From Armatimonadota bacterium (lineage in GTDB: Bacteria; Armatimonadota; HRBIN16), in NCBI GenBank assembly GCA_026003175.1, contig BPGT01000001.1:1464839-1528838 (forward strand): a stretch of 64,000 nucleotides of DNA. The letters are read 5' to 3'. Of the stretch, positions 1 to 64,000 are shown piece by piece. The stretch's first letter is position 1; every line of letters begins with the position of its first letter. Under the pieces are notes generated by a model, which did no database searches, was not told the origin of the DNA, and was given only the letters and a program-made list of their open reading frames with translations. The position numbers and the translations under genes were made by a program.

Positions 1-792
1 CGGGAGACGCGAGAAACCAGCAACAGCTTCCGGTGGCTTCGCGTAAGTGTCCCGCACAGCGCGAAGTCGGTCTTCCAGTTCGGGGTCACGCGCTTCGCAA
101 GCAATCTCTGTGATGACTGCTTCTGCTTCCGGTTGGGGCACGCCTCGTTTGCGAAGCACGCCCGCTAACGCCAACGCCGTCTCATGCCGTGTTCCTTCGC
201 CCCACGACGCAACCGCAGCTTGCTTGATTGCTTTGCCGTTCTCGTGTTTCGCAAGCAGCTGCACCAACCAATCCGGTGCTGGTGGCAGTTCGTCTGCTGG
301 CACAATTGGCCGTTCCCACTCGTAGTACCGTCCCGTCTGGTGTCGGCTTGGCGGTGCTACGACGTACCCGCCGGCGGTGCGGATGTCAATGCCTCGCATG
401 ATGTTGGCGCTGTTCTTCGTCGCGACACCGTCCGGCGACCGAAACCAGTAGTGCCAACCACCACCGCCGGTTCGGCAACATGGCGAGGCATCGGGCAGCG
501 CTTTTCCGCGAATGCTGTCAAGTCCTCCCTTGTCGGGGTCGATGTCAAGCACCAACACGCCGTGCCCGACGGCGATGCCTACGTTCGCGTCGGGGTAGCG
601 CGACCACCAGTGCCGAATAACGTCGGGGTCGTCGGAGGCGTCCCTTACCCCGTGCGCCGTTCGCGGATGTTTGCCCGGCGACGGGCAGTCTGTTTTCCCG
701 CAGGTGCAACGCCCGTCGCGGGTGCCGTGCAGGGGGAGGACGCGGTAGCCCAACGAGGCATATTGGGTAGCAGCGTCAACGGCGGTTCTCAT
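1..792 (-). CDS. Bifunctional DNA primase/polymerase, C-terminus cut by window edge
   Basis: The reading frame is open from an ATG at 792 to base 1, giving 264 codons with no stop. The product resembles the archaeo-eukaryotic primase (Prim-Pol, PF09250) family used by plasmids, phages and integrated elements to prime and copy their own DNA. Visible support: a conserved N-terminus (YASLGYRVLPL), a small Cys cluster (CTCGKTDC, residues 30-36), a WW-x-x-YPDANVGIAVG block, and the catalytic Asp-x-Asp pair at about residues 83-85 (VLDIDPDKGG). A GIDIRTAGGYVVAPPS segment typical of the family follows. The start overlaps the end of the upstream HTH gene by 17 bases, so the two are probably co-transcribed. 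The rest, often a primase C-terminal or helicase region, lies outside the window. Confidence 0.85.
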   Translation of the reverse strand, partial: MRTAVDAATQYASLGYRVLPLHGTRDGRCTCGKTDCPSPGKHPRTAHGVRDASDDPDVIRHWWSRYPDANVGIAVGHGVLVLDIDPDKGGLDSIRGKALPDASPCCRTGGGGWHYWFRSPDGVATKNSANIMRGIDIRTAGGYVVAPPSRHQTGRYYEWERPIVPADELPPAPDWLVQLLAKHENGKAIKQAAVASWGEGTRHETALALAGVLRKRGVPQPEAEAVITEIACEARDPELEDRLRAVRDTYAKPPEAVAGFSRLP

Positions 793-982
793 TGCGTCGC
801 CCTCGCTTTCGCAGCCACGCCTCGCGTTGCTGCAGGTAACGTTCCACCTCATCGCGCCGGTAAACCCAGCCCGACCGTAGTCGCGTGCCACGAAGCTTGC
901 CGGTTAGGCGCAGAATGTGAACGCGCTGTCGCGTCACGCCCAACATTTCAGCAACGTCTCCGCACGAAAGCAGGTTCTTCAC
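776..982 (-). CDS. Excisionase/MerR-like helix-turn-helix DNA-binding protein
   Basis: A 68-residue protein with the helix-turn-helix of the excisionase family (PF12728): SCGDVAEMLGVTRQRVHIL, then KLRGTRLRSGWVYRRDEVERYL. Such proteins usually act as directionality factors or repressors for an adjacent integrase. I prefer the GTG at 982 because GGAGGGAG stands about eight bases before it; an ATG at 1000 in the same frame contains that ribosome site inside its codons and is less likely. It precedes the primase gene and is divergent from the unknown gene at 1077, an arrangement that suits a control region between 983 and 1076. Confidence 0.8.
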   Translation of the reverse strand: MKNLLSCGDVAEMLGVTRQRVHILRLTGKLRGTRLRSGWVYRRDEVERYLQQREAWLRKRGRRNENRR

Positions 983-1076
983 AGGTCGTTCTCCCTCCAT
1001 TGACCGAAGTCCACTTTCATGTTACAATGGGGCGATGGCTTTTTTGCGACCATTTTTAAAACGTCACAGGTCTTGA

Positions 1077-1667
1077 ATGAAATACACACGAAAGCAATTT
1101 TACGAGCAGATTGAGAGGGCGGAGGATTTCATCTGGGGAAGTTTGTCGCCAGAGGAAGCGCGTCGCTTCGCAGCCCGGACTACCTCGTGGTTGAGGCGAA
1201 AAGTCGCCCTGTCCGCGCGCATCCCAGGCAAGGACGTTGTGGCTGCGATTGAGATGGCACTGCGCGTTTTCCAAAACACGGGTAGCCTTGATGCTGGTGC
1301 GGCTTGCTTTCAGGCGTATTGCGGAACGCGCGAATACCGCCCGCCGCGCATCGCCTGGTTCGCTGACTTTGAACAGGTTTGCGCCATTGTGTCGGCGCGA
1401 GGATGCACGCTGGAGGAAGCAGTCCGCGAGTTCGCCCGCCTTCGTGGCGAACCGCCAGCACGGGTGCGCCGTCGTGTCTGGCGGTGGCTACGCTACATTG
1501 CGCAGTTTCCCCTGCGTCAAATGCTGGCGGAATTGAGGGAGATGTCCGAAGACGATGATGAACCAGTGGCAGGACTCTTGCCCGACGGGCGAGGCGGTTG
1601 GGTCGCCGTGACGGATTATGTGTTGGAACTGGTCTACGCTTTTTACGGCGAGGCGGGCGCGTCGTGA
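1077..1667 (+). CDS. Hypothetical protein of the integrated element
   Basis: A 196-residue protein that I do not recognise. It is rich in Arg, Glu and Ala and predicted helical, with a conserved-looking N-terminus (YTRKQFYEQIERAEDFIW), a central Arg-rich stretch (PPARVRRRVWRWLRY) and an acidic patch (SEDDDEP). There is no signal peptide or membrane segment. It is divergent from the excisionase-like gene and convergent with the integrase (17 bases between stops), so it is accessory DNA of the element. The ribosome site before the ATG is weak. A DNA- or replication-related role is only a guess from location. Confidence 0.55.
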   Translation: MKYTRKQFYEQIERAEDFIWGSLSPEEARRFAARTTSWLRRKVALSARIPGKDVVAAIEMALRVFQNTGSLDAGAACFQAYCGTREYRPPRIAWFADFEQVCAIVSARGCTLEEAVREFARLRGEPPARVRRRVWRWLRYIAQFPLRQMLAELREMSEDDDEPVAGLLPDGRGGWVAVTDYVLELVYAFYGEAGAS

Positions 1668-1683
1668 CGCCCGCCGCCGGTGG

Positions 1684-2610
1684 TCACCGTTTGAGCAGGC
1701 GCAGAGGGTCGTGTGCTCGGTAGGCTTCCAGCAGGTCACGTTCGGTCAGGTTCAGGTACAGCATGGTCGTTGACAGGTCGCTGTGCCCGAGAAACTCCTT
1801 CACCACCTGAGGGTTCATGCCGTTCACGATGCACCACGTGCCGAAAGTGCGCCTCAGGCAGTGCGCCCCCAGTTTCATGCCTGCCTTCGCACCCAGTTTG
1901 CGGATGGTCACCTTCAATCCGTCCAGTGTCATGGGCTTGCCTGTGGTGCTCCACCACAGGGGACTGCTGGCGTCCAGATTCAGCTTGCGTTGCGCCTTGA
2001 GGGCTTTCAAGTAGCGTTGCAGGGCGAGTCGCAGTTCAACACTTAGCACCACCACGCGCTGCTTGTTGCCTTTGCCGGTGATGACTACCGTCTCCTGCGA
2101 GGCGTGTCCGACGGTCAGCGACAGGGCTTCGTGCACGCGCAAGCCGGTGGACACCAGACACAGCACCAGAGCACGGTTGCGCAAGTCTGTCCAGTGCTTG
2201 CCCTCGCAGGCGCGGAGCAGTTTCTCCACCTCTTCGGGGCTGAGTGCCTGCTTGACGGTTCGCGCCCGCCTGGGCGGTTCCACCTTCGCGAAGGGGTTGT
2301 GTTCGGTCAGTCCCTCGCGAACACACCAGTTCCAGAATGTTCGCGGGTTGCGGTAGTAATCCCAGAGGGTTTCTGCCGACACACCTTGCTCGCGCCAGTA
2401 GAGAAGCCAACGGCGAATGTGCTGAGGGGTCACGTCGTCAAGGGTTGCACACCCTTGCGAAACGAGGTAGAATACAAAGGGTTCCACCTGTGTGCGGTAG
2501 GTCTTGAGGGTCTTCCGGCTGACACCTTTACTGGCACACGCCTCAAGCCACAGGTGCAAAACTTGACACAGCGGGGTTGTGTCAGCGATGCGCAAGCAGA
2601 CGTTCTCCAT
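1684..2610 (-). CDS. Tyrosine recombinase / integrase
   Basis: A 308-residue site-specific recombinase that would integrate and excise the element. The N-terminal SAM-like core-binding domain covers roughly residues 13-105 and the catalytic domain 120-300. Catalytic residues are visible: Arg158 in STGLRVHEAL, Lys in the GKGNKQR loop, His250-x-x-Arg253 (HCLRR), His276 in LGHSDLSTT, and the nucleophile Tyr285 in TTMLY. I chose the ATG at 2610 because GGAGG lies seven bases upstream; the ATG at 2646 has no such site. It lies about 100 bases from the tRNA-Gly remnant at 2713-2775, as expected for an integrase next to its attachment site. The C-terminus (about 20 residues past the Tyr) is complete. 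Confidence 0.92.
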   Translation of the reverse strand: MENVCLRIADTTPLCQVLHLWLEACASKGVSRKTLKTYRTQVEPFVFYLVSQGCATLDDVTPQHIRRWLLYWREQGVSAETLWDYYRNPRTFWNWCVREGLTEHNPFAKVEPPRRARTVKQALSPEEVEKLLRACEGKHWTDLRNRALVLCLVSTGLRVHEALSLTVGHASQETVVITGKGNKQRVVVLSVELRLALQRYLKALKAQRKLNLDASSPLWWSTTGKPMTLDGLKVTIRKLGAKAGMKLGAHCLRRTFGTWCIVNGMNPQVVKEFLGHSDLSTTMLYLNLTERDLLEAYRAHDPLRLLKR

Positions 2611-2647
2611 AGTGTTTGCCTCCTGTTTGTGTTTGGGAGGAACCACA

Positions 2648-2695
2648 ACATCTTGTGTTCTGGAGGTGTTTTAAGTTGTTCAGGACACAAGATGT
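2648..2695. repeat. Inverted repeat between integrase and attachment site
   Basis: Arms at 2648-2662 and 2681-2695 match at 14 of 15 positions as inverted copies (ACATCTTGTGT core), separated by 18 bases. It sits between the integrase start and the tRNA remnant. It could be an integrase arm-type binding site, an operator for integrase expression, or a hairpin in the integrase leader. Confidence 0.6.
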
Positions 2696-2712
2696 AGTAG
2701 GAACATCTGCTT

Positions 2713-2775
2713 GGCTCATAGAGCGTCTGCTTGCCATGCAGAAGGTCGCGGGTTCGAGTCCCGTCTCCCGCTCCA
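2713..2775 (+). other. tRNA-Gly(GCC) 3' remnant, probable attR site
   Basis: The anticodon stem-loop (2726-2742, anticodon GCC at 2733-2735), the T arm (GCGGG-TTCGAGT-CCCGT), the acceptor 3' strand CTCCCGC (2765-2771) and an encoded CCA (2773-2775) are intact. The 5' acceptor strand GCGGGAG is absent upstream, and the D arm is reduced to GCTC-ATA-GAGC, lacking the GTGG-type loop. It is therefore not a functional tRNA. The simplest reading is the displaced 3' end of a tRNA-Gly gene left at the right edge of an integrated element; the restored full tRNA should lie at the other edge, left of this window. Confidence 0.8.
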
Positions 2776-2797
2776 TTTCTTTTGGCGAGGTCACACC

Positions 2798-3574
2798 GTG
2801 CATCCCCCTGCGGTTACCGCTGTCGTGCTGGCGGGTGGTCAAAGCAAACCCGAACTGCTTGCTGCTACCGGCGTGACGAACCGCGCTCTGCTGCAGATAG
2901 AAGGGGAAACCATGCTCGCACGGGTAGCGCACGCCCTGCGGCAGAGCGGCGCGGTGGAACGAGTTCTCGTGGTGGGCAACGTGACGCCTCCGGAAGGATG
3001 CCCCGCTCTACCCGATACGGGCGATTTCGTGGAGAACGTGCTTCAAGCAACCGCCGCTGTAGCCGAGCAAGATTACATCCTGTACGCCACGGCGGATACC
3101 CCCTTCCTCACCCCACAGGCGGTGAGGGATTTCGTCGCTCGCAGCTTGCAATCCGGGGCGGATATGTGCTACCCCATTATCCCGCTGGAGCTGTGTCGCC
3201 AGAGGTTTCCCAACATGCCGCGTACGGCGTTGAGCCTGCGTGAGGGCACGTTCACCGGCGGCAACCTGCTGCTGGTGCGTGCAGGCGTGGTGCGTCGTCA
3301 AGCTGAACTGCTGCGACGGGCGTTTGCTGCGCGTAAATCAGTATGGGCGCTGGCAAAGATATTGGGAGCACGCATCATCCTGCGAGCGGTGCTGGCGAAG
3401 CTGTTCTCGCCGCGCCTGCTCTCTATCGCGCATATTAAGCATCGCGTGCAGCAACTGATGGACGCTACAGCGCAGGAAATCATCACCGAGTACGCCGAAA
3501 TCGGAGTAGATATCGATAAAGTAGAGCACTTGCAGAAGTTGATAGAAGCGGGTTATCGCGTGGGTAACGCCTGA
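2798..3574 (+). CDS. MobA-like NTP transferase domain protein
   Basis: A 258-residue protein with an N-terminal Rossmann-like nucleotidyltransferase fold (NTP_transf_3 type): AVVLAGGQSKPELL at the start resembles the nucleotide-binding GG-x-S loop, and YATADTPFLTPQAV resembles the metal-binding aspartate region. The C-terminal 80 residues are helical. I place the start at the GTG 2798, behind GGCGAGG; a longer reading frame would begin inside the tRNA remnant. Substrate is unknown: the family includes molybdenum-cofactor guanylyltransferases and sugar-phosphate nucleotidyltransferases. A divergent paralogue lies at 24324-25130, sharing the C-terminal R-K-S-x-W-x-L-A and DID motifs. It is followed 14 bases later by tilS. 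Confidence 0.7.
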   Translation: MHPPAVTAVVLAGGQSKPELLAATGVTNRALLQIEGETMLARVAHALRQSGAVERVLVVGNVTPPEGCPALPDTGDFVENVLQATAAVAEQDYILYATADTPFLTPQAVRDFVARSLQSGADMCYPIIPLELCRQRFPNMPRTALSLREGTFTGGNLLLVRAGVVRRQAELLRRAFAARKSVWALAKILGARIILRAVLAKLFSPRLLSIAHIKHRVQQLMDATAQEIITEYAEIGVDIDKVEHLQKLIEAGYRVGNA

Positions 3575-3588
3575 GGACCGGAGGCGGC

Positions 3589-4986
3589 ATGGAACTGCTT
3601 GCCCTCTTCGAAGACGCACTGCGCGCACATTCTCTTGTGGAGCCAGGACAGAGAGTGCTCGTCGCTTTCTCGGGAGGAGCGGACTCCACTGCTCTGCTTC
3701 ACCTTTTTACCCGATTGCGCGAGAGCTGGTCGCTAGATATAACAGCAGCACATCTGAACCATGCCTTGCGCGGGGAACAAAGCGATGCGGATGAATCCCA
3801 CTGCCGACAGGTGTGCACCGAGTGGCGTGTACCTTTCTTCTCCCGTAAGGTGGAAGTGGAACAGCAAGCGAGACAGCGGCGCCTCAGCATAGAAGTAGCA
3901 GCCCGCGAAGCGCGCTATGCCTTCCTGCACGAGGTAGCCGACGCCATCGAAGCGGACGCTATTGCGCTCGGACATACCCGTGATGACCAAGTGGAAACCG
4001 TGTTGCTGAATCTAACACGCGGCACCGGAACCGCCGGGCTTGCGGGTATGCCCGTGCGCCGGGGCAGGATTGTTCGCCCACTGTTGCAAACGAGCCGCCA
4101 GCAGATACGTGCCTATTGTGCTTTGCACGGCTTGCGTTTCGTAGAAGACGTCTCCAATCTGGACCCGCGCTACAGCCGCAACCGTATCCGTCACCGCGTG
4201 CTTCCCGAAATGCGTTGCATCAACCCGCGAGCGGACGAGGCAATAGAACGGCTAGCAAGGGTGCTGAGGGAGGAAGAGAACTGGTGGCAGGGCTATCTCC
4301 AGAACATGGAGCCGGAATTCACGCTCCACCGCACGGAAAGCGAATGGTATCTATCGCTCGACTGGCTGGTGGGGCAACCGGAAGCTGTGCAGAGACGGGT
4401 GATTCGCTATGCAGTGCAACAGCTATCCCCGAACGGCAGGGAACTGGAGTTCGAGCAGGTAGAAAGACTTCGTGAAGCGATGCGTACGCGCAGCCGAGCT
4501 GGGGTGACGCTGCATGGGGGACAGCTGCACGTTGCCGTCAGCCAGCGTACGTTGAAAGTGTGGTGGAAACGCGATGTGCCTTCTGTCGCGTATGAAATGG
4601 TGGTACAGATACCCGGTGAGACACCCATCCCACCTGCGGGGGTCACCCTGTTTGCCGAATATTCGGTGTTACCTGACGCCCACCTATGGCGTCAAGATAA
4701 TTGGGAAGTGTGGTGCGATGCCTCTCAAATCAGTGGACAGCTGGTGGCAAGGAGCTGGCGTCGCGGCGATCGGGTACAGCCTGTAGGTATGTTGGGACAT
4801 CGCAAACTTTCCGATATCTTTGTGGATAGGAAAGTGCCCATTCATCTGCGCCAGCGGGTACCCGTTGTGTGCGACGACGAGGGCATCGTGTGGGTGGTGG
4901 GGCTGTGCCTGGCGCACCGGGTGCGTTGTACCCCTGAGACGAGACAGACCGTCCATCTGTGGGCTCAGCCCCGTGGGGGATGGTAA
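3589..4986 (+). CDS. tilS: tRNA(Ile)-lysidine synthetase TilS
   Basis: A 465-residue cytoplasmic enzyme that attaches lysine to C34 of the CAU-anticodon tRNA-Ile, changing it to read AUA. The PP-loop ATP-binding motif SGGADSTALLHL is near residues 28-39, followed by HLNHALRG, the GHTRDDQVETVLLNLTRG block and the SRNRIRHRVLPE segment. The C-terminal substrate-binding domain (VARSWRRGDRVQPVGMLGHRKLSDIFVD) is present, so this is the full-length two-domain form. The ATG follows GGAGGCGGC. The tilS-ftsH neighbourhood is also known from other bacteria. Confidence 0.95.
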   Translation: MELLALFEDALRAHSLVEPGQRVLVAFSGGADSTALLHLFTRLRESWSLDITAAHLNHALRGEQSDADESHCRQVCTEWRVPFFSRKVEVEQQARQRRLSIEVAAREARYAFLHEVADAIEADAIALGHTRDDQVETVLLNLTRGTGTAGLAGMPVRRGRIVRPLLQTSRQQIRAYCALHGLRFVEDVSNLDPRYSRNRIRHRVLPEMRCINPRADEAIERLARVLREEENWWQGYLQNMEPEFTLHRTESEWYLSLDWLVGQPEAVQRRVIRYAVQQLSPNGRELEFEQVERLREAMRTRSRAGVTLHGGQLHVAVSQRTLKVWWKRDVPSVAYEMVVQIPGETPIPPAGVTLFAEYSVLPDAHLWRQDNWEVWCDASQISGQLVARSWRRGDRVQPVGMLGHRKLSDIFVDRKVPIHLRQRVPVVCDDEGIVWVVGLCLAHRVRCTPETRQTVHLWAQPRGGW

Positions 4987-5011
4987 AGGAGTCAATACAC
5001 AGATTTCGATA

Positions 5012-5020
5012 TGGTATAAT
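5012..5020 (+). promoter_or_regulatory. Extended -10 promoter for ftsH
   Basis: TGG-TATAAT at 5012-5020 is an extended -10 element (TGn plus a consensus hexamer). No convincing -35 hexamer is seen at the usual distance. It lies about 50 bases before the ftsH start. Confidence 0.5.
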
Positions 5021-5068
5021 ACCAACGTCGGTATGCGCTGCTGAAAAACGCGCTTAGAGGAGGAAGAC

Positions 5069-7009
5069 TTGAACCGCAGTCTGCGTAACGTATTGGTGCT
5101 CGCTTTTCTGGGCTTGGCATTCTATCTGGTCGTACGCGGCGGACCGTTCCGCGCGTTCGACTCGCCGCAAGAGGTGAAGTATAAGCGTTTGCTCGACCTG
5201 CTCGACGAGGACCGGGTGCTGCAGGGCGAATTTGATAAGGATACCTTCCAGTTTCAGACCGATGACGGTTCGCGCTACTATGTGGTTCTGCCCGATACAC
5301 CCGAATCGCGCACTGACCTGCACCGCAAGCTGGAACAGAAGCGGGTGAACTTTACCTTCCGCCGGTCGGTGTTCTCGGACGCATTACAGGGCTTGTTGCC
5401 GATGGTTCTGCCTCTGGTGCTGGTGGTCTTCTTCTGGTTCCTCATCCTGAGGCAGATGCAAGCGGGTAGCAATCAAGCACTGTCATTCGGGCGCAGCCGC
5501 GCCAAAAGGGCTTCCGAGAACGTGCCCAAAGTGACCTTCGACGATGTGGCGGGCATCGACGAAGCGAAAGAGGAGCTTCAGGAGATTGTAGAGTTCCTGA
5601 AGAACCCCAAGAAGTTCCAGGCGTTGGGCGCGAAAATTCCCAAAGGCGTGTTGTTGCTGGGACCGCCGGGTTGCGGTAAGACCCTGCTGGCTCGCGCTAT
5701 CGCCGGCGAGGCAGGCGTGCCTTTCTTCCACATCAGCGGCTCCGATTTCGTGGAGATGTTCGTCGGTGTGGGTGCGTCGCGCGTGCGCGACCTGTTTGAC
5801 ACTGCCAAAGCCAATCGTCCCTGCCTGGTGTTCATCGACGAAATCGACGCGGTAGGGCGCCAGCGCGGCGCAGGACTAGGTGGCGGTCACGATGAACGCG
5901 AGCAGACGCTGAACCAGCTGCTGGTGGAGATGGACGGTTTCGACCCCAACACGGGCGTCATCTTGCTTGCCGCTACCAACCGTCCCGACATTCTGGACCC
6001 TGCCTTGCTGCGCCCCGGGCGATTTGACCGGCGCATCGTGGTAGACACGCCTGACGTGAACGGACGACGCGACATCTTCAAGGTGCATCTGAAAGGCAAA
6101 CCGCTTGCCGATGATGTAGACCCTGAAGCGCTGGCACGACGCACGCCCGGCTTTACCGGCGCAGACATCGCTAACCTGGTGAACGAGGCGGCTTTGCTTG
6201 CCGCGCGACGTGATAAACAGCGCATCGATATGTCGGACTTCGAAGACGCTATCGAGCGCGTCATCGCTGGTCCCGAGCGGCGTAGCAAGATTATCAGCGA
6301 GAAAGAGCGGGAGATGGTGGCGTTCCACGAGGTAGGACACGCTATCGTGGGCGAGCTGTTGCCCAACGCCGACCCGGTGCAAAAGGTGACCATCCTGCCG
6401 CGTGGCCGGGCGCTGGGCTATACCCTGCAGTTGCCGGAACGCGATCGTTATCTGCTGACGCGCGCGCAACTGCTGGACGAAATCACCTCGTTGCTGGGCG
6501 GGCGTGCCGCAGAGAAAATCGTTTACAACGAGGCAACTACGGGGGCGAATAACGACCTCGAACGCGCCACCGAAATCGCCCGCGCGATGGTATGCGAATA
6601 CGGTATGAGCGAGAGGCTGGGCAACCTCACTTTCGGAAGGCGGCACGGCAACCCCTTCTTGGGGCGCGACATCATGGAAGACCGCAACTACAGCGAAGAG
6701 GTTGCCTACGCAATTGACCAGGAAGTGCGCGCCATCATCGACGAGTGTTTCCGTCGTGCCGTGGATATCCTCTCCTCCAACCGCGAGAAGATGGACGAGA
6801 TCGTGCGCGTGCTTCTGCAAAAGGAAACCATCGAGCGTGAGGAGTTCCTTGCGCTGATGGAAGGGGCGCAGCCGGCAGAGGCGATTAGCACGTGGAACAC
6901 GACGCCGCCCCAAAGCCCCAACGCCGAGCAAAGTGCAGAAGCACAACAGGGGGCAACGCCTCGGATGCCGGTCACCAAACGACTGCGCACCGAACCGGGC
7001 ATTGCGTAG
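5069..7009 (+). CDS. ftsH: ATP-dependent zinc metalloprotease FtsH
   Basis: A 646-residue membrane-anchored AAA+ protease that degrades unassembled membrane proteins and short-lived regulators. Order: N-terminal TM helix (about residues 6-22), a short periplasmic domain, a second TM (about 110-130), the AAA domain with Walker A GPPGCGKT (about 198-205) and Walker B VFIDEID, the second region of homology ([20 protein letters not shown]), then the M41 peptidase domain with zinc motif HEVGH (about 421-425; HEAGH is more usual). The C-terminus after EREEFLALM is a low-complexity tail. Start is TTG at 5069 behind GAGGAGGA. Length fits the family. Confidence 0.97.
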
Positions 7010-7083
7010 AAGGGATGCAAGCAGCCGGTGTGGAGGGGCAGACATCCTGCCCCTCTTGTGTCAGTGAGCGGGAGGGATAAGTC

Positions 7084-7887
7084 ATGCGTTATTCATCGGC
7101 GAACAGCAGGCATTCCGACCTGTGGCAGCGTATCCTGTTGGTGCTGCTGGGAGCTGCCTGTGTGGTGTTGTGCTACTTCGTCGGGGCGTACTGGATCGGT
7201 CCCTGGCTTCATAACCTGAGGGGGAAGCAGGAGGTGGCTACTTCCACCCCTTCTGCTCCAACGACGGCTTCGCTCCCCCCGTCGCAGGCGTCGTCCCAGC
7301 CCGCGTTTTCTCCCGTTACACCCAAATTGGAGGGAGTGCAGATTCGCGAGCGCGACCCCAACACCCTGCCCGACACGGTGCGAGTGATACCCTCGGGTAG
7401 CAGTTCTGCACCCGACGAGGCAACGCCGACGGAAGAGCCCCCGCCTTCGAGTACGCTGGAAGAGCAGCCATCCGCGCCGCCGCCTCCAACGAATCTGTGG
7501 GCGCCGCGCTCGTCGCCAACCGTTCCTTCCCATCCAGCAAGGGAGCCGGAGACGCCTTTGGGCGGCGTGCAGACGCCTCAACCACTGGACGGTGGCCACT
7601 CCCCTATGGGCGACGTGTCTGGCGCATCTGCGCTACCCCCTTCCTCCGATATCCTGTACCGGGTGCGCGTCCCAGAAGCCTTTGACAATCGTGAGCAAGC
7701 CGACGCTACCCTCCGCTCGATAACCGATAAAGGCTTGCCGGGCGCGATAGTCACCGATACGGTGGGCGGGCGCAAGGTGTTCCGCGTGCAGCTGGGCGTC
7801 TACCGTAACAAAGCGAGTGCAGAAAAATTAGCGGAGCAAGCTCGTCGCTCCGGCATATCGGCAGAGGTGGCCGCACCCTCGCCATGA
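7084..7887 (+). CDS. SPOR-domain membrane protein
   Basis: A 267-residue protein with a single N-terminal TM helix (about residues 18-38), a long Pro/Ser/Thr-rich linker (about 50-190) and a C-terminal SPOR-like domain of about 75 residues (YRVRVPEAF..., VFRVQLGVYRNKASAEKLAEQ). SPOR domains bind septal peptidoglycan stripped of stem peptides, so the protein probably faces the periplasm and localises to division sites. The ATG lies behind GGGAGGG, 74 bases after ftsH, and its end overlaps the preceding frame of the next gene, so the three may be one transcription unit. Confidence 0.8.
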   Translation: MRYSSANSRHSDLWQRILLVLLGAACVVLCYFVGAYWIGPWLHNLRGKQEVATSTPSAPTTASLPPSQASSQPAFSPVTPKLEGVQIRERDPNTLPDTVRVIPSGSSSAPDEATPTEEPPPSSTLEEQPSAPPPPTNLWAPRSSPTVPSHPAREPETPLGGVQTPQPLDGGHSPMGDVSGASALPPSSDILYRVRVPEAFDNREQADATLRSITDKGLPGAIVTDTVGGRKVFRVQLGVYRNKASAEKLAEQARRSGISAEVAAPSP

Positions 7888-7940
7888 TACACCGCTTCAC
7901 TTCACTTCGCACACGTCAATGCAGGGAGGACCTTCATCCA

Positions 7941-10900
7941 ATGCGAAGGCTCTTTTCGGTGGGTCTGCTCATCTGGCTGATTGCTCTGGCGGTCCATGCG
8001 CATCCTTCGGAGCCGATTATTCGGGTGCGCGACATTAAGCCCGGGATGAAAGGCTATGGGCTGACTGTCTTTCAGGGCACGAAGATCGAACGGTTCGAGG
8101 TAGAAGTGCTCGGCGTGTTGCCCAAAGCAAACGTCGGGCACGATTTGATATTCATCAAGATGAAGGGTGGTCCGTTGAACGCGCGTGGGGTAAATATCGC
8201 GGCAGGCATGAGCGGCAGCCCCATTTATATCAACGGACGGCTCGCCGGAGCGGTGTCTATGACCTTCTGGGGGTTCCCCAAGGAGCCACAGTGTCTGGTA
8301 ACCCCCATTGAGGATATGCTGGAAGCGCTGGACCCACGCTTGCCCAAAGAACCGGCGGGTATGGCACGAGCGCAGGCAGAACCACAAACAGTGCTCTTTG
8401 GGGGGAAGCGCATCATTATCGCTCCAGACAACGCGCCGCCGGCAGGCGGAGGGGAACTGGTCTTCACCCGTCCTCCCATACCGGTGATGGCGAGCGGTCT
8501 TTCGGCTCGTGGCATCCAGCGGCTGAATGCACTTTTGCAGCCCTACAACATGTTCGCCATGCCGGGCCCCGGACGCGCCGAGAACATGGCGAAACGGGTG
8601 CCCCCTCTGCAACCCGGCTCTGCTGTGGGAGTGGCTCTGGTGACAGGCGATGTGGACGTCAGTGCAATCGGCACGGTCACCTACCGCAATGGCGACCGCG
8701 TGCTGATTTTCGGACATCCCTTCATGGGCATCGGTGCTCTGGAAGCTCCGCTGACTACCGCTTACGTGTTCGACGTAGTGCCCAGCTATTCGCGTTCGGT
8801 CAAAATCGCCGCGCCGGTCAGCGTGGTGGGCAAAGCCACGCAGGACAGATTGTTCTCGGTGGCAGGAGAACTGGGCAAGCAACCCTCTATGGTTCCGGTG
8901 GCGGTAAATGTGGAAGACGTGACTACCGGTCGGAAGCGCAGATTTCAGGCACAAGTGGTACAACACCCTCTGCTGACCGGTCAGTTGGTGTCGCTGGTCG
9001 CCTACGAGACACTGTCGCAAATACGCGGCACCCCCGGCGACTCGCTGGCGAAGGTGCAGCTGACAGTAAACGCCGAGGAGGTAGGCACTATTACCCGTGA
9101 GAACGTGGTGTTCGACGACGTGGACATTGCTAGCAGTGCGACCGCCGACCTGGACAGCCTGATGAACATCCTCACCGCGAACCCCTTCTATCCACTGGCG
9201 GTGAAAAGTGTGGACCTGCGTGTGCGTATCGAAAGCAAACGACAGACCGCCACTATCGAGCGGGTGTTCGTGCGCAAGGGACGATATGAGCCGGGCGAAA
9301 CGGTGCAGCTGGGCGTGGTGTTAAAGCCCTATCGCGGTCAACCCGTCACGCGCGAAGTGAGCCTTACGCTGCCGCAAAGCCTTCGCAGTGGGCGTTACAC
9401 CCTGCAGGTGCGCGGCGGGATGCAACCTTCTCTTACTCTGCTGCCCGGGCTGGTCATCCGTACCGCTACGCCGGAGCAGGCTCCACCCACCAGCGTCCAG
9501 CAGATGGTGAACCGCTTCCTGGAGCGCGAGCGCAACAATGACCTGGTGGTACGACTGCTGTTGCCCACCTCCACCGTGGACATCGGCGGAGAGCGCTTCA
9601 GCCAGATGCCTCCCACGATGGGTGCGCTGATGCGTTCGGGCAAGAGCAGCGCGCTGCGCCTAGAGCGCGACGATCTGAAGCTGGTGTTGCCCACCGAATG
9701 GGTACTGAGCGGTTCGCAGATGCTCGTGCTGAATGTACAGCGCCGCGACTCCTCCGAGACGCGCCCTGCCGAACCTCGCCTGCCGCCCGGGGAGCCATTA
9801 CCGCCGGAAAGCGCACCGCCAGGCGCTCCGCCCGCAGTGCCTGCTGTGCTGGAGGGCAACCTGCCGGACCGAGGGGTTCAAACCTTCGCGGGAAACGCGA
9901 TGCTGGTCCAGCCCAGGCAGCCGCAAGCGCGCTCTGCACAGACCGGCGCGAAGCCAGCCGCAACACAGCAGGAAAGGGCACCGGCTCCGCCCGAGGTGGC
10001 GCAAAAAGAGGAAAAACCGGTGGTACGCACCGCACAGGTATGGACACAAACCGAGCAGGCGGATTTCGCAAAAGGCTTCTTTGACCGCACCACCACCACC
10101 TCCGAGGGCGATGTGCGCCTCTCGCTCACCCTCTCCCGAGCGGTGGATACCGGCAAACCATTCGTGTGGACGCTCGCTCCTGCCAGCGACGGCTCCTTGC
10201 TTGTCGGTACCGGACACGAGGGCGATATCCTGCGCCTGTCGCCCGACGGCAAGCTGTCCTCGCTATGTCGTCTACCGGAGCTGGAGGTGCAGTGGCTGGT
10301 CGCCGATGCGGACGGCTGGCTGGTTGGCACATCACCCCATGGGCGCATCTACCGCGTGACCGCCGATGGCAAGTACCAGCAGGTGGCACAGCTGGAGCAG
10401 GCATATCCCGTTTGTGCAGTGCGTCGCTCCGGCGAATCGGTGCTCATTGGCACAGGCGGCAATGCGGGCGTGGTATACGAATGGCGTCAGGGACGGGTAA
10501 CCCCTCTGTTGCAGACCGGACAGAACCACGTGACTGCGCTGGCTGTGGCACAGGATGGTGTGGTGTATGCAGGCACAGGCGATAACGCTACGCTATGGCG
10601 AATCCTCCCCGACAACAGCGCTCAGGCAGTACGTGACTTCGGCGAGGGGGCGGTGTCCGCACTTGCCTTGTGGCAGGATGGGTCAGTGCTGGTGGCACTA
10701 CAATCTCGCCTGCAGGTACTGCGCCTGTATACCGATGGACGCACCAAAACGGTAATAGAACGCACTGGGAACCCTGTCCTGGCGCTCGTCCCTGCACCTG
10801 ACGGTAGCGTGTTCGCCATTGGCAGTAGTATCATTTACCAGATATTCCCCGATAACCGGGTAAATCTGGTGGAGAACCGACTAGACGTGGACTTCGTGGC

Positions 10901-12152
10901 GGGGACGTGGTGGCAGAACGCGCTATGGCTGGGCACGGCAAACGGCGGCGAGATATACACCGCTAAACTCGACGGTGGCGAGGGCACGTACACTTCACCG
11001 GTGCACGATGCAAAAAGCCATGCACAGTGGGGTTCGCTCTACTGGATAGCGGAGACTCCGGAGGGGACCTCCATTGAGATAAGCACACGCAGCGGCAACG
11101 TGCCTGAACCAGACAACAGCTGGAGCGAATGGAGCAGTGTGCTCGCCAGCCCAGGCGACGCGATAACCAGCCCACCGGCACGCTACGTACAGTATCGGGC
11201 GGTGCTGCGCACACGTAACCCGCAGGTGAGCCCGCGCCTGCTGTCGGTGTCGTTGTACTATCGCACGCAGAACCAGCCGCCGCGTGTGACCCTCAAATCA
11301 CCCCGGGGTGGCGCGGTGCTGTCCGGCGAGCAGAATATCGAGTGGCAGGCGGAGGACCCCGATAAGGATACCCTCAGCTATCGGGTGTATTACCGGGCGG
11401 AGGGCGAGCGCGAGTGGCATGAGATACAAGCATCGGGCAAGAGTACCGCCACGCCTCCTCCACGCCACTCGGAAAGTAAACCTGCGCAGCAGCGAGCATC
11501 TGCGGAAGAGGACGTGCCCACAGTAGAGGAGATGATGGCGGACCTGCGCCAACAGGTGGAGAACGATCCCAATATTCCTGCGGAGGTCAAGGCGGAGATA
11601 CTGGCGAGCGCGGAGCGCGATTTGCCACAGGTTCGCGCGGCTATGCAGCAACAGGCTCAGGCTGAGGCGCGGACAGAAGGAACGCCCGAACCTCCGCCCT
11701 CTGCTCCATCGCCTGCTGCGACTTCGCGCAAGTGGGATACCAAGTCGCTCAAGGACGGGGTATATCGCCTGCGCGTAGTGGCATCTGACCGCCCTTCCAA
11801 CGCTACCGACGCCCTGTCTACCGAGGCGGTTTCCGAGCCGGTCATCGTATGTAACAGTAAACCAGTCGTCGTAGTGCCGTCGCGGGACGGTGTACAGGTA
11901 CAGGCAGACGGGGTGGTGCAGGTATCCGGCTTCGTGTTACAGAAATTAGTGCCGGTGACAGCCGTGCAGGTGCGCGTCGACGATGGCGAGTGGCTCGCTG
12001 CGGAGGCGGGCGATGGGGTGTTTGATAGCCCGCTAGAGACGTTTCGCTTCCGCTCAGAGAAGCTGCCCAAGGGCGAGCACCAAATTACCATCAAGGCGTT
12101 CAATGCGGCGGGCTTGAGCGCAACGTGGCAGAAGAAGGTGGCTGTGAAATAG
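7941..12152 (+). CDS. Very large SpoIVB-type (S55) peptidase with beta-propeller and C-terminal repeats
   Basis: A predicted secreted protein of 1403 residues. A signal peptide (MRRLFSVGLLIWLIALAVHA) precedes a SpoIVB-like S55 serine peptidase region whose signature GMSGSPIY lies near residues 89-96; DVDVSAIGTVTYRNGDRVLIFGHPFMGIG is a further family block. After a Pro/Ala-rich linker (about 600-700) come repeated DGSLLVGTGHEGDILRLSPDG-like blades of a beta-propeller (about 705-1020), a fibronectin-like part, a second low-complexity region with a short helical insert, and a terminal Ig-like module. I start at the ATG 7941, with GGGAGGA upstream, because it gives a clean signal peptide. Probable role: envelope proteolysis or surface signalling; the propeller fusion is unusual. 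Confidence 0.75.
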   Translation: MRRLFSVGLLIWLIALAVHAHPSEPIIRVRDIKPGMKGYGLTVFQGTKIERFEVEVLGVLPKANVGHDLIFIKMKGGPLNARGVNIAAGMSGSPIYINGRLAGAVSMTFWGFPKEPQCLVTPIEDMLEALDPRLPKEPAGMARAQAEPQTVLFGGKRIIIAPDNAPPAGGGELVFTRPPIPVMASGLSARGIQRLNALLQPYNMFAMPGPGRAENMAKRVPPLQPGSAVGVALVTGDVDVSAIGTVTYRNGDRVLIFGHPFMGIGALEAPLTTAYVFDVVPSYSRSVKIAAPVSVVGKATQDRLFSVAGELGKQPSMVPVAVNVEDVTTGRKRRFQAQVVQHPLLTGQLVSLVAYETLSQIRGTPGDSLAKVQLTVNAEEVGTITRENVVFDDVDIASSATADLDSLMNILTANPFYPLAVKSVDLRVRIESKRQTATIERVFVRKGRYEPGETVQLGVVLKPYRGQPVTREVSLTLPQSLRSGRYTLQVRGGMQPSLTLLPGLVIRTATPEQAPPTSVQQMVNRFLERERNNDLVVRLLLPTSTVDIGGERFSQMPPTMGALMRSGKSSALRLERDDLKLVLPTEWVLSGSQMLVLNVQRRDSSETRPAEPRLPPGEPLPPESAPPGAPPAVPAVLEGNLPDRGVQTFAGNAMLVQPRQPQARSAQTGAKPAATQQERAPAPPEVAQKEEKPVVRTAQVWTQTEQADFAKGFFDRTTTTSEGDVRLSLTLSRAVDTGKPFVWTLAPASDGSLLVGTGHEGDILRLSPDGKLSSLCRLPELEVQWLVADADGWLVGTSPHGRIYRVTADGKYQQVAQLEQAYPVCAVRRSGESVLIGTGGNAGVVYEWRQGRVTPLLQTGQNHVTALAVAQDGVVYAGTGDNATLWRILPDNSAQAVRDFGEGAVSALALWQDGSVLVALQSRLQVLRLYTDGRTKTVIERTGNPVLALVPAPDGSVFAIGSSIIYQIFPDNRVNLVENRLDVDFVAGTWWQNALWLGTANGGEIYTAKLDGGEGTYTSPVHDAKSHAQWGSLYWIAETPEGTSIEISTRSGNVPEPDNSWSEWSSVLASPGDAITSPPARYVQYRAVLRTRNPQVSPRLLSVSLYYRTQNQPPRVTLKSPRGGAVLSGEQNIEWQAEDPDKDTLSYRVYYRAEGEREWHEIQASGKSTATPPPRHSESKPAQQRASAEEDVPTVEEMMADLRQQVENDPNIPAEVKAEILASAERDLPQVRAAMQQQAQAEARTEGTPEPPPSAPSPAATSRKWDTKSLKDGVYRLRVVASDRPSNATDALSTEAVSEPVIVCNSKPVVVVPSRDGVQVQADGVVQVSGFVLQKLVPVTAVQVRVDDGEWLAAEAGDGVFDSPLETFRFRSEKLPKGEHQITIKAFNAAGLSATWQKKVAVK

Positions 12153-12173
12153 GATTCTTTGCGGAGGTGGGCG

Positions 12174-13013
12174 ATGAAGCTCTCTGTCATTACCGATGAA
12201 ATATCGCAGGATTTAGAGTACGCCGTTCGGGTGATGCAGGAGTATAACGTTACCGGCGCGGAGCTGCGCGGATTGTGGAACGTCAACATCGCGGATATCG
12301 ATGACGCCACCGCTCGACGCGCCAAAAAGCTGCTGGACGCAAACGGCATCAGGGTTTCCAGCATCGCCTCCCCGTTCTACAAGTGCGACCTGTTCGAGCA
12401 GAGCGGCGAGGTGAAGGGACCGATGCATCTGGCAACGCCGCGCGACCTTAGCGAGCAAATGGATATGTTGCATCGCTGTATCGATCTGGCACACTTCTTC
12501 GAAACGCCAATTATCCGCGTGTTCTCATTCTGGAAGCGAGGCGAGTTGACACCGGATATCGAGAAGCGCATCATCGACTCGTTTGCTGAGCCGGTGAAAC
12601 TAGCGGAGCAAGAAGGGGTTGTTCTGGCTCTGGAGAACGAGCATTCTTGTTATCTCGGCACGGGCGCGGAGGTGGCCCGGGTAGCAAAAGCGGTAGGTTC
12701 GCCGCACCTGCAAGTTTGCTGGGACCCGGGCAACGCGCTGTGCGCTGGCGAGACGCCATATCCCGATGGCTACGAGGCGGTGCGCGAGATGGTGGCGCAT
12801 GTACACGTCAAAGACGGTGTGCTGGAAGAGGGCAAGGTGCGCTTCGTGGTAGTGGGCGAAGGTGCGATAGACTATATGGGGCAATTCAATGCCCTGCGCC
12901 GCGACGGCTACACCGGCTGGATTTCGCTGGAGACACACGCGCGGATAGATGGTGATGCCGAACGCGCCTCGCGCCTGTGTTTACAAGCACTCAGACAATG
13001 GATTGAGGAGTAG
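12174..13013 (+). CDS. Sugar phosphate isomerase/epimerase (xylose isomerase-like TIM barrel)
   Basis: A 279-residue TIM-barrel protein of the AP-endonuclease 2/xylose isomerase superfamily. Conserved pieces are KLSVITDEISQDLEYAV at the N-terminus, FETPIIRVFSFWKRG, VVLALENEHSCYLGTG (a metal-ligand Glu), QVCWDPGNALCAGETPYPDGY, HVHVKDGVLEEGKVRFVVVGEGAIDY and GWISLETH. These are the usual metal-binding acid and His positions. The ATG at 12174 follows GGAGGTGGGCG. The substrate cannot be told from sequence. The next gene begins seven bases downstream. Confidence 0.85.
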   Translation: MKLSVITDEISQDLEYAVRVMQEYNVTGAELRGLWNVNIADIDDATARRAKKLLDANGIRVSSIASPFYKCDLFEQSGEVKGPMHLATPRDLSEQMDMLHRCIDLAHFFETPIIRVFSFWKRGELTPDIEKRIIDSFAEPVKLAEQEGVVLALENEHSCYLGTGAEVARVAKAVGSPHLQVCWDPGNALCAGETPYPDGYEAVREMVAHVHVKDGVLEEGKVRFVVVGEGAIDYMGQFNALRRDGYTGWISLETHARIDGDAERASRLCLQALRQWIEE

Positions 13014-13020
13014 ATGTACT

Positions 13021-14655
13021 ATGGCAAGACGCAATGACGTGCCGAAACGTACGGTTTCACGCGAGGAAGAGTTACTCTCCCTGCGCAATATTCGCGCCGG
13101 GTTTGCTAAAAAGGTACAGGCGGTTTCCATAGCGTTCGTTATCGTGATGGGGCTGGGCATGGTGGCGTACTTCGGTACGATACCCATGGGTGGTCCCTCG
13201 AGCGGCGCGCGCAGTCAGAATATCGCTCTCGTCAACGGCGAGCCGATCCAGCGTGAGCAGTTCGAAGAGATGGTACACGATCGTGCTCGACAGGAGGCAA
13301 TGCTCTCTGGTGATGCGCTGGCAAGCGTTGGCGTGCGCGCGAAGGTGTTTCGCGAACAAGTGGACCAGGTGCTTATCGCACAAGCTGCACAGAGGGAGGG
13401 AATTTCTATCTCCGATAGGGACCTGGACCGCGAGATCGATAAACTGGTAGACCAGCAGGTAAAACAAGAACGGGAGCGCGCTTCACAGGGCAAACAGATA
13501 ACTGACCAACAGTTCGAGATGGTTATCCGCAACGCGATGGGCAAGAGCGTCGCCGAATGGCGCGAGGAGCTGAGACGGGATTGGCAAGCCCGCAAGCCGC
13601 TGCTCCGGCAGGCTCTGCTGCAGCAGAAGCTAATGGATAAGGTGGCAAACGTGCCGAACCCGTCGGATGAGGAGCTGAAGCATAGTTACGATTTGCTAAC
13701 GATACGCCATATTCTGGTAAGCACGGACAAGCGTACCGAAGAGCAAGCGCGCAAACGGGCGGAGGAGATTCTGCAGAAGGCACACTCCGGCGCTGATTTT
13801 GCCAAATTAGCGAAGGAGTTTTCCGACGACCCCGGCAGCAAGCAAAACGGCGGCAGTCTGGGAGCCATCCCACGCTCGCAGGTAGAGGCGCTCTTCGCAC
13901 CCGAATTCGCCAAAGCGGTGGAGGCGTTGCAGCCCGGGCAAGTGAGCGACCTGGTGAAGACGCAATTTGGCTTCCATATCATTCGCCTCGATTCGATAAA
14001 GCCCAACGTGCCCGCTGACTTCGAAAAGAAAAAAGCCGATTACGCGAAGCAGTATGTGGATAACATGCGCAACGCGAAGTGGCAGCAGTATCTGGCGCAA
14101 CTGCGCCGCACTGCAAAAATCGAAATGCTGGACCCCGAGCTGAGGGCGTTTCAGGCTCTGGAGGAATGGCAAAAGCAAGCAGGTAAGCCCGAATACGCTG
14201 CCGGGCTCGCCCGCGTTATCGAGGTGTTCGAGAAGGCTACACAAGAGAGTCCGTCTCCAGATGCGATGGTGGTACTGGGAATACTGTACCAACAGCAATC
14301 GGAAATGCCCGGTCTGGCGGAACCTGCCCGTAAACAGGCTCGTGAAAAAGCCATCACCGCATGGCACAGTGCTTTGCAGCTGATGGAAAGTATCAGACTG
14401 CGCTTCATGCTTGCTGACCTCTACCGCAAAAACAAGCAGAACGACCAGGCGATCAAACAATATGAAGAAATCGCCAAGTTAGCGTGGGATAGACCCGACA
14501 TTCACGCGCAGCTGAAGAGCATCTACAAGCAGATGGGCAGGCAGGACATGGTGCAGAAAGAGGTAGAGTGGGAGAAGAAGTACCAGGAGCGTATGAAGAC
14601 AGAGCGTGCTCCTGCACCACCTGCGTCGCAACCGGCTCCGGCTCAGAAGCCATAG
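13021..14655 (+). CDS. SurA/PrsA-like peptidyl-prolyl isomerase (parvulin) with C-terminal TPR-like region
   Basis: A 544-residue membrane-anchored chaperone. A short cytoplasmic N-terminus is followed by a TM segment (about residues 36-57), a SurA N-terminal-like helical domain (LVNGEPIQREQFEEMV...), a single parvulin domain (TIRHILVSTDKRTEEQ..., FAKLAKEFSDDPGSKQNGGSLG, QFGFHIIRLDSI) and a helical tail that resembles tetratricopeptide repeats. It would help fold secreted or outer-membrane proteins outside the cytoplasmic membrane. The start at 13021 is supported by GAGGAG about 11 bases upstream; upstream in-frame codons overlap the previous gene. Confidence 0.88.
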   Translation: MARRNDVPKRTVSREEELLSLRNIRAGFAKKVQAVSIAFVIVMGLGMVAYFGTIPMGGPSSGARSQNIALVNGEPIQREQFEEMVHDRARQEAMLSGDALASVGVRAKVFREQVDQVLIAQAAQREGISISDRDLDREIDKLVDQQVKQERERASQGKQITDQQFEMVIRNAMGKSVAEWREELRRDWQARKPLLRQALLQQKLMDKVANVPNPSDEELKHSYDLLTIRHILVSTDKRTEEQARKRAEEILQKAHSGADFAKLAKEFSDDPGSKQNGGSLGAIPRSQVEALFAPEFAKAVEALQPGQVSDLVKTQFGFHIIRLDSIKPNVPADFEKKKADYAKQYVDNMRNAKWQQYLAQLRRTAKIEMLDPELRAFQALEEWQKQAGKPEYAAGLARVIEVFEKATQESPSPDAMVVLGILYQQQSEMPGLAEPARKQAREKAITAWHSALQLMESIRLRFMLADLYRKNKQNDQAIKQYEEIAKLAWDRPDIHAQLKSIYKQMGRQDMVQKEVEWEKKYQERMKTERAPAPPASQPAPAQKP

Positions 14656-14672
14656 GAGGCAAGGTCGCATAC

Positions 14673-14757
14673 CGCGCTCCGTCGCAATCTTGATTGCAGG
14701 GTGGGGTAGTTTTTCGCTTGCGCTCAGCACGATATACCGATGATGCGACGGAGCGCG
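14673..14757. repeat. Perfect 14-bp inverted repeat between convergent genes
   Basis: CGCGCTCCGTCGCA (14673-14686) recurs as an exact inverted copy at 14744-14757, 57 bases away, between the ends of two convergent genes. The intervening segment has no coding potential. It could be a bidirectional terminator-like structure, a structured RNA or a small repeat element. Confidence 0.6.
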
Positions 14758-14772
14758 TCTCTCCGTATCAGT

Positions 14773-15744
14773 TTAACCCTGTGCTGCGGCGTACGCCTGA
14801 TACACAATCTCTACCGCTCGCAAGCCGTCGTAGCCTGTTACGTGCAGGTCGGTTCTACCCAAACAGGCGTCCACAAAGTGTTGTATCTCGCCCACGAAGC
14901 GGTCGGGACCCGTCTCTTCCAGTGGTTGCCAGTCGTCCATCTTGTTCGTCTTGTATCGGCTCTTGAAGCCGTCCCAGTAGTGCACCATTGCCGCGCCTTC
15001 TGTACCGTACACTTCCACCACATTGAAGCCGGCGGCAAGCGACCAGCTGGCTTCCACCACGCCCATGCGGTTATCGCTGGTGGACAGCAGCGCGACGGCG
15101 GTGTCTTCCACCTCGCCGATGGCGGGGTTGGTCTGACGAGTCACTGCCTGCACGCGGGCGACCTCGCCCACCAAAAAGCGGAACAGGTCGATGCTATGTA
15201 CGCTGGTGTCCATCAGCACACCGCCCCCGGCGACCTCCTTGTCCGAGAACCATCGCTCTTCCACCCCTTTGAACGGACCGGCGAAGCGGTTGCGAAACAT
15301 CACTACCTCGCCCAGCTCACCCGCTTCAATGAGCCGTTTGAGAGCCGCTATCGGTGGATGAAAGCGATGGCAGAAAGCGGTCATCAGCTTCACACCCTTC
15401 TCTTCAGCAGCACGCACCATCTGGCGGGCAGCGTCGGGATGGTGTGCCAGCGGTTTCTCACACAGGATGTGCAAACCGCGTTCCATTGCCAGCAAAGCAG
15501 CTTCCAGATGCGCCGAGGGAGGCGTGCAGATGTCCACTGCGTCCAGATCCACCTGCTCAAGCATCGCCTCTACCTCCCGGAACACCTGCGCACCTGCCTG
15601 CTGTGCCGCAGCGCGAGCAGCATCTTCGTGAATATCAGCTATCGCCACGACTTGCGCCTCACGCACGCGGTCGTAGCTGGCAAGGTGCGTCCGCCCGATA
15701 CCTCCGGCGCCAATCAAACCAACGCGAAGCGTGCGGTTACTCAC
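14773..15744 (-). CDS. Gfo/Idh/MocA family oxidoreductase
   Basis: A 323-residue NAD(P)-dependent dehydrogenase. The Rossmann motif GLIGAGGIGRTHLASY opens the protein, then VDAVDICTPPSAH, the catalytic-region CEKPLAHH (Glu-Lys-Pro of the family) and a C-terminal alpha/beta domain with GGVLMDTSVHSIDLFRFL. Start is GTG at 15744, overlapping the stop of the upstream TIM-barrel gene by four bases (GTGA), so the pair is translated from one message. With the epimerase and the nearby sugar kinase this suggests catabolism of a sugar, sugar acid or inositol-like polyol; the substrate is not determinable. Confidence 0.9.
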   Translation of the reverse strand: MSNRTLRVGLIGAGGIGRTHLASYDRVREAQVVAIADIHEDAARAAAQQAGAQVFREVEAMLEQVDLDAVDICTPPSAHLEAALLAMERGLHILCEKPLAHHPDAARQMVRAAEEKGVKLMTAFCHRFHPPIAALKRLIEAGELGEVVMFRNRFAGPFKGVEERWFSDKEVAGGGVLMDTSVHSIDLFRFLVGEVARVQAVTRQTNPAIGEVEDTAVALLSTSDNRMGVVEASWSLAAGFNVVEVYGTEGAAMVHYWDGFKSRYKTNKMDDWQPLEETGPDRFVGEIQHFVDACLGRTDLHVTGYDGLRAVEIVYQAYAAAQG

Positions 15745-16577
15745 GACACGTTAACCTCCTGTAGAATCTTCCGAACGTTATCCAGGCTCTGTTGCACACC
15801 CGCTACGGCTTTCTCCATGCCCAGATACTCCAGGCTAAAGGGTCCACGAAAGCCTCCGCGAACCAGAGCTTCTATACATCCTCGTATGTCTATTTCGCCA
15901 TCGCCCACTACAGTTCCCATATACACCTCGCCCGTCACCGAGTGGTAGGGATACTCGTGGTAGCCCTTGCGGGTGCGACGCATATCGTTGAGATGTACCA
16001 GTTTGCACAGGTCAGCAACTGCCTGGCACTCGCGCACAGGCTCCAGACCAGCCAGCAAAAAGGCACACATATCCGCGTTGACCCCGAAAGCGGTGGAGTT
16101 TACCTGTTCGACAACGTATCGTAATGTCTCGGCGGAATTGACTACGTCCTCGTGCGGTTCCAGCACCACCGTGACCCCGGCGTTATGTGCATAGCGTGCT
16201 ACCGAAGATACCGATTCCACCACCATCTGCAGGGCATCCTCGTACACAATGTTCACCTTAATCTTCCCGGGAAGTAACCGCACTATTTCCGCCCCAACAC
16301 GCACCGCTTCCTCTATCGCCGCATACGCCAGCTTCATCTGCTCATGCCTGGCAGTGTGGTCCACGTGCACGAAGTCGGTCGCGATATCGTACGCACAAAC
16401 ACGCAGACCGAAATCTCGAAGGAAGGACAGCGGTTGTCCTGCCGACAACCAGAAGTAGTCCACTAGTTCTACGCTGTCTACCCCTAGTTCGCGACAGGTG
16501 GCGGCGAAACGCTCGACATCCATACGTTGTCGCTGGAAGTCCAGAGCGAAACTCCACATACTGAGGCAGATGTCCAT
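15741..16577 (-). CDS. Sugar phosphate isomerase/epimerase (TIM barrel)
   Basis: A 278-residue xylose isomerase-like TIM-barrel protein (MDICLSMWSFALDFQRQRMD start; VVLEPHEDVVNSAETLRYVVE with the metal-ligand Glu; FGVNADMCAFLLAG; LVHLNDMRRTRKGYHEYPYHSVTGEV; GPFSLEYLG). A much longer reading frame continues upstream but its translation there does not look like this family. I take the ATG at 16577; a GGGAGG stands about 13 bases upstream, rather far. The gene is divergent from the sugar kinase at 16701 and overlaps the oxidoreductase gene that follows, so they form a two-gene operon. Confidence 0.82.
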   Translation of the reverse strand: MDICLSMWSFALDFQRQRMDVERFAATCRELGVDSVELVDYFWLSAGQPLSFLRDFGLRVCAYDIATDFVHVDHTARHEQMKLAYAAIEEAVRVGAEIVRLLPGKIKVNIVYEDALQMVVESVSSVARYAHNAGVTVVLEPHEDVVNSAETLRYVVEQVNSTAFGVNADMCAFLLAGLEPVRECQAVADLCKLVHLNDMRRTRKGYHEYPYHSVTGEVYMGTVVGDGEIDIRGCIEALVRGGFRGPFSLEYLGMEKAVAGVQQSLDNVRKILQEVNVS

Positions 16578-16700
16578 CGACGAGGTGACGTCCTCCCTTG
16601 AACGCCGTCTGAAGGTAGTATACCTGATAAAGCAGTTATCGTCAAATGGCGACAGGAGTGTCTCTGTTTGCTCGCGAATGGAAAAACTGGAGGGGTGGCG

Positions 16701-17678
16701 ATGCGCGTTATTACCTTCGGCGAGACAATGCTGCGACTGTCTCCGCCGGGTTATCAACGCATTGCACAGGCGGAGCGGTTCGAGGTAGCGGTTGCGGGTA
16801 CAGAGAGCAACACCGCTGCGGTGCTGGCACAGCTTGGCGTTTCGGTCACATGGCTCTCTCGCCTGCCTGATAACCCGCTGGGGCATCTGGTGGCACAGCG
16901 ATTGAGGGCGTTGGGGGTGGATGTGGAGCAAGTCACGTGGGACTCCGGGTGCCGGCTGGGATTGTATTTTGTGGAAGTGGGGGTGACGCCTCGTCCTACG
17001 CGCGTGCTCTACGATCGCAAAGGCTCCGCCATGAGCCGCTGGAAGCGCGGCGAATGGGATTGGCATACTCTGCTGAAGGGGGTGAATCTGCTGCACGCCA
17101 CGGGAATCACCCCTGCCCTCAGCTCCGACTGCCTCGAAGCCACCCGCGAGGCGTTGCAAATCGCCAGGCAGATGAACGTGACCGTCTCGTTCGACCTGAA
17201 CTACCGCTCCCTGCTCTGGTCGCCACAACAGGCACGTCAGGCACTGGAGCCGCTCCTCTCGCTGGTGCAGGTGCTGATAGTCTCTCCTGCCGATGCGCGC
17301 ACCGTGCTGGAGGTCGATGCTGAAGACACCGAGATCGCCGCGCAGGTACAAAAACGCTATGGCGTTCCTGTGGTGGCTACCCCTTTACGGGACCAGCAAT
17401 CGGCGACGACAGGGCGACGCTACAGCGTGGTCGCGGCGGAGGGGAAGGTATGGCAATCGGAGGGATGCCCTTTCGAGGTGATAGACCCTATCGGCAGCGG
17501 TGATGCCTACGATGCGGGCTTCCTGTACGGCTATCTGCAGGGCGATATCGAGCTGGCAATGCGCTGTGCAGACGTCCTATCCGCGCTCAAGCACACGGTG
17601 CCGGGGGATGTGTTGTTCACTTCACCGGAGGAGCTCCGGCAGCTGTTGCTGGGTATCCCCAAAGGAATCATCCGATAA
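16701..17678 (+). CDS. PfkB-family carbohydrate kinase, 2-dehydro-3-deoxygluconate kinase-like
   Basis: A 325-residue ribokinase-fold kinase. MRVITFGETMLRLSPPGYQRI at the start and GTESNTAAVLAQLGVSVTWLSRLPDNPLG are typical of KDG kinases; SFDLNYRSLLW follows, and the second PfkB signature with catalytic Asp is DPIGSGDAYDAGFLYG. It would phosphorylate KDG to KDPG in the Entner-Doudoroff-type breakdown of uronates. The ATG at 16701 is preceded by GGAGGGG. It is divergent from the epimerase/dehydrogenase pair, and a shared intergenic control region of about 120 bases separates them. Confidence 0.85.
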   Translation: MRVITFGETMLRLSPPGYQRIAQAERFEVAVAGTESNTAAVLAQLGVSVTWLSRLPDNPLGHLVAQRLRALGVDVEQVTWDSGCRLGLYFVEVGVTPRPTRVLYDRKGSAMSRWKRGEWDWHTLLKGVNLLHATGITPALSSDCLEATREALQIARQMNVTVSFDLNYRSLLWSPQQARQALEPLLSLVQVLIVSPADARTVLEVDAEDTEIAAQVQKRYGVPVVATPLRDQQSATTGRRYSVVAAEGKVWQSEGCPFEVIDPIGSGDAYDAGFLYGYLQGDIELAMRCADVLSALKHTVPGDVLFTSPEELRQLLLGIPKGIIR

Positions 17679-17684
17679 CAAAAA

Positions 17685-17705
17685 GGGGAGGGAAAAACCC
17701 TCCCC
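17685..17705. terminator. Bidirectional intrinsic terminator
   Basis: A perfect 8-bp stem GGGGAGGG (17685-17692) / CCCTCCCC (17698-17705) with a five-A loop lies between the convergent kinase and porin-like genes. On the minus strand it is followed by a run of five T, so it should end the porin-like transcript best. Confidence 0.8.
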
Positions 17706-17715
17706 ATTTCGCTCA

Positions 17716-18870
17716 TTAGAACAGCCAGTTCAGTTCCACGGTGAGGTCGTTGGCGTCGGACCTGCCGCTGTACTTGCGGTTGCGGTATTCCACCGCGAGC
17801 CTTCCGACGCTATTGAGACGGTGGCTGATACCCACCGACAGCTCCACCAGGCGGTTCTCCGCATCGGTAGCGATGTCGCGATAGAAATGGTCGTAGCGCA
17901 CCCAGCCGAGGGTGGTATCGGTGAAGTTGTAGCCCAGCTCGGCGAACCAGGTGCGTACGCGTCGCGAGGCAGGTAGGTCATGCTTGCCCGAGAGTGCGCC
18001 GGCAGAGATGGTGTATTGCGGCGTGGTGTAGTTGGCGAAGACGCCTACGCGGTCGAACTTGTCTTCAGTGTTCGTGGTGGTGTCCTTGAACTTGCCGCTG
18101 TAGCCGTACACGCCGATTCCACTACCGCTCTCGTCCAGCACGTACTCCACGGTGGCATACACGTCCTTGAAGTTGTTGGTCTCGGCGATGTTCGGGGTGG
18201 CGTTGCCGCCTCCGCTGTTGACGATGCCTACCTCTGCCAGCAGGTTGCCTTCGTACACGTAGCCTGCCGACACACCGTATGCCCTGTCACGTGGCGTGTA
18301 GTTGTTACCTCCGCCCGGGCGGCGGTTAATCGCCTCGTTGCGGCTGATGGACAGACGTCCCCCAGAGCCATAGTAGTAAATCAAGTAGGGGTAAATCTGT
18401 CCGGCACGCACCCAGTAGAAGGTGTCAGCGGCAGCGTCGGAGTTGTAGAACAGGTAGGCATCTGCCAGCTTGCTGCGGCTGCCCGCACCGGCGGCATCTC
18501 CTGCTCGCTCGTGCATGTAGTACTCGAAGAAGTAGGAGAAGTTTTTGTCAATCGGACCGCCGGAGTAGATGGACAGCGACTCCACGTCGAACTTCGTCGA
18601 GGGGTCGGCATCCTTGTCGGCGACGAAGCGCACTTTGCTTGCCCAGCTGGTGTACTCGGTGAGGTTGTAGCCTTCCTTGCCGATGCCTTCCTCGTCGGGC
18701 ATGCGGTGCCCGCGCAGCAGGAACATGCGTCCTGTGTGGTTGAGCTTGTTCAGCCCCCAGTGGCAGGACGAGCAGTCCGCGCCGGTACGTCTGCCCCATG
18801 CCGGAACCGCATGTGCTGCTACGCTCAACACGAAAAGCGCAGCTGCAGCGATCGCAACAGTTCGCAGCAT
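17716..18870 (-). CDS. Outer-membrane porin-like beta-barrel with an N-terminal c-type haem motif
   Basis: A 384-residue exported protein. A signal peptide (about residues 1-22, cleavage near AHA-VP) is followed by one CxxCH haem-attachment motif, CSSCH at 33-37, with possible axial Met in GHRMP. From about residue 70 the sequence alternates aromatic and polar residues in many short strands rich in Tyr, Gly and Asn, and ends in LNWLF, a terminal Phe as in outer-membrane barrels. I infer a cytochrome-porin fusion in the outer membrane; the electron partner is unknown. The stop lies 11 bases from the terminator. Family assignment is by pattern only. Confidence 0.68.
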   Translation of the reverse strand: MLRTVAIAAAALFVLSVAAHAVPAWGRRTGADCSSCHWGLNKLNHTGRMFLLRGHRMPDEEGIGKEGYNLTEYTSWASKVRFVADKDADPSTKFDVESLSIYSGGPIDKNFSYFFEYYMHERAGDAAGAGSRSKLADAYLFYNSDAAADTFYWVRAGQIYPYLIYYYGSGGRLSISRNEAINRRPGGGNNYTPRDRAYGVSAGYVYEGNLLAEVGIVNSGGGNATPNIAETNNFKDVYATVEYVLDESGSGIGVYGYSGKFKDTTTNTEDKFDRVGVFANYTTPQYTISAGALSGKHDLPASRRVRTWFAELGYNFTDTTLGWVRYDHFYRDIATDAENRLVELSVGISHRLNSVGRLAVEYRNRKYSGRSDANDLTVELNWLF

Positions 18871-19111
18871 CTTTGAGAAACCCCCTTTTGGCTTTGTGTT
18901 TTGTGGCGAGCTCTCCGACGCAGGCAGACATTCTCAACACTTCCTCTGTTTCGTCACATGTCCGTCCGCTGTCATCGGAGACAAGCCACGTTGGTTGCTT
19001 TATTCTCCGACACATTTATCGTTTCCTGCATGAATGCCATCCGAATCGCTCCTCGTGACGAAACAGTTTGCATAGCGCTTTTTGAGTGGAGCGTTGCTCA
19101 TCCCAAGATAA

Positions 19112-19792
19112 CTACGCCTTCAACGCAAACGGGTTGAAGTTGGTGTCGTAGTCGTAGTAGTCTTCTTGCTCCGCTCTCTTCAGGAAGCCCACGACCGCAT
19201 AGGTGATGGGCGTAGCTATCGCTTCGTACAGCACCTTCGCCGTGTAGTTCCACAGGATGACCCGCAGTAGCAGTTTGGTATCCCACACGCCGGCGAAGGC
19301 GATGGTCTGGAACAGGATGGTGTCCACCGCCTGTCCTATCACCGTGCTGCCGATGGTGCGCGTCCACAAAAACTGTCCACCGGTCAAAATCTTCATCTTC
19401 GCCATCACGTAGGAATTTGCGAACTCGCCGCACCAGAAGGCGATCAGGCTACCCGCCACGATACGTGGTGTCTGCCCTAAAATCATCGCGAAGGCGTCCT
19501 GCATGTGCCATTCAGGCGACGGGGGCAACAGCACTATCACCCAGAAGAGCAACGCCGCCAGCAGGTTAAAACCAAATCCCATCCAGATGACCCGCCGCGA
19601 GCGGGCATAACCGTATACCTCTACCAGCACGTCACCGAAGATGTACGAGATGGGAAACAGCAAGGTGCCGCCGTCTAGGTCCATGTGCAGGAAGTTAAAC
19701 AAGCGCACCGGCTTCACCGCCACGATGTTAGATAACAGCAATACCACCACAAAGCTGACCGTGATGATGTCCAGATATCGATAAGAGCGCAT
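19112..19792 (-). CDS. yhhQ: Queuosine precursor transporter YhhQ (DUF165/VUT family)
   Basis: A 226-residue integral membrane protein with about six TM helices. The family hallmarks are visible: FPISYIFGDVLVEVYGYARSRRVIW, FWCGEFANSYVMAKMKI and RTIGSTVIGQAVDTILFQTIAF. Members import queuine or related 7-deazaguanine precursors (preQ0/preQ1) for tRNA modification. The gene starts at 19792, two bases after the argH stop at 19795 when read on the minus strand, so it is co-transcribed as the last gene of the argG-argH unit. The C-terminal YYDYDTNFNPF tail is polar. Confidence 0.9.
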   Translation of the reverse strand: MRSYRYLDIITVSFVVVLLLSNIVAVKPVRLFNFLHMDLDGGTLLFPISYIFGDVLVEVYGYARSRRVIWMGFGFNLLAALLFWVIVLLPPSPEWHMQDAFAMILGQTPRIVAGSLIAFWCGEFANSYVMAKMKILTGGQFLWTRTIGSTVIGQAVDTILFQTIAFAGVWDTKLLLRVILWNYTAKVLYEAIATPITYAVVGFLKRAEQEDYYDYDTNFNPFALKA

Positions 19793-19794
19793 TG

Positions 19795-21180
19795 TCAGTC
19801 GGAATCACCTCCCAGCAACATTTGAGCGAGGGCTATTTGTTCTCGCACCGCCTCTGGCGCGGTGCCCCCGCGTGAGCGTCTTGCACCCATCACCGCTTCG
19901 GGCTGTAACGCCTGCAGGACGTCCGCCTCAAACAGCTCGCTAAACTGGCGCAACTGCTCTAGGCGCAAATCCTCGAGCGCAACCCCCTGTTTCAGGCAGT
20001 ACTGGACCACGTGCCCCACCACCTCGTGCGCCTGTCGGAAGGGCATGCCCTTGCGCGCCAGATAGTCCGCGAGGTCGGTAGCGTTGGAAAAATCGCCGCG
20101 GACCGCCTGGCGCATGCGGTCGGTGCGGAACCGCGCCCGCGACAGCATTAAGTGCATCAGTGCAACAGTGGAGAGGGTGGTGTCCAGCGCGTCAAACAGG
20201 AAGCCTTTGTCCTCTTGCAGGTCGCGGTTATAGGAAAGAGGCAGAGCCTTAAGCATCACCAGCGCACCGGTCAGGTCTGCTACCACACGCCCGGTGCGTG
20301 CACGTATCAGCTCCGCCACGTCGGGGTTCTTCTTCTGTGGCATAATGCTGCTGCCAGTGGTCACGCTATCATCCAGTTCTACGAAGCCGAATTCGGGCGT
20401 GCTCCACAGGATCAGTTCTTCCGCCATGCGTGAGAGGTGTGTCATCACCAGGGCGGCGCAGGAGAGGAACTCCACCACGAAATCGCGGTCGGAGACCGCA
20501 TCCATGCTGTTCTCGCATACTCCATCGAAGCCCAGTTCCTCCGCCACCATCTGCCGGTCTACCGGAAAGGATGTACCTGCCAGCGCGGCGCTACCCAGAG
20601 GCATCTGGTTCACCCGCTTGCGGCAGTCCGCCAGCCGCTCGCGGTCACGCTGGAGCATCCAGAAATATGCCATCAGATGGTGGGCGAGGCTTATCGGCTG
20701 CGCGTGTTGCAGGTGCGTACAGCCGGGCAGAACGGTATACAAGTGGTTTTCGGCGGTATCTACCAGCCACGCCTGCAGTTGCCGTATCCGCTCGCTCAGC
20801 GTAACGATACTATCCCGCAAGTAGAGCCGTGTGTCGGTAGCCACCTGGTCGTTACGGCTGCGGGCAGTGTGCAGTTTGCCAGCCACTACGCCGATGCGCT
20901 CGGTGAGCAGGCGTTCTATCTCCGAGTGGATGTCCTCCGCTTTGGGGTCAAAAACAACCTTGCCTGCCGAGATGTCCTCCCGTAACGCCTGCAACCCGGT
21001 GATAATAGCCTCCGTTTCTTCGGGCGTCAGCACGCCGATTTTACCCAGCATGCGTGCGTGCGCGATGCTGCCGCGGATGTCCACCTCCCACAGCCGCGCA
21101 TCTACGCCGATAGAAGCGGTAAACGCCTCCACCGCTTCGTCTGTCTCCTTTTCGAAACGCCCTCCCCACAGCTTGCTCAT
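19795..21180 (-). CDS. argH: Argininosuccinate lyase
   Basis: A 461-residue cytoplasmic enzyme of the fumarase/aspartase superfamily that splits argininosuccinate into arginine and fumarate, the last step of arginine synthesis. MSKLWGGRFEKETDEAVEAF is the usual N-terminus; HTARSRNDQVATDTRLYLRD and GCTHLQHAQPISLAHHL follow, and the superfamily signature GSSIMPQKKNPDVAELIRA is intact. The start is the ATG at 21180, overlapping the argG stop by four bases (ATGA). Length is normal for the family. Confidence 0.97.
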   Translation of the reverse strand: MSKLWGGRFEKETDEAVEAFTASIGVDARLWEVDIRGSIAHARMLGKIGVLTPEETEAIITGLQALREDISAGKVVFDPKAEDIHSEIERLLTERIGVVAGKLHTARSRNDQVATDTRLYLRDSIVTLSERIRQLQAWLVDTAENHLYTVLPGCTHLQHAQPISLAHHLMAYFWMLQRDRERLADCRKRVNQMPLGSAALAGTSFPVDRQMVAEELGFDGVCENSMDAVSDRDFVVEFLSCAALVMTHLSRMAEELILWSTPEFGFVELDDSVTTGSSIMPQKKNPDVAELIRARTGRVVADLTGALVMLKALPLSYNRDLQEDKGFLFDALDTTLSTVALMHLMLSRARFRTDRMRQAVRGDFSNATDLADYLARKGMPFRQAHEVVGHVVQYCLKQGVALEDLRLEQLRQFSELFEADVLQALQPEAVMGARRSRGGTAPEAVREQIALAQMLLGGDSD

Positions 21181-22379
21181 AGCTGCTCTTGATGTTTCTG
21201 CTTCAGCGCATGGTACATCCGCGCCTGCAAGCCGAAAATCTTCACCATGCCGGTACTCTCGCGCTGGTCGAAGGCAGTGGTATCGAACGACGCCAGCTCC
21301 TCCGAGTACAGTGCCCACGGGCTGCTTCGCCCAACTACCTGCAAGCTGCCCTTGTACAGGCGCAGCCACACCGTTCCGGTCACACGCTTCTGGGTGTTGG
21401 CGATAAACGCCTCCAGGTCTTCCTTGAAGGGGTCGAACCACAGCCCGTAGTATGCCAGCTGCGCCCATTCGGCGTCTACCAGTGCTTTGAAGCGCAGTTC
21501 CTCGCGCGTCAACACCAGCGCCTCCAGAGCGTGATGCGCGGTCAGGATGGTGACCGCTGCCGGGCACTCGTAGTTCTCCCGCACCTTCAACCCCAGCATC
21601 CGGTCTTCCATGATGTCGATGCGCCCTACGCCGTTTTCACCGGCGATGCGATTGAGTTTAGCGATGAGCGCAGCGGGAGAGAGAGGTTCACCGTCTATCG
21701 CTACCGGCACGCCCTGATCGAAATCCAGCCTCACCTCGCGCGGGGCATCGGGAGCTTCTTGAGGGTTGCGCGTCCAGCGGTAAATCTCTTCTGGCGGGGC
21801 GTAGTCGGGTTCCTCCAGCCGGCCGCCTTCGATGGAGCGTCCCCACAGGTTCTCATCGATGCTCCAGATTTTCTCCACGCTCTGGGTAATGGGCACGCCG
21901 CGCGATTTGGCGTACTCAATCTCCCAAGAGCGGGTCATGTTGCGCTCGCGGATAGGTGCGTGGATAGTGGCGTCGGGCATTAAGGCGCGGATGGTGAACT
22001 CGATGCGGAACTGGTCGTTGCCTTTGCCCGTACAGCCATGCGCGAACGCCGTCGCGCCCACCTGCTTCGCTACCTCCACCGCCTTCGCCGCGATGATGGG
22101 ACGGGCAATAGAGGTGCTGACCGGGTAGCCTTCGTAGCTGGCGTTGGCTCGCACCGCAGCGAAGCAGTAATCGCGGGCAAATTCCTCTTTGGCGGGCACG
22201 GTGTAATGCTCGGTGCCCAGCGTGCGCGCCTTTTCCGCCGCCTCCTGAATGTCCTCCTCTGGCTGTCCCACGTCCACCGTCACAGTAATAACGTGATCGT
22301 AGCCATACTCTTCACGCATCAGGGGAATGCACACCGAGGTGTCCAACCCCCCGGAATAGACCAGAACCACTTTTTTCAT
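21177..22379 (-). CDS. argG: Argininosuccinate synthase
   Basis: A 400-residue ATP-dependent ligase joining citrulline and aspartate. The N-terminal PP-loop VLVYSGGLDTSVCIPL, the TVDVGQPEEDIQEA segment, AHGCTGKGNDQFRIE and RIDIMEDRMLGLKVRENYECPAA are all family blocks. It is the first gene of an argG-argH-yhhQ operon, translationally coupled to argH. The ATG has GAGGAGC upstream. A good sigma-70-type promoter lies 32 bases before it (22411-22440). Confidence 0.97.
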   Translation of the reverse strand: MKKVVLVYSGGLDTSVCIPLMREEYGYDHVITVTVDVGQPEEDIQEAAEKARTLGTEHYTVPAKEEFARDYCFAAVRANASYEGYPVSTSIARPIIAAKAVEVAKQVGATAFAHGCTGKGNDQFRIEFTIRALMPDATIHAPIRERNMTRSWEIEYAKSRGVPITQSVEKIWSIDENLWGRSIEGGRLEEPDYAPPEEIYRWTRNPQEAPDAPREVRLDFDQGVPVAIDGEPLSPAALIAKLNRIAGENGVGRIDIMEDRMLGLKVRENYECPAAVTILTAHHALEALVLTREELRFKALVDAEWAQLAYYGLWFDPFKEDLEAFIANTQKRVTGTVWLRLYKGSLQVVGRSSPWALYSEELASFDTTAFDQRESTGMVKIFGLQARMYHALKQKHQEQL

Positions 22380-22410
22380 CGCTCGTGCTCCTCATCGGAA
22401 TAACGGTTAG

Positions 22411-22440
22411 ATTATACGGGAAGGGGGCAGGACTTGGCAA
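22411..22440 (-). promoter_or_regulatory. Sigma-70-type promoter of the argG operon
   Basis: On the minus strand TTGCCA (22435-22440), an 18-base spacer and TATAAT (22411-22416). The leader to the argG start is about 25 bases and leaves no room for an attenuator. Confidence 0.7.
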
Positions 22441-22651
22441 GGATGGGAGACCGTTGAAGTGCCTCTTCGCGCTTTTTGAGCCGTTCGCCGTCTGGGAGAA
22501 GATTGAGCTGTACCTCCGCAGGCGTGCCGTTTGGCAAGCCGATTTCCCAATCAAGAATAATCGTGTTGCCAGCAATCTTTACGACCTCCTGCTCACTGCA
22601 ACCACTATCCCTATTTGCACTTTTCCCGCTTTCGCCATATAATATCCACAA
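22412..22651 (-). CDS. Small hypothetical protein (weak gene call)
   Basis: A possible 79-residue product whose middle (VVKIAGNTIILDWEIGLPNGTPAEV) reads like a short beta-rich antitoxin or regulator (DUF104-like in feel), but I cannot assign a family. The first 25 codons are unconvincing. An AGGAGG site lies inside the frame just before that middle segment without an obvious in-frame start codon after it, so the gene may be degraded or start at a rare codon. Its end overlaps the argG promoter. No partner toxin is adjacent. Confidence 0.3.
   Translation of the reverse strand: MWILYGESGKSANRDSGCSEQEVVKIAGNTIILDWEIGLPNGTPAEVQLNLLPDGERLKKREEALQRSPILAKSCPLPV
22615..22643 (+). promoter_or_regulatory. 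Sigma-70-type promoter of the diguanylate cyclase gene
   Basis: TTGCAC (22615-22620), a 17-base spacer and a consensus TATAAT (22638-22643), 34 bases before the GTG start at 22678. Confidence 0.75.
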
Positions 22652-22677
22652 AGAGCCTGAGGTGAGGTGCTTAATCG

Positions 22678-24327
22678 GTGCGCGGTCTCCATCCGAAGCG
22701 GTGGGGGGTATGGTTGCTTGCCCTCATCGGGTTGCCGGTATGCTGGTGGCTACAACCTGCCCCTGCACCCCATCCGTTGCCGATATTACTGCTTCTGCTG
22801 TTGACCGTATTGACCATGATGCTGCCCGTCGGGCGGTTGGGTACGCGCAGGGTTCGCTTTGGTAGCGCAGTGGTTTTCTACACCATGCTTCTGTACGGCG
22901 CCTGTGCGGCAGCAGCTGTCAGCCTGGTTGCGGGAGCAGCTTCCCAGAGGCTGCGTCGGAGGGAGCGAAACGACATCGTCGTATATGCGCCGGTACTTGC
23001 TCTGTCCGTTCTGGTCAGCGGAATGTTCTACCACTATGGCAGGCGAAGCCACCATGCCGTTCCGGCGAGCTGGTCGGACTGGATGCGCTTGCTGGCAGCT
23101 GCAGTGTTATTGCTCGTAGTGCGTGTGCTCCTGCTGTGGTGGTGTGAAGGAGGGCGTTTGGTCCCTCGTCGGCAGGTTGCTCGTGTCGAGGCGATAGTGG
23201 AGGGCGTTACACTGCCCACCGTGCTGGCGGCGTTGCTGGTACAGCAACAGTGGGGATGGCTCTCAGTGTTGCCAATCTGCTCAGTGGCGGCGGTAGGGTT
23301 GCTGGCAGTGCGTGCGCTCATTCACGCCCACCAGGCGCAGCGACAGGTGCGCGCCTTGCAAACGTTGCACCATCGCCTGATTGCCCATCTACACCCCGAC
23401 CGTTTGCTTCAAGACCTTGGCGAGGAGCTCCGCCGCTTGCTGATTTTCGACCGTTTGAGCTTGTGGAGTTACGCCCGCCAGGAGGCGCATCTGCAAAATG
23501 TGGGGGTATATCCTCACCAGGAACGGGCAGCTTTTCCCGCCTATCTGGAGGTGGAAGGTATCCTCGACAAAACGATAGACCGCAAGAAGCCTCTTGTGTT
23601 TACCGATGGCTTGCGCGCGCGTTTGAATGAGGTTGCCGAGCATTTCCAGGGGCATCTATTGATTATCCCGCTGGCGGTGCACGAGTACCCATGGGGGTTA
23701 TTGATACTCGAGCGCTCCGCGCAGCGTGAACCCTTCGTGCGGGCAGATTACGAGACGATACAGGTATTGGTAGACCACCTGGCGATCCTGCTCGAGAACA
23801 TGCGTCTCTACCGGCAAACAGCGGAGATGGCAGTGCGCGACGGTCTGACCGGGCTGCTGAATCACCGACGGCTGTACGAACGGCTCAAAGAGGAAGTTTC
23901 CCGCTCGGCGCGTTACCATCATCCCATGACCCTGCTGATGATAGACGTGGACCACTTCAAGCGCTATAACGATACCTACGGTCACCAGCAGGGAGATGAG
24001 CTGCTGCGCATTCTGGCAGAAACACTCTTGCAGAACGTTCGCCAGAGTGATGTGGTAGGCAGATATGGCGGCGAAGAGTTCGCCGTTGTTTTGCCAGAAA
24101 CCGAGAAAGAGTCGGCGGTCATTCTTGCCCAGAGGCTGTGTGAGGTGGTAGCAAACACGCCTTTCCCCGGCTATCCAGGCGGTTCACCGGTGCGATGCAC
24201 CATCAGTATCGGCGTAGCAAGTTACCCGGACGATGCACTGAGCGTCTCTGAACTGGTTGCTGCAGCGGATGCCGCCCTCTATCGCGCGAAGCGCTACGGC
24301 AAGAACAGGGTGGTGGTGGCGCCGTGA
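22678..24327 (+). CDS. Membrane diguanylate cyclase (TM-GAF-GGDEF)
   Basis: A 549-residue protein predicted to make cyclic di-GMP. The N-terminal third holds about six hydrophobic helices (residues 10-210) in the cytoplasmic membrane, the middle (about 220-385) is a GAF-like sensor domain, and the C-terminal 165 residues are a GGDEF domain: DGLTGLLNHRRLYERL, LLMIDVDHFKRYNDTYGHQQGDELL and the active-site loop RYGGEEFAVVLPE (GGEEF at about 464-468, a catalytically competent variant). Start is GTG at 22678 with a GAGGTGAGG region upstream. The next gene overlaps its stop by four bases (GTGA). Two PilZ proteins downstream are plausible receptors. Confidence 0.92.
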   Translation: MRGLHPKRWGVWLLALIGLPVCWWLQPAPAPHPLPILLLLLLTVLTMMLPVGRLGTRRVRFGSAVVFYTMLLYGACAAAAVSLVAGAASQRLRRRERNDIVVYAPVLALSVLVSGMFYHYGRRSHHAVPASWSDWMRLLAAAVLLLVVRVLLLWWCEGGRLVPRRQVARVEAIVEGVTLPTVLAALLVQQQWGWLSVLPICSVAAVGLLAVRALIHAHQAQRQVRALQTLHHRLIAHLHPDRLLQDLGEELRRLLIFDRLSLWSYARQEAHLQNVGVYPHQERAAFPAYLEVEGILDKTIDRKKPLVFTDGLRARLNEVAEHFQGHLLIIPLAVHEYPWGLLILERSAQREPFVRADYETIQVLVDHLAILLENMRLYRQTAEMAVRDGLTGLLNHRRLYERLKEEVSRSARYHHPMTLLMIDVDHFKRYNDTYGHQQGDELLRILAETLLQNVRQSDVVGRYGGEEFAVVLPETEKESAVILAQRLCEVVANTPFPGYPGGSPVRCTISIGVASYPDDALSVSELVAAADAALYRAKRYGKNRVVVAP

Positions 24328-25130
24328 GGGAGAAGCTGGCAGGGGTGGTTACGGCGGGTGGGCGTATCAATTGGGCGGACTTTTCGTTTGTCGCCACCTC
24401 GCTGAAATATGCTCCTTATGAAGAGTATCCCCACGACTATTGCGAGATTAAGGCGTTACTTAAAGTGAAGGAGCGCACCTTGCTGGAGACGGTACTGGAT
24501 GCGATATGGGGTACCGAAAGGGTGCAGGAAGTAGTCGTGGTTGGTAGTCCGTTTTTGCGTTACTGGGTGGACAGAGCAGGGGAGAGGATGATATCGGAGA
24601 AGCTGGATGCCCACGAAAACCTTATCGCGGGTTTGCAAGCGGTGGCATACTATCCCAGGGTGCTATATCTCACGTCCGACCTGCCCTTTGTGACCGCAGA
24701 GGCAATCAATCGCTTTATCGACGCCTGTCCTGCTGATGTGCAACTCTGCTATGCGATAGTACGGCGCGAGGTGTTTGATGCACGTTTCCCTAACTCACCC
24801 AGCACCTACGCCCGCCTGAAGGATGGGGAGTTTGTGGCGGGATGCGCGATGATGGTGGAACCTGCCGCTCTGATAGAGCGGGCGGAATGGATACGTCGGG
24901 TGGCACAGAGGCGCAAAAGCCTGTGGCGATTGGCACTGCTGGCGGGCTTTCAAGTGCTCTGGAAATACGCTACTCGCCAGCTGACGGTAGCGGATGTGGA
25001 ACATCGCGCGGAGCAACTGCTGGCAATACGCTGTCGGGCAGTAGAATGCGACCCTGAGCTGGCTTACGATATCGACACACCCGCAGAATACGAGTACGCG
25101 CGGAGGCTTGCTGATGACGGAGCTGGCTAA
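24324..25130 (+). CDS. Nucleotidyltransferase-like protein, divergent paralogue
   Basis: A 268-residue protein with NTP_transf_3-like order: LAGVVTAGGRINWADF at the N-terminus, VQEVVVVGSPFL, ENLIAGLQAVAYYPRVLYLTSDLPFVTAEAI and a helical C-terminus (RRKSLWRLALLAG..., DPELAYDIDTPAEYEYARRL). The last motif, Asp-Ile-Asp-x-Pro, is common in the C-terminus of MobA-like transferases. It is related to the protein at 2798-3574, but its first loop has GGRINWAD in place of the usual GG-x-S-x-R/K, so nucleotide binding may be altered or lost. GTG start overlaps the cyclase stop (GTGA); its end overlaps cdsA. Confidence 0.65.
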   Translation: MREKLAGVVTAGGRINWADFSFVATSLKYAPYEEYPHDYCEIKALLKVKERTLLETVLDAIWGTERVQEVVVVGSPFLRYWVDRAGERMISEKLDAHENLIAGLQAVAYYPRVLYLTSDLPFVTAEAINRFIDACPADVQLCYAIVRREVFDARFPNSPSTYARLKDGEFVAGCAMMVEPAALIERAEWIRRVAQRRKSLWRLALLAGFQVLWKYATRQLTVADVEHRAEQLLAIRCRAVECDPELAYDIDTPAEYEYARRLADDGAG

Positions 25131-25998
25131 GCGCGTGCTGACTGCTGTTATCGCTATTCCCCTGTTGCTGTTTGCGCTGTTAGGACCGCCGACTGCGGCA
25201 CTGCCTGAAGGAAGCACATGGGTTGCGCTGGTAATGTTGATAGCGTTGCTGGGCACGGTGGAAATGCTCTCTGCGGTGGAGAGGCGGTACCCAAAGGTGC
25301 GAGTGAACCGTCTGCTGGCGATGTTATCGGTGTATCTGCCCTTTGACGCCTGGCTGAACACGCAACAGCAGGAGTCCTTTCTATCGGCTGCGCGTTTAAC
25401 TGCCGTCGGCGCGATGCTGGTGGCTTTTGGGTGGGAAGTATGGCAGGCGGAACGGCGCAAAACGCTGGCTGTTTGGCAAAACGTCGGCGCGGCTGCGCTC
25501 ATCGCGCTGTACCTTGGACTGCTACTAAGCACGTGGGTGAGGCTACGTCTGGCGGACGGTGGATGTGCTCGACAGGGGGAGTGGCTGTCAGAGGGTGTTC
25601 GGCTGGTGTTGCTTGCCTGTGCATCGGTGTGGGCGTGCGATACGCTGGCGTACTTTGTGGGCAGGCGGTTTGGACGCACGCAGATAGCTCCTCTACTCAG
25701 CCCGCGTAAGAGTTGGGAAGGCGCAGGCGCAGGAGTGCTCGGTGGAGCAGCTGCTGCAGCTCTGATTGCAGGATGGCTGGATATCCCGCTGTTTTCATCG
25801 CTGGTGCTGGGGGTGGCGTCAGTGTGCGCCGGGCAGATTGGCGACCTGTTCGAAAGCGCGCTGAAGCGCGAGCTGGAAGTGAAAGACTTTGGCGGGTTAC
25901 TTCCCGGTCACGGTGGGGTGATGGACCGGCTGGATAGCCTGCTGTTCGCTTTACCGGTTGTTTACCTGCTGAGCCTCTTCTTACCGATTTGCTCGTAG
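25114..25998 (+). CDS. cdsA: Phosphatidate cytidylyltransferase
   Basis: A 294-residue integral membrane enzyme making CDP-diacylglycerol from phosphatidate and CTP. It has eight or so hydrophobic helices. WACDTLAYFVGRRFGRTQI and SPRKSWEGAGAGVLGG are conserved blocks, and the PS01315 signature reads SALKRELEVKDFGGLLPGHG followed by GVMDRLD. The ATG at 25114 has GGAGG seven bases before it; the reading frame overlaps the previous gene by 17 bases. Confidence 0.93.
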   Translation: MTELAKRVLTAVIAIPLLLFALLGPPTAALPEGSTWVALVMLIALLGTVEMLSAVERRYPKVRVNRLLAMLSVYLPFDAWLNTQQQESFLSAARLTAVGAMLVAFGWEVWQAERRKTLAVWQNVGAAALIALYLGLLLSTWVRLRLADGGCARQGEWLSEGVRLVLLACASVWACDTLAYFVGRRFGRTQIAPLLSPRKSWEGAGAGVLGGAAAAALIAGWLDIPLFSSLVLGVASVCAGQIGDLFESALKRELEVKDFGGLLPGHGGVMDRLDSLLFALPVVYLLSLFLPICS

Positions 25999-26068
25999 CT
26001 CTACCAGAGCGCAGGCGTCCTCTGCTGTGGAACGGATTCGACGAAGACCTTCAGGAGAGGATTTGCGC

Positions 26069-26950
26069 ATGGCTGTTATTTTGGCGGAGAGCGTTGTGGT
26101 GCGTCAGACGCCTGCGTGGTGGCAGCGCGCGCTGGTAGCTGATGGACAATCGTGGATATGGGTAGGTACACTGATTATCAGCCTCACGCTGGTTTCGATT
26201 CTTGCTTTGCGCTACGCGTACTTCCTCTGGTGGTTACATCGCATTCGCCTTCTGCGTGGACAGGGGCTGATATCTTCTTCGGATCTGCATGTTGGGCAAT
26301 GTGCGTACCTGCAACTGCTGGAAGGCGACGAGGAGAAACGTCTTCGCCGATGGCGTACGATGGTGCGTCATGTTCGCCCCGATGTGGTTGAGGTAGACCT
26401 TCCTGTGCTTGCAGAGGGCATCGAATATTTCGCACCGGGGGCGCGGGTGACGCTTGCAGTGAACGCTATAGACAGCCTGTATGTGATGGAAACCGAGGTG
26501 CTGGGTATTGGCAACGGCGAGCCTCGCACCTTGAATCTGCGCAGGCAACCTCTGTTGCACCGCCTGCAACGACGGCAGTTTGCGCGAGTGGAGGTATTTG
26601 CACCGGCTACGGTGGAAGTGGTCGGTGGAAAAGGCATTGGTCGGTACGCGGGGGTAATGCTGGACATCGGTGGAGGAGGGGCTTGCCTACAGGTACCGGT
26701 TGCTCCTGTTGTTGGCAGCGTGGTGCGTGTAGAGGTTCCCTCGCTGTCTGATGTACTGCCGGAGTCGACGCGCCTGACTGTGGCAGGAGTCTCCGAAACC
26801 ATAGTGGATGGGCACCTGGAGTATCGTCTGCACTGTGCCTTTGCAGACCTGGATGCGGAGCACCTCGAGCGTGTGGCGCGGTTTGTGCTCCAGAAGCAAC
26901 ATCAGTCCGTGTCGAAGCAGAGATGGCAGGTAACGCGGGGCACCGGTTGA
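26069..26950 (+). CDS. Membrane-anchored PilZ domain protein
   Basis: A 293-residue protein with one TM helix at about residues 26-50 (GTLIISLTLVSILALRYAYF), a YcgR-N-like middle region, and a C-terminal PilZ domain for cyclic di-GMP. The PilZ hallmarks are RRQFARVEV and, 25 residues on, DIGGGGACL, which has Gly where the canonical D-x-S-x-x-G has Ser, so affinity may be changed. The ATG at 26069 follows GGAGAGG. It lies three genes downstream of a diguanylate cyclase and 76 bases before a second PilZ gene. Confidence 0.75.
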   Translation: MAVILAESVVVRQTPAWWQRALVADGQSWIWVGTLIISLTLVSILALRYAYFLWWLHRIRLLRGQGLISSSDLHVGQCAYLQLLEGDEEKRLRRWRTMVRHVRPDVVEVDLPVLAEGIEYFAPGARVTLAVNAIDSLYVMETEVLGIGNGEPRTLNLRRQPLLHRLQRRQFARVEVFAPATVEVVGGKGIGRYAGVMLDIGGGGACLQVPVAPVVGSVVRVEVPSLSDVLPESTRLTVAGVSETIVDGHLEYRLHCAFADLDAEHLERVARFVLQKQHQSVSKQRWQVTRGTG

Positions 26951-27026
26951 GGTGTTTCTTCGTGCACGCGCTCGCTTCATCTAAGCTTTGTTGTGTTTTG
27001 TGCCGATAATCACTACAAGCAACATA

Positions 27027-27677
27027 ATGAGCCAGGAGCGATGTTCGGTGTTTCACACGGGCGACCCGGTAGAGATCCACTTCAAGCAGGGAGACGTTCC
27101 CGTCACGCTACGCGGGAAGCTGGTGCAAATGGCTCGTCCGTTGCTGGGCATCCAGATTATGGAACACACGGTGTGTGATGGTTCGGTGAAGCCTGGCACG
27201 TGCGTGCTGGTTGCCATCAGCGGAGGCACGGGAGTGTACACCTCGGAGGCTGTCGTGCAGCGATGTGACGTGGCAGCGGGACAGGTTATTGTGGCGGTAA
27301 GTGGTTCTTTTCGCTACCAGCAGAGACGTCAGCATGAACGCTATCGATGCGATATGCAGGTGCGTTTGCGCGTGGTCGGAGACACAGAGTGGATAAGCGG
27401 AGTGTGCCGCGACATCTCGGCGGGAGGTGCTCGCATCTACCTGTCGCAAGAGTTCGTTTTGCGCTCCAACACATTGGAAGTGGTCTTTATATCGCCTGCG
27501 AGCCAGCAGGCAGTGCGTGCTGTAGCGGAGATCGTGAGAACAAGCAAGCTCGTCAGTGACAGCGGGTGGGAAATCGGTATACGCTTCACCGAAATGAACC
27601 GCATGGAGAAAATCCAGTTCGCGCGCCTTCTGCAGCACTGGGCATCTCTTCAGCAGCGCGAGCCTGTGCAGTCCTGA
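27027..27677 (+). CDS. Cytoplasmic PilZ domain protein
   Basis: A 216-residue YcgR-like protein. The N-terminal half (about 1-95) is a beta-rich flanking domain (GDPVEIHFKQGD..., GTGVYTSEAVVQRCD) and the C-terminal half is a canonical PilZ domain with RRQHERYRCDMQVRLRV and DISAGGARIYL, the residues that contact cyclic di-GMP. It would act as a soluble receptor, for example in flagellar or polysaccharide control. I take the ATG at 27027; a TTG at 26988 is possible. Neither has a clear ribosome site. It is convergent with the next gene, with no gap. Confidence 0.82.
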   Translation: MSQERCSVFHTGDPVEIHFKQGDVPVTLRGKLVQMARPLLGIQIMEHTVCDGSVKPGTCVLVAISGGTGVYTSEAVVQRCDVAAGQVIVAVSGSFRYQQRRQHERYRCDMQVRLRVVGDTEWISGVCRDISAGGARIYLSQEFVLRSNTLEVVFISPASQQAVRAVAEIVRTSKLVSDSGWEIGIRFTEMNRMEKIQFARLLQHWASLQQREPVQS

Positions 27678-28463
27678 CTAACCCTGCGTCAGCTCCGCCA
27701 GCTCCTCTACCAGAACCGTTCCCTCGAACATCAACGTCCCCTCTGCTATCGCTACCCGCTCGATACGAACAGGTGCCTTGATGCCGGAAAGGTCTATTAG
27801 CGGGCGGTTGAGAAACATCTCCGAGAGCAGCTCTCGCACCTTTTCCGGCACGGAAAGCCCTACCACTTTGACCTCAGAAGCCTCGAACCATATCTGTGTG
27901 CCCTCTTTCAGGCGGAGTTGACCGCTTAGCTCGCCCGACAGCTTCACGCCAAGGCGGGTGTGTACATCAATCAATAACCTGATCTCGCCCGCGCGACAGT
28001 GAACGCGTAGATTATCCAGACGAGAGAACACCAGGTTCCATGGCGAGCGAATAGGCGGCAGCAGGTCGCTCAGGTAAGACTGCAGCGCCTCGTCGTCCAG
28101 CACCGCATGGAAAGAGCCTTGCTTCGCCTTGAGAGGGGAACCCTGACGGTACTCCACTTCCTCCAGCTCTACCACCAGTTCCCGCAGGGTGAGCCCCGGC
28201 TGAATCTCCACCCCTTCGCCTACGATGCGTGCTGCCTTCACTTTTCCCTGCAACATGCGTTCGTGCCTCCCCAGAAGAGTGACGCGGTAACGTTTCGCCG
28301 GAGCGATGAGGCGAGGCAGCCGCGCTTCCACGCGCTTCTCCGCCAGTCGGCGCGGGTGGATGCCGCAGCCGCTTGTTACCAGCGCTACAAGTAGACAAAA
28401 CCCAAGCAGGATGTGTTTCTGCTTTCGGACAGTGTTTCCCGCAGAAGCGATGATACAAACCAT
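27678..28463 (-). CDS. DUF2993 (LmeA-like) envelope protein
   Basis: A 261-residue protein with a hydrophobic signal (about 20-32, LLGFCLLVALVTSGCG) that may be a lipoprotein signal, although the lipobox is loose. The rest has the DUF2993/LmeA-like pattern of amphipathic beta strands (RLAEKRVEARLP, VEIQPGLTLRELVVELEEVEY, GTQIWFEASEVKVVGLSVPEKVRELL, IERVAIAEGTLMFEGTV) thought to bind lipid acyl chains. The ATG lies six bases after a TATACT box and has no Shine-Dalgarno sequence, which suggests a leaderless message. Function in this organism is unknown. Confidence 0.7.
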   Translation of the reverse strand: MVCIIASAGNTVRKQKHILLGFCLLVALVTSGCGIHPRRLAEKRVEARLPRLIAPAKRYRVTLLGRHERMLQGKVKAARIVGEGVEIQPGLTLRELVVELEEVEYRQGSPLKAKQGSFHAVLDDEALQSYLSDLLPPIRSPWNLVFSRLDNLRVHCRAGEIRLLIDVHTRLGVKLSGELSGQLRLKEGTQIWFEASEVKVVGLSVPEKVRELLSEMFLNRPLIDLSGIKAPVRIERVAIAEGTLMFEGTVLVEELAELTQG

Positions 28464-28583
28464 GGTATCAGTATACCCAATTCTGGTTACGTGCTCATAT
28501 ATACCTGTCCACTTAGAGGTTTCCAGTTTCTGTTAAGGCATTTGAGAATTTTTAAAAAATTTTCAAGATTTTATCAAAAATAA

Positions 28584-28612
28584 TTGATTTTTTGAATATA
28601 CTCGTGTATAAT
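28584..28612 (+). promoter_or_regulatory. Sigma-70-type promoter for the DUF2089-DUF4097 pair
   Basis: TTGATT (28584-28589), a 17-base spacer and TATAAT (28607-28612), embedded in a very AT-rich stretch (28535-28610) that may act as an UP element. The ribosome site GGAGGTG follows at 28622. Confidence 0.8.
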
Positions 28613-28635
28613 CTAAAGCAGTGGAGGTGATGACA

Positions 28636-29037
28636 ATGTACTCCGTCCCTGCACGGTGCCCGGTATGTAACGGCAGTCTGCAAATCCGGGAAGTAGTGTG
28701 CCAAAGCTGCGGCACGCAGCTACGCGGTACGTTCTCGGCATCTACCTGCCGCTACTGCGGTCTGGATGCGGAGCAGCGGCAATTTCTGGAGGTGTTTTTA
28801 CGTTGTCGTGGTGTGTATAACTGCGTGGAGCGCGAACTGAACATCTCCTACCCGACAGTGAAAGCGCGGCTGGAGTCGCTGTTGCAGGCGTTGGGGCTGT
28901 CGGCGGTTGGTGAAGAGAAGGCTGAAGAGATGGACGTGCAGGAGCGCCGAAAGGCGATCCTGGACGCTCTAGAGCGCGGCGACATCACCGCAGAAGAAGC
29001 GGCGGAAGAGCTGCGCCGGTTGCAGCAGGAGGTGTGA
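28636..29037 (+). CDS. DUF2089 family zinc-ribbon regulator
   Basis: A 133-residue protein. The N-terminus carries a zinc ribbon (CPVC ... CQSC, then CRYC), the middle a helix-turn-helix-like segment (FLRCRGVYNCVERELNISYPTVKARLESLL), and the C-terminus a short SHOCT-like helical pair (RRKAILDALERGDITAEEAAEELRRL). This matches the DUF2089 arrangement. I place the start at ATG 28636, eight bases after GGAGGTG; earlier in-frame GTG/ATG codons overlap that site. It precedes the DUF4097 gene by four bases, a pairing that suggests an envelope-stress regulator with its effector. Confidence 0.8.
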   Translation: MYSVPARCPVCNGSLQIREVVCQSCGTQLRGTFSASTCRYCGLDAEQRQFLEVFLRCRGVYNCVERELNISYPTVKARLESLLQALGLSAVGEEKAEEMDVQERRKAILDALERGDITAEEAAEELRRLQQEV

Positions 29038-29041
29038 ACCT

Positions 29042-30214
29042 ATGAGCGAGGAGCTGCAGAGAATCTTGCGCATGGTGCGCGAGGGCAAGCTGACCCCTGA
29101 ACAGGCACAGATGCTCATCGAGGCGCTGATGGCGAAGCCGGGAGCCGAGAAGACGAAGCGCAGAGGAGAAGACGCCTTCGAAGAAGCGATGGAGCAGCTG
29201 CGCAAAGCGTTTCAAGGCGTGGACTGGAAACGCATCCAGCAGGAGTGGCGACGCATCAGCGAGGAAATCCGCGAGCAGACCCGCCGCGGCTGGGAGGAGG
29301 CTCAACGAGCTTTTCGTGGTATGGGGCGTTGGGATATCGACCTGCGACTGGGCACAGTGCAGGAAGTAGAGTTTGACCAGACAATAGACATCCCTGCGGG
29401 CGCGCGTCTGATTGTGCAGAACGTGCTGGGCGACGTATCTGTGCGGGGGCAAGAGGGTACCGTACAGATGCGCGTGCGCGCCGAGGGGACCATTCGCGCT
29501 GAGGGTCCCGAACAAGCCGAGATAGGTGCTGGCGCATGGGCGCCGGTGATCGAGCAACGCGGTGATGTGGTCTTCGTGCGCGTGGCGCGGGTAGGCAAGT
29601 TCGCCTCTGCCGACGTGGATATTACCGTGCCCACAGGTGTCTCGGTGGAGATCCAGTCCACAGCGGGCGACGTGACGGTGGAGGGCACGCACGCGGCGGT
29701 CAGTGTGGAAAGCGCAAGCGGCGATATCACCGTGCGCGAGGTAACCGACACAGTGCGCCTCATCTCCGCCAGCGGCGATATCGTACTGGAACGAGCCGAC
29801 GCCGACAATATCGACTTGCAAACACAAAGCGGCGACATCCGGTGCGACTCGTGCACCGGCAGGGAGGGACTGCGAGCGCGTACCGCCAGCGGCGATATTG
29901 TGGTGCAGCAGCTGAGCGCAAAACGGGTTTCGCTCACTTCTGCTAGCGGTGATATTCGTCTGGAGTTCAGGGAGCCTTTCGGTGGAGAGGCGTACCTGCA
30001 GACCGCCAGTGGCGACGTGGCAGTAAGCCTGCCACAGGGTTCGCACTGTGCCGTGCGAGTCATCACCACCGATGGGGAGGTGCAGAACCAGCTTGGCATC
30101 GCCCTGACGCGCAACGAACGCGGTGAGTGGGAGGGCACGTTCGGCACAGGTGTGGAGGCTGGCACGTTGGTAGCCCGGACTATTCGAGGCGATGTGATAC
30201 TGCGCGCGGTCTAA
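29042..30214 (+). CDS. DUF4097 family beta-strand repeat protein (LiaX/YvlB-like)
   Basis: A 390-residue protein with an N-terminal SHOCT-like helical module (LQRILRMVREGKLTPEQAQMLIEAL), a charged linker and a long right-handed beta-helix made of DUF4097 repeats in which SASGDI-type turns recur about every 20-25 residues (SASGDITVREV, SASGDIVLERA, TASGDIVVQQL, SASGDIRLEF, TASGDVAVSL). Relatives such as LiaX and YvlB act in envelope-stress sensing. There is no signal peptide. It is co-transcribed with the DUF2089 gene, which ends in a similar helical module. Confidence 0.8.
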   Translation: MSEELQRILRMVREGKLTPEQAQMLIEALMAKPGAEKTKRRGEDAFEEAMEQLRKAFQGVDWKRIQQEWRRISEEIREQTRRGWEEAQRAFRGMGRWDIDLRLGTVQEVEFDQTIDIPAGARLIVQNVLGDVSVRGQEGTVQMRVRAEGTIRAEGPEQAEIGAGAWAPVIEQRGDVVFVRVARVGKFASADVDITVPTGVSVEIQSTAGDVTVEGTHAAVSVESASGDITVREVTDTVRLISASGDIVLERADADNIDLQTQSGDIRCDSCTGREGLRARTASGDIVVQQLSAKRVSLTSASGDIRLEFREPFGGEAYLQTASGDVAVSLPQGSHCAVRVITTDGEVQNQLGIALTRNERGEWEGTFGTGVEAGTLVARTIRGDVILRAV

Positions 30215-30255
30215 GCCTTTATCGCAACAGAACAACAACATACCCCCTGACCTTA

Positions 30256-30284
30256 GACGCTGGAAACACCCAGCGTCTTTTTTT
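30256..30284 (+). terminator. Intrinsic terminator after the DUF4097 gene
   Basis: An 8-bp perfect stem GACGCTGG (30256-30263) / CCAGCGTC (30270-30277) followed by seven T. Confidence 0.9.
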
Positions 30285-30292
30285 CATCATGG

Positions 30293-30322
30293 TTGACAGC
30301 ACCGCACCCAGCGTGTTATCTT
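30293..30322 (+). promoter_or_regulatory. Probable promoter of the zinc-ribbon/L7-L12-like gene
   Basis: Consensus TTGACA (30293-30298), an 18-base spacer and TATCTT (30317-30322), 34 bases before the ATG at 30356. Confidence 0.6.
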
Positions 30323-30355
30323 AAACACGGATAATCCGTATAAGGGGGTCTTGCC

Positions 30356-31111
30356 ATGGCACAGCCGACCCGCGCTGAAGTGATTGAGGCGGAGTTGCAA
30401 CGCATTATCCCCATTGTTATCGTGGGGATAGTGGTGCTTGCGTTCGGGTTGTTTTTGCTATACCTGTCTACCATTGCCGCGTGGATGCCGTTTATTATCG
30501 GGGTGATTGTCACTCTGGCTGGCGTGGGCATTGCGGGATACGGCGGGTGGCAGTATATGCAGTTGAATAACCTGCCTACCTACAGGGCGATATGCCCTTA
30601 CTGCGAGCAGCCGACGTTATTCCTCGCTCCCCCGACGGAGGATTACTCCTGTGAACACTGCCATCGGATAGTAGCCATCGAGGGAGGTCAGGTAGTACCT
30701 CCGCTGGTACTGGTATGTCGACATTGTGGTACGCCGCAGAAGGTGTCGCCCCGTGCAAAGATGTTCATCTGCGACAACTGTAACGGGCAGAACGACCTCA
30801 AGCCCGCCAGACCCGGTGTGGCGGCGGCTCCTGTGGGGGCAGCGGAAGAGAGTCTTGAGTATACCACTTACGACCTTGTGCTGGTGGACGCCGGGCACAA
30901 CACAGAGGAAGTACTGGAGATACTCTGTACCATTCTGGCTGCGCCTCGCGACCACTGTCGAGGCATTCTCAAGGACCTGCCGATGGTGATTCTGGTAGAC
31001 CTGCCCCGGCGCAAGGCGGATTCCTATCGCCGGATGCTGCGCGAAGCGGGTGCCACTGCTGAGGTGCATCCTACCGGACAGTATCGCCCGCCCGCAAAGC
31101 AGGGTATTTAA
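30356..31111 (+). CDS. Membrane protein with zinc ribbons and a ribosomal L7/L12 C-terminal-like domain
   Basis: A 251-residue protein. Two TM helices (about 18-40 and 44-65) are followed by two four-Cys zinc ribbons (CPYC...CEHC and CRHC...CDNC, about residues 80-145) and a C-terminal alpha/beta domain, YDLVLVDAGHNTEEVLEILCTIL ... GILKDLPMVILVDLPRRKADSYRRMLREAGATAEV. That order matches the L7/L12 C-terminal fold (lysine-rich helix partly lost; the loop after ILKD is shortened). It is not the ribosomal stalk protein. The ATG follows AAGGGGGTC. It stands alone between two terminators. Confidence 0.7.
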   Translation: MAQPTRAEVIEAELQRIIPIVIVGIVVLAFGLFLLYLSTIAAWMPFIIGVIVTLAGVGIAGYGGWQYMQLNNLPTYRAICPYCEQPTLFLAPPTEDYSCEHCHRIVAIEGGQVVPPLVLVCRHCGTPQKVSPRAKMFICDNCNGQNDLKPARPGVAAAPVGAAEESLEYTTYDLVLVDAGHNTEEVLEILCTILAAPRDHCRGILKDLPMVILVDLPRRKADSYRRMLREAGATAEVHPTGQYRPPAKQGI

Positions 31112-31119
31112 CAAAAAAG

Positions 31120-31140
31120 CCCCCCTTCTATAAAGGGGGG
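31120..31140. terminator. Bidirectional intrinsic terminator
   Basis: Stem CCCCCCTT (31120-31127) / AAGGGGGG (31133-31140). On the minus strand the hairpin is followed by CTTTTTT, so it ends the prepilin transcript; it also closes the plus-strand gene before it. Confidence 0.85.
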
Positions 31141-31183
31141 TATCGCATTTCAACGCACTATATGCAGGAGGAACTCGTAAGAC

Positions 31184-31933
31184 TTAATCGCGGGTGAAGT
31201 GAGCGTCGCTCATCTGCGTCTGGCTCATGGGCTTCACGTGACCATCGCAGAAGACGATGTTCGCGAACCCGCGATGTTTTACCACCTGATTGCTGGCGTC
31301 TACATCCTTGCGGTTGTCGATGTGACGGAAATCCACCGTGGGGTTACCCCACCACATGGATGGCGGGTCAATGTAAGGTGTTTCCCACATTGTGCCGTCG
31401 CCGCCGTACCAGGGCACATTGTAGAAACCGCTATCGGCGAACATTACCTTTTCCGCAGGACGCGACAGCGCGGATTCGGACGCAGGGTTGCGCAGGTTGG
31501 GCCAGGTGCTCCAGTCGAAGGTGACGTAGATATCCGAGCCGATGTAGCCCCAGTTATAGCCGTAACCGTTGCCATCGCCGAAACGGGTACGCCCACCCCA
31601 GCTGGGACAACGCTGAATCTGCCCGTTTTTCATGTAGGGATAGAGCAGGCTCTGCGTTTTATCCCACACATTCGTCTGCGTTTCCTTGCCGAACCAGCAC
31701 TGCCTCAGAGAACCGCTGTAGGCGTACTGAGCGATTGGGTAGGTTTCATCGTAATCCTGAAGGTACATCAGCGTTGCCAGTCCCAGCTGCTTCAGGTTGC
31801 TCTGGCAGCTTGCCTGGCGGGCTTTCTCGCGCGCCTGCGCGAAGACGGGGAAGAGAATGGCTGCCAGTATCGCGATAATCGCGATAACTACCAGCAGCTC
31901 GATGAGCGTGAAAGCGTTACGTTGACGGGACAT
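31184..31933 (-). CDS. DUF1559-type prepilin (type II/IV pilin-like)
   Basis: A 249-residue pseudopilin-like protein. The prepilin peptidase site and hydrophobic helix open the protein: [16 protein letters not shown]... with Ala rather than Gly before the Phe, then [26 protein letters not shown]. The globular part is Tyr/Trp/Gly-rich and the C-terminus has the FCDGHVKPM motif (H-x-G-D-G-type end of DUF1559 proteins). The ATG at 31933 lies behind AAGGAGG. The leader is a cobalamin riboswitch with a terminator (see 32015-32303), and the gene is followed by an intrinsic terminator, so it is a single-gene unit. Confidence 0.9.
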
Positions 31934-32014
31934 GTTTCCCTCCTTACCAAAAAATTCACCGCTCACGACGCGCGGAGGGAGACGTCGGAAGCGGTGTGTG
32001 CTTTCGGCGCGTTA

Positions 32015-32046
32015 ACAAAAAACCTGATGCCCTTCCGCACCAGGTT
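32015..32046 (-). terminator. Riboswitch expression-platform terminator
   Basis: On the minus strand AACCTGGTGC, loop GGAAGG, GCATCAGGTT (one G-T wobble in a 10-bp stem) followed by six T. It lies directly after the cobalamin aptamer and about 80 bases before the prepilin start. Confidence 0.88.
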
Positions 32047-32049
32047 GGT

Positions 32050-32262
32050 TGAAACGCGCCCGATTCACCTTCGGGTCACGTCCCCCCTCCCTCCGCGAAG
32101 GGGTGCCCTGCGAATGTGCAGGGCGTGACCAGCCGTCGCCGGGCATTCGGGCTCGCCTCCCAATGGGAGACACACCGCAGCGGGCCTGCGCCGGATTCTC
32201 ACCGGACTTCCCCCGATATTTCAGCCTCAATGCGATTGAGGCGCAGACGGCTTACCCTTATG
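32050..32262 (-). promoter_or_regulatory. Cobalamin (B12) riboswitch aptamer
   Basis: Read on the minus strand, the leader contains the conserved cobalamin core: GGGGGAAGTCCGGTGAGAAT at about 32195-32214 (the GGGAA-N3-GGTG-A-CC pattern) followed by CGGCGCAGGCCCGCTGCGG (the CCCGC box), then GCGAGCCCGAATGCCCGGCGAC with the A/GGC pieces of the second half and a long TCACG...CGTGA hairpin. These are the RF00174 landmarks in the right order. A terminator follows. It should switch expression of the downstream prepilin gene off when adenosyl- or other cobalamin is bound. Confidence 0.85.
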
Positions 32263-32274
32263 TGATTTGGCAAT

Positions 32275-32303
32275 ACTATATCACAGCCGCGCGGGGCTGT
32301 CAA
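32275..32303 (-). promoter_or_regulatory. Strong sigma-70-type promoter of the riboswitch-prepilin transcript
   Basis: On the minus strand a consensus TTGACA (32298-32303), a 17-base spacer and TATAGT (32275-32280), ideally placed for a transcript that begins just before the aptamer. Confidence 0.88.
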
Positions 32304-32406
32304 GCGTTTTCGCAGCGACTTTGGAGATTTTTTGTACCCAGCGAGGAAAACTGCTTGCACCGAGGCGAAACATGAGAGGGAGTAAGGGGTAGTAGGTAGT
32401 GTTGAG

Positions 32407-33420
32407 ATGAGCTTTCCACTGGCAGCAGAAGCGTTGGAGCGTGTCGAGAAGACCCTGCGCGTTCCGAACAGCCCAATGTATCGCGAGAGGCTGTCCGGGG
32501 CAAGCCTGCCGTACGCTACCCTGTGGCCGCTCAGCATGTATCACTGCGCCCTGATTACGGCGGTGGAGTATGACCCCAAACGCTACTTACGCGCGCTGAA
32601 GCGGCTACAGCAGACCCTGCTTGCCTACTGGGATGACAGGCATCAACCGCCGGGCTTCGACGCCTACCCAAAGGGCAACGATAAGTACTACGACGATAAC
32701 GCCTGGATGGCGTTGAACTACCTGCGATTGTATATCTTGACGCGCGAGAGGGAATGGCTGTGCTGGGCGCAGGATGTGCACCGCTTCGTATGGAGCGGCT
32801 GGGATGAGCAACTGGGCGGTGGTATCTACTGGCATCAGAGCCGAAAAAGCAAAAACACCTGCTCTAACGCACCTGCGCTGGTATCTGCTTTATGGCTCTA
32901 TTCGCTCACACGTGCTGAGGAGTACCTGGGGCAAGCAAAGCGAATACATACGTGGCTAAGCGCGCATCTCCAGGACCCGGAAGACGGGTTGTTCTGGGAC
33001 AACGTTCAGATGGATGGGCGAGTAGACCGCACCAAGTTCGCTTACAACAGCGCACTGGTGATTCAGGCGAACCTGTGGTGGTACCGAATCACCCGGCGCG
33101 AAGAGTACCTTCGCGAGGCGATTCGTCTGGCGCGCGCGTCAGAGAGGATGTGGTTCGGCTGGCGTAGCAGAGCGTTAGAAGGTTACGCACCTTTCGTGGT
33201 CAAGCTATGTGAGGCGTATCGGCAGCTGGCAGAGGTCACCGGAGATAGCCGGTGGGCAGTGCTGATAGAGCGCACGGCGAAGTTCGTGAAAACACTTCGC
33301 TCACCGGAAGGAGACTATCCCGACGACTGGTACGCGGAAGGAAAGCGGGAGCCGGTTACCAGCTTGATGGCGCTTGCCTCGGCTGCCTGTTTATTCGGGC
33401 TGGCAGCTGCTTCAACATGA
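32407..33420 (+). CDS. Glycoside hydrolase family 76-like protein
   Basis: A 337-residue alpha/alpha-barrel enzyme without a signal peptide. YYDDNAWMALNYLRLY carries the Asp-Asp pair characteristic of GH76 (alpha-1,6-mannanase) active sites, and GGGIYWHQSRKSKNTCSNAP and KFAYNSALVIQANLWWYRIT are further family-like blocks. Repeated helix pairs with Trp/Tyr continue to the C-terminus. As there is no export signal it may act on an intracellular oligosaccharide. No strong ribosome site precedes the ATG (GTTGAG only). It is divergent from the riboswitch. Confidence 0.75.
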   Translation: MSFPLAAEALERVEKTLRVPNSPMYRERLSGASLPYATLWPLSMYHCALITAVEYDPKRYLRALKRLQQTLLAYWDDRHQPPGFDAYPKGNDKYYDDNAWMALNYLRLYILTREREWLCWAQDVHRFVWSGWDEQLGGGIYWHQSRKSKNTCSNAPALVSALWLYSLTRAEEYLGQAKRIHTWLSAHLQDPEDGLFWDNVQMDGRVDRTKFAYNSALVIQANLWWYRITRREEYLREAIRLARASERMWFGWRSRALEGYAPFVVKLCEAYRQLAEVTGDSRWAVLIERTAKFVKTLRSPEGDYPDDWYAEGKREPVTSLMALASAACLFGLAAAST

Positions 33421-33485
33421 GCGGCATACCTCTCAAAAAACGGGTACAATATAGTGTGCTATCACGTTCATGGAGGCTTCATACC

Positions 33486-33728
33486 GTGTGGAAGTTTCTT
33501 AACAGTTTCACCGGTCTGGCGGTACTGCTGTTCATCATCGGTGCAGTGGGTTTGGTATACGGAGCAGATGCCATCCGCGATCCGGGGCAGCCGCACGACC
33601 CTCTGCTACCCTGGTTGTATTTTGGGGCTGCGGTGCTGATGATTGTGAACGCCATTCTCTCTGTGTGCCACTACGAACAGAAAATGAAGGAGCAATCATC
33701 CCGAAAGAAGGAGGAAGCCCGCAAATGA
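33486..33728 (+). CDS. Small two-TM membrane protein
   Basis: An 80-residue protein with two hydrophobic helices (about 7-29 and 43-62) and a charged C-terminal tail (KMKEQSSRKKEEARK). I do not recognise a family. The GTG start at 33486 lies 11 bases after GGAGG. Its TGA overlaps the ATG of the next gene by four bases (ATGA), so both are translated from one message. The pair leads into the polysaccharide export gene. Confidence 0.7.
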   Translation: MWKFLNSFTGLAVLLFIIGAVGLVYGADAIRDPGQPHDPLLPWLYFGAAVLMIVNAILSVCHYEQKMKEQSSRKKEEARK

Positions 33729-33994
33729 ATGCGGTCGTATGTGTAGAGTGCGGTAAGCCGCTGGAGAAAATCCCTGTCTGGTTGGCTAGTGTCAAGGTCA
33801 AGTTCACGTGCGAAGAATGCCGCACCAAGCATCGCACCCCGATAGTGATTGTAGAAGACCTGCCTCCTCTACCCGAGGAGCCCCCCGAGGATATAGACAT
33901 CATCGAGCGCGAGGAAGGGCTGGAAACCACCTCGCTGGAGGAGCTGGCTCAGGAAGAGGAAAAAGGGCTGGACGAAGAGGAAGAAGAGGTGTAA
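33725..33994 (+). CDS. Small zinc-ribbon protein with acidic tail
   Basis: An 89-residue protein. Four Cys in two CxxC knuckles (CVEC at 6-9; CEEC near 29-32) form a zinc ribbon, and the C-terminal half is strongly acidic (PEEPPEDIDIIEREEG ..., EEEKGLDEEEEEV). The function is unknown. It is coupled to the two-TM gene by a four-base overlap and ends six bases before the polysaccharide export gene, so it sits within that operon. Confidence 0.7.
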   Translation: MNAVVCVECGKPLEKIPVWLASVKVKFTCEECRTKHRTPIVIVEDLPPLPEEPPEDIDIIEREEGLETTSLEELAQEEEKGLDEEEEEV

Positions 33995-34000
33995 CTGAGG

Positions 34001-35089
34001 ATGTGGGGCAAGCTTGCCCTGCTGGTTGGCGTGTTGTGTTTGCTCGTGCCCGGGCGATCAGGGAGCGCAAGCGACTACCGCATCAGCCCGGGCGACACGC
34101 TGGAAGTTGCTGTGTGGGGGTATGAAGACCTCTCTCGCACGGTCATCGTACGCCCCGACGGCAACATCTCCTTGCCGGTAGTAGGAGAACTGCGCGCACA
34201 AGGATCCACCCCGGACGAATTGGCGCGACAGGTTGCCGGTTCTCTTTCCCGCTGGGTGAAGAACCCGCGTGTGAGCGTCATCGTTAAATCTTTCGCGCAA
34301 CATCAGGTTTTCGTGCTTGGAGCGGTGGCTCGTCCGGGGGTCTATCCTCTACAACCCGGACTGACCGCTGCCGAAGCGATTGCGCTGGCAGGTGGCTTTA
34401 CCCCCAGTGCCGACCGCAACCACCTCACCGTGCTTCGCAGAGAGCAGGGGCAAGACGTAAAGTTCTCCGTGAGGTTTGCCGATAATCCCTTACGAGAGGA
34501 TTCGGCGGTACGCTTCGTGCTTCAGCCGGGTGACAACCTGATTGTTTCTGAAGCCACTTTCACCATTACCGGTGCAGTGGCACGTCCGGGAGTTTATCCA
34601 ATAGGCACGCTACGAAACCTGGAAGAAGCACTGGCTACCGCCGGAGGCACCTTGACATTCGGAGAACCGTCGCGCGCCGAGGTGCAGGTGGGCGAAACGA
34701 CAGAAGTGGTAGACCTGCTGGATGCTAGTGTTCGGCAGCGACCGTTACAAGCAGGCATGACCATCCGCGTGCCGGAACGACAAAATACGCTGTTCATCAT
34801 CGGTGAGGTCGTACGGGCAGGGGCATACGGCTGGCAAAAGGGGCGTTGCGAGACGCTGATGGATGCGCTGACCGCCGCAGGAGGCCCTACCCGTGAGGCA
34901 AGGTTGGAGCATGTGGTGGTGAATCGAGGCAATCGGTTCCTGCAGGTGAACGCTACCACTCCGCAGGGGGCACGCTTCCCACTGCAGCCAACCGATGTGG
35001 TCATTGTACCCTCGCGCCCCAGACCTAATTACGAATGGACGGCAGTACTGGGCACGCTGCTGGCGGTCTATTCCGTGTTCCGACGTTAA
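34001..35089 (+). CDS. Polysaccharide export protein (Wza-like, SLBB domains)
   Basis: A 362-residue envelope protein. A signal peptide (about 1-23) is followed by the Poly_export domain (YRISPGDTLEVAVWGYEDLSRTVIVRPDGNISLPVVGEL) and three SLBB-type beta-grasp repeats (VFVLGAVARPGVYPLQPGLTA, FTITGAVARPGVYPIGTLRN, LFIIGEVVRAGAYGWQKG). A last hydrophobic stretch (WTAVLGTLLAVYSVFRR) closes the protein. It would form the outer-membrane or periplasmic channel for an exopolysaccharide. No Cys lipobox is seen after the signal. Six bases separate it from the PHP phosphatase gene, as in capsule operons. Confidence 0.9.
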   Translation: MWGKLALLVGVLCLLVPGRSGSASDYRISPGDTLEVAVWGYEDLSRTVIVRPDGNISLPVVGELRAQGSTPDELARQVAGSLSRWVKNPRVSVIVKSFAQHQVFVLGAVARPGVYPLQPGLTAAEAIALAGGFTPSADRNHLTVLRREQGQDVKFSVRFADNPLREDSAVRFVLQPGDNLIVSEATFTITGAVARPGVYPIGTLRNLEEALATAGGTLTFGEPSRAEVQVGETTEVVDLLDASVRQRPLQAGMTIRVPERQNTLFIIGEVVRAGAYGWQKGRCETLMDALTAAGGPTREARLEHVVVNRGNRFLQVNATTPQGARFPLQPTDVVIVPSRPRPNYEWTAVLGTLLAVYSVFRR

Positions 35090-35095
35090 CCACCG

Positions 35096-35914
35096 ATGAT
35101 CGATATCCACACCCACATTCTCCCCGGTGTCGATGACGGTCTCCAGAACATCGGCGACGCGCTGCTCGTGGCGGAAGATGCGGTCGCGCAGGGCGTCGCC
35201 GTGATGGTGGCGACGCCGCACCTTCGCTGGAGCGGACGGCAGGCACTGGATGCCTCGCGGATTCGACAAGAGGTGGAAGCACTGAACGCCCTGGTGCAGG
35301 CGAAGGGCATCCAGATAGAGATACTGCCCGGCTGTGAGATCCCGCTGGAGGTTGACCTGCTGGAGCGATTACAGCGCGGTGAATGGATGTCGCTGGGCGA
35401 CGGCGGGCGCACGGTGCTGGTGGAACCACCATGGGAAGCGTGGCCCTCCTTCGGCAAGGCAGTGCTGCAGAGCCTGCTGGAGGCAGGATGGACGGTGGTA
35501 CTGGCGCATCCCGAAAGATATGGCTACTTCCAGCGCCAGCTGTCCTTGCTGGAGGAGCTGGTGCGGATGGGCGTACACCTGCAGGTGACCACCGGCTCTC
35601 TGATACCGGGCAGGGCTTCGCCGGCAGCGGCGCGATGCGCTTACGAGCTGATGGAGCAACGGATGATTAGCGTGGTGGCATCGGATTGCCACGGCGTAAC
35701 CCACCGCCGATGCGATATGGGTGAGGCGGCTGAACTGCTCCGACGCGCGTATGGACAACATGTGGCGCGGATGTTGACAACGGAGGTACCTCGCGCGCTG
35801 CTGCGGGCGGAGAGTGTAGAACTGGCGCAGATCTGGAAAAACGCGCCGACAAATGAAAGCCGATGGAAACGACTGTTGCGGGCTGTTTTAAGGAGGCAAG
35901 CCGATGATGGATAA
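35096..35914 (+). CDS. PHP-type protein-tyrosine phosphatase (CpsB/YwqE-like)
   Basis: A 272-residue metal-dependent phosphatase of the PHP superfamily. MIDIHTHILPGVDDG is the first metal-binding motif; VMVATPHL, LPGCEIPLEVDLLERL, VLAHPERYGYFQ and VVASDCHGVTHRRCDMGEA supply the other His/Asp ligands of the CpsB family. Such enzymes dephosphorylate the tyrosine kinases that control capsule assembly; no kinase is in the window. Its last 11 bases overlap flgB, so it joins the polysaccharide genes to the flagellar operon. Confidence 0.88.
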   Translation: MIDIHTHILPGVDDGLQNIGDALLVAEDAVAQGVAVMVATPHLRWSGRQALDASRIRQEVEALNALVQAKGIQIEILPGCEIPLEVDLLERLQRGEWMSLGDGGRTVLVEPPWEAWPSFGKAVLQSLLEAGWTVVLAHPERYGYFQRQLSLLEELVRMGVHLQVTTGSLIPGRASPAAARCAYELMEQRMISVVASDCHGVTHRRCDMGEAAELLRRAYGQHVARMLTTEVPRALLRAESVELAQIWKNAPTNESRWKRLLRAVLRRQADDG

Positions 35915-36302
35915 GCTGTTCGGAGGTCATTACCCCTTGCTGAAGCAGGCACTGTATGCGTGTGCCCTGCGACAGGAAGCGATTGCGCATAACATCGCGA
36001 ACGTGAACACCCCTGGCTACCGACGCGTCGATGTCTCATTTGAAGAGTTTCTGCGCGCAGCACAGCAAACGCCCTTACGAACTACAGACCAGCGACACTT
36101 TGTTCTGCCGCCTGCCCCACTGGCGAACCCCCAGGTCACGCCGGATGAGAATGCACCCATGCGCCCCGATGGTAACACGGTGGACATTGACGACGAGATG
36201 GCGCAACTCGCCGAGAACCAGATACGCTTTCAGGCACTCAGCCAGCTGATTACCGGCCGCTACCAGAGCTTGAGAACCGTTATCACGGGTGGGGGGAGGT
36301 AA
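35904..36302 (+). CDS. flgB: Flagellar basal-body rod protein FlgB
   Basis: A 132-residue proximal-rod subunit. The N-terminal coiled-coil motif of axial proteins reads ALYACALRQEAIAHNIANVN-TPGYRR, and the C-terminal motif is VDIDDEMAQLAENQIRFQAL. It lacks a signal peptide, as expected for a substrate of the flagellar export apparatus. The ATG follows AAGGAGGCAAGCC and lies inside the end of the phosphatase gene. It is the first flagellar gene of a run of eight or more with very short gaps. Confidence 0.95.
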   Translation: MMDKLFGGHYPLLKQALYACALRQEAIAHNIANVNTPGYRRVDVSFEEFLRAAQQTPLRTTDQRHFVLPPAPLANPQVTPDENAPMRPDGNTVDIDDEMAQLAENQIRFQALSQLITGRYQSLRTVITGGGR

Positions 36303-36308
36303 GCACGC

Positions 36309-36752
36309 ATGAGCATCTTTAATTCCCTGCGCATCAGTGCGTCTGGGTTGACCGCTGAGCGGTTGCGTCTGGACGTTATCGCCGACAATCTGGCGAACGT
36401 CAACACCACGCGCACTGCGGCAGGAGGTCCCTACCGGCGGAAGGTGGCGCTACTGGAAGAGCGTCCGACCGGCTTTGCCGACCTGTTGGGCATCCAGTCG
36501 GTGCCAGCGAGTGGCAGGGGCGGGGTGCGCGTGGTTGCGATTGTGGAAGATACCAGTCCTCCCCAGCGGGTGTACAACCCAGGTCACCCAGACGCCGATG
36601 CCGACGGGTATGTGCTGATGCCTAACGTGAACGTGGTAACTGAAATGGTGGATATGATTACAGCCACGCGGGCGTACGAGGCGAACGTGACCGCCATGAA
36701 CGCGGCAAAACAGATGGCGTTACGCACGCTGGACATCGGCAGAAACGCATAA
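36309..36752 (+). CDS. flgC: Flagellar basal-body rod protein FlgC
   Basis: A 147-residue rod subunit with the conserved N-terminus MSIFNSLRISASGLTAERLR and LDVIADNLANVNTTRT, the central VYNPGHPDADADGYVLMPNVN and the C-terminal VTEMVDMITATRAYEANVTAMNAAKQM block. All are FlgC hallmarks. It is exported by the flagellar type III system and builds the proximal rod with FlgB, FlgF and FliE. It follows flgB by six bases. Confidence 0.97.
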   Translation: MSIFNSLRISASGLTAERLRLDVIADNLANVNTTRTAAGGPYRRKVALLEERPTGFADLLGIQSVPASGRGGVRVVAIVEDTSPPQRVYNPGHPDADADGYVLMPNVNVVTEMVDMITATRAYEANVTAMNAAKQMALRTLDIGRNA

Positions 36753-36764
36753 GGGGGGTAAAAG

Positions 36765-37067
36765 ATGGATATTCGCTTGAATACTGTGCTGCCGGGCACA
36801 ACAGCAGCTATAACCAGCAATCCTTCATCCGGCAACCAGGAGACTGCCCCTTCTTTTGCCGAAACGCTCAGGGACGCTTTTGACAGGATAAACCAGATGC
36901 AGCTGGACTCTGCCGAGCTGGCTCGACAGTTCGCCGCAGGCGAGACTGACGACCTGGTGCGCGTGGTCACCGCGGCGGAGGAAGCCTCACTCGCTCTGCA
37001 GTTAGCGGTGCAGGTACGCAACAAGGTGGTAGAGGCGTATCAGGAAATCATGCGGATGCAGGTATAG
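36765..37067 (+). CDS. fliE: Flagellar hook-basal body protein FliE
   Basis: A 100-residue protein linking the MS ring to the rod. The C-terminal FliE signature is present: FAETLRDAFDRINQMQLDSAELARQFAAGE, then VRVVTAAEEASLALQLAVQVRNKVVEAYQEIMRMQV. The N-terminal 30 residues are variable, as usual. GGGGGT lies just before the ATG. Its stop is three bases from the fliF start. Confidence 0.95.
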   Translation: MDIRLNTVLPGTTAAITSNPSSGNQETAPSFAETLRDAFDRINQMQLDSAELARQFAAGETDDLVRVVTAAEEASLALQLAVQVRNKVVEAYQEIMRMQV

Positions 37068-37070
37068 CAG

Positions 37071-38699
37071 ATGATAGAGCGTGTGCGCGAGTGGTGGCAG
37101 ACCAGCGACCGCCAGACGCGGCTGATCGCTGTTGCTTCGGCGGTAGGGCTGGTCATCGTGCTGATAGCCCTCTCCTTCTGGGCGACGCAGCCGGAGTGGG
37201 ATGTGCTGTATACCGGCTTATCGCCGTCGGACTCCGGCGCTATCGTCGCACGTCTCAAGCAAGCGAAGGTTCCTTACCGCCTTTCCGCAGGAGGTAGCAC
37301 TATTGAAGTGCCTGCGCAACACCGCGACGAGATGCTGCTCTCTCTGGCGGCGGAGGGACTGCCCAATCAGGGCACGCTGGGCTATAGCCGACTGGAGAAG
37401 CTGGGCTTCGGTACCACCCAGGCGGTGGAACAGGAGACCACCCGCATCGCCCATGAGGAGGCTCTGCAGAACACTATCTCGCGCCTGCAACCGGTAGCGG
37501 GCGCGCGTGTGCATATCACCCCCGCCATCGATTCGCCCTTTGTTGGTGAGAAAAAGCCTGCCAAGGCGAGCGTGATGGTAGACCTGAAGCCGGGACAGCA
37601 GCTCACCCGCGAGCAAATTGCCGCCATTGTTTTCCTCGTGTCGCGCAGTGTGGCAGGGCTGTCACCGGATAACGTATCGGTGGTAGACGAGTACGCCAAC
37701 CTGCTCTGGGACGGCTCACAGGCTTCGGATATGGCGCCCGGCGTGGCAAGCAACAAGCTGGAGCTGGAACGTGCGTACGCGGAGACCATCCAGCGCCAGC
37801 TCCAGCAGCAGCTCGACACGGTGTTAGGACCGGGCAAATCACGGCTGACCGTTACTGCCGAACTGGACATGGACCGCGAGGAAATCAACCAGAAGCAGAT
37901 TGAAACCGGACCTGACGGACAGGGCACGCCTATCAGCGAAACGCGTACCGAAGAGACTGTACGCGGCGCCGCCCCACGTGGGGGAGGCGGTACTGCCGGG
38001 GTGCCGACCTACCCCACCGCGCCTGCCGGTGCACCTGGCGAGTACAAGCACTCCTCCACCACGACAAACTACGAGGTGGGGCAGAGCACCATCCACCGTG
38101 TGAAGACGCCCGGTAAGGTGGTGCGTATGTCGGTGGCGGCGATGGTAGATGCCTCCGTGCCGCAGGAACAGGTAGACAAGGTGCGCGCGTTCTTGGAGGG
38201 CGCGGTCGGCGCGGACCAAAGCGACCCCAATCGTCGGTTCCGTGTGATTGTGGAAAGCATCCCCTTCGACAATACACTGGCGAAGGAGGCGGAAGCCGCC
38301 CGCAAGCAGTTTGCCAGTCGCCAGTTGATAGATACCGCTCTGCGCTACCTGCCTCTGGCGATGCTGCTGATCGTGCTACTGTTGCTGGCGAAGGCATTGC
38401 GACCGGCGCGTGTGGCGCAGACGCCCGAAGGCATGGTGATGTCGTTGCCAGGAGGTACCGTACCCGAAGAGGCTGAAGTAACAGGCGGAGAGGCGAGCGA
38501 CCTTGCCGGCGAAGCAGCAGAGGCAATCGCAAGAAGACCTAAAACCCCTGAAGGGACGGATTTTGAAGAAGAGGTGGAAATCACCCCGATTCGCGAGCGC
38601 GTGGACGTGAATCTGGAAAGCGTTATCCGGCTGGCAGACCAGAAGCCGGAGAAAGTGGCTATGCTGATTAAAGGCTGGTTGGCGGAGGACGAACGATAA
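37071..38699 (+). CDS. fliF: Flagellar MS-ring protein FliF
   Basis: A 542-residue membrane protein forming the MS ring. TM1 lies at about residues 23-44; the YscJ/FliF domain follows (WDVLYTGLSPSDSGAIVARLKQAKVPY, LGFGTTQAVEQETTRIAHEEAL, ARVHITPAIDSPF); the FliF C-domain contains a Gly/Pro-rich loop (about 290-330); TM2 is at about 425-446. The short cytoplasmic tail ends in ESVIRLADQKPEKVAMLIKGWL, the FliG-binding helix. Its TAA overlaps the fliG ATG by one base. Length is typical. Confidence 0.97.
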   Translation: MIERVREWWQTSDRQTRLIAVASAVGLVIVLIALSFWATQPEWDVLYTGLSPSDSGAIVARLKQAKVPYRLSAGGSTIEVPAQHRDEMLLSLAAEGLPNQGTLGYSRLEKLGFGTTQAVEQETTRIAHEEALQNTISRLQPVAGARVHITPAIDSPFVGEKKPAKASVMVDLKPGQQLTREQIAAIVFLVSRSVAGLSPDNVSVVDEYANLLWDGSQASDMAPGVASNKLELERAYAETIQRQLQQQLDTVLGPGKSRLTVTAELDMDREEINQKQIETGPDGQGTPISETRTEETVRGAAPRGGGGTAGVPTYPTAPAGAPGEYKHSSTTTNYEVGQSTIHRVKTPGKVVRMSVAAMVDASVPQEQVDKVRAFLEGAVGADQSDPNRRFRVIVESIPFDNTLAKEAEAARKQFASRQLIDTALRYLPLAMLLIVLLLLAKALRPARVAQTPEGMVMSLPGGTVPEEAEVTGGEASDLAGEAAEAIARRPKTPEGTDFEEEVEITPIRERVDVNLESVIRLADQKPEKVAMLIKGWLAEDER

Positions 38700-39721
38700 T
38701 GGCTGCGCGCACTGCAACAACACAGCTGACACATCGCCAGAAAGCTGCGGTCATGATTGTGGCGATGGGGCCCGATGTGGCGGGTAAGGTGCTGCGTCAT
38801 CTGGACGAAGACGAGGTAGAGCAGATTACCCTCGAAATCGCCCGTATGGGCAAAATCCCGCCGGAGGTACGCGAGGCGATTATCGAGGAATTTCACGACC
38901 TCTGCGTGGCGCAGGAGTATATCGCAGAGGGCGGTTTGCAGCACGCCCGACAGGTGTTAGAGAACGCCTTTGGTCCGGAAAAAGCCAACGAGCTCATCAC
39001 CCGCGTCATTCAGGCGATGCAAATTGTGCCCTTCGACTTCATCAAAAAAACCGACCCCAGCCAGCTGCTGAACTTTATTCAGGATGAGCACCCACAAACC
39101 ATCGCGTTGATACTGGCTTACCTCCCTCCCAATCAGGCAGCGCAGGTATTACAGGGACTTCCTCCCGAATTGCGGGCGGAAGTGGCGCACCGCATTGCCA
39201 TCATGGATCGCACCCCACCCGATGTGATTCGGGAGGTGGAGAAAGTGCTGGAGCGTAAGCTCTCCTCAGTGATTTCGCAGGATTTCACCACCGCTGGCGG
39301 CGTGAAGGCGCTGGTAGAACTGCTAAACTGGGTAGACCGCACCAGCGAGCGCATGATACTGGACAGCCTTTCCGAAACCAACCCTGAGCTGGCGGAAGAG
39401 GTCAAGAAGATGATGTTCGTCTTTGAAGATATCGTGCAGCTGGACGATCGCTCCATCCAGGCGGTGCTCAAAGAGGTAGATATGAAGGAACTCGCGCTCG
39501 CGCTCAAAGGCTGCAGCGAAGAGGTGCGACAGCGTATCTTCAAGAACATGTCCGAGCGCGCTGCCAACATGCTCAAAGAGGATATGGAGTTCATGGGTCC
39601 GGTGCGTTTGCGCAACGTGGAGGAAGCGCAACAGCGCATCGTCGCTATCATCCGCCGCATGGAGGAGGCTGGCGAGATCGTCATCGCGCGCGGCGGCGGT
39701 GCGGAAGAGATGGTGGTGTAA
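38699..39721 (+). CDS. fliG: Flagellar motor switch protein FliG
   Basis: A 340-residue rotor protein with N, middle and C domains. AVMIVAMGPDVAGKVLRHLDEDEVEQITLEIARM opens it; the EHPQTIALILAYL motif marks the middle domain; MFVFEDIVQLDDRSIQAVLKEVD and NMSERAANMLKEDMEFMGPVRLRNVEEAQQRIV belong to the torque-generating C domain, whose charged ridge (KMMFVFED..., SERAANMLKED) is intact. Length and order are normal. It is followed three bases later by fliH. Confidence 0.97.
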   Translation: MAARTATTQLTHRQKAAVMIVAMGPDVAGKVLRHLDEDEVEQITLEIARMGKIPPEVREAIIEEFHDLCVAQEYIAEGGLQHARQVLENAFGPEKANELITRVIQAMQIVPFDFIKKTDPSQLLNFIQDEHPQTIALILAYLPPNQAAQVLQGLPPELRAEVAHRIAIMDRTPPDVIREVEKVLERKLSSVISQDFTTAGGVKALVELLNWVDRTSERMILDSLSETNPELAEEVKKMMFVFEDIVQLDDRSIQAVLKEVDMKELALALKGCSEEVRQRIFKNMSERAANMLKEDMEFMGPVRLRNVEEAQQRIVAIIRRMEEAGEIVIARGGGAEEMVV

Positions 39722-39724
39722 CCG

Positions 39725-40429
39725 ATGCTGGGACAGGTACTCAAAGGCGACCAGCTGGCTCGCTTCACACGGTGGGTGGGCTCTCCCCTGCGGGTTATAC
39801 AAACGTCCTCTGAATCGCAGGAGCAAGAGCACGAGCCAACGGGTCCTACCCCCGAAGAGTTGCTGGCGGAGGCGAAGCGCGTTCTGGCAGAAGCCCACCG
39901 GCAGGCGGACCAGATGCGCCAGGACGCAGTGCGCAAAGGCTATGAAGAGGGTTTGCAGCTGGGGCGGGAAGAGGGGTTGCGCCTCTATCAGCAGGCGATA
40001 GATTCGTTGCGCAACGAGGTGCAAAAGCTGATAGATGCCATCCTCACCGAGCGACAACAGTTGTGGCAGCAGATGGAGCCACAGGTAATAGAGATGGTGC
40101 TGGAGATAGCCCGCAAGGTACTGCGTGAGGAGATTCAGGCTCGGCGCGAAGCCACTCTGTCCATGATTAAGCACGCCCTGCGGCGCGTGGCGGACACCGA
40201 ACACGTGCGCATTCGGGTGCATCCCGACGACCTGCAGATTGCCCGCGAGCACCGCGAGCATTTCCTTGCCGTGTGCGACGGAGTAAGGCAGATTGAGATT
40301 GTGGACGACCAGCGTGTGGGCGGTGGTGGTTGTATTATTGAGACGCCCGGCGGCACGATAGACGCCTCCCTGCGTACGCAGATGCAGTCTGTAGAAAGGG
40401 CGCTGCGCGAGGGCGAGCAGGCGGCGTGA
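39725..40429 (+). CDS. fliH: Flagellar assembly protein FliH
   Basis: A 234-residue cytoplasmic protein that binds the export ATPase FliI and holds it inactive until docking. Residues about 45-110 form a long coiled coil rich in Ala, Glu and Arg with Gly-x3-Gly-like spacing (GYEEGLQLGREEGLRLYQQAI). The C-terminal FliH/V-type ATPase E-subunit-like domain ends with VDDQRVGGGGCIIETPGGTIDASLRTQM. It lies between fliG and fliI, the usual position. Confidence 0.9.
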   Translation: MLGQVLKGDQLARFTRWVGSPLRVIQTSSESQEQEHEPTGPTPEELLAEAKRVLAEAHRQADQMRQDAVRKGYEEGLQLGREEGLRLYQQAIDSLRNEVQKLIDAILTERQQLWQQMEPQVIEMVLEIARKVLREEIQARREATLSMIKHALRRVADTEHVRIRVHPDDLQIAREHREHFLAVCDGVRQIEIVDDQRVGGGGCIIETPGGTIDASLRTQMQSVERALREGEQAA

Positions 40430-40447
40430 TGGGAGGGGTGAACGAGG

Positions 40448-41794
40448 ATGCTGAATGCGTCTGAAAACCTGCCGCCATTATCTCCGCCCGACCTGTCGGC
40501 AGTGCGCGAGCGATTGCGCCTGCTGGACCCGATTAAGGTACACGGCCGGGTACAGCAGGTGATCGGGCTGGTGATAGAGAGCGTCGGTCCCGCCGCGCGC
40601 GTGGGTGAAGTGTGCGAGATTCACTTCCAGCGTACACGCCCCCCCATCTTCGCGGAGGTGGTAGGTTTTCGGCAGAACCGTGTGCTGCTGATGCCTTTGG
40701 GGGAGATGGAGGGCATCACGCCTGGTAGTCAGGTAGTTGCGACGGGCATGGTACACAAAGTGCCTGTGGGCGAATGCCTGCTGGGGCGCGTGCTGGACGG
40801 GCTAGGCAGACCGATGGACGGCGGGCCACCTATTACTCCAGACACCCTGTATCCGGTGAACCGCCAGCCCCCAAACGCCCTGGCTCGCAAACGTATCACC
40901 GAAGCGGTCAGTCTGGGGGTACGGGTGATTGACGGCTTGCTCACCGTCGGCAAGGGGCAGCGTATCGGTATCTTCGCAGGCTCTGGCGTGGGCAAAAGCA
41001 CCCTGCTGGGCATGATTGCCCGCTACACCAGCGCGGATGTAAACGTCATCGCTCTCACCGGTGAGCGTGGTCGCGAGGTGCGCGAGTTTATGGAGGAAGA
41101 CCTGGGCGAGGAGGGGCTGAAGCGGTCGGTAGTGGTGGTAGCAACTTCCGACCAGCCTGCGCTGCTACGCATTAAAGCGGCTCTGGTCGCTACCACTATT
41201 GCGGAGTACTTCCGGGACCAGGGGCTGGACGTGCTGCTGATGATGGACTCGGTCACACGTCTTGCGCTGGCGCAGCGCGAGGTGGGATTGGCTATTGGCG
41301 AACCGCCTGCCACACGCGGCTACACGCCCTCGGTATTTGCCATTCTGCCTCGCCTGCTGGAACGCGCAGGCACGTCGGACAAGGGCACGATTACCGGGCT
41401 GTACACAGTGTTGGTCGAAGCCGATGATATGAACGAACCGGTGGCTGACACGGTGCGCGGTATTCTGGATGGGCACATCGTGTTATCACGTGCACTGGCG
41501 CACCGCAACCACTATCCGGCAGTCGACGTACTGGCGAGCGTCTCGCGCGTGATGCCTCAGATTACAGACAAGGAGCATCAACAGGCGGCAGCACAGGTGC
41601 GCAAAGTGCTGGCGGACTACACCGAAGCGGAAGACCTGATTAACATCGGCGCGTATCAGCAGGGCAGCAACCCCGATATCGACTACGCCCTGCGCTACAT
41701 CGGCAAGGTGCGTGAGTTCTTGCAACAGGACAAGATGGAGGGATACCCGCTGGAGCAGACGATACAGCGATTGAAGACGTTGTTTGTTAACTGA
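40448..41794 (+). CDS. fliI: Flagellum-specific export ATPase FliI
   Basis: A 448-residue ATPase of the type III export apparatus, homologous to the F1 beta subunit. Walker A is [14 protein letters not shown] (about residues 176-189), then [18 protein letters not shown], Walker B-like [37 protein letters not shown] and the C-terminal domain ([26 protein letters not shown]). The ATG at 40448 follows GGAGGGGTGAACGAGG. A 140-base gap separates it from fliJ, the largest in the operon. Confidence 0.97.
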
Positions 41795-41844
41795 CAGCTC
41801 GTTGGGGGGTGATTGTCTAAGAGCTACATGGGCGCTTTTGCGCT

Positions 41845-41882
41845 TGTCACCCTGAGATGCTTCGTTTGCGCTCGGTATGACA
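41845..41882. repeat. Small imperfect palindrome in the fliI-fliJ gap
   Basis: TGTCACCCTGAG ... CTCGGTATGACA is an imperfect inverted repeat (9 of 12 positions) of the kind that flanks common dispersed intergenic palindromes. Just after it, GGAGGGAACGT stands before an ATG that opens a five-codon frame (M-Y-R-D-L-stop, from 41894). Only one copy is seen in the window. Confidence 0.4.
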
Positions 41883-41934
41883 GGAGGGAACGTATGTACC
41901 GTGATCTATAACGCCCGGACACCCTGCTGGTGCT

Positions 41935-42411
41935 ATGCGACGATTCGTGTTCTCCTTACAAAAGGTGCTGGACTATCGCCAGCAACGGGAAGAGCAAGCG
42001 GTGCGCGCCTTCGCGGAGGCGCAAGCGCAGCTGCTACATGAACAGGCTGTGCTGCATCGGCTTCTCAGTGAACGGGAGGGATGCCTGCGGCGTTCGCATC
42101 GCCGACAGCGTCTGGCTGTGGAACTGCTGGATGTGGAGCAGGCCTATCTCTCGGCGCTGGAGGAGCGCATCGAGGCACAGCGCGGGCGGGTGGTAGAGGC
42201 AGTGAGGGTGTTGGAAGAGAAGCGACAGGCTTTGACACAGGCACAGCGTGAACGCAAGGCACTGGAACGCTTGCGCGAGAAGCATTATGAACAGTGGCGT
42301 CAGGAGATGTTGCGCATCGAGCAGAAAGCACTGGATGAGCTGGCTACGGCACGGTCGGTGCGGTCGCCGGGCATTCTGAACTTACACGCAGGGGGAGGCG
42401 AGCATGAGTAG
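41935..42411 (+). CDS. fliJ: Flagellar export chaperone FliJ
   Basis: A 158-residue, almost wholly coiled-coil protein (RFVFSLQKVLDYRQQREEQAVRAFAEAQAQLLHEQAVL; LEEKRQALTQAQRERKALERLREKHYEQWRQEM) with the FliJ family pattern, sitting after fliI. FliJ acts as the central stalk of the export ATPase. There is no ribosome site before the ATG at 41935, although one precedes a five-codon frame about 40 bases upstream, so translation may be coupled or reduced. Its end overlaps the next gene. Confidence 0.85.
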   Translation: MRRFVFSLQKVLDYRQQREEQAVRAFAEAQAQLLHEQAVLHRLLSEREGCLRRSHRRQRLAVELLDVEQAYLSALEERIEAQRGRVVEAVRVLEEKRQALTQAQRERKALERLREKHYEQWRQEMLRIEQKALDELATARSVRSPGILNLHAGGGEHE

Positions 42412-42937
42412 CCTGTACGCGCAGGCGATTGCCCGAATGCAAGTCCTGTGGCAAAAGGTGGAGCAGTTATCTGTTGCTACGCCTTCTATAAGCTCGTCCT
42501 CCGGGTTCACGCAGGCTCTGCGGGTGGCGCAACGGAGCGCTACCACGATGTTACCGGCTGCCATCGGCGAGCTGGTGGCGCGCGTAGCGCAGGAAGAGGG
42601 GGTGGACGAGGCACTGGTGCGAGCGGTAGTAAGGGCGGAATCCGGCGGCAACCCCAACGCGGTTTCGCCGAAGGGAGCAATGGGCTTGATGCAATTGATG
42701 CCGCGTACCGCTGAGGCACTGGGCGTCAGCAACCCCTTTGACCCCGAGCAGAACCTGCGTGGAGGCGTACGCCTGCTGCGCGGTTTGCTCGATGAGTTCG
42801 GCGATGTGCGCCTTGCACTGGCGGCGTATAATGCGGGCGGGCCAGCGGTGCGCCAGTATGGTGGCATTCCCCCGTATGCGGAGACACAGAAGTTCGTGCA
42901 GAGGGTGATGGATCTGTGGCAGGGTGAACGCCGATGA
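42404..42937 (+). CDS. Lytic transglycosylase (SLT domain)
   Basis: A 177-residue protein whose C-terminal 120 residues are a soluble lytic transglycosylase domain: VRAVVRAESGGNPNAVSPKG with the catalytic Glu, AMGLMQLMPRTAEALGV, NPFDPEQNLRGGVRLLRGLLDEFGDVRLALAAYNAGGPAV. No signal peptide is evident; the first 60 residues are Ser/Ala-rich. In this flagellar operon it probably opens peptidoglycan for rod assembly, a job done by FlgJ elsewhere. Start overlaps fliJ by eight bases and its stop overlaps the next ATG. Confidence 0.88.
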   Translation: MSSLYAQAIARMQVLWQKVEQLSVATPSISSSSGFTQALRVAQRSATTMLPAAIGELVARVAQEEGVDEALVRAVVRAESGGNPNAVSPKGAMGLMQLMPRTAEALGVSNPFDPEQNLRGGVRLLRGLLDEFGDVRLALAAYNAGGPAVRQYGGIPPYAETQKFVQRVMDLWQGERR

Positions 42938-43440
42938 AGCGGTTGCTGAAGGTGGTCATACTCCTGCTGATGCTGCTGGGCGTTCCGTACGGGCTGGCGA
43001 AGATGGGCGTTATCCCTGTGGCAAAGCTGACAGCGAGAAACCCTGCGCTGGCGAAGCTTGCCCGCACGGTGGGGCTTGTCCCCCGTAAGCAGACGGTCAA
43101 AGCCGACCCCGAGAAAGAGAAGCCCTCTACTCCCTCGTCGGAGCCTCCTGCCGCCTCTTCGAAACCTGCCCGGTTTCCTCGCTCCGCTCCACCGCCGCTT
43201 GTGTCCGTCTCTACACCTTCCGCAGCTGCCGATATCAGCAGCCGCCAGATTGGTTGGGTAGCGAAGGTGTATGAGAACATGGAGCCCGAGGAGGCAGTAC
43301 GTATTTTTGCAAAAATGGACGACCGCGAAGTGGTTCCTCTGTTGCGTCGCATGAAACAGAGGCAAGTGGCGCAAATCCTCGCCCTCATGCCCCCCGACCG
43401 CGCCGCCCGCCTCTCTCGCACGCTGATGATTCAGAGGTAA
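42934..43440 (+). CDS. MotE-like protein (MgtE N-terminal domain)
   Basis: A 168-residue membrane protein. A TM helix at about residues 4-24 is followed by a Pro/Ser-rich linker and a C-terminal MgtE_N-like helical domain (VAKVYENMEPEEAVRIFAKMDDREVVPLLRRMKQRQVAQILALMPPDRAARL). This is the arrangement of MotE-like proteins encoded next to fliJ, which help stabilise motor components. The ATG overlaps the previous stop (ATGA). It is the last flagellar gene before the toxin island; fliK, flgD and flgE, which often follow, are absent here. Confidence 0.82.
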   Translation: MKRLLKVVILLLMLLGVPYGLAKMGVIPVAKLTARNPALAKLARTVGLVPRKQTVKADPEKEKPSTPSSEPPAASSKPARFPRSAPPPLVSVSTPSAAADISSRQIGWVAKVYENMEPEEAVRIFAKMDDREVVPLLRRMKQRQVAQILALMPPDRAARLSRTLMIQR

Positions 43441-43458
43441 AAAGCACAACATCTGAGG

Positions 43459-43512
43459 GTGTTCGACTTCGGCATCCTCGTAAGGAACTTCGGGCTGCTT
43501 GGGGATGAGTAG
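43459..43512 (+). pseudogene. Dockerin-like C-terminal remnant
   Basis: Eighteen codons (VFDFGILVRNFGLLGDE, then stop) closely match, in both DNA and protein, the second calcium-binding repeat of the dockerin region at 44020-44060 (LFDFGILTANFGLIG). No start or upstream part exists, since the frame follows the MotE stop. It is the tail of an earlier dockerin-bearing gene, lost or recombined away. Confidence 0.7.
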
Positions 43513-43662
43513 GTGACCCTTACCACATGTGGATTCAAACCTGTTTCCGGGCATTGGAACAAGGAGATTATTACCTGAATCCGCCAGATAGAAGCATTAT
43601 CTAGCAATAATAGCAAAAATTTTATAAAATTTTCCCCGTCAAAACCCCAAAAACCCCGTTTG
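43513..43662. other. Non-coding AT-rich region upstream of the RHS promoter
   Basis: No gene, RNA or repeat could be supported in this stretch, apart from a partial dockerin-like DNA echo at its left edge. It becomes strongly A/T-rich from 43600 and ends in a C-rich run (CCCCAAAAACCCC) just before the sigma-54-type site; activator-binding sites could be here. Confidence 0.5.
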
Positions 43663-43678
43663 TGGTACGATTCTCGCA
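43663..43678 (+). promoter_or_regulatory. Sigma-54-type promoter of the RHS gene
   Basis: TGGTACGATTCTCGCA has the -24 GG and -12 GC ten bases apart as in the RpoN consensus (TGGCACG-N4-TTGCA). It lies about 90 bases before the start at 43767, downstream of an AT-rich tract. A near-identical element occurs at 57768. No RpoN activator gene is seen in the window. Confidence 0.65.
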
Positions 43679-43766
43679 TATATATCAGGATAGAAAGGCT
43701 CTGCGGGCAAACGCCTTAAGCACGCATTTTGGACAACTTTTTCAAAACGAAAAAGGAGGTTTCAAA

Positions 43767-46700
43767 ATGTTACGTAAAAGGTTATTCCTGACCCCCCCCT
43801 ATTAGTGTAATCCTTGCTACGTTTCTGTTCCTGCTGGTCTCCCTTGCACGAGCACAGCAACCTCCCACGCTCACCCTCCTCAATGCCGACATCGACGGCG
43901 ATAATGAAGTCACCCTCTTTGACTTCGGGGCACTAACGAACGCCTTCGGCAGTGTGCCCGGCGACCCCAACTGGAACCCCGATGCCGACCTAGACGGGGA
44001 TGATGAGGTGACCCTGTTTGACTTCGGCATCCTGACCGCCAACTTCGGTCTTATCGGTGCGGAGGAGTTTGCAGGCAGCACGCAGTCGGCGTCGGGTGTG
44101 TTTACCGCCACGGTGCACGTGGTGTTGGGTGACTGGACAGCCCAGACCGACCGCGCGGTGTATGTGGTGTTGCAGTTGAAGCGAGCGGGCACGGAGGGCG
44201 ATTCGGGCACCCCCATTTACGAGCAATCGGTGACCTTCACGCAGGGTGAGGTGGAGAAAGATGTGCAGGTTCACCTTGCTGCTGGCATTTACACGGTGCG
44301 TGCGCTGGCATATAACGACGAGGCACACACCGACATCTCGCACTGGTTGCGCAGTGAGTTAGCGGGGTTGGTAGTGCCCAGTGGTGGAGGGGCTGCGCTA
44401 CCTGACACGCCACCTCCCGCATGGGCAGAGGAAGTAGTTCCCACCGATACCGTCTCTGCCGCGGGGTTCGGTCCCTCATCGGCAGACCATGTGAACCTTG
44501 CTTCGGGAGTGTTCGAGCATCGTCCGCCGGCAGACATTGTGGTATATAACCCTCTTGGACCCAGTGTCTCCTTCTCGCGCACCTATCGCAGTAAGCTGGC
44601 GGAACAGGGTTACTCCTCACCGGGGCTGTCGCCCGGTTGGGTACATAACTACGATGTGACCATCAGCGGCTCTTCGGGCAGCTGGGGCACCCTTACTCTG
44701 CGCTATCCCAACGGTGCTACCGAGCAATTAACGCCAGTGCTGGATGGCAACGGCAACCCCACGGGGCAGTTCCAGTTCAACGGCGCGCCCTACATTGCAT
44801 CAGGACAGCCAGGCGGCACGCCTGGACGCTGGAACTACATTGATCTGACGTTCAAAGATGAGAGCCGATGGAGGTTCACCCCGTCCTACAATCCAGACCT
44901 GTATCGGCTGACGCGCCTCCAGAACCTGTTGGGACAGGGCGTGAATATCGCCTACGACAACAACAACTTGCTGACACAAATCAGCAACGATGCAAACAGC
45001 GCTCTGCTCACCTTCTCCTATGCGAACGGCATGTCTGTGAGTGACTACTCAGGGCGCACGGTGACCTACACCTTCAGCGGAGGGCAGTTGACGGCAGTCT
45101 CGCAGGTGAACAGCAGCAACCCGCTGTGGGTGTATGGGTATCAGGTGCTTAACGGTGTGCCCTATCTGGTGAGCGTGGGTAGTGCCGACCCCACCGACGG
45201 TGTAGGAGCCCGCTCGCATCCGGTGTATTACGATGCACAGGGCAAGGTGGTGCTGTTGCAGGACGCCAACGGCAACGTGCGCAGTTACCGGTATGAGGGT
45301 GGTATTACCACGGTGACGGTGTATAATGCGGACGGGTCACCCGCGCAGACGTGGTCACAGAAGGTGGGCAACCTGAACGTGGATGCGGGTATCCGTGACG
45401 TTTCGGGTAGCGAGAGCAATATCAGCTACAACGGCTACCGTCCTGTTCAGGTGGTCAATCGCAACGGGCAGAGCACCACGCTGGAGTATGACCAGTATTT
45501 CAACCTGACCACGGTCAGCCCGCCGCGCGTGCCTGCGGTGCAGTATGAGTATGACACCTCACAGTTTGCGCTGGGCAGGCTGGTGCGGATTTCGCAGGGC
45601 AGCAAGACACCTACCGAACTGGAGTATTACCCGAACGGCTTACTGCACAAGGTGAAGGTTCCTAAACCGGGCACGGCGGGCAGCAACGAGCAGGTAGAGA
45701 TAGAGTATCTGTATACCGTGCTGGGCAATCTGCTGGAGGTGCGTGCTCCCTCGCCCAATCCGAACCAGAGCGTTCGCACCACGCGCTACTTCTATGTTTC
45801 AGACCCCTTTGTCCCCTATAGTGAGCCAGAAAGATTGAACTGCCCGCTGGCGGTGGCGGTATATGACGGTGTTTTCAATCCCAGCGACGTCAACGACCGC
45901 CTGCTGTATCGGGTCAGTTTCCGCTACGACACGTTAGGTCGGGTGACGCAGGTCATTGACGGATTGGGTTACACCACGCAAATTACCTACAACGTCGCCG
46001 GGCAAGTGGAGACGGTTACCTATCCTGCGGATAGCTCTTTGGTGCAGCGAAAAGAGGTGTATATATACAGCGCAGCAGGTGGACAACTGCTGAAGAAGCA
46101 GGTGTGGAACCGGTCCTCGTCTTCGTTAGAACAGGAGATTAACCTGCAAACAGGCAATGAAGGCGAACTCGTCGGTCAGTCGGGAGGGGTGCAGACTGCC
46201 GATTACGTGCGCGACGCGCTATATCGGCTTCGGGGCATTGTGGACGGTCGCGGCAACGGGGTGCAGTTCGGATATGACCCACGCGGTTTCCTGCACAGCA
46301 AGTTGTATCCGCTGGGCGATACCTACACCTTTTCCACCGACAACGAGGGCAACCTCACCCAGCGTACCGACCCCGATGGAGTGGTGGTGGAGTATGTGCG
46401 CGATCCAGACGACAGCCGGATACAGCAGGTGAACTATCCGGGCATGAACATGGACGTATTGGTGAGTTACGACAGTTACAACCGCGTTGTGGGGCTGTCC
46501 AACGGTGTTGCTACCATCAGTTACACCTATGATGATGGGGATAGGCTGCTCAGCGAGACCGTAGAGTATGCGGACATGCCCGGTGTGTCCTTCACGGTGG
46601 CATACCAGTACCATCCTGACGGCAGCCTGCAAAGTATCACCGCGCCGTATCGGCTGGTGCAACAGGGCGGTCAGTATGTCGCGGTATCGGGTCTATACCA

Positions 46701-48402
46701 GTATGCCTATGCGTTCTACCCACGGGAGGTGCCCGGCTACGGCTTCGGACCTGGCGAAAAGGTCACGACGACCACTCCATGGGATTTTAACGTCATCACC
46801 TACTTCGACCGGCGAGGGTTGCCACGACGCCAGGACGTGCTGGAAGATTACGATCAGTTAACCTCATCGGCGAGTTATAACCCGCGCGGGCTGCTAAGCT
46901 CACTGCTTAACTCGTACAACGGACTCACGATCTCTAGCTTCTCCAGCGTCGCCTACGACGTGGTGGGGAACCGTACAAGCATCGGTACTGTGAATATCGT
47001 ACCCATAGGCGGTGCCCGCGGCATGTACGGCTCCGTAAGCTATACACTGGACGCTACGAGGCGCAAACTGTTGGCGGAAACCTTCTCGGCATCGGACTAC
47101 CAGATACCCAGCTACACTTTGCCCTTCGCCTACGACTCGGCGGATAACCTGACTTCTGTACGCGGCATCTCCTTTAGTCACAACGCCAACAACCAGATTA
47201 CCAACAGTGGCTTTGGCTATGATGTGAACGGCAACGCCACCCTGTTCAACAATGTGGCTTACGGCTACGACTATGAGAACCGTGTGCTGCAGGCGGGCTT
47301 TATGCTGGTAGCCTATCGTCCCGATGGGAAGCGCGCATGGAAACAGCCTGGCGACCCATCCACCCGAACCTACTTCATTTATGACGGCGAGCGGGTGATT
47401 TTGGAGTTCAACCCCGCGAACGGCTTCTATCAGGCGTATGCCTACGCAGCCAACGGGCTGGCATGTAGTGAACGTCAAGATGGGCACCTTGTGTACGCCT
47501 TTGACCCGGCAGGCAACCTGGTGCACCGCTTGAGGAATGGCACCGTGCTGAGTAACAGCTGGTTTGACTCTTACGGCGTTCTGGTGTATGATGATAGCAG
47601 CACGGGACAACGCCCCTACCCCTCACCGGACAGTGTAGGCTATCAAGGGCAGTGGGGTGCGTATACGGACGTTGAAAGCCGAGCCTATGCGCAGTATCTG
47701 CGCTGGGTGTTTGTGGATGGCGACTACTACCACCCGCTGACGGGCACCTTCCTGACCCGCCGCAGCGCAGGCACGAACGAGTATGTGGGCACGGTCAATC
47801 CACCCAGAGGCATCGACCTGCGCAGAATCGGTGGCTCTGTGCTGGCAGGAACAGCAGGCTTTATAATCGCTGGTCCCGTTGGTTCTGCCATAGCCGTTGG
47901 TCTATACGAAGGGCTGTACACCTTCGCCGACACGTCGAGCATCAAGAGGGCCGTGACCGATGCGGTACTGAGTGCTGGACTGACTGCAGGTGGATTGAAA
48001 TCTATTCAGCTGATTGGCCGAGTGGTAGCGGAACCACTGGCAAATTCAATGGTGAAGGTGGGATTAGCTGAGAAAGTCTTTCGCATTGTCTCTGCGCAAG
48101 AAGCAGAGGCAATAAGGGTAGCCGGTGGATTAGTACCTAGTAGATCAGCAAGCATGATTACCAGCAAGCCTGCCAGCAGAATATTCTTGTCAGAAGGAAG
48201 AACCGTCATGGAGAAAACTCTTCTAGCGCCAGAGAGTGTTTACCAATACGACTATCTCATCGAAATGCGCGTGTGGCGCCCCCTGTGGCGGAGGGCAGAC
48301 CTAGGTGCTGTAGATGGGATCGAGTGGGCGCGATACATCAATGTTCCTATCTTCAACAGGTACTTGCTAGGCAAGCCTGTCGTAACCCCATTGCGCCCAT
48401 AA
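43767..48402 (+). pseudogene. Dockerin-RHS polymorphic toxin gene, frameshifted at an 8-C tract
   Basis: The ATG at 43767, seven bases after AAGGAGG, reads MLRKRLFLTPP and then meets a TAG at 43803. Removing one of the eight C at 43792-43799 joins it to a 1544-codon frame. That frame gives a signal peptide (ISVILATFLFLLVSLARAQQ), two dockerin-like repeats (DIDGDNEVTLFDF, DLDGDDEVTLFDF), a DUF6531-like region, many RHS/YD repeats, an RHS core end (HPLTGTFLTRR) and a C-terminal toxin of about 215 residues. The toxin begins with a Gly/Ala hydrophobic segment; the sequence after it (VFRIVSAQEAEAIRVAGGLVPS ... SRIFLSEG) faintly recalls ADP-ribosyltransferase toxins. The uninterrupted remainder argues for recent or switchable inactivation, though a sequencing error is possible. 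As it stands only an 11-residue product or an internal start (GTG 43954) can be made. Confidence 0.85.
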
Positions 48403-48413
48403 CTGAGTGAAAA

Positions 48414-48440
48414 CGCCAGGGGGTGCCTATCCCCCTGGCG
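48414..48440 (+). promoter_or_regulatory. Perfect hairpin between RHS toxin and putative immunity gene
   Basis: Ten-base stem CGCCAGGGGG (48414-48423) / CCCCCTGGCG (48431-48440), without a T run, just before the ribosome site of the next gene. It could stop part of the transcripts, protect the mRNA from decay, or set the toxin:immunity ratio. Confidence 0.75.
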
Positions 48441-48454
48441 AGGGAGGTCAAGAT

Positions 48455-49345
48455 ATGAAAAAGGGGAAAGAGGTTCGTCTTGTTGTCGCGTCTGACAATC
48501 CTCAGAGAAGGCAGGTCTTGATAAAAATAGCACTGGATGTTTACGGCGAGCCAGCGATACTGGACGAAGCCGCTGGTATGCTGGAAGCAAAGGAGAATGA
48601 TGTCACCCACTTAGTATTGCTGGAAACCGATGATGACTTTGCCAAACTATGCCATATCGCTTGGTCAATGTATCATCGACAAGGATACGCCCAAACGCCG
48701 CTACTCTTGACTTTTGCATCAGATACTTCTTTCCTGCAGGGGATATACGATGTTGTGGATCTCGACAGGGATCTTCTCATTGTACGATTTCGAGATGCGT
48801 TTCCACACTTGGCACATTTTGACTGGGATAACCTTGCTGTACAGGAGGTGAACCGTGTTGTACGAAACCTACTGGATAGTTTGAGGAATCCCGAACAATA
48901 TGGGGAAATATATCTATCAAATCAACGTCTTTCGCCTATTGAACCTCTGTCTAAGGTCACCCGTAAGCCACCATCGATAGTTATTGCGGCTGACAATAAG
49001 CAACACCGAGAGAGGTTGGCAGCTATAGTTAGTCAGTTGTCAACACAAGTGCCCTTGGTGCTGCAGCAATGTGGCGAAGTGGTTAACATACCCTTAGGAC
49101 GCCATACGGTAGTATTTTTAGAAACCTGTAGCCACATCCCTGCGCTAGTACAAACAGTACACGCCTGGTGGCGTCGCTATCAGGGTCACACAATGCCACG
49201 CTTTGTAGCCATCATCACTGAGACATCAAAGTTCAAAAACCCCTTTCTCCAACAAATGCGTATCGGAAAACAGCAGGTTTTTTCTGATGTGATCACTTAT
49301 GAGCAGATAGATAGAGACGCCCTACGAAGAATCTTGTTAATGTGA
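48455..49345 (+). CDS. Putative RHS immunity protein with two receiver-like halves
   Basis: A 296-residue soluble protein that I cannot assign to a named family. It consists of two similar halves: residues 8-110 (VRLVVASDNPQRRQVLIKIA ..., THLVLLETDDDFAKL) and 188-290 (PSIVIAADNKQHRERLAAIV ..., HTVVFLETCSHIPAL). Each begins with a strand ending in Ala-(S/A)-Asp-Asn and has a strand ending in Leu-Glu-Thr, resembling response-regulator receiver folds, but the phospho-acceptor Asp and Lys are not convincingly conserved. The ATG follows GGGAGGTC. Directly downstream of a polymorphic toxin, immunity is the natural inference; it is unusually long for that. Confidence 0.55.
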   Translation: MKKGKEVRLVVASDNPQRRQVLIKIALDVYGEPAILDEAAGMLEAKENDVTHLVLLETDDDFAKLCHIAWSMYHRQGYAQTPLLLTFASDTSFLQGIYDVVDLDRDLLIVRFRDAFPHLAHFDWDNLAVQEVNRVVRNLLDSLRNPEQYGEIYLSNQRLSPIEPLSKVTRKPPSIVIAADNKQHRERLAAIVSQLSTQVPLVLQQCGEVVNIPLGRHTVVFLETCSHIPALVQTVHAWWRRYQGHTMPRFVAIITETSKFKNPFLQQMRIGKQQVFSDVITYEQIDRDALRRILLM

Positions 49346-49406
49346 GCTCAGATCTCAAACATCAACAAGGGTGCAGAAGTGCACGTAAAGCATCGCCGGT
49401 GGCATC

Positions 49407-49958
49407 TTGACAGGTGGGAACCCTCTGGGCGTGGCGGTGGGCGTTGCGCTGTTTGAGGGGCTGTATTCGGCGGCAGAGGGCAAGCCAGCCTCGGTGGTGG
49501 TGCGTGACGCGGTGGTCAGCGGAGCGCTGACGTATGTGGGAGCGCGGTTCCTGCCACCGGTGGAGTCGGCTGCTGCGCAGGTGCTCACCCGCCAAACCGC
49601 ACGGCAGGCGGCAAGGGAAGCGGGCGAACTGCTTGGTCAGCGCGCCCTGCCTCCACGTATTTTACTCACTCAGAGGCGACTAGAACATATTGTCCAGCGA
49701 CACTGGCCGACGAGCGGGACGAGCGTTTTTGAACAACCAGCAGGTAAGTTTCTGCCTGGCATGACTGCTATGAGGCTCCGTGAGATGCTCCGTATCGCTG
49801 GCGAGCGTGGTGTTTGGCAACCAGCACGGGGGATGCGTCTTCAAGTTGAATACAACTTCGGGCAGGTAATCGGTGTAGATCGATACGGTCGTCCTGCTAC
49901 ACGCTTGCGTATGATTCTCGATCCTAATGGTGAGGTCGTCACTGCATACCCGTATTAG
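49407..49958 (+). CDS. Orphan RHS C-terminal toxin cassette (displaced CT module)
   Basis: The frame is open from 49389 (after a TAA) with a TTG at 49407; 183 residues. Its first 60 residues (NPLGVAVGVALFEGLYSAAE ..., VVVRDAVVSGALTYVGARFL) match the Gly/Ala hydrophobic linker that follows the RHS core of the upstream gene (VGSAIAVGLYEGLYTFAD ..., RAVTDAVLSAGLT). It therefore encodes a different toxin tip without its own RHS body. The toxin part (LEHIVQRHWPTSGTSVFEQP ..., MILDPNGEVVTAYPY) ends like BECR-fold RNase toxins, a weak inference. Such modules can recombine into the main gene. There is no clear ribosome site, so it is likely silent until joined. Confidence 0.7.
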   Translation: MTGGNPLGVAVGVALFEGLYSAAEGKPASVVVRDAVVSGALTYVGARFLPPVESAAAQVLTRQTARQAAREAGELLGQRALPPRILLTQRRLEHIVQRHWPTSGTSVFEQPAGKFLPGMTAMRLREMLRIAGERGVWQPARGMRLQVEYNFGQVIGVDRYGRPATRLRMILDPNGEVVTAYPY

Positions 49959-49967
49959 GGCTACAGG

Positions 49968-49998
49968 GGGCGCTGGAGATGCTGGATTTCCAGCGCCC
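49968..49998 (+). promoter_or_regulatory. Perfect hairpin between the orphan toxin cassette and its putative immunity gene
   Basis: Ten-base stem GGGCGCTGGA (49968-49977) / TCCAGCGCCC (49989-49998) just after the toxin stop. It matches in position and stem length the hairpin at 48414, though the sequence differs. Confidence 0.75.
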
Positions 49999-50029
49999 TC
50001 TTGCATCTGTGTGAGGTATCATAGTAGAA

Positions 50030-50494
50030 ATGAATCTCGTGATTAACTACCGCCTTTACCCTGAAAATTTCTGGGTGGTCGAGCAGTCGGACTGGGAGCG
50101 TGCCACGCTCTCTGATTTTGATACCTTGCACTTTTACGGAGACTTGATTTTCCGGTATTCAGATGCCATCTTGGACTATCAAAACATACCTTTGCTAGGC
50201 TTTGCTTACGAGTTTACGGAAGCCTTTTTGAAGTGCTTGCAAGGGCAAGAAGTTAGAGTAGAGTATTGTTTCTTAGAGAGCGGCGACTGGCTTTCCCTTT
50301 CCCTCAGTCGTGAGGGAAAGGTAACTATTCAGGCGAGCTATACAGATGATATCGCCAAAGTGCCCCTGGACACTCTGCGTATGGGGTTGAAACAAAGCAA
50401 TAGCCATTTGATTGAGGAGCTTACCTATCGTTTCCCATTTCTGAAGGGGCACCCGATATTTCGGCAGATTGCGGCGGTATTACTCATTGAGTAA
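50030..50494 (+). CDS. Putative immunity protein for the orphan toxin cassette
   Basis: A 154-residue acidic, soluble protein of no family known to me (MNLVINYRLYPENFWVVEQSD; SGDWLSLSLSREGKVTIQAS; RFPFLKGHPIFRQIAAVLLIE). It has no signal peptide or TM helix. Lower GC and codon use unlike the chromosomal genes fit a horizontally moved immunity gene. It lies 71 bases after the orphan cassette with a hairpin between. The ribosome site is weak; a TATCAT box about seven bases before the ATG raises the possibility of a leaderless transcript from its own promoter, which would keep immunity on while the toxin is silent. Confidence 0.55.
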   Translation: MNLVINYRLYPENFWVVEQSDWERATLSDFDTLHFYGDLIFRYSDAILDYQNIPLLGFAYEFTEAFLKCLQGQEVRVEYCFLESGDWLSLSLSREGKVTIQASYTDDIAKVPLDTLRMGLKQSNSHLIEELTYRFPFLKGHPIFRQIAAVLLIE

Positions 50495-50581
50495 CACCTT
50501 GTCTTTAAGGGTATACTGTAGGTGACCCTTCCGCCAGCGAAGGCGAGCGGTTTGGGGCGGTGCAGAGGTATATCAGCGAGT
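50495..50581. other. Intergenic segment with no supported gene
   Basis: Between the candidate immunity gene and the transposase remnant. A 13-bp exact copy of the sequence at 43509-43521 (GTAGGTGACCCTT) lies at 50518-50530. No start codon with a ribosome site was found. Confidence 0.5.
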
Positions 50582-50761
50582 TTACCGACGGGGAGGGGGT
50601 ACCCGACGGTTGTGCATCCCTGCCTCTCCCTGAGGCTGGTAGTGTTGTACCCATTTGTGCACTACCTGTTGCGAGGTATTCCACACCTTGGCGGTGTGAC
50701 TGATGCTACCCGTTTGCAGGTAGGTGTGCACTATCTGTTTTCTTGCTTCTATTGGGTTCAT
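50582..50761 (-). pseudogene. Truncated transposase (N-terminal HTH only)
   Basis: About 60 codons from an ATG at 50761 encode MNPIEARKQIVHTYLQTGSI-SHTAKVWNTSQQVVHKWVQHYQ followed by GEAGMHNRR, the N-terminal helix-turn-helix of IS481/IS630-like transposases that normally continue for 250 or more residues with a DDE domain. The frame ends at 50582 without any catalytic part. It marks decayed mobile DNA at the right side of the toxin island. Confidence 0.65.
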
Positions 50762-50806
50762 GTGATACACTTGGTTGTACGAAAGTTCCATTGCTGGCGT
50801 TCCTGC

Positions 50807-50992
50807 GAGGGTGTTCGAAATTGCTGGTTGAATGGATAGATAACCTAACCCCCTTGCCCCCTTCCCTGCAAGGGAAGGGGGAACGCCCCTCTCCTCGTAG
50901 GAGAGGGGACGGGGGTGAGGTAAGGCAGGGATAGCAAGAACGCCTCTCTCCTTGCGCTACAACCAACTTCTCAACAATTCTCGAACACCCTC
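50807..50992. mobile_element. MITE with terminal inverted repeats and 10-bp target duplication
   Basis: A 186-bp non-coding element. Its ends are inverted copies (GAGGGTGTTCGAAATTG at 50807-50823; the inverse, with one extra base, ends at 50992). Identical 10-bp direct repeats GCGTTCCTGC flank it at 50797-50806 and 50993-51002. Inside are two palindromes, CCCCCTTCCCTGCAAGGGAAGGGGG-type and CCCCTCTCCTCGTAGGAGAGGGG-type. It has no transposase and would need one supplied in trans. Confidence 0.85.
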
Positions 50993-51273
50993 GCGTTCCT
51001 GCTGACATTGTTTCCAGTATTGGTGTATATCAGGGACGCCAGCTTTTTTTAACCAGGAGAGTAGCAATGTATCGCTTTGCACCTGGTAACAATCTCCTGG
51101 CGCGTTTACTTCAAACGTTTGACAGACTGTTGCCTGCATGTTATAATCGGAGCGACAATACGCGGGACGCCGCGTGATTGCAGAACTTCAGACCAACGAC
51201 CTGTCTCTATTGCCATGGACGCAGCACGCAGGTGCATCACGCAGCGGCGCGTTCGTACGAGGAGGTGCGGATT

Positions 51274-51834
51274 ATGTTACGAACGTACGCTGACTGGTTA
51301 CACCGCAATTTCTGCGCAGTTCCTACCGCTGTTGTCGCCTCTGCAGTCAAGGGGGGAATGGTGCTGCAACGCCTGGCGGGCGATTTGCGTGCCGACCATG
51401 AGTACAGCGCATTAGGGCTACCTCGCCACTCGCAGATGTGGCTAGTATCCGGTGAACACTGCCAACAGATGCTCTCCCAACCCGAGATTCAGGAAGAGGT
51501 GGTAGTGGAAGCTGGCTTCGTCATCTACCGTGATGGCGACGAGCGTATCTGGTTAGGGCTGGAACCCCGCGAGGCGGATCTGGAGCTGCCTCCGGATACC
51601 ATGTTGGAGCGCCACGTCAAGCCGCTCTTCCATATCCTGCACGGAGAGGAGGAGGTTGCCAAGCTGGCAACGGTGGAGTATCGCATTGTGCGCACCACCG
51701 ATGACCGCCTGATGGAACAACACCTGAACGAGCTTGTGTCGCATGGGTGGGAAATCACCCACTTTCAGGCGGTGATTATTCAGGAAACGCGCTCCACGCT
51801 GTTTATCGCTCTGCTGCGCAAGAAGACGGAGTAG
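51274..51834 (+). CDS. Hypothetical protein with a DUF4177-like C-terminus
   Basis: A 186-residue soluble protein. The first 125 residues are unrecognised (LRTYADWLHRNFCAVPTAVV, EVVVEAGFVIYRDGDERIWLGLEPREADLELPPD). The last 55 (LATVEYRIVRTTDDRLMEQH-LNELVSHGWEITHFQAV ... FIALLRKK) resemble DUF4177, a small domain with a conserved G-W-E/H turn. I place the start at 51274 because GAGGAGGTG precedes it; upstream in-frame codons cross the boundary of the degraded region. It is convergent with the tolC-like gene, two bases apart. Confidence 0.6.
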   Translation: MLRTYADWLHRNFCAVPTAVVASAVKGGMVLQRLAGDLRADHEYSALGLPRHSQMWLVSGEHCQQMLSQPEIQEEVVVEAGFVIYRDGDERIWLGLEPREADLELPPDTMLERHVKPLFHILHGEEEVAKLATVEYRIVRTTDDRLMEQHLNELVSHGWEITHFQAVIIQETRSTLFIALLRKKTE

Positions 51835-51836
51835 GA

Positions 51837-53135
51837 CTACAGGTCGCCCATTGCGCGTAGCAGGCGAGCCTGTGCCAGAATATGCTCAGTTCGTGCTTCC
51901 AGCAGGCGGGTGCGCGCTTCGGTGAGGGCGGCAAGGGCATCAATTTGCTCCACAAAGGGAGCCTTGCCTTCCTGTACACGTAATGTCGCGACGCGATACG
52001 CTTCCTCTGCGTCTTTCAACGCAGCGTCGGCGGTAGCAAGGTTCGCAGCGGCGGTCTGGATATCCAGCCATGCCTGGCGCACCTCACTCTCTACCTGCAG
52101 CTGCAGGGCGCGCGCCATCGCAGCCTCTGCGTGCTCGCGGGCGACGGCTTCGCGTACTTGCGCCTGTAACTGCCCACCTGTCCAAATCGGTATGCTGAGC
52201 ACCAGCGCCACCGTATAGCCCGACTGCGCTTTCATTTGCTGCCCCTTTACCCAGTCCTGCGAAGCGGTCAAATACGCCTGCGGCAATAATGTCCCCTCAG
52301 CCGCCCGACGTTCTAACGTCGTCATGCGCAGGCGCGCCTGCTGGGATTGCAGTAAGGCGCGTCGTTGCAAGCCTCTCTTGACGGCTTCCTCCACCGTGTC
52401 GGGTACCGTGAGGACAGGTTGCTCCAGTTCGCGAGGCAGCTCTATCTCGCCGGTCGGCGATAAGCCGATACTCACCTGCAGGTCAATCAGGCTTTTGCGG
52501 AAGTCGTTGGTGGCTGTGGTCAACTCCTGCTTCGCTTCCGCCTCCGCCGCCCGACTGCGCAATACAAACGCCAGCGGCGCCTTGCCGATTTCATACATCT
52601 GCTCCATGATGCGCGTTTGCTCTTGCTGTGCTTCGTAACGCTTCTTTGCTACCTCTACCAGATCCCCACGCAGCAACGCCTGTAAATAGCGCATGGTAAC
52701 CTCCAGACGCACTTCCTGATGCATCTCCTGTACCTCGGCGGACATCGCTTCGGCTTCGGCGCGGGCAGCACGTGCCATCATCTGCAGCCGTCCGCCGGTG
52801 AACAGCGGCAGGGAAAGCTTTACTTGCGAAGAGGCGAAACTGTCGCGTGACGCCATGCGCATGGAGTCAGGCATTACTGCCGGTGCAGAGGTCAGCATGT
52901 TGTCTACCGTGCCCTGTGCCAGCCAGCCCGATACGGAGACCTGTGGCGACAGCATAGCAGACGTCGCCCGGGCGCGAGCGAACGACCCATCCCGACGCGC
53001 CTGCACTGCCTGCAAGCGTGGGTTGTGCTTTTCTGCCAGCGACAGTGCTTCCTGCAGAGTAAGCGCCTGTTGCGCCTGTGACGGCATAAACAACGCAAGT
53101 AGCAGTGTCGCCACTAAAAGACTTCGGTCACACAC
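51837..53135 (-). CDS. TolC-family outer-membrane efflux protein
   Basis: A 432-residue exported protein. The signal peptide (LLVATLLLALFMPSQAQQ) is followed by two OEP domains: ALTLQEALSLAEKHNPRLQAVQARRDGSFARARATSAML, then long alpha-helical hairpins (VRLEVTMRYLQALLRGDLVEVAKKRYEAQ; EVRQAWLDIQTAAANLATADAALKDAEEAYRVATLRVQEGKAPFVEQIDALAAL). It would form the trimeric exit duct of an efflux or type I secretion system; no inner-membrane partner lies beside it. Start is GTG at 53135 behind AAGGAGGT. The presence of TolC supports an outer membrane. Confidence 0.92.
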   Translation of the reverse strand: MCDRSLLVATLLLALFMPSQAQQALTLQEALSLAEKHNPRLQAVQARRDGSFARARATSAMLSPQVSVSGWLAQGTVDNMLTSAPAVMPDSMRMASRDSFASSQVKLSLPLFTGGRLQMMARAARAEAEAMSAEVQEMHQEVRLEVTMRYLQALLRGDLVEVAKKRYEAQQEQTRIMEQMYEIGKAPLAFVLRSRAAEAEAKQELTTATNDFRKSLIDLQVSIGLSPTGEIELPRELEQPVLTVPDTVEEAVKRGLQRRALLQSQQARLRMTTLERRAAEGTLLPQAYLTASQDWVKGQQMKAQSGYTVALVLSIPIWTGGQLQAQVREAVAREHAEAAMARALQLQVESEVRQAWLDIQTAAANLATADAALKDAEEAYRVATLRVQEGKAPFVEQIDALAALTEARTRLLEARTEHILAQARLLRAMGDL

Positions 53136-53383
53136 GATATACCTCCTTATTTTCTATAGCCAATAGAATATTACGCATGTATTGTACGCGATGTATCCCC
53201 AAAGGTCAAGGGAATGATGGGCAGCGGAATCTGCCTGTTTGCTCACCACACCCGACACAACGACAGAGATGGCTTACAGTTGGACATGTTTGCCGAGGAG
53301 GCTTTACGGCACCTGCAAGAGGGGCGCTACACAAAGCTGTGAGGCATCGGGCGCTGGCATGATTTTGGCAATAAACCTCCAGT

Positions 53384-54319
53384 CTATTCTCCATCTTGGT
53401 GTCCTGCGCGCGGATGTGCCTTTCGATACACCTCCTTCAATCGCTCGCGACTCACATGGGTATAAATTTGCGTGGTGGTCAGGTTGGCGTGCCCTAGCAG
53501 CTCCTGTACGGTGCGCAGGTCGGCTCCGCTATCCAGCAGGTGCGTGGCGAACGAATGGCGCAAGGAGTGGGGAGTGGGCTTGAAGCCACTGTTCAACTGC
53601 GGCGCGTAGCGGTCCACCACTCGGCGCACACTGCGGTCGGTCAGGCGCGTCCCGCGTCCGTTCAGAAACAGCCAGCCCTCGTCCCTTACTTGTGCTCTTG
53701 CCAGCAATTGCGGGCGGGCGTGGTTCAGGTACTCGCTTAGCGCCTCTTGCGCCGCTCGCCCGAACAGCACGATTCGCGCCTTGTTGCCCTTGCCGAGCAC
53801 CTGGATAGCGTTCTGGCTCCAGTCGATATCCTGCAGGCGCAGGCTGGTCAGTTCGCCCACGCGCATGCCGGTGGCGTAGAGCAGTTCTAAAATCGCGCGG
53901 TCACGAACCGAGAGCGGATCGTCGCCAGCCGGGGTGGTAAGGAGATGGTCAACCTCCTGCGGAGTCAGTACCTTCGGTAACTGCTGCTCGTGGCGAGGAG
54001 CGTGCACCGCCTGTGCGGGATTGCTCGACACGATGCCCCGATACTGCAGGTACTTGAAGAACGCCCGTAACGCCGCGATTTTGCGCTCGATGCTGCGCGC
54101 CGACATCGCCAGTCGGTGCAGCTCCGCCAGAAACGCTCGCACGGTAGCAGGTTGCACATCCTGCCAGCGTGTGTGGGGGTATTCTCGCTCCAGAAACTCT
54201 GCGAACTGCACGATATCACGGGAATAGCCGCGTAGAGTGTTCTCGGAGGCACGTCGGCGGTGCCGCAGGTCAGCGGCAAAGGCGTCAATCCATGTGTAGA
54301 GGTTATCGGCAGACTCCAT
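53384..54319 (-). CDS. xerC: Tyrosine recombinase XerC
   Basis: A 311-residue recombinase of the Xer type that resolves chromosome dimers at dif. The N-terminal SAM-like domain (NTLRGYSRDIVQFAEFLERE) is followed by the catalytic domain with LLYATGMRVGELTSLRLQDI (Arg), QVLGKGNKARIV (Lys), HSLRHSFATHLLDSGADLRT (His-x-x-Arg), QELLGHANLTTTQIYTHV (His and Tyr nucleophile). The gene overlaps the end of trmFO by 17 bases and is read in the same direction; the trmFO-xerC/codV neighbourhood is conserved in several phyla. It is distinct from the element integrase at 1684. Confidence 0.9.
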   Translation of the reverse strand: MESADNLYTWIDAFAADLRHRRRASENTLRGYSRDIVQFAEFLEREYPHTRWQDVQPATVRAFLAELHRLAMSARSIERKIAALRAFFKYLQYRGIVSSNPAQAVHAPRHEQQLPKVLTPQEVDHLLTTPAGDDPLSVRDRAILELLYATGMRVGELTSLRLQDIDWSQNAIQVLGKGNKARIVLFGRAAQEALSEYLNHARPQLLARAQVRDEGWLFLNGRGTRLTDRSVRRVVDRYAPQLNSGFKPTPHSLRHSFATHLLDSGADLRTVQELLGHANLTTTQIYTHVSRERLKEVYRKAHPRAGHQDGE

Positions 54320-55619
54320 CGAGAAACTCCCTCAGCGACCGTTGCGCCCGTTCCACCTTTGCAGCGATGCGTGCCTGGCGGTCACGCACGGGCGGTTCTG
54401 GCTCCGGTAGCAAGCCGAAATTCGCGTTCATCGGCTGGAAGTCCTTGCCAGCGTAGTGGCTAATATAGTCCAGCAGTGCACCCATCATGGTGTCTGGCGG
54501 TAAAACCACTAGCGGCATCCCCTGTACCACCCGCGCAGCGTTCATCCCGGCAACGATGCCGCACATCGCGCTCTCGATGTAGCCTTCCACACCGGTAATT
54601 TGCCCTGCGAAAAAGATGCCCGCGTCTGAGCGTAGCTGCAGGGTCGGCTCCAACAGGGTAGGGGAGTGAATGTAGGTATTGCGATGCATGACGCCGTAGC
54701 GCACGAACTCCGCATTTTCCAGACCCGGAATCAGACGGAAGACGCGTTTCTGCTCGCCCCACTTCATGCGTGTCTGGCAACCGACCAGCCCGTACAACGT
54801 GCCCTGCAGATTCTCCTGACGCAGCTGCAGCACTGCGTACGGGCGTTTGCCCGTGCGCGGGTCTATCAAGCCCACTGGCTTGAAACGGCTGAAGCGCAGC
54901 GCGTCCCTGCCTCGCGCCGCAATCTCTTCAATGGGCAGGCAGCCTTCGAAGTAGCGTGGCTCCTCGAAATCGTGCGGTTGTATGGTCTCCGCCGATAGCA
55001 GGGCGTCTACGAAGGCTTCGTACTCCTCGCGCGTCATGGGGCAGTTCAGGTAGGCGGCGTCGCCCTTGCCGTAGCGGGAAGCAACGAAGATACGTTCCAT
55101 GTTCAACGTCAGGGCGTCCACGATAGGCGCGACTGCATCGTAGAAGTAAAGGCGTTGACTGCCGGTGAGCCTGCTTATCGCCTGTGCCAGAGAGTCAGAG
55201 GTAAGCGGACCGGTGGCGATAATCAGCGGACGGTCAGAGGGGATGTCAGTCACCTCTTGCCGTACGATTTCTATCAGCGGATGCGCCTCCAACTTCTCCG
55301 TGACCTTCTGGGCGAACAGTTCACGGTCTACCGCCAACGCTTCGCCAGCAGGCACAGCTACTTCTTCGGCGCATTCCAGCACTACCGAGCCAAGCTGCCT
55401 CATCTCCCATTTCAGCAAACCTGAGGCAGTAGTAATCAGGTTGGATTTGAAAGAGTTCGAGCAGACCGGCTCGGCGAGGTACGCGGTCTGATGCACCGGC
55501 GTCTGGCACACCGGGCGCATCTCGTAAAGGCGAACAGGCACGCCGGCGTTTGCCGCCGCCCATGCCGCCTCCGAACCTGCAAAACCGCCTCCAATGATGG
55601 TGAGGTGTGTTTTTGCCAC
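54303..55619 (-). CDS. trmFO: Methylenetetrahydrofolate-tRNA (uracil-5-)-methyltransferase TrmFO
   Basis: A 438-residue FAD enzyme that methylates U54 of tRNA using methylene-THF. The N-terminus is the FAD-binding GGGFAGSEAAWAAANAGVPV; LYEMRP, LAEPVCSNSFKSN, GLLKWEMRQLGSVVLECAEE, ATGPLTSDSLAQAI, YFEGCLPIEEIAARGRDALRF and FFAGQITGVEGYIESAMCGIVAGMNAAR are all family blocks. Start is GTG at 55619, six bases after TATACT and without a Shine-Dalgarno, so translation appears leaderless. Confidence 0.96.
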   Translation of the reverse strand: MAKTHLTIIGGGFAGSEAAWAAANAGVPVRLYEMRPVCQTPVHQTAYLAEPVCSNSFKSNLITTASGLLKWEMRQLGSVVLECAEEVAVPAGEALAVDRELFAQKVTEKLEAHPLIEIVRQEVTDIPSDRPLIIATGPLTSDSLAQAISRLTGSQRLYFYDAVAPIVDALTLNMERIFVASRYGKGDAAYLNCPMTREEYEAFVDALLSAETIQPHDFEEPRYFEGCLPIEEIAARGRDALRFSRFKPVGLIDPRTGKRPYAVLQLRQENLQGTLYGLVGCQTRMKWGEQKRVFRLIPGLENAEFVRYGVMHRNTYIHSPTLLEPTLQLRSDAGIFFAGQITGVEGYIESAMCGIVAGMNAARVVQGMPLVVLPPDTMMGALLDYISHYAGKDFQPMNANFGLLPEPEPPVRDRQARIAAKVERAQRSLREFLDGVCR

Positions 55620-55729
55620 GATTTCAGTATACCCCAGTCTGAAAGACCCCGACTACTATCGGTATTGTAACCGACCTCCTCGCTGTGTCATCATAAAGGA
55701 TGGTATTCTTTCCTTTCAGGAGCAAGCCA

Positions 55730-56323
55730 ATGAACCACCGGACAATTGCTTTTACTCTGGTGGAGCTGCTCGTTGTCATCGCCATTATCGCTTTGCTGGC
55801 GGCGATACTGTTCCCCGTGTTCGCGCAGGTACGGGCGAACGCACGACGTGCTTCCTGCATGAGCCAGCTGCGCCAGATAGGTATGGCAGCGCGCATGTAC
55901 CTGCAGGACTATGACGCCATACCACCCCGATTGAGCGCACTGTATCCCACTTACCAGCCCTCACTGCAACTGTTCATCTGCCCATCCGACTCGCAGAAGG
56001 GACAACATCCGGGCAACCCGCGCCTTGAGGGCAACCTGTACCTGCCGACCGGGGTCAGCTACGACTACATTCCCAACTGGGGCATTGCACATGAGCTGGG
56101 CTGGTGGCAACCGTTCCCCAATTACGGCGAGGGCAAATGGGGCGAGCAGACACCGCTGGTAGACTGCAACTGGCACTGGGCGACCTACTTCAAACTGGAA
56201 AACCGTCGCGACACCCCGCCGTCGGGCGCTAGAGGGTGGGTGCTGGTATTGCTGCAATCTGGTACGGTGAAAACCGTGCATCTGTCGATCTACCCAGACA
56301 GGTTCAGCCCGGATGGAGGTTAG
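55730..56323 (+). CDS. Prepilin-like protein (type II/IV pilin)
   Basis: A 197-residue pseudopilin-like protein. [21 protein letters not shown] with [20 protein letters not shown] is the processed N-terminal helix; Ala precedes the cleavage point as in the prepilin at 31184. The globular part has [12 protein letters not shown] and ends with [19 protein letters not shown]. The ATG at 55730 follows CAGGAGCAAG. It is a second, shorter relative without the long DUF1559 C-terminus. No assembly ATPase or peptidase gene is nearby, so the pilus or secretion machinery must be encoded elsewhere. Confidence 0.85.
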
Positions 56324-56488
56324 GGAGGGCGCGTCCCTGACCCCCATATCGCCGCAGGGTAGCACTGATCCCTAAACCTGCAGATAAGGTACTGGGACCA
56401 ACCTCCTTTGTGTTGCTCTACAGGACACCGTCCTTGTCCCCGCGAATAGGTAAGCGGTTAACCATTCGAGACGAGGAGGTTGCAAAAG

Positions 56489-57718
56489 GTGAAACGCATT
56501 CGGGTTGGAGCCATCGGAACGGGGGGCATCTTTCGCGGGGCGCATCTTTCCGCCTATCCTGACCTGCCTTCCTGCCAGCTGGTGGCTCTGTGTGATGTTT
56601 CGGAGCAGAGTCTAGCCGCTGCCGAGCGGCGCATGAAGGAGCTGTATGAGCAGAAAGCACAACAGGCGGAGGAACGCGGCGATAAGGAGACTGCCGCACG
56701 CCTCAAGCAAGACCTCAAAGAGGTGAAGCGGTATCAGGATGTGCAGACGATGTTGAAAGAGACGCAGCTGGATTTGGTGGACATCTGCACGCAGCCCAAC
56801 CTGCACGCGCCAATGGCGATTGCCGCGCTGGAGGCGGGGGTGCATGTGATGTGTGAGAAGCCGATGGCGCGCACATGGCTGGAGTGTATGCGTGTGGTGG
56901 AAACCGTTCAGCGCACGGGTAGGCTCTACCAGCATAACGAAAACTGGTTGTGGGACCCCTTCTATTACACCGCAAAGAAGCTGATTGACGCCGGGTGGAT
57001 TGGCGAACCGGTGATGATGTTTCTGGCTACCGCGCACGGCGGACCCGAAGGCAACCCCAACTTCTGGAACGCCGAAACGGGCGGTGGCGGTTCCCTGCTG
57101 GATAACGGCATTCATGCTGTCGGCGCGTCGTGGTATCTGTCGGGGATGGAAAAACGTCCGACCATCGTCAAAGCCGCCGAGCCGATAGGCATCACTATCC
57201 GCATGCCTCAGCGTATCCTGTCGGGGCAGTTCCAGCAGGTGCAGGTGGAGGACGATGGGCATATCCTCATTCGCTTCGAGCATCCGCAGACAGGCGCATG
57301 GAGCACCGCGCACGTGGAAGGCTCGTGGAGCCATCGCGACTCGCCCGATACGGTGATTATCGGCACGATGGGCACTATCCGCTTCACCCACGAGGACGAC
57401 CGGCGTATTGTGGTGGTAGAGGACGCCACAGGGAGCTGTCGTCGTGTGGAGGCGACCGGACCCACGTGGGAATACTGGCCTTCCTCTTTCTACGGTGAGA
57501 TACGCAACATGGTGGAATGTGTGCGGAAGGGCGTGCGCTCTATCAGCGACGAACACTTCGGGGCGGAGTGTTCCGCTATTGTGGGCGCAGCGTATCTCTC
57601 GCAGAAGCGGGGCAAGCGCGCGGTCACGCTGACGGAGTTCAAACGCTTCGCGAACGACATCTACCGCCGTTATCCTGACTCGGCGGACACGGAGCTCATC
57701 AGCCGCCTGCTGCCCTGA
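56489..57718 (+). CDS. Gfo/Idh/MocA family oxidoreductase
   Basis: A 409-residue NAD(P)-dependent dehydrogenase. IRVGAIGTGGIFRGAHLSAY is the Rossmann motif; DLVDICTQPNLHAPMAIAAL and VHVMCEKPMARTW follow; the C-terminal domain contains GGGGSLLDNGIHAVGASWYLSGM. An insert of about 40 charged residues (KELYEQKAQQAEERGDKETA...) between the first beta-alpha units makes it longer than the relative at 14773. The GTG at 56489 follows GAGGAGG by eight bases; a TTG at 56480 is an alternative. The substrate is unknown; rhamnose isomerase is the convergent neighbour. Confidence 0.88.
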   Translation: MKRIRVGAIGTGGIFRGAHLSAYPDLPSCQLVALCDVSEQSLAAAERRMKELYEQKAQQAEERGDKETAARLKQDLKEVKRYQDVQTMLKETQLDLVDICTQPNLHAPMAIAALEAGVHVMCEKPMARTWLECMRVVETVQRTGRLYQHNENWLWDPFYYTAKKLIDAGWIGEPVMMFLATAHGGPEGNPNFWNAETGGGGSLLDNGIHAVGASWYLSGMEKRPTIVKAAEPIGITIRMPQRILSGQFQQVQVEDDGHILIRFEHPQTGAWSTAHVEGSWSHRDSPDTVIIGTMGTIRFTHEDDRRIVVVEDATGSCRRVEATGPTWEYWPSSFYGEIRNMVECVRKGVRSISDEHFGAECSAIVGAAYLSQKRGKRAVTLTEFKRFANDIYRRYPDSADTELISRLLP

Positions 57719-57767
57719 CGGAAAATTTGCGAAAAAATGCTGTAAAAGAGGGCAAAAACGCCCGTTG

Positions 57768-57783
57768 TGGTACGAATCTTGCA
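57768..57783 (+). promoter_or_regulatory. Sigma-54-type promoter of a candidate small RNA
   Basis: TGGTACGAATCTTGCA is a close match to the RpoN consensus, with GG and GC ten bases apart. It is nearly the same as the element at 43663, including GTTGTGGTACGA upstream context. The segment before it (57721-57767) is A-rich. Confidence 0.7.
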
Positions 57784-57793
57784 CTATATAGGG

Positions 57794-57905
57794 GGTGGAA
57801 AGCACTGCTGGTTCTACGCTATAGACGCCGCAGCTAAATTACGTGTGAGTTCGTATGCGGTGGTCCCAGGACGCTGTCCCCCCGCGCACCTGGGACCTGT
57901 TTTTC
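57794..57905 (+). ncRNA. Candidate sigma-54-dependent small RNA
   Basis: From about 12 bases after the -12 GC to the T run is roughly 110 bases, without an open frame of any length. It ends in a strong intrinsic terminator (57862-57905) and lies between an oxidoreductase gene and the end of rhaA. Promoter, length and terminator fit a trans-acting sRNA; part could also be antisense to the rhaA 3' end. There is no homology evidence. Confidence 0.45.
57862..57905 (+). terminator. Intrinsic terminator of the candidate small RNA
   Basis: Perfect 9-bp stem GGTCCCAGG (57862-57870) / CCTGGGACC (57889-57897), followed by TGTTTTTC. The minus strand lacks a T run, so it works for plus-strand transcripts, though the hairpin may also protect rhaA mRNA. 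Confidence 0.85.
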
Positions 57906-57908
57906 TTT

Positions 57909-59183
57909 CTATCGCTTCGCCAGCACTTCGCGCTCGTAGCGGCGCACCTCTTCCAGCCATGCTGCGCCAGCGGGCACGCCTTGCGCCTCGCAGTAGTAAT
58001 CCCACACCGCGCTATAGGGCAGGGTCTTCAGCTCTTCCATCAGCGCCAGGCGAGCGGTGCGGTCGCCGGAGGCTTCCAGATCCTTAAGTGTTTGCGTTGG
58101 CTCCAGCAGGGCGATCAACAGTGCTTTCAGCATCGCTCGCGTGCCGATTATCCACGCCGCCACCCGGTTGATGCTGGCGTCGAAGTAGTCCAGCCCAATA
58201 TGCACGCGGTGCAATGCATCTCCGCGCACAATCTCCTCGGCGATGGAGCGGGTTTCGTCGTTGAGTATCACCACGTGGTCGCTATCCCAGCGGATGCCCC
58301 GGCTCACGTGCAGGAGTATCTCCGGCAGGAACAGCAGTACCGCCGAGATTTTGTCCGCAATCTGCTCGGTAGGGTGGAAGTGCCCAGTGTCGATGCATAT
58401 CAGCAATCCGCGCTTCACCGCATAAGGCAGATAGAACTCCCATGACCCCGCGACATACGATTCTGAGCCGATGCCGAACAGTTTGGACTCGACGGCGTCT
58501 TTGACGTATTGCCTGTCCAGCGGCTCTTTGTAAATGGCGTCCAGCGATTCTTTCAGCCTCTGGCGCGGCGCCCAGCGGTCGGCGGGAAGGTCTTTCTCGC
58601 CATCGGGTATCCACAGGTTGTGGATGCATGGGCTACCCTGCGCTTTGCCCATCGCCTCGGCGATTTTGCGGCAGGCGATGGCGTGCTCTATCCAGAACTG
58701 TCGCACCCCGCTATCTGCGCTCGCCAGCGTCCAGCCGTTGCTGGCTAAGGGATGGGCAAAGAACGTGCCGTTGAAATCCAGCGGGATGCCATGCTCTTTC
58801 GACCAGTCTATCCAGCTCTGGAAGTGCTTGGGCTGCAGCTGGTTACGCTCCACTTTCTCGGGATAGTCCACATAGAAGGCGTGCAGGTTCAGGCGATGCT
58901 TGCCGGGGATAAGGCTGTACGCCTTCAGCAGGTCGGCGCGGAGCTCGTCCGGGGTACGCGCTTTGCCGGGGTAGTTGCCGGTTACCGCCAGTCCGCCACC
59001 TAATTCCCCTTCCGGGTTTTCAAAGCCGCCCACATCATCCCCCTGCCAGCAGTGTAGGGAGATGGAAACCGTCTTCATCTGTTCCAGCACCTTATCGGTA
59101 TCCACACCGTAGGCGGCGTACACCTCTCTCGCGTGTTGATAGTGGTGCTCGATCATCTTGCTGTCCAGCCTGGGCATGGTCAT
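57909..59183 (-). CDS. rhaA: L-rhamnose isomerase
   Basis: A 424-residue TIM-barrel enzyme converting L-rhamnose to L-rhamnulose, the first step of rhamnose use. VSISLHCWQGDDVGGFENP and LAVTGNYPGKARTPDELRADL are family hallmarks; LNLHAFYVDYPEKVERN, HGIPLDFNGTFFAHPLA, LWIPDGEKDLPADRWAPRQRL and ICIDTGHFHPTEQIADKISA hold the metal and substrate residues. Length fits the family (about 420). The ATG at 59183 follows GGAGGCACTCAGG. No rhaB or rhaD is in the window. Confidence 0.95.
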   Translation of the reverse strand: MTMPRLDSKMIEHHYQHAREVYAAYGVDTDKVLEQMKTVSISLHCWQGDDVGGFENPEGELGGGLAVTGNYPGKARTPDELRADLLKAYSLIPGKHRLNLHAFYVDYPEKVERNQLQPKHFQSWIDWSKEHGIPLDFNGTFFAHPLASNGWTLASADSGVRQFWIEHAIACRKIAEAMGKAQGSPCIHNLWIPDGEKDLPADRWAPRQRLKESLDAIYKEPLDRQYVKDAVESKLFGIGSESYVAGSWEFYLPYAVKRGLLICIDTGHFHPTEQIADKISAVLLFLPEILLHVSRGIRWDSDHVVILNDETRSIAEEIVRGDALHRVHIGLDYFDASINRVAAWIIGTRAMLKALLIALLEPTQTLKDLEASGDRTARLALMEELKTLPYSAVWDYYCEAQGVPAGAAWLEEVRRYEREVLAKR

Positions 59184-59280
59184 CCTGAGTGCCTCCTTGT
59201 GCTTCGTGGTTGTAGAACCACTTTCGAATTGGACCTGCGCAGACCCTTTCCTGCTCGGCTCGCGACCCCCGGGAGGCTGG

Positions 59281-60510
59281 TCAGTTGGGCAAGACTCTTT
59301 GCGGGGAACGTGTCCGTATCGCTGCTAACAGGCGGCTGAGGAAGAGCGCGTCTGCGGCAATCAACAGCAGGTCGAAGGGTAAGCGAAAACGAATACGGGT
59401 GAAGAACACTGCCTGGATCAGGGCGTCGAGCAGATAAAGAGCGAACAGATAACGTTCGAGGGAAGACATCGGATGCCTTCTTCGCATGGCAAGCCGCAGT
59501 GCCGCTATTGCCAGCAGTGGATAGTATGTGACCAGCATCAACATATCCCGTAGTGTGGACGATTCTGCCTGCGTAGCCAGCCGGTTCCGATAGTGGAAGT
59601 GGTGCATCACCTTCTGGGCATACAACGCGAGCGCCTTGCCCTTGTTCTCCATGATAAAGCGTACCGCCTCTCGGCGGTAAAATGCGTCTCGCTGCACTTC
59701 GGATAGCCCGCGTGCGCGTTCAGCATAAGCGGAGATATCGGTGTTGACGCCGGACTCTGCGGTAGCCTTCGGTGAGTTGCCCAGCAAGAGGTTAATGCCC
59801 GAGTTAGTGGAGAAGGGGATGAATGCGTGGAAGGTAAGATAGTTTCGTACTGCCCATACCCCGATACACGCACCGGTGGTCAGAATCATCGTGGTCAGTA
59901 CGGCACACCCGGCAGGACGTTTATAGAAAAGCAGAACCGTTATCACCAGCACGAACAGAAAGGTCGGAACGGTCAGGGCCAGCCAGCCCATGACCACGCC
60001 TGCCAGCATCGCGCGAGGCAGATTCGGGGTCACAAAAAGCAGATACACAAACGCTACAAGCAGGAATCCGGCGAGGGTTTGCGGATATAGAGTGCCCGCC
60101 GTGTAGAACAGCACGGGGTAGAAACAGACCAGCAGGGCAGCGATCGCTCCAGCCCGCTCGCTGTGCTCGTGGCGCAGCAGGGCAAACAGCAGCAGTACGG
60201 TGGCTGCCAGCAAGACGTAGTTGGTCACGCGGGCGGATCGAACGCCTCCGCCAAACCACCGTACCATCGCCAGCCATAACGGATAGCCCGGTGGACGATA
60301 AGCAGTCGGCTTGGAACCGTTCAGGGAATACATTCCCTTCTCCGTAATGCAGGTTGCGATGGCCCAGTAATCGCGCTCGTCGGAAAAGCGCAAGGAGCTG
60401 CCCAGGCGCGTCGAGTACACCGAGCCTGCAACGATGAAGAGTACCGCAATCAGGCTGGTAAGGCGAAGAGCGTACTTGTCCATCAACAGGATGGGGAATA
60501 CACGCAACAT
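59281..60510 (-). CDS. Glycosyltransferase family 39-like membrane protein
   Basis: A 409-residue integral membrane GT-C enzyme with about ten TM helices. The first periplasmic loop contains SDERDYWAIATCITEKGMYS and an AYRPPGYPLWLAM motif, as in ArnT/PMT-like transferases that use polyprenyl-phosphate sugars; the Asp-Glu pair is the usual catalytic acid region. The ATG at 60510 follows GGAGG and lies 18 bases from the end of the GT4 gene read in the same direction, so the two form an operon for an envelope glycan. Confidence 0.78.
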   Translation of the reverse strand: MLRVFPILLMDKYALRLTSLIAVLFIVAGSVYSTRLGSSLRFSDERDYWAIATCITEKGMYSLNGSKPTAYRPPGYPLWLAMVRWFGGGVRSARVTNYVLLAATVLLLFALLRHEHSERAGAIAALLVCFYPVLFYTAGTLYPQTLAGFLLVAFVYLLFVTPNLPRAMLAGVVMGWLALTVPTFLFVLVITVLLFYKRPAGCAVLTTMILTTGACIGVWAVRNYLTFHAFIPFSTNSGINLLLGNSPKATAESGVNTDISAYAERARGLSEVQRDAFYRREAVRFIMENKGKALALYAQKVMHHFHYRNRLATQAESSTLRDMLMLVTYYPLLAIAALRLAMRRRHPMSSLERYLFALYLLDALIQAVFFTRIRFRLPFDLLLIAADALFLSRLLAAIRTRSPQRVLPN

Positions 60511-60527
60511 CCTGCCTCCTTCTGGTA

Positions 60528-61619
60528 CTATTCGTTAACCTGCGATACGATACGGTAGATGTGTAATAGCTGCTGCCAGTAATGATGAATGTCCAGATGC
60601 TCCACACTGGCACGGGCATTGGCGCCCATTTGCAGGCGCAGGCGCTCGTCCTCGATAAGCCGCTGTATTGCGCTGGATAGCGCAGGGATGTCCGTCGGTG
60701 GCACAAGTAATCCATTCACTCCATCGTGCACGAACTCTGGTATTCCGCCCACCGGCGTCGTGATGACCGGCAACCCCCAGCTCATGGCTTCCAGAATGCT
60801 CATCGGTAACCCCTCGCGCAAGGAGGGTAGCACAAGCACGTCTCCCTCTGCCAGAAGTGTCTCTCGTCTATCTGGCTCCACCCAACCCAAGACTGCCACC
60901 TGAGGCAAGTTCAGCTCGTTCGCTTGCTGTCTGGCTACCTCAACCGCACCATGACCAGCCAGTATAAAGCGAGCACGCTGGCGCACCGTTGCGGGCAACA
61001 ACGAAACTGCCTCTATGAGGCGGTGTGCCCCTTTGTTTTCATCGATCTTTCCTAGAAAAATGAAGGTGACCACCTCTCTACCCGAGCGGTCTGGCAACAC
61101 TGCGGGCAATTTTACCGGGTTAGGAAGTACCTCAATCTGTGCCTCCGCAACGCCAAGTGCCTCCCGATAGTATCGCTTCCACTGTTCCGATAGCACAATC
61201 AGACGCGACGCACTCCGTGCAGTGTGCGCTATCCACTGCTTGCGCCACTCGCTTTGCGAGTGGTAGAAATCGGGGAAGGCGCCGCTGTGGGCGTGTAGCA
61301 ACGTCGGAAGACGAAACAGGCGTGCTATACGCGCCAGAAAGAACTTGCGCCACACACTGCCCCCTTTGGCGAAGTGCAGGTGAACGAGATCTGCCCTTCG
61401 CACGACGCCCAGGAACAACAGGCGCAGCAGAGCGATTGCAAAAAAGGCGAACCGCCTGAGAGCAAACCCCTCACTCCATGTGGGAACGTGTTGTATCTGG
61501 ACGTCATCGGGAGCGGAGTGCAGCAACAGGTACAGGAACGACGACATCCCCCCGCGAAGTTCCGAGGTGGGAGCAAACATCGCTACCCGTATTCTCTCCG
61601 TGCGTGCGCGTGTGGTCAC
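60528..61619 (-). CDS. Glycosyltransferase family 4
   Basis: A 363-residue GT-B fold glycosyltransferase. The N-terminus has MFAPTSELRGGMSSFLYLLL and a HLHFAKGGSVWRK acceptor-side loop; the C-terminal nucleotide-sugar domain has VTFIFLGKIDENKGAHRLIEA, GHGAVEVARQQAN and LVLPSLREGLPMSILEAMSW-GLPVITTPVGGIPE, the E-x7-E motif of GT4. It would transfer a sugar to a growing polysaccharide on the cytoplasmic face. The GTG at 61619 lies six bases after GATAAT (TTGCGC 17 bases further up) and lacks a Shine-Dalgarno, so it may be leaderless. Confidence 0.9.
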   Translation of the reverse strand: MTTRARTERIRVAMFAPTSELRGGMSSFLYLLLHSAPDDVQIQHVPTWSEGFALRRFAFFAIALLRLLFLGVVRRADLVHLHFAKGGSVWRKFFLARIARLFRLPTLLHAHSGAFPDFYHSQSEWRKQWIAHTARSASRLIVLSEQWKRYYREALGVAEAQIEVLPNPVKLPAVLPDRSGREVVTFIFLGKIDENKGAHRLIEAVSLLPATVRQRARFILAGHGAVEVARQQANELNLPQVAVLGWVEPDRRETLLAEGDVLVLPSLREGLPMSILEAMSWGLPVITTPVGGIPEFVHDGVNGLLVPPTDIPALSSAIQRLIEDERLRLQMGANARASVEHLDIHHYWQQLLHIYRIVSQVNE

Positions 61620-61624
61620 GGGGG

Positions 61625-61653
61625 TATTATCGCATATCCGGTCCGATAGCGCA
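61625..61653 (-). promoter_or_regulatory. Promoter of the GT4 gene, leaderless arrangement
   Basis: On the minus strand TTGCGC, a 17-base spacer and GATAAT, the last base of which is six bases before the GTG start codon. Confidence 0.55.
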
Positions 61654-61703
61654 AGCCTGTTCCACCCCTCCGAACATTCTCCTATCTTGGTAGCAAGACA
61701 GGT

Positions 61704-62189
61704 TCAGGAGCCCGCACAGACATCCCCTGGTCTCAGAATCTGCAAAGCCCGATGCACCAGACGGGGCAGCGCCTCCTGTACCGGCGATGAGAAGCCGATG
61801 TGGAACTCGTAGGGGTTCAGCACCTCCATAGCGAGGATGCGGATGTCTTTGGGGAACGCCAGATTCAAACGGCGAGCCATCTCCAGCACTTCAGGCAAGC
61901 CGGCGTAGTGAGGCGAGGGCGCTATCACCCGACGGAATTGCTCTGGTGAGAACTCCAGTATCGTACCCGGCGGATAGCGCCCTGTCACAACCGAGTCTAT
62001 CAACAGCGCCCGCTCGTACCCCTCCAGCAGTTCCAGCAGAGCGAGCCCCGCTTCCCCACTCTCCACCACGTCTACCGAACCGTCTACCTGCTCGGCAATC
62101 TGGCGTGCTGCCTCCAGCCCTACACTGTCGTCACCGAGCAGGTCGTTGCCGAGTGCCAGCACCAGCGTGCGCGCTTTGCGTGTCATCAT
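61704..62189 (-). CDS. [NiFe] hydrogenase maturation protease
   Basis: A 161-residue endopeptidase (HycI/HoxW/HyaD family, M52) that trims the C-terminus of the large subunit after nickel insertion. LALGNDLLGDDSVGLEAARQ holds the first Ni-sensing Asp; ALLIDSVVTGRYPPGTILEF the second acidic site; SPHYAGLPEVLEMA the conserved His. The start overlaps the large-subunit stop by four bases (ATGA), so substrate and protease are made from one transcript. Confidence 0.92.
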   Translation of the reverse strand: MMTRKARTLVLALGNDLLGDDSVGLEAARQIAEQVDGSVDVVESGEAGLALLELLEGYERALLIDSVVTGRYPPGTILEFSPEQFRRVIAPSPHYAGLPEVLEMARRLNLAFPKDIRILAMEVLNPYEFHIGFSSPVQEALPRLVHRALQILRPGDVCAGS

Positions 62190-63712
62190 CGCCTCTGCTG
62201 GTGGATAACCTCCCCGCGAGGGTTGTAGACGGTCAACACCAGCGGCATCTGCCCGGGCAGGGAGTGCGTCGCGCAGGCGTGGCAGGGGTCATACGCCCGG
62301 AACGCCATCTCCACTTTGTTCAACAACCCTTCGGACACCTCGCCGGCGCGTATCAGCCCCTTCGCCGCCTTCTCCACGCTCATCGCCATGCGCGCGGAGT
62401 TGTTCTGCGTAGCGACGATGAGGTTCACCCGACGCAGGATGCCTTTCTCATCGGTCTCGTAGTGGTGGAACAGCGTGCCGCGAGGCGCTTCCACTACCCC
62501 TACGCCTACCGTTGGGGTAGCGGTGGGTATCACGCGCAGGTTCTGGCTGGTGATTTCAGGGTCATTGATGATCTCGTTGATGCGCTCGGCGGCGTACACC
62601 ATTTCGATCACACGCGCCCAGTGATTCGCCAGCGTGTGGTGCACGGGCTTGTGCCCGAAGGTGTTGAAGAACTCCTCGTATGCCTTCTGCGCCTCGGGCG
62701 TCGCCATGCCGTCGGAGGCGTTCAAGCGTGCCAACGGCGCCACCGAATAGATACCGCTCTCCACACCGTCGGTAAACCCCTTCCAGCCAACGCCTCTCAG
62801 GTAGCAGAACTTGACGTAGCTCCAGGGCTCTACATGCTCGGCGATGTAATCCAGATACGCCTGCGCGGCGAACTTGGCGTACTCTTTGCCTTCCGGCGAG
62901 ACCACCCGTATCTTGCCGTCATAGAAGTTCACGCGGTTCTGCTCGTCTACCAGTCCCATGTAGTAGGTGCGGTGCGTATAGGTGTCGGACGTAATCAGAT
63001 CCATGTAGGCGGGGTTCTTCAGTACCACATCCTTGAACACCTGCAGCGTGAACAGCGCGAACTCCAACCCGTCTTTGGCAAGCTGCTGGAACTGGGGCAG
63101 GTCTTCGGGGGCAATACCCTTCGCCACGCCGCCGGGTAATCCCAGCACGGGATGCACCACTTTGCCGCCCAGATAGGCGATGAACTCGCGCAGACGCCGA
63201 CGGGTGGAGATAACTCGCTTGCCGATGTCTATGCCCACTGTCTGGATAACGCCCAGCACGTTACGCATCTCGGGCGGCGCATCGGGACCGACGATGAAGT
63301 CGGGACCGCCAAGCACGTACACGTGCAGAGCGTGGTCTTCCAGCATGAAGACGTTGTACACCAGTTCGCGTAGTTTCTTCGCGGGCGAAGGCGGCTCCAC
63401 ATGGTACAGGTCATCCAGCGCTTTGGTGGACGCCATGTGGTGCGCTGTGGGGCATACCCCGCAGATACGGCTGGTAATCTGGGGCATATCCTCTGCCGGT
63501 CGCCCGAGGGAGAATACCTCGAATCCACGCAGCTCGGGTACCTGGAAGTAGGCGCGTTCTACCTCGCCCTGCTCGTTGAGGAAGATATCTATCTTGCCGT
63601 GTCCTTCCAGACGGGTAATGGGGTCTACCGTAATGCGCCGACGCTGAGCGGTGTACGCCTCGTTCGCGCGGGTCTGCGCTTCGTTCCAAACGGTCTGAAT
63701 ACTCTCGTCCAT
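62186..63712 (-). CDS. [NiFe] hydrogenase large subunit
   Basis: A 508-residue catalytic subunit. The L1 motif RICGVCPTAHH (Cys84 and Cys87) and L2 motif DPCHACATH (475-483) supply the four Ni-Fe ligands. The 25 residues after His483 (SLPGQMPLVL...) are the peptide expected to be removed by the adjacent protease. RITVDPITRLEGHGKIDIFL at the N-terminus and the short spacing suit group 3 (bidirectional, cytoplasmic) enzymes, but the group cannot be fixed without tree building. The ATG at 63712 follows GAGGAGGG. Confidence 0.95.
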   Translation of the reverse strand: MDESIQTVWNEAQTRANEAYTAQRRRITVDPITRLEGHGKIDIFLNEQGEVERAYFQVPELRGFEVFSLGRPAEDMPQITSRICGVCPTAHHMASTKALDDLYHVEPPSPAKKLRELVYNVFMLEDHALHVYVLGGPDFIVGPDAPPEMRNVLGVIQTVGIDIGKRVISTRRRLREFIAYLGGKVVHPVLGLPGGVAKGIAPEDLPQFQQLAKDGLEFALFTLQVFKDVVLKNPAYMDLITSDTYTHRTYYMGLVDEQNRVNFYDGKIRVVSPEGKEYAKFAAQAYLDYIAEHVEPWSYVKFCYLRGVGWKGFTDGVESGIYSVAPLARLNASDGMATPEAQKAYEEFFNTFGHKPVHHTLANHWARVIEMVYAAERINEIINDPEITSQNLRVIPTATPTVGVGVVEAPRGTLFHHYETDEKGILRRVNLIVATQNNSARMAMSVEKAAKGLIRAGEVSEGLLNKVEMAFRAYDPCHACATHSLPGQMPLVLTVYNPRGEVIHQQRR

Positions 63713-63725
63713 CCTGCATCCCTCC

Positions 63726-64000
63726 TCAACGAGTCACTTTCGCACGCAGCAGCGATTTCGCCAGCGAGTAGCGATAGAAGGTTCCCACCGGGTCGGGGAT
63801 GCCTCCCAGTATTTTCTCGATCTCCTCCGGTTCGCGGGCGTCGACAGAAGACGCCAGCGCAGAGAGTATTTTCGCACCCTGATCGCGCACGCGCGAGGTA
63901 GGTCCGAAGCAGCCGGTGCAGGGCATGTTGCCCTTGATGCACTGTGCCTCGCACCCCGACCGGGTGGCGGGCCCCATGCAGATGATACCCTGCGCCAGGA
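63726..64000 (-). CDS. [NiFe] hydrogenase small subunit, N-terminus outside window
   Basis: About 91 codons are visible, open to the window end. They hold the Cys-rich C-terminal part of a group 3-type small subunit: CMGPATRSGCEAQCIKGNMP-CTGCFGP, which binds an iron-sulfur cluster, then GGIPDPVGTFYRYSLAKSLL. It is the first of the three hydrogenase genes here in transcription order, 13 bases before the large subunit. The N-terminal cluster-binding part and any diaphorase genes would lie to the right. Confidence 0.88.
   Translation of the reverse strand, partial: LAQGIICMGPATRSGCEAQCIKGNMPCTGCFGPTSRVRDQGAKILSALASSVDAREPEEIEKILGGIPDPVGTFYRYSLAKSLLRAKVTR

Follow-up and report, generated by a model that had tools for sequence, protein, structure and literature searches.

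A cobalamin riboswitch paired with a dedicated clade of DUF1559 prepilins in Armatimonadota

The riboswitch-prepilin transcription unit

The window analysed here is a stretch of 64,000 nucleotides from an Armatimonadota genome (assembly GCA_026003175.1, contig BPGT01000001.1, positions 1,464,839 to 1,528,838). Its minus strand carries a leader RNA with a cobalamin riboswitch, followed by a single gene for a DUF1559 prepilin and an intrinsic terminator (Table 1). An earlier note, made from the sequence alone, had described a leader at 31934-32303 with a consensus promoter, an aptamer core and a terminator, and another terminator behind the prepilin. Each of these elements was recovered, and the span is correct, reaching from the promoter to the start codon. 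The promoter matches the sigma-70 consensus at 11 of 12 bases, with a 17-nt spacer and a TG-extended -10 element. The RF00174 search that the note had called for put the aptamer above the gathering score, with E-values of 7.5e-8 in the window and 1.2e-9 genome-wide, and in a covariance search of the whole 4.1 Mb genome this aptamer is the single match. The expression platform, with its terminator, sits between aptamer and gene and is conserved in the genus. A conserved hairpin (CCCCTTCGCGGAGGGAGGGG) stands in the place of P13/L13 in the regulatory domain; the CCCTTCGCG hairpin is kept in leaders of other families too and, judged from known cobalamin riboswitches, is probably the kissing-loop partner.

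Table 1. Features of the transcription unit (window coordinates)
Feature	Coordinates	Strand	Details
Promoter, sigma-70-type	32275..32303	-	TTGACA (32303-32298), N17, TATAGT (32280-32275), TG before -10
Cobalamin riboswitch aptamer, short type	32121..32263	-	RF00174 44.2 bits, gathering 31.5
Conserved hairpin, place of P13/L13	about 32084..32103	-	RNA fold
Intrinsic terminator of expression platform	32021..32046	-	10-bp stem, U-run, -15.6 kcal/mol
DUF1559 prepilin, 249 aa	31184..31933	-	MSRQRNA^FTLIELLVV...; Pfam N_methyl + DUF1559
Intrinsic terminator ending transcription unit	31120..31140	-	Behind the prepilin gene

The best start of the prepilin is the ATG at 31933, with AAGGAGG just upstream; the GTG at 31966 in the list of open reading frames represents a longer reading of the gene. 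The next gene (30356-31111) lies on the plus strand and is convergent. Together with the second terminator, this neighbour makes the unit read as monocistronic, so that continuation of the transcript into a B12 gene, which the note had named as a possible refutation, does not occur here. A second DUF1559 prepilin of the window starts at 55731 on the plus strand and has no such leader, since the Rfam scan of the window gives only one cobalamin match.

In the Pfam scan the prepilin matches DUF1559 (PF07596, 1.3e-12) and N_methyl (PF07963, 1.4e-8), both above their cut-offs (48.8 bits versus 23.3 and 34.4 versus 21.2); these are the only two domains, and DUF4465 is absent from the protein itself. 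The translation shows the cleavage site RNA^FTLIE with Glu5 and the H-X9-DG motif (His220 with Asp230-Gly231). The protein thus shares with the DUF1559/SBP_bac_10 (PF07596) prepilins the N-terminal methylation motif, the domain match and the H-X9-DG motif, but differs from the family at large in belonging to a dedicated clade with signature residues of its own and in being preceded by a cobalamin riboswitch. The AlphaFold2 model (mean pLDDT 84, pTM 0.80) has a long helix at the N-terminus and a C-terminal domain of mixed structure. Fold and solved-structure searches for a corrinoid-binding relative yielded nothing beyond the N-termini of pilins and weak matches to pilin folds.

Conservation of the pairing and the prepilin clade

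In each of the nine genus genomes with a riboswitch match, there is a single riboswitch with the prepilin behind it and a recognisable promoter upstream; a tenth genome of the genus (80% complete) gave no match. Eleven orthologues of the prepilin were found in genome_contigs (at least 54% identity) and all 11 lie in riboswitch loci; they score 539-1141 in the similarity search, while the next protein scores 189.

We ran R1, a covariance model for the core of the short aptamers, through 291 Armatimonadota genomes and retrieved 100 further loci. The prepilin is the first or second gene at 93 of 120 short-type loci, starting 34-370 nt behind the aptamer core, and at 18 of 30 long-type loci, which were chosen by RF00174 score and not by R1. 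Together, 111 of 150 loci (74%) in about 24 families have the prepilin, the base rate being about 2%. These percentages are not population estimates, since the loci are non-independent and the R1 set was ordered by its resemblance to the model. The counts also lean on metagenome-assembled genomes and, among the short-type loci, on aptamers resembling those in R1. The argument for the pairing rests on its spread over families and on the separate long-type sample. The earlier note had asked whether other prepilins carry the same leader. Within the genome it is no common property of prepilins: an aptamer-core scan of the 30 best of the 67 DUF1559 matches, with flanks, was positive only for this prepilin of the window. 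Across the phylum, a cobalamin riboswitch precedes the prepilin at the 111 loci.

The riboswitch-linked prepilins form a group of their own. A quick tree covered 45 short-type and 17 long-type linked prepilins together with 59 unlinked DUF1559 prepilins; a branch with a support of 99 separates all of the sampled linked proteins from the rest. A first tree with 165 rows needed two changes versus 55 in shuffles. Clade C, which had appeared as a separate lineage in the first tree, joined the others once long-type loci were added and long-branch paralogues were excluded. Trp80, Gly82, Gly95, Gly123, Tyr126, Tyr130, Phe165, Pro191-Ser192 and Asp243 (window numbering) are among the residues kept in the linked clade and not in other DUF1559 proteins; the window's own prepilin has a serine at position 95.

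DUF1559 genes are numerous in the genome (67 matches among an estimated 3,700 or so genes), and a riboswitch that is out of place or in decay could in principle have come to lie beside a member of so common a family by chance or artefact. The conservation of the pairing over about 24 families refutes this explanation, and the association of one prepilin clade with two aptamer types and different expression platforms speaks against it as well; we give it a negligible probability.

The expression platforms do vary. Of 31 clade-A leaders, 16 have a canonical terminator behind the aptamer, compared with 3% of shuffles; in clades B and C few leaders do. The target is thus constant although the platform is not, and our guess is that clades B and C may use translational control. 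Support for a competing antiterminator pairing came from some relatives (p = 0.01 in L158 and L162), and the genus of the window gave p = 0.57 within a span of 0.36-0.68, which lends the pairing no support there. The terminator and the uptake and salvage genes found alongside suggest that the riboswitch acts in the OFF direction.

Operon partners and B12 physiology

Most linked prepilins, including those of the window and its genus, stand alone with no B12 gene beside them. The description of the prepilin as lone in the earlier note is accurate for this genus but not for some relatives, in which corrinoid-related genes are partners, taken as co-transcribed from gaps and strand. Behind the prepilin lie cobA/btuR and cobU in L045 and BtuF-like proteins in L017, L019, L021, L158 and L211, and in L013 a PduO-like adenosyltransferase lies in front of it (the BtuF-like and PduO-like proteins were named from their translations). 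A DUF4465 protein comes next after the prepilin in L202, L206, L213 and L224 (1e-49 to 1e-56), with a PEP-CTERM match in three of the four, and that of L206 matches D5EK51 (9hmu) at 8e-31. DUF4465 proteins bind B12 (PMC13398666), and BtuJ1 and BtuJ2 of Bacteroides bind cobamides (PMC12751083).

Several other neighbours were observed. PEP-CTERM proteins with the motif WGYRWDGxxTGxDMLxAI recur behind the linked prepilin (L044, L154, L166, L176, L178, L195, L210 and L217), and a small, cysteine-rich BFD-like [2Fe-2S] protein of about 75 residues lies directly behind it in L140, L147, L170 and L198. At L139, L143, L179, L223 and L229, PEP-CTERM proteins beginning GYTPPTGY...VAVSPSGKLAVA take the place of the prepilin as the first gene; we considered this family as possible BtuG homologues and do not claim the assignment, as PDB searches gave no sequence support and no solved relative.

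The PEP-CTERM partners bear on one alternative, that of a corrinoid-regulated assembly or secretion component. The prepilin would then be a pseudopilin with no corrinoid binding of its own, through which B12-binding proteins of the surface (DUF4465 and further PEP-CTERM proteins) are exported or positioned. Pilin-like proteins are typical secretion pseudopilins, the prepilin has weak GspG/GspH matches and, in some lineages, it precedes PEP-CTERM proteins, DUF4465 included. However, it occurs without such a partner in the genus of the window and at most loci, and the large C-terminal domain of the subfamily is specifically conserved. We regard this explanation as unlikely.

Riboswitch loci without the prepilin drive BtuF, BtuC, class I ribonucleotide reductase (NrdAB), corrinoid synthesis genes or PEP-CTERM surface proteins (some named from translations). 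A cobalamin riboswitch before class I ribonucleotide reductase, as found in L203, L212 and L231, is the classical arrangement for a B12-independent isozyme.

These targets have to be set against a second alternative, a response to B12 starvation apart from uptake, such as adhesion to corrinoid-producing neighbours, twitching, biofilm formation or DNA uptake. The known roles of type IV pili agree with it, as do the several PilB-type ATPases and five secretins encoded in the genome. Against it stand the several lineages in which corrinoid salvage or BtuF genes share the operon of the prepilin, and the uptake, isozyme and synthesis genes behind the prepilin-less riboswitches; it seems to us quite improbable. 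The earlier note had also suggested B12-responsive surface structures, which in a non-uptake sense are an alternative reading.

The genome of the window encodes a MetH-type protein and a corrinoid methyltransferase protein, together with two BtuF-like proteins, one of which has a BtuC/FecCD permease just behind it (C3:185388-186326). Directly upstream of that BtuF-like protein and permease (C3:183364-186326; L264 and L245 of G000) lies a further DUF1559 prepilin, which falls outside the riboswitch clade; no riboswitch is present at this locus. CbiC was found in none of the 61 genomes searched, which makes de novo synthesis of the corrin ring unlikely in them and, given the corrinoid-dependent types of protein in the genome of the window, points to a need for uptake; a corrinoid synthesis operon is present in at least one other Armatimonadota genome (G103, L194). 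The BtuC/FecCD permease occurs in 59 of the 61 genomes.

In 13 near-complete genomes with a linked prepilin we found no match to the TonB plug domain; the FecCD permease is present in them, and the outer-surface step of import is thus unaccounted for there. The prepilin would be the obvious riboswitch-controlled candidate for this step. Many prepilin-bearing genomes, among them that of the window, do have a TonB receptor. The sole TonB receptor of the window's genome was rejected as a BtuB candidate, scoring 641 bits with TOL_0244 versus 99.8 with TonB-B12 (cut-off 599.7); it has no riboswitch, and no riboswitch-controlled TonB-dependent B12 receptor was found in this genome. In L037 (G006) a TonB receptor gene is divergent from the riboswitch-prepilin unit, an arrangement that the other members of the genus do not have.

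A proposed role in corrinoid acquisition

From the promoter, aptamer, terminator, prepilin, conservation, clade and operon links described above, we consider it probable, on sequence evidence, that the locus encodes a corrinoid-repressed, dedicated DUF1559 prepilin which serves B12 acquisition at the cell surface and possibly binds corrinoid itself. With corrinoid plentiful, the transcription-terminating riboswitch would hold the prepilin off, and with corrinoid scarce the prepilin would be made. It would then be processed by prepilin peptidase and assembled by the type IV pilus/type II secretion machinery of the genome; its large C-terminal domain would most likely bind corrinoid, which may be handed on toward the BtuF/BtuC importer. 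Acquiring external corrinoids at the cell surface would be the task of this prepilin subfamily throughout the phylum. A role in corrinoid capture, proposed in the earlier note, is the reading that phylum-wide conservation, a single DUF1559 clade and co-operonic B12 genes best support, and we infer it from these. In a broader and rather doubtful extension, a corrinoid-binding pilin would stand in for BtuB at the outer surface during B12 import in Armatimonadota lineages without a TonB-dependent receptor, and DUF1559 prepilins in general would be ligand-specific capture pilins, the first ligand of which is revealed by the riboswitch.

The type IV pili of DNA uptake (competence), in which a pilin catches a molecule outside and draws it to the cell, would be the closest working analogue of the proposed capture pilin. 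The analogy is one of general knowledge, and for the prepilin the ligand, the motor and a retraction role are putative. The leader resembles known cobalamin riboswitches (RF00174) in its aptamer core, its score above gathering and its terminator-type expression platform, but its target is a prepilin, whereas the targets named in the earlier note and in the literature consulted are synthesis, uptake and isozyme genes. BtuG, BtuH and BtuJ/DUF4465 of Bacteroides (PMC10404256, PMC8941943, PMC12751083, PMC13398666) are likewise riboswitch-controlled extracytoplasmic proteins of a B12 scavenging regulon, and in some Armatimonadota DUF4465 proteins share the operon of the prepilin. The Bacteroides proteins, however, are lipoproteins or have other folds and work with BtuB, whereas the protein described here is type IV pilin-like, often in a genome with no TonB plug domain. 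In the literature searched, which left most subscription papers outside, there was no report linking cobalamin riboswitches to pilins in this sense, nor one linking DUF1559 to cobalamin or Armatimonadetes to cobalamin riboswitches.

Riboswitch and prepilin each come from known families; what is new is their pairing, its phylum-wide conservation and the function proposed for it. The pairing adds a new target class to the cobalamin riboswitch and, for one branch of a large prepilin family without known function, offers a concrete hypothesis on the ligand. It suggests an unrecognised pilin-like part of the B12 scavenging machinery of Armatimonadota and points to a route of B12 acquisition in bacteria without TonB-dependent receptors.
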